24,075 bases of DNA. It comes from a virus. The DNA is taken from the IMG/VR virus record IMGVR_UViG_3300042197_002764, positions 1-24,075 of that record, one strand, 5' to 3'. The notes beneath the pieces were generated by a model, which made no database searches, was not told the DNA's origin, and worked only from the letters and a program-made list of their open reading frames with translations. Shown here in pieces: positions 1 through 24,075 of the stretch (the stretch's first letter is position 1; each line of letters begins with the position of its first letter). The translations under genes and the position numbers were made by a program.

Positions 1-3000
1 TTCTTCTGCCTGCTTTTGTTCTTCTGCTAACCGTTCTTGTTTTTCCTTCTCTTGTTGCACACGCAAAGCTTCTGCCCTAGCTATTTCTTCCTGTTGATTT
101 TTAATAGCAATATCAACTATTTGACGATACTCAATTGATAATTTGTCCATGCTTTTTTCAAAATCACTTATACGCTCCGAAAGTTTGTTTATGTTTGTTG
201 AATTAAATTTTTGAATTAAATTTTCATTATAAATATCTATTTTTTTCAAAGCTAAATCGTTTAATAAACCGTCAATTTCAGTTAAATCTTCTTCTAAATC
301 CTCAGCTTTTAATTCGCTGTTGCTTAATTTGTCCATAAAACTATCAAAAACATCTTTCTCTACATACTTCTCAAAAGGCTTGTCTTTTCCAAAATCTTGT
401 GTCAAATTTTTATCTAGGTCGGATAAGTTTTTGTTGTATAAATCAAAAATTCCTTTTAAATCTTTATTCTTATAATTATCAATAATTGCTTCCGTATCTT
501 CTTTATATAAAATATTGTAAAAAGCTTCTTTTAATTTATTCCTTAATTTTTCAACATCAAAAGTTCGATAATTAGTAAAAAATGAATTACTCTGTGCTAA
601 ATCGTTGTCAATTTCTATTATTTTTTCATCATACTTTTTATGATAATCGGTGTAAAGTTTATAAAAAGAATCTGCTTTTTTAATTTCTTCCTTTAAATTT
701 TTTGTATCTTTTATTAAAGGTTTTGTTTGTTCGGTAAGTTCTTTGATGTCCTCTATTAATTTAGGAATCTCCCCTTTTAATGTAACAACTCCATTTCTTT
801 CACGCCCAAGAAGTCCTTCTAAACTATCTTTGTACTCTCTTTTATCAGCTTCAAGGGTATTTTGATTTTCTATTTTTTCTTCAAGTTTCTCGACTTGTTC
901 TAAATACTCAAGATGATTTTTATTTAAGTTTAATATAATTTCATTTATAAATTTTAATTTATCGTTTGCTTGTGTTAATTGATTATTTAGACCTGATAAT
1001 TGATTTTTAAAAATTTGTTCTTTAAGTTCTACTCTTTGTTTTTGGAGAAGTAACGGTAAAAAGTTTACATCATCTTCGTCTTTTGCATCATCAATTAAAT
1101 TAAATAAATCAAACATTTCTAACGATTGCTTTAAAGCATCTTTTGTTTCTGTAAAGTCTGCGTCATTAAAAGGTTTGAATAATCTTTGTTTTATTGCTTC
1201 TTTTGTAGCCTTCTCCTGTTCCTCTTTTGCTTCTTTTGTAGCCTTCTCCTGTTCCTCTTTTTTATATTCATTTTCCAACCATTCGGTTTCCTGCTTATCA
1301 AGTTCGCTTTTTCTTTCTAATAAAACATTTTTTAGTCGTGAAATACTTTCGGTTTTTTCTGGGCGAATTAAAGGTTTTAATGTATTCTGTTTCCCTTGTT
1401 TAATGAGTTCATTTAATTCTGTTTGTTGTCGAAAGCCTTCTTGTTTTTGCGTGTAGTAATCATCTCTTGGATTCGTTTCAGGAATAGAGTCCTCTGATTC
1501 TCTAACAGCAAAGTTAATGCCCTCTCCGTATTTCTTAATATATTCTTGTTCAGCTTTTATTTCATTTCCAAACAAATAAACATAATATTTTGAAGCTAAT
1601 ATTCCTTTAAATTCAGGGTGGTTTTCTATTCTGCTTATTCCGTATAAAGCTTCTTGATATTTATTATCTTTTGAAATATCGGTACTGATATTGCTGTGTT
1701 TGGCTTCAATCATTGATTTATCTCTATTAAATTTTAAATAATTAAGCCATACCCAATAAAATATATCATTATTAGGAAGTGGGATTAATGCGAGTTTTGT
1801 TTCATCGTTGTTAATCTGAAATGCCATATAATTTTTATAGGGTGTATTTTCTTCTGCAAAAGCATTTAATTCATCTATGGTAATTTCACCAAAATTAAAG
1901 CTTGATTTGTATGTCTGAATAGTAGGTGGTATGTCGTTTCTAAATAAAAGAGTTAAAATCTCGTTCAAATCAAATTCAGTTCTGCCTTTGGATGAAAACA
2001 ATTTGTTTATAAAATTTAAAAAGTTTTCTCTATTGTTTTCTAACTCTCTGTTAGTTAAGCGTTTGCCTTCAAAAAAGTCTAAAATTGTGCCTTCAAATTG
2101 ATTCGCAATATCTTTCTTGAATTTTTCTAATGTTTTTGAATTAAACTTACCTGTTTTCGCTATTTCTAAAGGGATATTATAAAATTCGTTGAATTTTTGC
2201 AAAGCGTTTAATTTATTCCCTAATAAAGATTCCAAATTGCTCTCTAACTCGTTTACTGCACTTCCTTGTTGAATATAAGTGTTAGAATAAGCATCGTCAA
2301 TTTGTTCCCTTAACAGTTGTTCGGTGCTAGAAATGTCGTCATAAGCTGTCTTAAAATCGGCTTTGTATTTATCTAAACCGTCTTTATCATTATACAAGCC
2401 TTTATAAAGGTCGTTGATGTGTTCTAATAACTCATTTTTTGATTGCTCGTTAGGTTTTTTTGCATATTGATTTAACGAAAATGATAATCCTTGTTGTCGG
2501 TCGTTATAAATATTTTGTCCTATGGTGACAAGGGTATTCATTTTATCGTTGTTTTTCTTTACGGCTAAAGAGGTTTCAGCGTATTCTTTTCTTTTTTGTG
2601 CAGTTTGTAAAGTGTTTTCGCTAGCATTGATGACAGACAATCTATGTTCTAGCTGATTGATAAGCATTTGTTTTGTTTCAGGGTTAGACAGAACAAGGTT
2701 AATTTCTTCGGTATTCTTTTTGCTTATGACATTTGATTTTTCTAATAAAGATAATGTGTTTGTAATGCTTTGATTTAAAGGTCTTTTGTCACTACTGTTA
2801 TTAAGTGTAGGACTTTTTAAAGTATTTAATAAATTTTCTAAAGGTTTTTTAGTAGGCTGTAATTCATTTGCGTTATTTAACACTAAATCAGTAGATGTCG
2901 ATGGCTTTATAGTGGTTAATTCATTAGGTGAAGATAATTTGCTAGGGTTTTTTACTAAAGCGTCTAAATCGCTTTTTAAAGGCAATAATTGGGTAACAAG

Positions 3001-4983
3001 CGTGTCTATTCTTTGGTTAGCAAATCTCTTTTCATCTGCATTTAAACGGTTGTCGTTTGATACAATGTCAAACATTTGGTTTTTTATATTTTCTTCGTTC
3101 ATATCATATTGCGATGTTCTAAAATCAGGCTTAACGAAATTCTTTAAAAAACTAATATTTGCTTCAATTTTTGCTTGTTCTTGTTCCCCTAATGGTTCAG
3201 TATTTAATTTTTCTGTGAGAATAGCAATATTTTCCTGTAACTGTTCAGGGTTTGTCTGTGCCATTTGTTGAAGCTGATAGCCTAAATTCATTATTCTTTT
3301 GCTTGCTTGTTCAGATATTTCTTTGTTTTTATGTTGAGCAAGTTCTGATAACTCTAAAATTCCATAGCTAAAATCATCCGTACCACTAATTGCGTAGGAT
3401 GAATTGTTGTTAATGTTTTGGATAATAACATCAGGGTTTGTTTCTTTAACGAATTTGTTTTCTAATATTCGTTGATTGCGAGCATCGACCATTTTACCGA
3501 TTTTATTTTCTTTTACAACATCAGTAGCAAATTGAGTCGTATCAGAAAACGCTTTTGTGCCTGCTCCTGAAATTGCTCCTGCCCAAAAAGCTTCATCATT
3601 TTTCCTGTTACTAATGTAGTCTTTTGCTGTCACTTCGGGGTATAAAGCGTTGGTTGAAATAAACTCTTGCGTGTATTCTTGTAAGCCTTCTGATGCTCCT
3701 ACATTGGCATAATTCCTAATTGTGTTTTGACCTGCAATCTTACCCCTTAAATTCGGTGGGGCAAATAGTGTTTTAAATTGCAGTCCATTAGTCGCTAAAA
3801 GTAAAGCAGAATTTTGAGCAAACACTTGATTAGCAATTTCTGATGCTTTTTCGCTATTCCCATATACTCTCAATGCTTCCTCATAAGTATGCCCTGCTTC
3901 AATAGACGCTTCACTCAAAGCAGTAGGAATAGTTGCTCCCAACACTTTTGAAAGATTTTGAACATACTCACTTGCGTTCATTGACCTTGCCAAAAATTTT
4001 GCTCCTGCTCCTGCTAATCCACCCCCTGCAACAAAAGAAACAATGTTAGGTATTTGCTCACCACCTAGATTAGACAACCACCTAGCATCTCCAATTGTTT
4101 CCGTTCCTGTCCATTCAGGTCTATCTAAATCCTGATATTCCCTACTATTGTCCATAAATTTATCTGCAATCGTTCCATCCGTTCCGAATACACTTTGACC
4201 GAATTTCAGCATACCACCAATATTCTGATTAACGCTCCTTGTCATAGCCATACCGAAGTTTTCCCAATTGTCTTTTTTCTGATGAAATTGACCTGATTGA
4301 GAAATTAAGTTTGGTGTTTTTATCCCATCCGTAATCTTTTGTAGAAAGTTACGATTTTCTTGTGCTTCTAACGATTTATTTATTTGTTGAACATCATCTA
4401 TGTTATCTAATGAAAGGGTTTTTAAAGCGTTTAAAGTCAATTGTGGGTGTTTTAACGCTAAATCAATGTTTACCCCTTTTTCAGAAAGTTGCCTTTTGTC
4501 TAATCCAAAATCAGAAAGGAACAGTTCTTCTTGTTTGTCAATTTTAAAAGCGTTAATTTCATCTCGAAGTCCTATTCCTTTTGACCTTGCATCTTCAATC
4601 GCTTTATCGTTGTAACCTAATTTATTTAAAATGTTTTTATCGTCTAAAATATCTTTCTCTGTTCGTAAATAAGGAGCAGTTTTATTTTTTCTTGCTAACT
4701 CGTATGCGTTTAATTCAGAATTGCGATTAGCACCTTTAGAATAATCGAATATCTGTTGGTTCGTTAATTTAATGTCGTTTTCGCCTTCGTATTTCCCTCT
4801 ATCTGTTTCTGCTCTTTTATCTCTAGTGTTCAATTTAGACTTTAAATCATCAGCTTTTTTATTTTTGCTATCGCTTGTTAAAAGTGGTGAAGGTTTAGAA
4901 ACAGAAATATTTCCGTCTTTAGATTCCCTCTTTTTGTTCAACGCTTTCTTTAAATCTTCTGCGTTTTTTCTGCCATCTGACAT
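1..4983 (-). CDS. Giant late protein, C-terminus outside window (candidate internal/ejected virion protein)
   Basis: This frame is open for 1661 codons from the ATG at 4983 to the window edge without a stop; I checked it triplet by triplet. The start follows a strong site, AGAGGTGAAC, 18 bp after the stop of the 687-residue gene. The N-terminal 300 residues are charged and low in complexity. Residues about 310-335 (QIPNIVSFVAGGGLAGAGAK) form a Gly/Ala-rich hydrophobic stretch. Around 425-475 there is an EGLQEYTQEF motif followed by a second small-residue hydrophobic segment, AFWAGAISGAGTKAF. The rest is largely predicted coiled coil rich in Lys, Glu and Asn, including an exact 11-residue duplication near residues 1242-1263. 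Very long, helical late proteins at this place in podoviruses are often ejected with the DNA; that role is inferred from position, size and composition. No enzymatic domain was recognised, but the missing C-terminus could carry one. Confidence 0.85.
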   Translation of the reverse strand, partial: MSDGRKNAEDLKKALNKKRESKDGNISVSKPSPLLTSDSKNKKADDLKSKLNTRDKRAETDRGKYEGENDIKLTNQQIFDYSKGANRNSELNAYELARKNKTAPYLRTEKDILDDKNILNKLGYNDKAIEDARSKGIGLRDEINAFKIDKQEELFLSDFGLDKRQLSEKGVNIDLALKHPQLTLNALKTLSLDNIDDVQQINKSLEAQENRNFLQKITDGIKTPNLISQSGQFHQKKDNWENFGMAMTRSVNQNIGGMLKFGQSVFGTDGTIADKFMDNSREYQDLDRPEWTGTETIGDARWLSNLGGEQIPNIVSFVAGGGLAGAGAKFLARSMNASEYVQNLSKVLGATIPTALSEASIEAGHTYEEALRVYGNSEKASEIANQVFAQNSALLLATNGLQFKTLFAPPNLRGKIAGQNTIRNYANVGASEGLQEYTQEFISTNALYPEVTAKDYISNRKNDEAFWAGAISGAGTKAFSDTTQFATDVVKENKIGKMVDARNQRILENKFVKETNPDVIIQNINNNSSYAISGTDDFSYGILELSELAQHKNKEISEQASKRIMNLGYQLQQMAQTNPEQLQENIAILTEKLNTEPLGEQEQAKIEANISFLKNFVKPDFRTSQYDMNEENIKNQMFDIVSNDNRLNADEKRFANQRIDTLVTQLLPLKSDLDALVKNPSKLSSPNELTTIKPSTSTDLVLNNANELQPTKKPLENLLNTLKSPTLNNSSDKRPLNQSITNTLSLLEKSNVISKKNTEEINLVLSNPETKQMLINQLEHRLSVINASENTLQTAQKRKEYAETSLAVKKNNDKMNTLVTIGQNIYNDRQQGLSFSLNQYAKKPNEQSKNELLEHINDLYKGLYNDKDGLDKYKADFKTAYDDISSTEQLLREQIDDAYSNTYIQQGSAVNELESNLESLLGNKLNALQKFNEFYNIPLEIAKTGKFNSKTLEKFKKDIANQFEGTILDFFEGKRLTNRELENNRENFLNFINKLFSSKGRTEFDLNEILTLLFRNDIPPTIQTYKSSFNFGEITIDELNAFAEENTPYKNYMAFQINNDETKLALIPLPNNDIFYWVWLNYLKFNRDKSMIEAKHSNISTDISKDNKYQEALYGISRIENHPEFKGILASKYYVYLFGNEIKAEQEYIKKYGEGINFAVRESEDSIPETNPRDDYYTQKQEGFRQQTELNELIKQGKQNTLKPLIRPEKTESISRLKNVLLERKSELDKQETEWLENEYKKEEQEKATKEAKEEQEKATKEAIKQRLFKPFNDADFTETKDALKQSLEMFDLFNLIDDAKDEDDVNFLPLLLQKQRVELKEQIFKNQLSGLNNQLTQANDKLKFINEIILNLNKNHLEYLEQVEKLEEKIENQNTLEADKREYKDSLEGLLGRERNGVVTLKGEIPKLIEDIKELTEQTKPLIKDTKNLKEEIKKADSFYKLYTDYHKKYDEKIIEIDNDLAQSNSFFTNYRTFDVEKLRNKLKEAFYNILYKEDTEAIIDNYKNKDLKGIFDLYNKNLSDLDKNLTQDFGKDKPFEKYVEKDVFDSFMDKLSNSELKAEDLEEDLTEIDGLLNDLALKKIDIYNENLIQKFNSTNINKLSERISDFEKSMDKLSIEYRQIVDIAIKNQQEEIARAEALRVQQEKEKQERLAEEQKQAEE
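1195..1260 (-). repeat. Exact 33-bp tandem duplication inside the giant gene
   Basis: Two identical 33-bp units (1195-1227 and 1228-1260) encode the 11-residue unit KEEQEKATKEA twice in a charged helical region. The copies have no differences, so the duplication is recent or maintained. The phase is kept, so the frame stays open. Confidence 0.85.
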
Positions 4984-5001
4984 TATTTTTGTTCACCTCT
5001 T

Positions 5002-7065
5002 TTATTTAAGTGGTTGTCTTGCATCTATTCCGTAATATTTGGCTAACGAATTAAAAGTATTCAATTTGTTTTGGTCTTGCATCATATAATCAAAATCTGC
5101 TTCAATCAGCTTTTGTTTAATAAATTCAGCTTCTTTAATAATTTCTTCTTGGCTTTTGTTATTGCGTGTATCGTTTCGTTTTACAGCGTCTAAAGAAATT
5201 GCATCATAATCTTTATTATTGGTCGCTTCTTGTAAGAAATATGATTTAAGTGTAGGCAAATCGGTAACATATTCCTCACCATTTGATAATGTTTCGTTTT
5301 TCATTTTATCTTTATTGATACGGTTAATGATGTTCTGCGTAAAAGCTTTTGCGTTTTCTTTTGCTTCCGTATTTGCAGTAGCTTCTTGTTTACTCAACGA
5401 AAGACTGTTTTGGTATGCTCTTGTTTTATGCCAATCGTCATAAACTTTAGCAGATTCTTTTTGAAAGTTTAAGATGCTCTGTTCACTTGCCCCTGCTCGT
5501 TTCATTTCTCTTATTTTGCTTTGTGTGAGTAAATTAAATTTAGGCTCTGACATTTCTTCTTCGTTCAACATTTTGCTTAATGCCTGCGTTTGATTAAAAA
5601 CAAAAGCATCTTCTTTCACTTGGTTACTTTTTTCTTGTTCCTTTTCTTGTTTTTCCTGTTGTTTAAGACCTAATTCAGCATTAAATTTATCAACACCAAA
5701 TTTATAATCTCTATCTTTTAAACCTAATTCCGTATTAAACTTATTAACTTCAAGTTGATAATCTCTATTTTTTAAACCTAATTCCGTATTAAACTTATTA
5801 ACTTCAAGTTGATAATCTCTATTTTTTAAGCCTAATTCAGCATTAAGTTTATCAACGCCAAATTGATAATCTCTATTTTTTAAGCCTAATTCAGCATTAA
5901 ACTTATCAACACCAAATTGAAAATCTCTGTTTTTTAAACCTAATTCAGCGTTAAATTTATCGTTTTCAAGTTTTTGTTGGGATAGTTTATCTTGTGTGTT
6001 TAATTTTTGGTTGTAGTTGTCTATCATCATTTTCCCTAAATTGTTTCGCTGTTGCCCTTCTTGTCCAATTATCCCAAACGCTTGGTCGTTTATTTGTTGT
6101 TGAATTTTATTTTTAAAGTCCATTGAACGCTGACTTAAATCGGATAACTGTTTGTCGTTTTCCATTCCTATTTGCATCGAGCGTAAAGCATTATCATCCA
6201 TCGCCTGATTTTGCATTTTTGCAAAATTAACAGCCATATCGCCCAATTGTCCACTAAACACCCCTGATGTATCTAAACCTCTCATCGCTAAAGCTTGTGC
6301 TAAATCACCACTTGCTTGTTGTCGTTGTTCGTTGATTGAATTGGTTTGTTTATTTAAAGCGTTTTCTTGAAATTTTTTCGATAGTTCAAGCTTTTGTTGA
6401 AGATAATCTCTTTCTTTATTTAAAAACGATTCGTTGCTTTTTATGGTGGGTTGATACATACTTTCTAGCATTTTTGATTTGCTCGCAAAATTATCTTGTG
6501 TATAATCAGCAGGAGCAGTTGCAAGCTGTGTGCCTAAAGTGATTGGATTAACATACGCTTTCCCATTAACCGTTGTGTATTGGTTAGGGTTAAGCAACAT
6601 TCCTGCGACATCAATTGTTTTGTTTTCAGGGTTATAAATAGCGTTTACATAATCCGTCAATTTGTCCGTATCTTTTGGGGGTTGATTAGCAGTAATATGT
6701 TTCATTGTGGAGTTACCATTTACTTTTTGACCGACAGAATTAACATTTTGCAAGGTATTGCCTGCGTTGATTTGATTTTGAATATTGGTTATTTTTTGTG
6801 TCGTTGGCGACTTCGGAACGGTTTGCAAGTTAGGGTTTACTTCCCCTTTTCTATATTCGGTCGTTGTCGTATTTTTATTTCTGTTGTCTTGCATTTCTTT
6901 TAACTTGTTCATTAAATCTATTCTTTGCCCTGTGGATTGTGGTGGGTTTGCATTATATCTGCCAATACCATTCATCAACATACTCGCTTGTTGATTGCCT
7001 TGTGTTGTTGGATTACTGCTGTTTAAACGCTTTGATTTGTAATTATTGCCAAAAGGATTATACAA
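5002..7065 (-). CDS. Gln/Asn-rich helical structural protein with 18-residue repeats, 687 aa (candidate internal virion protein)
   Basis: The frame can be opened to a GTG at 7074, but the site AAAAGGGGTGG sits on that codon. With normal 5-nt spacing it points to the TTG at 7065 (MYNPFGNNYKSK), which I chose. Residues 1-150 are Asn/Gln/Thr-rich and probably disordered. Residues about 215-360 are helical and contain LAMRGLDTSGVFSGQL, a glycine-centred motif I associate from memory with phage structural proteins. Residues about 370-470 hold five full and one partial copy of an 18-residue repeat. The C-terminal 200 residues are charged and helical. The start overlaps the preceding gene by 8 bp and the giant gene follows after 18 bp, suggesting one transcript and coupled translation. 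No catalytic motif is visible. An internal or ejection role is inferred from context; a scaffold-like role is an alternative. Confidence 0.85.
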   Translation of the reverse strand: MYNPFGNNYKSKRLNSSNPTTQGNQQASMLMNGIGRYNANPPQSTGQRIDLMNKLKEMQDNRNKNTTTTEYRKGEVNPNLQTVPKSPTTQKITNIQNQINAGNTLQNVNSVGQKVNGNSTMKHITANQPPKDTDKLTDYVNAIYNPENKTIDVAGMLLNPNQYTTVNGKAYVNPITLGTQLATAPADYTQDNFASKSKMLESMYQPTIKSNESFLNKERDYLQQKLELSKKFQENALNKQTNSINEQRQQASGDLAQALAMRGLDTSGVFSGQLGDMAVNFAKMQNQAMDDNALRSMQIGMENDKQLSDLSQRSMDFKNKIQQQINDQAFGIIGQEGQQRNNLGKMMIDNYNQKLNTQDKLSQQKLENDKFNAELGLKNRDFQFGVDKFNAELGLKNRDYQFGVDKLNAELGLKNRDYQLEVNKFNTELGLKNRDYQLEVNKFNTELGLKDRDYKFGVDKFNAELGLKQQEKQEKEQEKSNQVKEDAFVFNQTQALSKMLNEEEMSEPKFNLLTQSKIREMKRAGASEQSILNFQKESAKVYDDWHKTRAYQNSLSLSKQEATANTEAKENAKAFTQNIINRINKDKMKNETLSNGEEYVTDLPTLKSYFLQEATNNKDYDAISLDAVKRNDTRNNKSQEEIIKEAEFIKQKLIEADFDYMMQDQNKLNTFNSLAKYYGIDARQPLK
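5662..5955 (-). repeat. Tandem 54-bp repeats (5.4 copies) encoding an 18-residue helical unit
   Basis: Units start at 5955, 5901, 5847, 5793 and 5739, with a partial 24-bp unit at 5685-5662. The consensus peptide is FNAELGLKNRDYQFGVDK; two central units read QLEVNK instead of QFGVDK, and FN alternates with LN. Eighteen residues equal five turns of an alpha helix, so each repeat would present the same face of one long helix. Synonymous and non-synonymous differences separate the units, so the array has been diverging under coding constraint. Confidence 0.9.
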
Positions 7066-7336
7066 GTGTACCACCCCTTTTTACGCCTTCGCCTTTCAAT
7101 TTGTTTACTTTATGATAGCCTAATTTGTCTTTTGAAATAACTGTGCCATCTTGATAAACTTCTTTGTTTTTGTCGTATGGACTTGTTCTGCCCTTTACAA
7201 CCTTCCCACTTTCTGCGTATTTAATCGCTAAATTGTTTTTTGTTTTTGTTTTCCTAGAATGTACTTCTGGTTTATCTTGAAATAAACTTCTTGCCGATAA
7301 AATAGCAGATTTTAAACCTTTTGCTAGGTCTTTCAT
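7058..7336 (-). CDS. Small basic protein of unknown function, 92 aa
   Basis: The frame opens at a GTG at 7345, but the site AAAAGGGGTGAT overlaps that codon and points to the ATG at 7336, giving MKDLAKGLKSAILSARSLFQD. The N-terminal 20 residues could form an amphipathic helix. The rest is strongly basic and probably extended (KTKTKNNLAIKYAESGK, KLKGEGVKRGG). It is the first gene after a 133-bp gap that carries the shared GCTTTAAATCG element, so it probably opens the last late unit. Its 3' end overlaps the next gene, whose ribosome site lies inside it. I do not recognise the family. A small DNA- or virion-binding protein fits the charge, but this is inference only. Confidence 0.75.
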   Translation of the reverse strand: MKDLAKGLKSAILSARSLFQDKPEVHSRKTKTKNNLAIKYAESGKVVKGRTSPYDKNKEVYQDGTVISKDKLGYHKVNKLKGEGVKRGGTLV

Positions 7337-7385
7337 TACTATCACCCCTTTTTAATGTTATACACCAAATAAAATGCACTTAAAA

Positions 7386-7400
7386 ACGATTTAAAGCGTC
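7386..7400 (-). promoter_or_regulatory. Shared intergenic element, copy C
   Basis: On the minus strand this reads ACGCTTTAAATCGTT. Fourteen bases are identical to the copy at 15773-15786, and CGATTTAAA (plus strand) is also present at 21864-21872. It lies about 50 bp upstream of the 92-residue gene. A TATAAC box preceded by TGGTG follows at about 7356-7361, with only a poor -35. It may be part of a promoter or a binding site for a late activator. Confidence 0.45.
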
Positions 7401-7446
7401 ATTAAGGGCATTGTATTTATTCATAGTATAAAACCTATCTGCAACG

Positions 7447-7474
7447 AAAAAAGTCGTTTAAAAGCTTTTTTAAA
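7447..7474 (-). terminator. Weak hairpin terminator after the 634-residue gene
   Basis: On the minus strand a 7-bp stem TTTAAAA/TTTTAAA with loop AAGC is followed by CGAC and six T's. The stop codon of the upstream gene is inside the stem. The stem is purely A/T, so termination would be partial at best. Confidence 0.35.
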
Positions 7475-9374
7475 GGCTCATAGAGTCAAACAATTCTTTA
7501 AGTATGCTTAAAAGTTGATTTATTGACTTCTCATAAGATAAAACAAGGTCGGCTGTTAATATGGCGTCTGTATATGTCGTATCAGGAATTATTTTTCCTG
7601 TGGCAAAATCAAAAATAGTATAAACAGAAGTTGGTATTTGAGGTAACTCTAATTGGTTAAAAATTGTTGGGAACGCATTTTTAATGGCACTTAATTTATC
7701 TCTAATTACCCCAAAATAAAAGTATTTTATTACTTCATTCGGTTTTGGAGTTTCAGTTATTGAAGTGAAAATAGCAGAAGCTTCACTTAAATTTATTAAA
7801 CTAAAAAAAGGAGAATAGGTAGCTTTACAAAAATTTTCTACTCCAAAACTATTGATAGGGGAAAACATATAATCCCCTGTACTAAAAGCGAACAATAACA
7901 TATAAATTTCTCTAAAGCTTTTATGTGATAAAAAACAAGGGTTTCCTGTTTGAATTGGGAAATCAATGACTCCGTTATCTGTTGTTTTTGCGTTAATGAA
8001 ACGAAATGTCATTTTATTATCCTTGTAGCGTTTATGAAAAATATTTTCACTAATTTCTAATGCTTTTAATATAATTTTATTAATTTTATCGTCTGAATAT
8101 TGAGCGATATAGTTATTGCCTGTTGGATTTTTTTCAAGTAAATCATATTCGGTTAAATCCCAAGTTGATACATTTGAACCGAGTTGAAGCGTACCATTCC
8201 CATAGGTTGATTTAGCTTGAAAAGGAGATTGCATTAAATCTACAAGAGCGTCTTTTAAAAAATAATAAGCATCAAAACTACCGTTTCTAGTTTTAAAAAA
8301 ATAATTTGCAAATTTGTTGGGTTTGATTTCATCATAGATTGACGAAACAGTTTTTGATGGAGTAAGAATGTCCGTAAAAGCATAAAAATTATATAGTACA
8401 TAGTATAAATACGAGGGAACGATTAACTGATTACCTGTTTTAATGTCAAAATTCCAATTAAAAGGCTCACCTTTATTTAAGAAAGACATATTAAGCATAT
8501 CAAACACATTTATTTTAAAAACAATCCTTCTATCTCTTGCAAGTAAAATTGATGGTTTATCCTTATTAGAAACTATGTTTCCTTCGGATAATAATGTCGT
8601 GGTAAAAATTAATGATGGCTCTAAATTACTAATTAACTCGTCTTGTATTGTTATAAAATAAGGTTCTATCGGTAGAGTTTCTTGCTCTAAAACAGGATAG
8701 TTTCTAACTTCACCATTTCTTAATCCTTGTGAAAAAGCACTTCTAGCCCACGCTCTTTCATCACAATAGTTGTAAACTAATCCTTCTGAACATTCCTTAA
8801 AAGTTATTTGACCTGAAACAATGTCAGTAAATATAATGTCTAAATAATTTATATCCTTAAAAATCGGTGTCTTATAATAATAAAAACTATCCCTATTATC
8901 TTTTTTATAATTAAACGGTGCTATATTTTTAACTTTTAAATAATCTTTTGTTCTTCTTATAAATTTAATTTTAGTGTAAAAATCACCATTACCCATAGAA
9001 ATATAACCGAAAGTATTAGCATTAAACGAGTTGTGTTTGAAATCCTTTAAATGAATATTTATTGTGTTGTCTTTAAGTTCTACTTCTACGGTTTCGTAAA
9101 AAGGGGATATTAAACTTTGTTTAAATTTGTTTAAATTCGTCAAATGGTAATTTTCGATAGCGTTTACAAGTTCTTGTTCAGAAACAAAACTTACCGAATC
9201 GCTTCTTCCAAAATTTTCATATCCTAAATCAAAAGGGTTTAATACTTTAGCATAAGTAACCCTAGTAGCAGGAGTCCACCTATCTGTTTGTCTTAAATAA
9301 AAATCACGAGTTAAACTAGAAGGCGTGTAAGGAATTTTTAAAGTAACATCATTTGTGTTTGATATTTGTATCAT
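7470..9374 (-). CDS. Large late protein of unknown function, 634 aa
   Basis: The frame reaches a TTG at 9386, but that codon has AAGG only one base upstream. The ATG at 9374 lies just after the fibre stop and has GGGTAAAGAT ahead of it, so I start there (MIQISNTNDVTLKIPYTPSS). The protein is rich in Asn, Ile, Phe, Tyr and Lys with many alternating polar/aromatic stretches, suggesting a mostly beta globular protein. There is no signal peptide, membrane helix or catalytic motif I can name. It lies directly after the fibre gene and is the last gene before a weak terminator. A tail tip, receptor-binding or adhesin partner role is inferred from position. Its DNA looks visibly more AT-rich than the neighbouring connector and capsid genes, which fits a host-range gene exchanged between phages. 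Confidence 0.75.
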   Translation of the reverse strand: MIQISNTNDVTLKIPYTPSSLTRDFYLRQTDRWTPATRVTYAKVLNPFDLGYENFGRSDSVSFVSEQELVNAIENYHLTNLNKFKQSLISPFYETVEVELKDNTINIHLKDFKHNSFNANTFGYISMGNGDFYTKIKFIRRTKDYLKVKNIAPFNYKKDNRDSFYYYKTPIFKDINYLDIIFTDIVSGQITFKECSEGLVYNYCDERAWARSAFSQGLRNGEVRNYPVLEQETLPIEPYFITIQDELISNLEPSLIFTTTLLSEGNIVSNKDKPSILLARDRRIVFKINVFDMLNMSFLNKGEPFNWNFDIKTGNQLIVPSYLYYVLYNFYAFTDILTPSKTVSSIYDEIKPNKFANYFFKTRNGSFDAYYFLKDALVDLMQSPFQAKSTYGNGTLQLGSNVSTWDLTEYDLLEKNPTGNNYIAQYSDDKINKIILKALEISENIFHKRYKDNKMTFRFINAKTTDNGVIDFPIQTGNPCFLSHKSFREIYMLLFAFSTGDYMFSPINSFGVENFCKATYSPFFSLINLSEASAIFTSITETPKPNEVIKYFYFGVIRDKLSAIKNAFPTIFNQLELPQIPTSVYTIFDFATGKIIPDTTYTDAILTADLVLSYEKSINQLLSILKELFDSMSL

Positions 9375-9378
9375 ATCT

Positions 9379-11289
9379 TTACCCAAACCTTGCTACATTA
9401 TCATTTAATTTCTGTCTTAAAGCAGAGTCTAACTTATTTTCTGTAACAGCACCGTTGCCAATCTTTGACTCGGTAATGGCTGAATTTTGAATGTGTTTAG
9501 TCATTATAGAATTATCGGCTAAAACAGGTTGGGTTGAACCGATTTGGTTAATCTTTGTTTTTACTTCGTTTGATAATTTCGCTTCGGTAATGGCGTTGTC
9601 CGTTACTTTTGATGTAACAATGGCGTTATCAACGATTTTGTTTGTTGTAATTCCGTTATCAACGATTTTGTTTGTTGTAATTGCGTTATCCACAATTTTA
9701 TTTGTTGTAATTGCATTATTGAAAACTTTACTTGTTGTAATTGCGTTATCGACAATTTTTTTATCTGTGATAGAATTGTCTGCAATACTTGTCAAACTCG
9801 GTGTACTCTCTAATCCATCAGAATAAAAACTCGCCCATTTTCCTGTAAAGTCAGGTTCGACTTGAACAGCGTCAATAAATATGTCTACTTGTCCGACATT
9901 TCTTATTAAAATTTTTATACGCTTTCGATTAAGTGCTTTAGGGTGATGAAAAGCAACACTCACAAGACCATCTATCCATTCAAGAGCGACTTCTTGCGTG
10001 TACCCTTCAAATAAAACTTTTTTCTCAATATTGTTTTCCCAAACAAACGGTGTTAGCACACCAAGAAAACTGCCACCACTATCTACTGCAAAACATTCAA
10101 TATATACTCGCCCTTTTATGCTATTAGGGTTGTTCAAAGCCGTTGTTTTTGCACGAAAAGATACCCTTGTGCGTTCGCACCAACTTGTCCACCACGATAC
10201 ATCAATTAAACCTTGTCGCTGAATTGTTGGCGAAAAATTATGCACCCCATTGATTAATGTATTTTCGTGTCTTGCAATTTGATTAGGCGTTAATTTTAAA
10301 GAATAAGACTCGGCATATAACGAATCTTTTGATACAGTACCATCTGTATACCAATAATAAGGCGTTAAAGTCGTTTCATCAAAACACTCAAAAGAAGAAT
10401 TATATGCTCGATTGGGATAAAACTTTAAGTATTTTGCGTTCATTCCCAATGTGTCAAACATTCCCTTGTCGAATATCTCTGCCAAATTCCCAATGATTTC
10501 TTTTTGTTGTGGAGTTAATAATTCAATATTTCCGTTTAGGTTTTCAAGCTTATCAATCAATTCGTTTAAAGGATTTGATGTTTCATCTGCCAACAATAAC
10601 AACCGATTAAGTTCTGATGATTTGTCGTTTGCGTTAGTTAAAAGAATGTTGATGTCATTAGTAAGAACGGTTAATTCGTCTTTGCTTGAAATCAATAATT
10701 CTTTTAATTGTCTTTTGATTTCATCAAAGTCGGCTTCCCCATTAGAAATTAAGTCAAGTATGACTTGTTCCATTTCGTTTATGTCGTTGTTACTTGAAAG
10801 GAATAACGCTTTGATATTTTCTTGAATATCCGTCAAATTCGTTTCACTTGAATTGAACAAACTCAAAATTTCTTCTTCAATTGTTAATTTTTTTTCGTCT
10901 GCTTTCCGAACAAAATTGTCCAATTCCTTTTTAATGTATTCGTCTGTTTTTTCTAATGTGGACACTAATTGCGTTGTCAATTGGTAAAATTGACTTTGTG
11001 CATTACTGAATTGGATAGCTAAATCGCCTAAAGCACTTTGTAAGCTTTGTTGCGTTTGCGATATAAAGTCCTCTGTTAAGCTGTCAGCCGACACTTTATC
11101 TAAAATTTTTTGTTTAATTGAATTGATTTCGGTTTCGGTAAACTCGATTTTTGTTTGTATGTTTTGAGAATCTAGTTTGATTTTATTTAAAAGCCAATCC
11201 AATTGACGAAAATTGTCGTTATAGACATCAATTAAATTCCTATTCTCATCGCTATTGTAATCAGCTTGTCTTAATGGAACGATTGGCAA
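9379..11289 (-). CDS. Tail fibre / receptor-binding protein with carbohydrate-binding-like domain, 636 aa
   Basis: The frame opens at a GTG at 11298, but GAGGTGAT overlaps that codon and, with 5-nt spacing, points to the TTG at 11289 (MPIVPLRQADYNSDENR); I chose that. Residues about 1-285 are a long helical coiled coil with short repeating Leu/Ile patterns, suited to a trimeric stalk. Residues about 295-490 resemble a jelly-roll carbohydrate-binding domain: YNSSFECFDE at its start, a Trp-rich middle (VSWWTSWCERTRVSF) and DAVQVEPDFTGKWASFY at its end. Residues about 500-630 are decapeptide repeats of the type DNAITTNKIV, as in many phage fibres. Its ribosome site overlaps the stop of the nozzle-like gene. 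The function is to bind a cell-surface sugar; the domain assignment is by pattern, not by search. Confidence 0.85.
   Translation of the reverse strand: MPIVPLRQADYNSDENRNLIDVYNDNFRQLDWLLNKIKLDSQNIQTKIEFTETEINSIKQKILDKVSADSLTEDFISQTQQSLQSALGDLAIQFSNAQSQFYQLTTQLVSTLEKTDEYIKKELDNFVRKADEKKLTIEEEILSLFNSSETNLTDIQENIKALFLSSNNDINEMEQVILDLISNGEADFDEIKRQLKELLISSKDELTVLTNDINILLTNANDKSSELNRLLLLADETSNPLNELIDKLENLNGNIELLTPQQKEIIGNLAEIFDKGMFDTLGMNAKYLKFYPNRAYNSSFECFDETTLTPYYWYTDGTVSKDSLYAESYSLKLTPNQIARHENTLINGVHNFSPTIQRQGLIDVSWWTSWCERTRVSFRAKTTALNNPNSIKGRVYIECFAVDSGGSFLGVLTPFVWENNIEKKVLFEGYTQEVALEWIDGLVSVAFHHPKALNRKRIKILIRNVGQVDIFIDAVQVEPDFTGKWASFYSDGLESTPSLTSIADNSITDKKIVDNAITTSKVFNNAITTNKIVDNAITTNKIVDNGITTNKIVDNAIVTSKVTDNAITEAKLSNEVKTKINQIGSTQPVLADNSIMTKHIQNSAITESKIGNGAVTENKLDSALRQKLNDNVARFG
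9394..9786 (-). repeat. Decapeptide repeats in the fibre C-terminus (30-bp units)
   Basis: The unit is close to DNAITTNKIV and is most regular between about 9590 and 9786, where neighbouring 30-bp units are nearly identical in DNA. A break of about 20 residues (KINQIGSTQPVL region) separates further, diverged copies nearer the C-terminus. Ile at two positions per decapeptide suggests a regular beta stem. Such DNA could expand or contract by slippage or recombination. Confidence 0.85.
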
Positions 11290-11294
11290 ATAAA

Positions 11295-12731
11295 TCACCT
11301 CACTCTTAATTCTAAAATTATCTTTTGTACTTCATCTAAATAGTTGGGGGAAGCAATCACCACTTTTAATGAACGCCCTTTTAATCGTGATTTAAAACGA
11401 TAAAAACGAGGAATACCACTTCTTCTAATGCACATTCCCCTCATATTCGGCATTAAGGTTGAAGTCGCCTGCTGTTCTTTTGAATCAGGAATAAGGGTTG
11501 TTTCATTGGAACGGTCTGAATACCCTACACAAAAAAGAGTAGCAGGATAAGAAATTCCGTTAATCGTAAGAATACTGTTGTTCGTTTTTTCTTCTATGTT
11601 AATCATTATGTTTTTTAATCGTAATCTTTTCCCTTCAAAATCAAAAAAACCAATGGAAAAAGAAGTGATGAAATTCTGATTGGAAAAGTCGTCTTTCCCT
11701 TTTTTAGAGTGTTTATCGTATAGATACACTTGTTCCGAAATGACAGCGTAAAGGAAATCACCACTTGAAGTCGTATATTGTAAAACTGTACCTTTGAAAT
11801 TAAAGCAAGTCCACACGCCCAACGAAGTATCAAAAACATAAGTCGAACCATCAAAAATCACCCATAATTCTGCATCACACTTTTCAAATCGTGCGTTGCT
11901 TCTTTTAAGGTTGTCTAATTCTTCTTGTATGTTTTGAGAAACAATAGTTGGCGTTGTTCCTGAATAACGGTAAATTTTATTATCAGAACTTTTATAATAA
12001 TAATTGTCGTTAATTACGACTCCTGTTTGACCTCGAACCCCACATATTGAATTTGCAAAAGTTAAGGAAAAATTAGTTGCGTTTTCTCCCACAAAACGAT
12101 AACATCCGTTTTCTGTGACAATATACAAGTGAGATTGAATCGCTACGACATCTAAAATATCGCCTGAAACAGAAATAAAATCGTTCTTTTTCCAATACAA
12201 CGGATTAGAAAGTTTAAAGGATGCTTCCATTTCTTCAAAAGTTGTTCCTGATACAGCGTATCGTGAATTAAAGTACAATCGACTAGGTTCGTTCCTGCCA
12301 AAACCGAAAATAATGTCACCTGCGTAAATAATGATTTTTTCAAAAAAAGAAGGGATGAAATAAATGTTGCGTTCGTCTATTAGATTGACACCTATTTTAT
12401 ATTGTTTGTAAGTAAAACCGTCAAAAATATTAACAGGTAAATTCCCTTTCCATTCCATCAAAGAACCATTCAATAAGTAAAGCACTCGTTTACCAAACTC
12501 AATGGGGGATGTGCAAATTTGTTGAGAAGATGCAATTAAAGTGCCTGACGCTGTTGAACAAATAAATTTAGCTTTCGTATTGGGAACGGTTGTAAATGAA
12601 CCACGACTTTTCAATGAACCGTTTTCAAAAACTACATTTTGAACTTCGGACAATTGCACAATTTCTCTTGTGTGAGATGAATTTAATCCTTTAAAGAAAG
12701 GCACTTCAATTCGTTGTGTCACTACCACCAC
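11295..12731 (-). CDS. Tail hub/nozzle-like protein, beta-propeller type, about 478 aa
   Basis: The protein is almost entirely short beta segments with repeated aromatic and Gly/Asp turns, for example VVAIQSHLYIVTENGCYRF, NDNYYYKSSDNKIYRYSG and CDAELWVIFDGSTYVFDTS. These look like propeller blades. The opening (VPFFKGLNSSH, then QNVVFENGSLKSRGSF) resembles the start of podovirus nozzle/stabilisation proteins (T7 gp12 or P22 gp10 role). It follows the connector-like gene directly and precedes the fibre, the expected place for such a protein. The start is uncertain: GTG codons at 12731, 12728 and 12722 all lie near AAAAGGGCGTGGTGG, giving 475-478 residues. It overlaps the connector stop by 10 bp. 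The role is inferred from fold pattern and order. Confidence 0.75.
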   Translation of the reverse strand: MVVVTQRIEVPFFKGLNSSHTREIVQLSEVQNVVFENGSLKSRGSFTTVPNTKAKFICSTASGTLIASSQQICTSPIEFGKRVLYLLNGSLMEWKGNLPVNIFDGFTYKQYKIGVNLIDERNIYFIPSFFEKIIIYAGDIIFGFGRNEPSRLYFNSRYAVSGTTFEEMEASFKLSNPLYWKKNDFISVSGDILDVVAIQSHLYIVTENGCYRFVGENATNFSLTFANSICGVRGQTGVVINDNYYYKSSDNKIYRYSGTTPTIVSQNIQEELDNLKRSNARFEKCDAELWVIFDGSTYVFDTSLGVWTCFNFKGTVLQYTTSSGDFLYAVISEQVYLYDKHSKKGKDDFSNQNFITSFSIGFFDFEGKRLRLKNIMINIEEKTNNSILTINGISYPATLFCVGYSDRSNETTLIPDSKEQQATSTLMPNMRGMCIRRSGIPRFYRFKSRLKGRSLKVVIASPNYLDEVQKIILELRVR

Positions 12732-13369
12732 GCCCTTTTAACTTCTACTTTTTTACGGATGTAGCGTTGGCGTTTGCTTTCCGTATATTGTTTTAACTCT
12801 TGTTTACCTTTTAAATATTCTGCATAATAATCATTTTTGGTGTCTAACTCCCCTTGTGCGTTTTGAAAATATCGTGATGCAACATACAACGGAAGCAAAC
12901 GATGGTATTGTTCAGGAAGATTAGGCGTTTGAGTCATAGCTGTTGCTCTCGGCAACAAACACTCGTATCGAAAAACAATTTGGATTGCATTTTTGAAGGT
13001 AGGATATACCCATAAAATGCGTTTGCTATTTTCATTAAGTGTCACCTGATACCCTTGCAATTCTGTTGTAGGGTAACTCATCGCTGAAAGGGAAAATTTG
13101 TTGATATACTTTTTATTGACTTTGATTGTCGGACTATCTGTTTCAAGTACAACAATTTCTGACACTTCAATAAAATCAGAAGGCAAATCAAAATGGTAGC
13201 CACCATGTTTGGCACTACCATTTTCGTCTTGTTCATATACAATTGTTTTTTCTGCACCTGATATTTCACTTAAATCTTCTAAACACTCATTAAACCACAT
13301 TAAAACATCATCTACACTATCATCTACTAGAAATTCCACTCGCTTCAATAAATCGTTGTATGTCGCCAT
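12722..13369 (-). CDS. Head-tail connector / adaptor protein, 215 aa
   Basis: The N-terminus (MATYNDLLKRVEFLVDDSVDDVLMWFNECLEDLS) is the helical beginning typical of phage head-completion adaptors, followed by beta strands (HFDLPSDFIEVSEIVV, YQVTLNENSKRILWVYP) and a C-terminal helical and basic tail. The segment YHRLLPLYVASRYFQNAQGELDTKNDYYAEY is the kind of helix these proteins use against the portal. It lies between head genes and the nozzle-like gene. The start ATG at 13369 is 4 bp past the previous stop with a weak AGGTTA site, so translation is probably coupled. P22 gp4 plays the equivalent role; the match is by pattern and position. Confidence 0.75.
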   Translation of the reverse strand: MATYNDLLKRVEFLVDDSVDDVLMWFNECLEDLSEISGAEKTIVYEQDENGSAKHGGYHFDLPSDFIEVSEIVVLETDSPTIKVNKKYINKFSLSAMSYPTTELQGYQVTLNENSKRILWVYPTFKNAIQIVFRYECLLPRATAMTQTPNLPEQYHRLLPLYVASRYFQNAQGELDTKNDYYAEYLKGKQELKQYTESKRQRYIRKKVEVKRAWW

Positions 13370-13373
13370 AGGA

Positions 13374-13625
13374 TTAACCTAATCTGTTAAGAATTAATTG
13401 TAATTTCTTTTCTACTTCTAAAATACGCTTTTCTAGGTTATTAATCGTGGCTTGTAAGCGTTGTGTTTCAATGCGTGTCGTCAATGATACAGGCGATTTT
13501 CCTTTGCGTTGAAGCGTCATAGTTTGTGTTTTGTCATTATAAAAAAATTGGAACTGCTCATCTTTAATTCCGTTACCTTCAATGCGATTGTCCTTCAAAT
13601 CTAGCTTCGGACTAATATTAATCAT
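13374..13625 (-). CDS. Small protein with C-terminal leucine-zipper coiled coil, 83 aa
   Basis: Two in-frame ATGs exist, 13631 and 13625. The site TAGGAGTGG leaves only 3 nt before the first and 9 nt before the second, so I chose 13625 (MINISPKLDLKDNRIEGNG). Residues 1-50 are predicted beta, ending in MTLQRKGKSPVSL. Residues about 53-80 (RLQATINNLEKRILEVEKKL) form a clear heptad pattern for a coiled coil. It sits between head genes and the connector-like gene, 4 bp upstream of the latter. I do not recognise the family. A trimeric or dimeric decoration or fibre-like head protein would fit the layout, as inference. Confidence 0.7.
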   Translation of the reverse strand: MINISPKLDLKDNRIEGNGIKDEQFQFFYNDKTQTMTLQRKGKSPVSLTTRIETQRLQATINNLEKRILEVEKKLQLILNRLG

Positions 13626-13667
13626 TTTCATCCACTCCTATAAATAGTTTTCTCATTAATGATATAC

Positions 13668-14054
13668 TCAAAATTGCGACTTGCCCCAATACGCTTCTTT
13701 AAATAAATGATGACTTTCTCTTGCTACTTTATCTATATATTTCTTCCAATTTTTTTCCTTGTTTTTTTCCATTTTGTCATCCGAATCGTAAATTGTTTTA
13801 AACACAGCTTCTCCTAGTCGAGATACATCATTTTCTTGAAGATAATAAAGTGTTCTTGCGTCTAATTCTTTATACGGTACAGTAAAACAATAAGAACTTG
13901 TTTTGTTATCTTCATAGTGAACCTCGTAAGTCTGCTTTTTATGATTTCTGACAACAAAAAAACGCTTGTCATATTCTTTCAAGCGTTGAGGAATGTTATA
14001 AACATTTGTTTCTACTATGCTTAAAAAATCTTTGTCTTTTTCGTAATCGGTCAT
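13668..14054 (-). CDS. Conserved-looking phage protein of unknown function, 128 aa
   Basis: The start ATG at 14054 has AGGGTGAC four to five bases upstream, and that site overlaps the stop of the preceding gene. The protein is acidic-basic mixed and cytoplasmic: a helical opening (MTDYEKDKDFLSIVETNVYNI), a beta core (RFFVVRNHKKQTYEVHYED, SSYCFTVPYKELDARTLYYL) and a charged helical tail (DKMEKNKEKNWKKYIDKV). I have an impression of similar small proteins near head genes in other phages of Gram-positive hosts but cannot name a family. There is no catalytic motif. It is the second gene after the capsid terminator. Confidence 0.7.
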   Translation of the reverse strand: MTDYEKDKDFLSIVETNVYNIPQRLKEYDKRFFVVRNHKKQTYEVHYEDNKTSSYCFTVPYKELDARTLYYLQENDVSRLGEAVFKTIYDSDDKMEKNKEKNWKKYIDKVARESHHLFKEAYWGKSQF

Positions 14055-14058
14055 AGTG

Positions 14059-14406
14059 TCACCCTATTAAAATTTGACATTCTAATTCTCTCACTTCTTT
14101 TCCTAAAACAATATTAAAGCAAGAACAATAATGAAGGATAGTTGCTTCTATACTTCCTTTGCAATAATAAATAAAGTCGTCTATTCCTTCTTTGAAAAAC
14201 ATATAATATGAGTAATCAGTATCGTATTCGTCACCGATGGCACTAAAAATTTCGTGATGCCCATATTTAATGGTAATTTTTAATTCAGGAACGATTATTT
14301 TTAAATCAGATAATATATAACGCTCATTTTCTAATTGTTTAAAAACAAAATAATAAAGGTCTAAATCGCTTGTAAATATGAAATCTTCAACATCGGCAAT
14401 TTTCAT
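14059..14406 (-). CDS. Acidic small protein of unknown function, 115 aa
   Basis: The start ATG at 14406 follows AGGGGTGAATC, a strong site. The protein is acidic and rich in Tyr, Asp, Ile and Phe, with four Cys in the C-terminal third (IYYCKG, HYCSCF, ELECQ) that are not spaced like a known zinc site. There is no signal peptide or membrane helix. It is the first gene after the capsid terminator, so its level depends on readthrough or on its own unrecognised promoter. The family is unknown. The TGA stop lies inside the ribosome site of the next gene, so the two are probably translated together. Confidence 0.65.
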   Translation of the reverse strand: MKIADVEDFIFTSDLDLYYFVFKQLENERYILSDLKIIVPELKITIKYGHHEIFSAIGDEYDTDYSYYMFFKEGIDDFIYYCKGSIEATILHYCSCFNIVLGKEVRELECQILIG

Positions 14407-14424
14407 GATTCACCCCTACATAAT

Positions 14425-14451
14425 AAAAAAAGAGTGAGTATTTATACTCAC
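14425..14451 (-). terminator. Rho-independent terminator after the capsid gene
   Basis: On the minus strand GTGAGTAT-AA-ATACTCAC (stem of 7-8 bp) is followed by TC and seven T's. It separates the capsid gene from the 115-residue gene. It is probably leaky, since no clear promoter lies between it and the downstream head-tail genes; this would give excess capsid transcript. Confidence 0.8.
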
Positions 14452-14460
14452 CCTTATTTA

Positions 14461-14514
14461 TACGCTATTGATACGCTATTGATACGCTATTGATACGCTA
14501 TTGATACGCTATTA
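14461..14514 (-). repeat. Five tandem 11-bp repeats between capsid stop and terminator
   Basis: The plus-strand unit TACGCTATTGA starts at 14461, 14472, 14483 and 14494, with a 10-bp partial at 14505. The four full copies are identical. The last partial copy runs into the capsid TAA stop (14512-14514), which is followed in frame by TAG. The period is close to one helical turn, so a protein would see each copy on the same face. It is 9 bp upstream of the terminator stem on the plus-strand map. Confidence 0.95.
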
Positions 14515-15696
14515 CATTTCAGCGATATTAGAAATCTTAAAGTTTCCTTTTGGTTTAGAACAACCAATATCACAATAACGGACAAGCGTTGCTTCCCACA
14601 CAGGTCTATCATTGACTCGGTGCAATACATCGCCATCCTCGTCTAGCCAAGTCCAATCCTCAATGTGATAAAGCTTCCAAGTGCCTTTATCAATCCCATA
14701 CATAACGCCTTTTGGATTGTATTTATCTACTGCCATTGGCATACCGTTGTAAGTTAAAACTTTATATCCACCTTCTAATTCCATTGGCTCAACAATACGC
14801 TTACTTGCTAGCATAATGTTTTGATACGCTCTACGCACTCCGTATGATGTTTGTAAGAAGTCTACTTTACCCCCAACAGTACGGTCACACTCGTCAATCA
14901 TAGATTGAATAAGAATTTCGCTGATAATATTCGTTGGATTGGTTGCTGTTCCACTTGATAATGCTTTTATCGTGGGATTAAACCATTTATTTTCATTACG
15001 GTTAATGCCATAAAGCGTTGTATTGGGTGTAAACACAGCTTCTAATCCTGTTAATTCTTCACCATAATTGCCTGCAATTGTGATAATGTCTGTGTCGGTT
15101 GTAGTCACATTAGCACCGTCAATGACAATAGATAATCCATCTTCATCGACTTGTAGAATTTCCCTTGCACTTGCCTTAATAACTCCTGCACTTGAAGAAA
15201 TGTCAATTAATCTTCCTTCTGCAAGGTACATCGCATTATTGACTTGAAGCGTTGTTGTGTTGGTATTTGCTTTTGTCGTGGTTAATACCCCTCTACCGTC
15301 ACCAAAAACTTGACGAGCCAATGAGTCTGTTGCATCTGTTTTTGCATCTTCTAATTCTGCTTCAAGTAAAGAAACAAAACTACCCACATTTGATTTAGAC
15401 GCTTTTACTGTTTTGTCTGAAATGTGAATACGAGCAAAAATGTTTTTTGTTCCCCATCTTGCTTGTTTGATTTGTCTGCTGTTTGGTGTTGGCAACACAG
15501 CGTCATCACCACGATTGCCAATACCTCCTTGACGACCATATCTTAAAGCCATTCTAATTTCTGCTCCAACAACGGATGTCGCATCTCTATCAATGATAGA
15601 TAAGAAGGGGTTTGATTGGTTTAATTGTACTCTCAATCCTTCTAAATAGAAAATTTTTAAAGCTTCATTTGCTTTGGACATATTCAATATGCTCAT
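14512..15696 (-). CDS. Major capsid protein, 394 aa
   Basis: This forms the icosahedral shell. The length and layout fit the HK97-fold capsids of P22-like and related phages: an N-terminal helix (MSKANEALKIFYLEGLRVQL), an E-loop-like segment at residues about 44-70 (AEIRMALRYGRQGGIGNRGD), a spine helix region (SNVGSFVSLLEAELEDAKTD), a beta-rich insertion at about 145-215, and a C-terminal P-domain strand set (GVMYGIDKGTWKLYHIEDWT, ATLVRYCDIG). The ribosome site AAGGGGG with 8-nt spacing is among the strongest here, as expected for an abundant protein. It follows the scaffold gene after 170 bp that contain a weak terminator and a candidate promoter, so it may be transcribed both with the scaffold and alone. 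The fold assignment is by pattern and context. Confidence 0.88.
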   Translation of the reverse strand: MSILNMSKANEALKIFYLEGLRVQLNQSNPFLSIIDRDATSVVGAEIRMALRYGRQGGIGNRGDDAVLPTPNSRQIKQARWGTKNIFARIHISDKTVKASKSNVGSFVSLLEAELEDAKTDATDSLARQVFGDGRGVLTTTKANTNTTTLQVNNAMYLAEGRLIDISSSAGVIKASAREILQVDEDGLSIVIDGANVTTTDTDIITIAGNYGEELTGLEAVFTPNTTLYGINRNENKWFNPTIKALSSGTATNPTNIISEILIQSMIDECDRTVGGKVDFLQTSYGVRRAYQNIMLASKRIVEPMELEGGYKVLTYNGMPMAVDKYNPKGVMYGIDKGTWKLYHIEDWTWLDEDGDVLHRVNDRPVWEATLVRYCDIGCSKPKGNFKISNIAEM

Positions 15697-15745
15697 TACT
15701 TTTTCCCCCTTGTTTTAATAAAAATTTAATTTTACTTCTACTATT

Positions 15746-15787
15746 GATTTACTCTAAAAAAATAGCTCTGTAAACGATTTAAAGCGA
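15746..15787 (-). promoter_or_regulatory. Candidate capsid promoter with shared element, copy B
   Basis: A -35-like TTTACA (15769-15774, complement) is separated by 17 bp from a poor -10 TAAATC (15746-15751). Overlapping and upstream is the shared element CGCTTTAAATCGTTTACAGA (minus strand). Part of it is repeated near 21865 (GCTTTTAAATCGGTATACAG), and the core is repeated near 7393. The distance to the capsid ATG is 50-90 bp. Confidence 0.45.
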
Positions 15788-15831
15788 TTTTAAGGCTTTA
15801 ATTTAATAAAACGATACATAAACACCAACCT

Positions 15832-15857
15832 AAAAAAAAGACGGCTTTAAAAGGCGT
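15832..15857 (-). terminator. Imperfect hairpin terminator after the scaffold gene
   Basis: On the minus strand ACGCCTTTTAAAGCCGT can pair with one C-C mismatch, and is followed by C and eight T's. The stem is short with a tight loop, so it should only attenuate transcription into the capsid gene. Confidence 0.4.
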
Positions 15858-15866
15858 TTAAACCGA

Positions 15867-16577
15867 TTACAACAACCCCTGCTGACGCAAATAATCCCTG
15901 AACATTTTCCCACCTTGCTGAATGTTGGTTATTTTTTCAGGAACATTAGGGGCATAATTCCCTCTCGGTTGATTTCCCATAAGCTTTGCATTTGGTTGAT
16001 TTTTTTCATTGACATAGTTTTTAATGATTTCGTTTTTTACTTTTTCATTCTTGACGATTTCATTCATATTGATTGATTTGTTAGACATTCCTCTTGCTAG
16101 GAAATATAAAGTTTCTAATGAGTTCGGCAAATTTGCTAATTCAGGTCTTTCATCAAGCAACTCCGTCATTTGCTGTTGGTAATCAAAAAAATCGTTGTGC
16201 TTGTCGGATACTGTCTTAATTTCTTTATCTAAATCTTGATTGCGTTTAAAATCGTCAAAATCTCTTTTTGCGTGTTCCATTTCACGCTTGGCTTCTTCAA
16301 TGGCTTCTCGCTTAATATCATTAAACAATTCAATGGGATTGGTGTAAAATCGCTCTCTAATCCGTTGAGATAACTCCTGCTTTTCTTCCTCGCTCATTTC
16401 TACTGCTTTTGGTTCTTCTTTCGGTGTATTCATAGCTTCTTCTAATTGCATAATTCTTCTGCTTTGTTTTTCTATCAAGTCCAAATATTCGCTTGTTTTA
16501 TCGGCTGATTGTTGTGTTTCTTCTTGATACACACCACTTTCTATTTCCTCATACAATGGATTGTTAATATCGCTCAT
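15867..16577 (-). CDS. Scaffold protein, 236 aa
   Basis: It would direct capsid assembly and then leave the prohead. The protein is highly charged and almost wholly helical: an acidic N-terminus (NNPLYEEIESGVYQEETQQ), coiled coil at about 28-50 and 62-125 (EEEKQELSQRIRERF, REAIEEAKREMEHAKRDFDD), and a short C-terminal domain ending KMFRDYLRQQGLL. P22-type scaffolds bind coat through a basic C-terminal helix-turn-helix; the Arg/Lys-containing end here could serve the same way. It lies immediately before the capsid gene, the usual place. The start ATG at 16577 has GAGGGGAAT upstream and overlaps the phospholipase gene by 14 bp. There is no protease motif. The assignment rests on composition and position. 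Confidence 0.82.
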   Translation of the reverse strand: MSDINNPLYEEIESGVYQEETQQSADKTSEYLDLIEKQSRRIMQLEEAMNTPKEEPKAVEMSEEEKQELSQRIRERFYTNPIELFNDIKREAIEEAKREMEHAKRDFDDFKRNQDLDKEIKTVSDKHNDFFDYQQQMTELLDERPELANLPNSLETLYFLARGMSNKSINMNEIVKNEKVKNEIIKNYVNEKNQPNAKLMGNQPRGNYAPNVPEKITNIQQGGKMFRDYLRQQGLL

Positions 16578-17508
16578 ATTCCCCTCGCCCTTTCAAATAG
16601 TCAATTGTTGAAGTATAACCACTTTCAAATAATTCGTTTTTTTGAGTATCCGACAATGAAAAATCGGTTGTTCTTATATTTAAGCTATCAATATATACCG
16701 TTCGCCCTTTGTCAAGGTCATTCCCTTTGTGCTTGTTATCTTCATTATTCATAAGTGCCGACAATAACGATTTAATAAAATCTCCGAAATTCTTGATTTC
16801 TTTTGCTTTTGGTTTCTGTCCATCTTTTAAAATTCTTAATTCTGATGATGATTCTAATTTAAAACCCAATGTTTCAGGATTAAAGTAATAGCCTTCGCCT
16901 AATCCTAAATAGCGTTTGTCATCAAATAAATCAATAGGGTAATTATCAAAAACTCCACCATCAACATAAATATCATTGGTAATGCTATGCCGATAAGCCG
17001 AAAAAAATAAAGGCAAACTCATGGATATTCTTACTGCATCCACGACTTTCATTTGTGGTGTCGTTTCGTATGAAAAAATCTCCGAATAGCCACTCGATAA
17101 ATTTGAACCGATTAAATACAAATGTTTTGCTTTCCCTTCTTGCACCAAATCGTTCAAGTCTTTAAAAGTCATATCTTCATAGTTGGTATAGTCGAATATT
17201 ATTCGTTTACACCAATTGTAAAACACTTCCCCCTTGTTCCATCCAAAACGCTTGATTAAACGGTACATATCCCTAAATATACCAAACTTATTATCTTTAA
17301 AATCAATTAAATTTAACTCATACATGACTCTACTTATATCCTTTGAAGAAAGGTTCAAACAAATTAAAAGTGAAATAATTGCACCTGCCGATGTTCCCCC
17401 TACACGCTGAACAGAAGATAAATGCCCACTTTGTTCTAATGCTTTAATCACCCCTGCGTAAGCAATCCCTTTGACTCCACCCCCTTCAAAAACAATGTTA
17501 GTTATCAT
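16564..17508 (-). CDS. Patatin-like phospholipase (acyl hydrolase), 314 aa
   Basis: This family cleaves acyl chains from membrane lipids with a Ser-Asp dyad. The key parts are intact: the oxyanion loop GGGVKG at residues 9-14, the nucleophile elbow GGTSAG with Ser40, and DGG with Asp183 in IYVDGGVFDNYP. The helix after the nucleophile and the SLPLFFSAY segment (about 164-172) also fit. There is no signal peptide or membrane helix, so it acts in the cytoplasm or from the virion. The start ATG at 17508 follows AGGGGGAT, overlaps the portal end by 11 bp and runs 14 bp into the scaffold gene, so it is translated as part of the head operon. Whether it serves lysis, infection or lipid remodelling cannot be told. 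The family is secure; the role is inference. Confidence 0.92.
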   Translation of the reverse strand: MITNIVFEGGGVKGIAYAGVIKALEQSGHLSSVQRVGGTSAGAIISLLICLNLSSKDISRVMYELNLIDFKDNKFGIFRDMYRLIKRFGWNKGEVFYNWCKRIIFDYTNYEDMTFKDLNDLVQEGKAKHLYLIGSNLSSGYSEIFSYETTPQMKVVDAVRISMSLPLFFSAYRHSITNDIYVDGGVFDNYPIDLFDDKRYLGLGEGYYFNPETLGFKLESSSELRILKDGQKPKAKEIKNFGDFIKSLLSALMNNEDNKHKGNDLDKGRTVYIDSLNIRTTDFSLSDTQKNELFESGYTSTIDYLKGRGEYERY

Positions 17509-19606
17509 TTTTATCCCCCTGTTTATCTTTTTTCGGTTGTAACTGTTGTTGTGCTTCCATTTGCATTATTTTACCTTCTGCATCTGCACTAGCAATTTGC
17601 TGTTCACTTGCTCTCTGCATAAACAATTGTTCTTCAAACTGTTGTTGTCTTATTTTAGCGACTTCGACTTCGTGTAAACTGATGTGAATATTCATCATAC
17701 GGTCTACAATTGCCCCCATTGGAGATTTCAACAATTCTTCGTATTCTGCTGATAACATCATGCGTTGATGTTCTTCAATGTGAAGCTGATGGTCGTCAAA
17801 CGGTTTCAACGGTGGCATCGCATTTTCTTTAGTGATTTGATAATTTTCACGCTTTGCTCTTGAACGGTGTCGTTCAATATCTTCTAATATAGAAGATTCC
17901 CAATTCCCAAACTCCAACATTTGCAATAACTTTTGTCTTGTTTCTGATGTAAAGGGGTTTTGTTCTTCTCTATGAAAAACACCTGTATTAATCAAGTCAA
18001 ACACCATTTGTCTGCGTTGAGCAGGCGTTTCAGAAAGAGCAGAAGCATTTTCTATGATGATGTCGTCTGATTTTAGGTCTGACGCTAACCATTCCTTTAT
18101 TTCAATTCGTAACTCATTCCCCACATTTTTTAGAAGTCTAGGTTCTTGTACGAATTGACGATATAAGCGTAACCAATACTTGATAATCTCTGTTGTTCCT
18201 ACGGCTATTCGCATCGCTGTCATTCCAATACGACTATCATCTTGTTCGTTGGTAATCGACAACGCTACCCCACTCGACACGCCACTTGGAGCATCTGAAA
18301 ATCGTGCCAATTCAGATACCCCTGAAACGCTTGTAAACTCTTGCATTAAATTTGCTAATTCATTCTCAAAGCTTGATGGCAAATTCGGAAAAGTCACAGG
18401 TTCAGGTCGTTGTCCGTTAATGGCAGTATAGCGTATGACTTCGGCAGGGGCGTTAGACAACACCATATCATCATCCACACTTCCAATGGGTTCATACCAT
18501 TGTCCAATCGCAACAAGGTTAAGATACTCAGCTTTACGGTTTCTCAACGCATTGTAGCGTCTTTGAATGGGTATACAGCGTTCAATGACGCTTTTCCCCC
18601 AAAAGCAACCTACGGAATAAATGGATGCAATTTTAACAAAAGGAAATTCAAACTCACCGTCTATCCCAATCTTGTAAGGTAAAGTACCGACATATAATGT
18701 TTTCTTCCCTGCAACAACAATGTATCTCCCTTGTGGGTATCGTCTACAAGGTCTTTCATAATACTCTTTTACAATGGCGTAATTCTTCACTTGATTCGGT
18801 TGATACTTTTTCATGGATTGAAGGTTGCCTAATCCCCCTGTGCTAGAACGGTGGAACGATGCTAATTCAATATCTTCTGATTCGACTTTAATGTTCCATA
18901 ATTCATAGATTTCGTCTATGTGATACGCTTTAGCGTGGATAACGCTCCTGCATTCGTTTAAATCAGAATGAAATGACGAGTCAGGGTAAAATTCAAACGG
19001 TGGCACAATAACCGTTGATACTTCCCCTTCTCTTAACACAATCTTTTCTTTATCTTCTCCTGTAATATCTGCAAGAGTGGTTGTATCAATGACATCTTTT
19101 ACTTCGTTTCGATACCGTTGTTCATCTTCTGTTAATAAATCTTCCCCTTCTGCAATTACCCTGCCCTTGTTTGCATCCCAAAGTGTTTTTATTAAAACTG
19201 TTCCTGTTGTTTCTAACCACGATACCATATCTTGATAAAGACGAGTCATGTTTTGGTCGTTCCACGCATTACCGATGACTAAGTTTGATATTTTAGCTTT
19301 TGCTATATCGTCATCGTTCTGTGAGTTCGGTCTTACTTTTGGAATAGGGCGTTGTCGTGTTAAGCGTGATACCCTTGTTTCAAGAATAGTCGCTAGTTGG
19401 TTAAATACTTCTCGCTCTTGATACCAATACAATTTTGGTATTTCTTCAAGCGAATTGGTGACGGTATTGATGTCCATGTATTGATTGCCATTGATAAATT
19501 CATTGTTAAGTCGCCATTGGTTTTCAAAAGCTTTACGCTCTGATACTCTGCGATTAAATTCTTGATTAACAAAGGATGCAATATCTTCACTAAATTCAAT
19601 GCTCAC
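17498..19606 (-). CDS. Portal protein, P22-like, 702 aa
   Basis: It forms the dodecameric ring at one head vertex through which DNA is packed and released. The length is close to the P22 portal. N-terminal helices are followed by VFNQLATILETRVSRLTRQRP (residues about 67-88), a wing region (VPPFEFYPDSSFHSD, 201-215), the clip/stem region near GKSVIERCIPIQRRYNALRN (337-356), and the motif ARFSDAPSGVSSGVALSITN (434-453), a conserved-looking stretch of such portals. Residues 605-702 form a Gln-rich coiled coil, resembling the barrel of the P22 portal. The start is a GTG at 19606 with AAAGGGGTGA upstream, overlapping the membrane-protein stop by 4 bp (GTGA). It follows the terminase genes and precedes the phospholipase and scaffold genes. 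Confidence 0.92.
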   Translation of the reverse strand: MSIEFSEDIASFVNQEFNRRVSERKAFENQWRLNNEFINGNQYMDINTVTNSLEEIPKLYWYQEREVFNQLATILETRVSRLTRQRPIPKVRPNSQNDDDIAKAKISNLVIGNAWNDQNMTRLYQDMVSWLETTGTVLIKTLWDANKGRVIAEGEDLLTEDEQRYRNEVKDVIDTTTLADITGEDKEKIVLREGEVSTVIVPPFEFYPDSSFHSDLNECRSVIHAKAYHIDEIYELWNIKVESEDIELASFHRSSTGGLGNLQSMKKYQPNQVKNYAIVKEYYERPCRRYPQGRYIVVAGKKTLYVGTLPYKIGIDGEFEFPFVKIASIYSVGCFWGKSVIERCIPIQRRYNALRNRKAEYLNLVAIGQWYEPIGSVDDDMVLSNAPAEVIRYTAINGQRPEPVTFPNLPSSFENELANLMQEFTSVSGVSELARFSDAPSGVSSGVALSITNEQDDSRIGMTAMRIAVGTTEIIKYWLRLYRQFVQEPRLLKNVGNELRIEIKEWLASDLKSDDIIIENASALSETPAQRRQMVFDLINTGVFHREEQNPFTSETRQKLLQMLEFGNWESSILEDIERHRSRAKRENYQITKENAMPPLKPFDDHQLHIEEHQRMMLSAEYEELLKSPMGAIVDRMMNIHISLHEVEVAKIRQQQFEEQLFMQRASEQQIASADAEGKIMQMEAQQQLQPKKDKQGDKNDN

Positions 19607-19794
19607 AATTTCACCCCTTTACTTTTCTTTAAAGCTTCTAAAATTCTGTTGTTTCTTATTTTGAGGACTTCTTTAACAATTTCCTCTTTTTCAGTTTCTT
19701 TCAGCTTCAATTCTATTTTAGAGATAAAGAAAAACATCCGTATTTCAACATAAACAACGGTTAGAAAACACAAGATAAAAAATATCCATTCCAT
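19603..19794 (-). CDS. Single-helix membrane protein, 63 aa (holin candidate)
   Basis: Residues about 2-26 (EWIFFILCFLTVVYVEIRMFFF) form one hydrophobic membrane segment at the very N-terminus, followed by a charged coiled coil (KIELKLKETEKEEIVKEVLK) and a basic tail. The start ATG at 19794 follows GCGAGGAA with good spacing, and its stop overlaps the portal start (GTGA). The shape, one helix plus a charged cytoplasmic tail, fits small holins or membrane anchors, and no other holin candidate is visible. Its location between packaging genes, away from the transglycosylase, argues against a classic lysis cassette. The function is unknown; holin is a guess. Confidence 0.65.
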   Translation of the reverse strand: MEWIFFILCFLTVVYVEIRMFFFISKIELKLKETEKEEIVKEVLKIRNNRILEALKKSKGVKL

Positions 19795-19806
19795 AACAAT
19801 TCCTCG

Positions 19807-20106
19807 CTATTTCGCTTTTTTTGGTGGTTTTGTTTTAAGTGGCTCTCTCGGTTTTCGTGGTGGCTTTGTTATCACGACTAATTCTTTATCTTCTGTTTTC
19901 AACGGTAATTCTTCAACTTCTTCTTCCTGTTGATATTCTTCTAATATTTGTTCAATCAAATTATCTATACACGATTTACAGTAACAGTTTGCTCCTATTA
20001 AACTGTAAATGTCGCCCCCAATATAATGATTACCCCAACTTGAACAAGTATGATTGCTACAAGGTGCTACTGTTCCATATTGGAATAACTTTAAACTTCT
20101 TCGCAT
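19807..20106 (-). CDS. Cys-rich small protein, possible zinc-binding, 99 aa
   Basis: The frame can be opened to a GTG at 20115, but GCAGGTGG points to the ATG at 20106 (MRRSLKLFQYGTVAPCSNHT), which shares one base with the terL stop (TAATG). Residues about 16-55 contain CSNHTCSSWGNH and CYCKSC, enough Cys and His for one zinc site. This is followed by an acidic helix (IEQILEEYQQEEEVEEL) and a Pro/Lys-rich tail (KPPRKPREPLKTKPPKKAK) that could bind DNA or RNA. It sits between terL and the portal. I do not recognise the family. An accessory packaging role is inferred only from position. Confidence 0.65.
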   Translation of the reverse strand: MRRSLKLFQYGTVAPCSNHTCSSWGNHYIGGDIYSLIGANCYCKSCIDNLIEQILEEYQQEEEVEELPLKTEDKELVVITKPPRKPREPLKTKPPKKAK

Positions 20107-21440
20107 TAAGTCCACCTGCTTTCGTTTTCTTTTCTTCTTTTTGATACCTTTTTCTTATGTTTCTGAATAAGCGTTAATTCCTTTGCTTTTTCTTTTGATT
20201 TTCGTGGTCTTGACATAAAAAAATAGCGACAACTCTCAACAGCGTGGTCATCACTATCATCGGATATATCTTCTAATTTATGCTTGTGAAATTGCTGAAT
20301 GGGTATGGTACGAATAAGGTTTTTGCAAGTAGAAAACACTTGCCAATAAGGAAGTCCATCAGGAGCGTTTGACATGACCTCTCTCATTCGTTGCCACCCC
20401 AAAACACGCTGATTGTCGGCTTTGATGAACGGAACACCCAATCGAGCAAAAGTGTCTGCAATACTTTCCCCCATCGAGTCGTTTCCTCGTTTTGCCCACA
20501 TATCAGGGCTTCCTACAAAATATTCTATTTTTTCGCCTTTGCTGTTGTCTAAGATAATTACAGCTAAATCTTTAACCAAAGTCTTATTAATGTAAACCTC
20601 TTTATAGGTGTAATAACGCCCATCTTCATCAGCACAATGCCAATAAATCGCACAAGCGTCATTGTAACCAAAGTCCATAGATACCCATCTACGCCAATGT
20701 TGAGGAACATCAAAAGGTTCGACCATGTGTGTTTGTCGTTTCCATTCCGAAAAGAATTGCCCCTCGAATATATCCCAATCCCCATAAAGAAACGCTCTAC
20801 GCTGGATTTCAGGGAGATTTTCAAGAGTGGTCACATATTCAGGGTTGTTTTCCATCAGTATCTTATTGTCATAGACGGTTGCAGGAATAAAAGTATAATC
20901 CTCTGATTTTTCTTTGTTTTGATAATCTCGGTCAATAAACAACCGTTTAAACCAATTGTGTCCTACTCCACTAGGATTTGCTGTATAATAGGCTCTCGGT
21001 TTAAAATCATCTCTTGTCGAACGGTTACAAGTCAAAATAAAGTCTTTCATAAACTCTGTAAAATGAGTGGCTTCTTCAAAACCAACGACATCGTATTCCT
21101 GTCCTTGATATTGGTAGACATCCCCCTCTGTATCACAGTACCCTAATTTAATGCGACTTCCGTTTTGAAATTCAAAGGCGTTTTCGTGTTTATGATATTT
21201 GGCGACTCCGTATAAGTATTTCATCAACGGTAAGGCGTGATTTTCTCTTAATTCAGGCATCGTTCTTCTTAATAGCAAAAGCTTTAATCCTTTAAAGTTA
21301 AACGCAAGAATAACGAATAGCGTTCGCATTGCCCAAGACTTTCCCCCACCCCTTGCCCCACCGTAACCGATGTGCCTTGTTTTTGCTTTAAAGAATTGGA
21401 GTTGTCTTTCATTAGGCTTCTCAATCACCATTTTAGGCAA
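20106..21440 (-). CDS. terL: Terminase large subunit, 444 aa
   Basis: This is the motor that pumps DNA into the prohead and cuts it. Counting from the internal ATG at 21431, Walker A is GGARGGGKS at 24-32, Walker B with catalytic Glu is VVGFEEA at 115-121, and the coupling motif YTANPSG is at 149-155. The RNase H-like nuclease has acidic residues in SMDFGYND (Asp253), VGSPD (Asp310) and DDSDDHAVESCRYF (about 391-404). All are intact. I chose the TTG at 21440 because GGGTGA lies 5 nt before it, whereas the ATG at 21431 has no site in range; either is possible. It overlaps the upstream gene by 8 bp and shares its stop with the next start. Confidence 0.95.
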   Translation of the reverse strand: MPKMVIEKPNERQLQFFKAKTRHIGYGGARGGGKSWAMRTLFVILAFNFKGLKLLLLRRTMPELRENHALPLMKYLYGVAKYHKHENAFEFQNGSRIKLGYCDTEGDVYQYQGQEYDVVGFEEATHFTEFMKDFILTCNRSTRDDFKPRAYYTANPSGVGHNWFKRLFIDRDYQNKEKSEDYTFIPATVYDNKILMENNPEYVTTLENLPEIQRRAFLYGDWDIFEGQFFSEWKRQTHMVEPFDVPQHWRRWVSMDFGYNDACAIYWHCADEDGRYYTYKEVYINKTLVKDLAVIILDNSKGEKIEYFVGSPDMWAKRGNDSMGESIADTFARLGVPFIKADNQRVLGWQRMREVMSNAPDGLPYWQVFSTCKNLIRTIPIQQFHKHKLEDISDDSDDHAVESCRYFFMSRPRKSKEKAKELTLIQKHKKKVSKRRKENESRWT

Positions 21441-21804
21441 GCGATTCACCCACTTTAATGGTAGATTCTTCACAAAGCTTGAACATTTTTTTAGCAATTT
21501 CGTTTACATATTTTTTGTTTAAACGCATAATTTTTAACGCTTTTTTTGTTTGTGTTACTCTTGTTTTTCCCACTCTCAATTCTTCTTCTGTTATCGTTTC
21601 TAACAAAGTATCTTTTGCTTGTTCTGTGATTTCTTTTAATTCTAACTCCGTATGCTCGTAGTTAATGTGAATATCTGAATAAGCAAAGCGTTCAGCAATT
21701 TCAATTTTAACTTCCTTTTTCACTTTTTTCCGTTCGTTATAAATCGTTTTCCAAAAGCGAAACTCATTCCAATTCTTTTTAAGTTTAGGATAGCGATGTA
21801 CCAT
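21433..21804 (-). CDS. Small basic helical protein upstream of terL, 123 aa
   Basis: The frame reaches a TTG at 21843, but AAAGGAG seven bases before the ATG at 21804 clearly decides the start (MVHRYPKLKKNWNEFRFW). The protein is basic and mostly helical: a Lys/Arg/Trp-rich opening, an acidic middle (HTELELKEITEQAKDTLLET) and a basic helical end (TRVTQTKKALKIMRLNKKYV). Such charge fits nucleic-acid binding, but no HTH or zinc motif is convincing. It is the first gene of the main packaging/head block, with a shared promoter-like element about 55 bp upstream, and it overlaps terL by 8 bp. The family is unknown. Confidence 0.75.
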   Translation of the reverse strand: MVHRYPKLKKNWNEFRFWKTIYNERKKVKKEVKIEIAERFAYSDIHINYEHTELELKEITEQAKDTLLETITEEELRVGKTRVTQTKKALKIMRLNKKYVNEIAKKMFKLCEESTIKVGESLA

Positions 21805-21856
21805 TTGGTTTCTCCTTTCTTTTTTTATATTATTGTATTGCAAAACACAATAGGTC

Positions 21857-21875
21857 TGTATACCGATTTAAAAGC
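21857..21875 (-). promoter_or_regulatory. Shared intergenic element, copy A
   Basis: The minus strand reads GCTTTTAAATCGGTATACA, followed by GACCTATTGT; copy B reads GCTTTAAATCGTTTACA, then GAGCTATTTT. A TACAAT box (21832-21837) lies 19 bp downstream of TATACA, longer than ideal. It stands upstream of the gene that opens the packaging and head block. Confidence 0.45.
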
Positions 21876-21929
21876 CCTACAATCGACTTTTGAAAGAGGG
21901 GGTATATAAATGGTTAGGCGTGTTGTTTT

Positions 21930-21947
21930 CAGCGTTATTTAACGCTG
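21930..21947. other. Perfect 8-bp inverted repeat over the transglycosylase stop
   Basis: CAGCGTTA-TT-TAACGCTG spans the stop codon (21935-21937). Neither side has a convincing T-run, so it is not a standard terminator. It could stabilise the 3' end of the message or bind a protein. Confidence 0.5.
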
Positions 21948-22453
21948 TTTATCGTGTTACGAGTATCGGCTTCACGCATCTTGCTTTTAAGCATATCGGT
22001 TGCTTTAAAGTCGCTTGCAAACTTTAAGACTTTTTTAGAGTACGAGGAAACGGTTGTTTTGTTTTTATTCTTGTACTTTTTCATACCAAATTCCCCACGA
22101 TTGTAAGCTGTTAAAGCCGAGTGCCAATCTCCGTATTTTGATTTTAAGTCCATTAAATGTAGCTTCGATAGTTTCTTTGAATAGTCAGGATTGGTTAGTT
22201 TTTTCTCGTCATAAGGAACATTGTACTTTTCTGCAACTGCTTTTGCAGTAATCGGCATCAATTGTGTTAATCCAATTGCCCCTGCACTTGATACAGCATT
22301 AGGGTTGCCACTACTTTCTGCCATAATTAATCCTTTCATCACTTCGTCTACACTTAGTTCCATTTTTTCACCTCTATTTCCCTGTACTTGATTTTCAAAT
22401 ATTATCGGTGAGATAAAAAGAAGCGTTATTAAAAACACTTTATTTAATTTCAT
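21935..22453 (-). CDS. Lytic transglycosylase (SLT-type), 172 aa, with a strong internal start at 22363
   Basis: It cleaves the glycan strand of peptidoglycan. The SLT fold motifs are present: catalytic Glu46 in MAESSGNPNA, SAGAIGLTQLMP at 56-67, and ALTAYNRGEFG at 113-123. The long form begins MKLNKVFLITLLFISPIIFE, a plausible export signal, but its ATG at 22453 has no ribosome site and overlaps the upstream gene by 14 bp. The ATG at 22363 (Met31) has GAGGTGAAAAA just upstream and gives a 142-residue enzyme without the signal. Both forms may be made. The enzyme could help DNA entry from the virion or act in lysis; there is no cell-wall-binding domain. It follows the winged-helix gene and ends before the packaging block. 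Confidence 0.85.
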   Translation of the reverse strand: MKLNKVFLITLLFISPIIFENQVQGNRGEKMELSVDEVMKGLIMAESSGNPNAVSSAGAIGLTQLMPITAKAVAEKYNVPYDEKKLTNPDYSKKLSKLHLMDLKSKYGDWHSALTAYNRGEFGMKKYKNKNKTTVSSYSKKVLKFASDFKATDMLKSKMREADTRNTINSVK

Positions 22454-22970
22454 GAAAAAATCGAATGGCTTTTTCAGGAAGTATACCGTCTAATTCTTCT
22501 TGAAATAACCAATATAAATTAGGAGAAAGCCATTTCCCCCTGAAAAAATAGACAGGACTTAAATAATAATGTGTTTCTTCTTCAACCATCACCGATTTTA
22601 ATACCTTTAAATCTCTACATTTCCTCAAGAAACGAAACAAGGTACTTCTTGAAAAACTTAATAATTGCTCTAAATCTTCTGTGGTTATCGGTCTTGCTTT
22701 CCCATTCGTTGTGCGAACAATCAGTAAATTTGAGTTAATCAACATAGATTGCGATAACCGAAACAACTTCCCTAATTCTGCATCCGTTAATTCGTTCGGC
22801 ACATCTGTACTTACAAATTTTATCCCTGTTTCGTTTTTGTACTTGTACCCTTTTTCTTTGTTGTAATGCGATTCAAAAGAATACCATCCCCTTCTGATGA
22901 TTTGTCCTGTTTCAGCATCTGTTAAAAAGTTTTGATTAATGATGTTACCCACTTCTCCACCCCAATTCAT
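22440..22970 (-). CDS. Winged-helix DNA-binding protein, RepL-like pattern, 176 aa
   Basis: Residues about 56-150 follow the pattern of RepL-type plasmid initiators and related winged-helix regulators: ELTDAELGKLFRLSQSML, then TTEDLEQLLSFSRSTLFRFL (recognition helix about 104-118), a beta wing, and YYLSPVYFFRGK, which resembles the NP-x-F-x-G ending of that fold. The N-terminus is a basic, Gly/Tyr-rich segment. Its promoter region carries two spaced palindromes plus an inverted repeat over the start, so self-regulation is likely. A late-gene regulator fits the position between terS and the transglycosylase; a replication role is possible but no origin is evident. The ribosome site is weak (GGAA, 4 nt before the ATG). 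Confidence 0.75.
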   Translation of the reverse strand: MNWGGEVGNIINQNFLTDAETGQIIRRGWYSFESHYNKEKGYKYKNETGIKFVSTDVPNELTDAELGKLFRLSQSMLINSNLLIVRTTNGKARPITTEDLEQLLSFSRSTLFRFLRKCRDLKVLKSVMVEEETHYYLSPVYFFRGKWLSPNLYWLFQEELDGILPEKAIRFFHEIK

Positions 22971-22972
22971 AG

Positions 22973-22988
22973 TATTCCAATAGGAATA
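22973..22988. promoter_or_regulatory. Inverted repeat over the weak ribosome site
   Basis: TATTCC-AATA-GGAATA has 6-bp arms and a 4-bp spacer, the same spacing as the larger palindromes upstream. On the message it would pair the GGAA in front of the ATG at 22970, so it may limit translation or be a third operator of different sequence. Confidence 0.45.
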
Positions 22989-23016
22989 AATTTAGAGTGT
23001 CATTTTTGACACTCAA
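22989..23016 (-). promoter_or_regulatory. Candidate promoter P2 with operator in its spacer
   Basis: The minus-strand -35 TTGAGT (23011-23016) and -10 TAAATT (22989-22994) are 16 bp apart. The palindrome GAGTGTCA-TTTT-TGACACTC (22995-23014, 8-bp arms) fills the spacer. A protein bound there would block polymerase. Confidence 0.45.
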
Positions 23017-23022
23017 ACAGCG

Positions 23023-23051
23023 AATATAGTGTCATTTTTGACACTCAACAA
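23023..23051 (-). promoter_or_regulatory. Candidate promoter P1 with identical operator in its spacer
   Basis: The minus-strand -10 TATATT (23023-23028) lies 17 bp from a weak -35 TTGTTG (23046-23051). The second copy of AGTGTCATTTTTGACACT (23028-23045) fills the spacer. The two operators are exactly 32 bp apart, about three helical turns, so bound proteins would face the same side. Confidence 0.5.
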
Positions 23052-23085
23052 AAAAACTCAAAATCATTGTGAGAGAATGACTTTG
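23050..23085 (-). terminator. Rho-independent terminator after terS
   Basis: On the minus strand CAAAGTCATT and AATGATTTTG form a 10-bp stem (one G-U pair) around loop CTCTCAC, followed by AG and seven T's. The plus-strand side also leads into a T-rich run, so it may work in both directions. It insulates terS from the downstream control region. Confidence 0.75.
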
Positions 23086-23198
23086 AATTTTATTTTTTGT
23101 TTAAAAATGATAGCTTGTATCTATATATATACTAGCTTACACTCGTAAACGGAAAAGCGTTTCATAAAATTATCCATGAAATAGGTAAAATTTACTCA

Positions 23199-23729
23199 TT
23201 AATTGACTTCAAAATCTTCACCAATAATGTCGGCATCCACGATTTCATTCCAATCTTCTTCGTTCCCATCAAAAGAAATTTGAACATTCATGTTATGCTC
23301 TACTCGGTCAAGAAACATTCCTTGACTTCTTGCTAACAGTTCAGACGCTTTTAAACGGTCTTTTACACTCATCTCACAATTCCTGATGATGTCTGTCCAA
23401 AACCCTCTGATTTGTTTGATGTCCAACACATTTGTTGCTTCTGCTAAAGCATTTATCTGTCTTGTCGATTCAATGTATTCCCTTATCTTTCTGCTTCTTA
23501 GTAGCTTGTTGCTCAATGCTGATGTATCACTAGGTCTTTTATCGTGACAATTGTAAGCGTTTCGATAGGCTTGCATATGATTCCCTGTTTTCATATATTC
23601 ATCTGCAAACTTCTTCTGCTTTTCTGTCATTTCGTATTTCTTATTGCTAGTCGTCAATGGGGCGTTTCTAATCACCGTTACCCCATCTACCACTTCTGTA
23701 TAAGGCGTTTTTATCGGATATTTTGACAT
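23199..23729 (-). CDS. terS: Terminase small subunit, 176 aa
   Basis: It recognises phage DNA and recruits the large subunit. The core EMTEKQKKFADEYMKTGNHM, continuing QAYRNAYN, is the helix-turn-helix of Terminase_2-type small subunits, followed by SNKLLRSRKIREYIEST, a central oligomerisation region, and an acidic C-terminus. The frame opens at a GTG at 23741, but GGTGGTGAT in front of the ATG pair at 23732/23729 shows the true start; the second ATG has the better spacing. It is separated from terL by the regulator and transglycosylase genes, which is unusual, and it has its own promoter-like box and terminator. Confidence 0.88.
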   Translation of the reverse strand: MSKYPIKTPYTEVVDGVTVIRNAPLTTSNKKYEMTEKQKKFADEYMKTGNHMQAYRNAYNCHDKRPSDTSALSNKLLRSRKIREYIESTRQINALAEATNVLDIKQIRGFWTDIIRNCEMSVKDRLKASELLARSQGMFLDRVEHNMNVQISFDGNEEDWNEIVDADIIGEDFEVN

Positions 23730-23764
23730 CATTATCACCACCCAATATTTATTAAAATTGTTAT

Positions 23765-23784
23765 TTTTGTATATATCTACAAAA
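23765..23784. promoter_or_regulatory. Inverted repeat in the terS leader
   Basis: TTTTGTA-TATATC-TACAAAA has 7-bp arms. It lies between the candidate start of transcription and the terS ribosome site, so it could be an RNA hairpin or an operator. Confidence 0.4.
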
Positions 23785-23797
23785 CTCCATTGTACTT

Positions 23798-23803
23798 ATT
23801 ATA
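23798..23803 (-). promoter_or_regulatory. Perfect -10 box ahead of terS
   Basis: The minus strand reads TATAAT, with no good -35 at 16-18 bp and no TG extension. The distance to the terS ATG is about 70 bp. It could be activator-dependent. Confidence 0.35.
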
Positions 23804-23937
23804 AGGGTTTGATAGATAATCAAGTCGCAAGATATTTGGTGTTTTATTTGGATAATGGAATGGTATAAAATGGCAGGCTAGTTTTTTATAAAATTTTGAG
23901 GGGGGCATTAAAACCCATTCTTGCTCACTTAATTCTT

Positions 23938-23977
23938 CCCTACCCCTACCCTACCCTTTGTTTTTTTCCCCTTCCCC
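23938..23977 (-). other. G-quadruplex-type tract
   Basis: The minus strand contains GGGTAGGGTAGGGGTAGGG (23938-23956), four G-runs with two-base loops, and two further GGGG runs at 23968-23971 and 23974-23977. This is a textbook intramolecular quadruplex motif in an AT-rich sequence. Confidence 0.75.
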
Positions 23978-24075
23978 TTTTGCTTGCTTGCGTGTGTGCC
24001 TGACGGTTGAGGGTACAAGAGTGGGACACCAATCGGAATTTTGGCAATAAAAATTAGTTTTGAAAGTTCGATCGG

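Follow-up and report, generated by a model that had tools for sequence, protein, structure and literature searches.

Introduction

RepA_N replication initiators (PF06970), such as those of pSK41 and pTZ2162 and the RepA of the Vibrio cholerae PLE, carry an N-terminal winged helix-turn-helix (wHTH) domain, and their sites are described as semi-palindromic repeats that converge on a poly-A tract (PMC7145576). The MarR/MepR autorepressors share the wHTH fold and likewise have a palindromic site ahead of their gene. ArpU and RinA are late activators found in Gram-positive prophages at the head of the terminase operon, a position that they and Xpf have in common with the gene described here. RepL (PF05732) resembles this gene's product by eye in its size and in having a wHTH with a Y-x-N-P motif. 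The PHROGs v4 family phrog_31110 is listed with neither a function, a gene neighbourhood nor an operator, and our search of open-licence PMC text found no paper on this protein family or on the twin site reported below.

Here we analyse a 24,075-base stretch, the complete IMG/VR record IMGVR_UViG_3300042197_002764 (hereafter the window), in which a pair of identical palindromes precedes the gene of a 176-aa wHTH protein between the genes for the small (terS) and large (terL) terminase subunits. An AlphaFold model built from eight sequences (mean pLDDT 75.5; most of the wHTH part exceeds 80), used in place of a single-sequence prediction with a pLDDT of 37.7, consists of a winged helix and a beta-rich N-terminal part of low confidence. 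Its best matches among solved structures are the RepA_N N-domains 4pql (Z 8.0, rmsd 2.3 over 78 residues), 4pt7 (Z 7.4) and 5kbj (Z 7.2), nearly tied with MepR (Z 7.0) and other wHTH chains between Z 8.0 and 7.0; MepR/MarR chains score within 1-2 Z of RepA_N. At the level of sequence, none of the nine family members defined below matched PF06970 in Pfam at E 0.1, ArpU and RinA families were absent from their Pfam, PHROGs and NCBIfam matches, and the window protein had no Pfam match to a MarR profile and none to RepL at E 1. In contrast to RepA_N initiators, the window protein lacks a C-terminal domain and is surrounded by terminase genes in place of a replicon; its beta-rich N-terminal part sets it apart from MarR/MepR, and its twin operator, unlike the arrangement of ArpU, RinA and Xpf, precedes the regulator's own gene. 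The sites of the window and of two relatives (L187 and L218) do have the layout described for RepA_N sites, semi-palindromic repeats that converge on a poly-A tract (PMC7145576).

Results

The twin palindrome and its surroundings

The 18-bp palindrome AGTGTCATTTTTGACACT occurs in two exact copies, at 22996-23013 and 23028-23045, with a start-to-start distance of 32 bp (Table 1). A reading made from the sequence alone had described two identical palindromes three helical turns apart, directly ahead of a winged-helix gene and in the middle of a late region, and all of this is borne out: the pair is exact, it stands directly upstream of the wHTH gene, and it lies between terS and terL. The search of the remaining phage sequence that had been proposed returned no further copy, even with up to three mismatches, in the entire record, against an expectation of 0.05 copies from shuffled sequence, where two copies were reached in none of 100 shuffles. 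The direct repeat that the two copies form extends to 24 nt at 96%. Two near-identical contigs, L003 (99.7%) and L004 (99.99%), carry the same pair and, because of this near-identity, do not constitute independent evidence.

Table 1. Positions of the twin palindrome and neighbouring features in the window.
Feature	Position	Strand	Description
O1, gene-proximal operator copy	22995..23014	.	20-bp perfect inverted repeat GAGTGTCATTTTTGACACTC, 4-bp A/T centre
O2, distal operator copy	23028..23045	.	18-bp palindrome identical to that of O1, 32 bp away start-to-start
Weak candidate promoter, O2 in spacer	23023..23051	-	TTGTTG-17-TATATT, 8/12 consensus, chance level
Weak candidate promoter, O1 in spacer	22989..23016	-	TTGAGT-16-TAAATT, 8/12 consensus, chance level
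Third inverted repeat TATTCCAATAGGAATA	22973..22988	.	6-bp arms; probably background or leader hairpin
Terminator-like hairpin	23053..23091	-	16 pairs and T-rich tail, between terS and operators
wHTH protein, 176 aa	22440..22970	-	phrog_31110 member (PHROGs: unknown function)
terS, terminase small subunit	23199..23741	-	Pfam Terminase_2 2.1e-13, phrog_51 3.9e-19
SLT lytic transglycosylase	21935..22453	-	Pfam SLT 5.5e-22; overlaps end of wHTH gene
orf136, 136-aa ORF	21433..21843	-	No family match at E < 0.001
terL, terminase large subunit	20106..21497	-	phrog_979 7.7e-50

The late region runs on the minus strand in the order terS, wHTH, SLT, orf136, terL, portal, patatin-like protein and capsid. 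The relatives begin at a codon that corresponds to GTG 22952, so the wHTH gene may truly start 18 bases downstream of its annotated start, in which case the site-to-start distances given below would each be longer by 18. Within the head-gene cluster, a patatin-like phospholipase gene (16564-17508, Pfam 6.6e-35) has the portal gene on one side and a scaffold-like ORF on the other, and five head-to-tail copies of an 11-bp unit, TACGCTATTGA, directly follow the capsid gene stop at 14457-14513, beside a terminator-like hairpin.

The sequence-only reading had also placed each palindrome inside a promoter spacer, and this is suggestive at best: hexamers do flank each copy, but at 8 of 12 consensus positions, which lies under the cut-off of our promoter scan, they are at chance level, and real promoters are left unsupported. 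Three such hexamer pairs fall within 170 bp, no excess over chance, as 186 of 500 shuffles contained as many, and when the palindromes were kept in place and their flanks shuffled, 43 of 1000 trials put 8/12 hexamers around both. The third inverted repeat proposed over the ribosome site does exist, but a role as a separate operator is unsupported since further inverted repeats with 6-bp arms occur within the same 300 bp, which makes it probable background. For the terminator-like hairpin the RNA fold is -13.6 kcal/mol (z -4.57, equalled by none of 200 shuffles), and its location between terS and the twin sites suggests that terS may be transcribed separately from the genes downstream. As RNA, the palindromes themselves are predicted to form strong hairpins (z -3.9); the best match to a known RNA element at the site was a snoRNA at 21.1 bits, below its threshold of 46.

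Occurrence of the palindrome in other genomes

Single copies of the 16-mer GTGTCATTTTTGACAC were present in 68 IMG/VR stretches and those of a scrambled control palindrome in 61, and on this chance-level frequency we reject a host-wide or common phage motif. Clusters of at least two near-copies were found in 10 of the 68 stretches and in none of the 61 controls; these 10 include two contigs of the window's own phage as well as some weak second copies, and the clear clusters elsewhere lie inside or before unrelated initiator-like genes. Pairs of TGTCAWWWWTGACA occurred in 29 stretches among 84,980 genomes, and the many kinds of neighbours beside them indicate that different regulators use this class of letters.

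The same palindrome, as GTGTCAAAAATGACAC, is clustered inside phage genes, where it codes for V-K-N-D-T-like linkers (L005:602-1324, L029:7759-8481, L032:51-788 and L087:11938-12519); the first three genes are O-like or HTH_36 replication initiators, the fourth has no family match, and the clusters look like in-gene iterons. In two unrelated phages, a 113-aa ORF (L006:8963-9304) and a 121-aa ORF (L008:3606-3971) between terS-like and terL-like genes hold 9-10 GTGTCA/TGACAC half-sites in about 400 bp, with one full palindrome among them. Two TGTCATTTTTGACA palindromes 24 bp apart (L030:4861-4898) stand ahead of a 383-aa ORF (4991-6142) built up from similar units in repetition; a gene close by resembles ThiF/E1 by eye. 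Three GTGTCATTTTTGACAC-like palindromes, one of them a variant, lie near an Xre-type repressor gene in a prophage-like stretch of a Nitrospirae MAG (L054:1339-1394).

The protein family

Searches with tblastn in phage and plasmid collections returned no annotated relatives of the window protein, and a direct viral scan with it returned just two identical copies. Among 398 genomes from the phylum of a Lachnospiraceae MAG there was one clear distant relative, L183 (the same prophage as L187), at 26% identity. Profiles derived from L183 matched in 4 of 189 genomes of its order and 8 of 380 of its class, in none of 291 genomes of another class, and in 8 of 300 genomes of the class of Schwartzia, largely genomes already found. 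As Schwartzia belongs to the Negativicutes, that class is the Negativicutes, and a host from this class is likely for the phage. An alignment-based viral scan added L216-L218 and L220-L222, along with the same-phage contigs L003 and L219.

In total we distinguish nine stand-alone members: the window, L189 (=L208, L216), L197 (=L209), L199 (=L210), L217, L218, L220, L221 and L222. They are 27-39% identical to the window protein, and every one matches the phrog_31110 profile (best 2.3e-121, window protein 5.7e-11). In other relatives (L183/L187, L190, L198 and L200) the wHTH precedes a primase-like region, with PHROG replication or primase matches for three of the four, and in L191 it lies beside a primase-like ORF by eye. 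We left out L184, L185, L186, L203, L204 and L207 as other proteins with HTH-like stretches or without clear relation, kept L205 and L206 (a frame with a stop) outside the family counts, and excluded L226 (a 56-aa fragment), L229 (a frame with a stop) and L202/L230 (371 aa) from the operator tests, in which L211-L215 stand in for L198, L200, L191, L190 and L183/L187, respectively; L188, L193-L196, L201, L208-L216, L219, L223-L225, L227 and L228 duplicate genes already counted or cover them at greater length.

The link to terminase genes runs through the whole stand-alone set: each of the nine either precedes terminase genes or is placed between terS and terL, in most cases directly or at most three genes off, and eight adjoin a terminase gene or sit no more than two genes away. 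The order terS-wHTH-terL is found in L218, L221 and L222 and also in the window, there with SLT and orf136 before terL. In L216, L197 and L199 the wHTH gene comes before both terS and terL (terL of L197 and L199 by eye), in L217 three other ORFs separate it from a terS-like ORF (by eye), and in L220 it is followed by an HNH-like ORF and then terL. The 807-aa terL of L220 (L220:1867-4290) is split by a LAGLIDADG homing endonuclease domain that is probably an intein.

Candidate operators of the relatives

For each stand-alone member we scored the strongest repeat in the 300 bp upstream of the gene. In five of the nine (four of eight without the window), the strongest repeat is spaced at exactly 32 bp, as between O1 and O2: the window (14/14), L218 (14/14, GGACATTTTTGTCC), L221 (14/14, TGGAACATAAACGTCCCA), L222 (13/14, GGCAAnnnnTTGCC) and L199/L210 (12/14, GGAACAAAAACG; weak alone, as 16 of 200 shuffles reach it). 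The same arrangement recurs in the primase-linked L187/L215. Some of the 32-bp members look mutually closer, so these cases are not fully independent. Among the five stand-alone 32-bp members the half-sites differ (AGTGTCA, GGGACA, GGAACA in two members, and GGCAA), and between 13 and 52 bp separate the nearer site from the presumed start codon. The best repeat of L189/L208 (TTGCGCAAATGCGCAA, 14/14) is spaced at 68 bp and accompanied by half-sites, and L197/L209, L217 and L220 have no significant upstream repeat within 300 bp. Inspection by eye shows a degenerate 31-bp pair in L220 and, in L197, inverted half-sites TTTGATACGA/TCGTATCAAA at a distance of 33 bp; L197 and L217, both without a 32-bp pair, are close to each other. 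As background, the stand-alone loci contained 140 repeat pairs in 110 kb, of which one was at 32 bp and 10 were at 31-33 bp.

A stricter test, for pairs of perfect palindromes in nine regions (174 kb), identified four places, each upstream of a family gene: the window (32 bp), L213/L191 (31 bp), L214 (33 bp) and L215/L187 (32 bp). Five of the nine regions had none, and the control of 139 unrelated viral loci (1.19 Mb) had two, one of them fetched because it bore the motif. In L214 and L215 the strict pair stands about 430-470 bp upstream of the gene, away from the promoter; immediately before its 151-aa wHTH gene, L214 carries another 33-bp pair that is less perfect. Among the primase-linked members, neither L211 nor L212 nor the 585-aa gene of L214 has a pair of its own. 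In L187 (=L215) a further palindrome copy lies inside the gene, coding for V-A-N-A-T.

Operator copies within one or two mismatches are restricted to the wHTH upstream region in each 5-24 kb locus, bar isolated imperfect matches; the exceptions are one match in L218 (two mismatches), one in L214 (one mismatch) and the in-gene copy of L215. The twin site tracks the wHTH gene whether this is placed after terS (window, L218, L221, L222) or before it (L189/L216, L199). Three members, L199, L218 and L221, carry K-R-G in what is likely the recognition helix and have GGRAC-type half-sites in the same register, though they may be close relatives. In L218 the inner operator halves continue as an 11-bp hairpin with a T run behind it (L218:2923-2950), a possible attenuator; the same scan showed no such terminator-like hairpin in the window, L210 or L222.

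Discussion

Our findings point to the twin palindrome as the private operator of the 176-aa wHTH protein, which would repress its own promoter and at least part of the wHTH-terL unit, a reading to which we assign a probability of about 0.6. Binding of the protein to its own twin sites is well supported by the comparison: the letters vary from member to member as the pair stays before its own gene, which points to that gene's product as the reader, and the constancy of the 32-bp spacing amid changing letters suggests a need for two dimers to share one DNA face. Each palindrome would take one dimer, with one wHTH per half-site, and the two dimers, three turns apart on the same face, would bind cooperatively and occupy the core promoter in the interval from the terS terminator-like hairpin to the start codon of the wHTH gene. 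Repression is inferred, being the simplest outcome of a nearer site that, at 13-52 bp from the start, would cover the core promoter or leader; the protein would then hold down its own promoter and, at least partly, SLT, orf136, terL and perhaps later genes. The compact self-regulated switch first proposed from the sequence is therefore retained in its central part, a self-regulated node being strongly favoured by the relatives' own, differently lettered pairs at 31-33 bp, but not in its real promoters or its separate third operator, both of which are unsupported.

The same protein and sites could instead activate the wHTH-terL operon, making the protein a late-gene activator with positive feedback. 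The position of all nine stand-alone members relative to the terminase genes and the poor consensus match of the promoter elements, as is common for activated promoters, are consistent with this, but we consider it unlikely, as the downstream site, 13-52 bp from the start codon in the five 32-bp members, would sit too far downstream to activate in the classical way if a single start served both, and no more operator copies precede other late genes in the window. Specific paired palindromes with terS and terL always nearby could also constitute a pac- or cos-like packaging site, to which the wHTH protein, as a third terminase component, would guide the terminase. This we regard as improbable: the twin site follows the wHTH gene rather than terS, the primase-linked relatives carry the same pair before a replication gene, and the window terS has an ordinary Terminase_2 domain. 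These primase-linked pairs, together with the repetition of the same palindrome within the initiator genes of the unrelated phages L005, L029 and L032, would fit an iteron-type replication site read by a small initiator, to which we give equally little credence, given that there are only two sites, that they lie in a late region, that the protein lacks an initiator C-terminal domain and that the L197/L209 prophage has its own replisome organizer (PF09681, 3.3e-25), though L197 is without the pair. That the palindromes work as RNA hairpins, as an attenuator or translational operator and not as DNA sites, is very improbable despite their strong predicted folds and the hairpin of L218, which the other members scanned do not share, as a constant 32-bp spacing is a feature of the DNA helix.

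The wHTH protein that we favour as the repressor at this operator looks derived from the DNA-binding domains of replication initiators and was apparently recruited to the terminase genes to act as a regulator. More speculatively, phrog_31110 as a whole may represent an undescribed class of terminase-linked, initiator-wHTH-derived regulators, each with its own twin-palindrome operator in which the letters are free and the three-turn spacing is fixed; we put this forward tentatively. If true, its members could serve as naturally occurring, mutually orthogonal switches for the timing of terminase expression, or could even mark DNA for packaging.

In summary, this work provides a proposed function, a gene neighbourhood and a candidate operator that are new for phrog_31110, and with them a testable function and target site for a protein family that PHROGs lists only as of unknown function. 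The protein-operator pairs, with at least five different half-sites at one fixed spacing, may allow a wHTH recognition code to be read by comparison. Our findings also suggest that a step of regulation is located between terS and terL, and that replication initiators are connected in evolution with the control of packaging genes.
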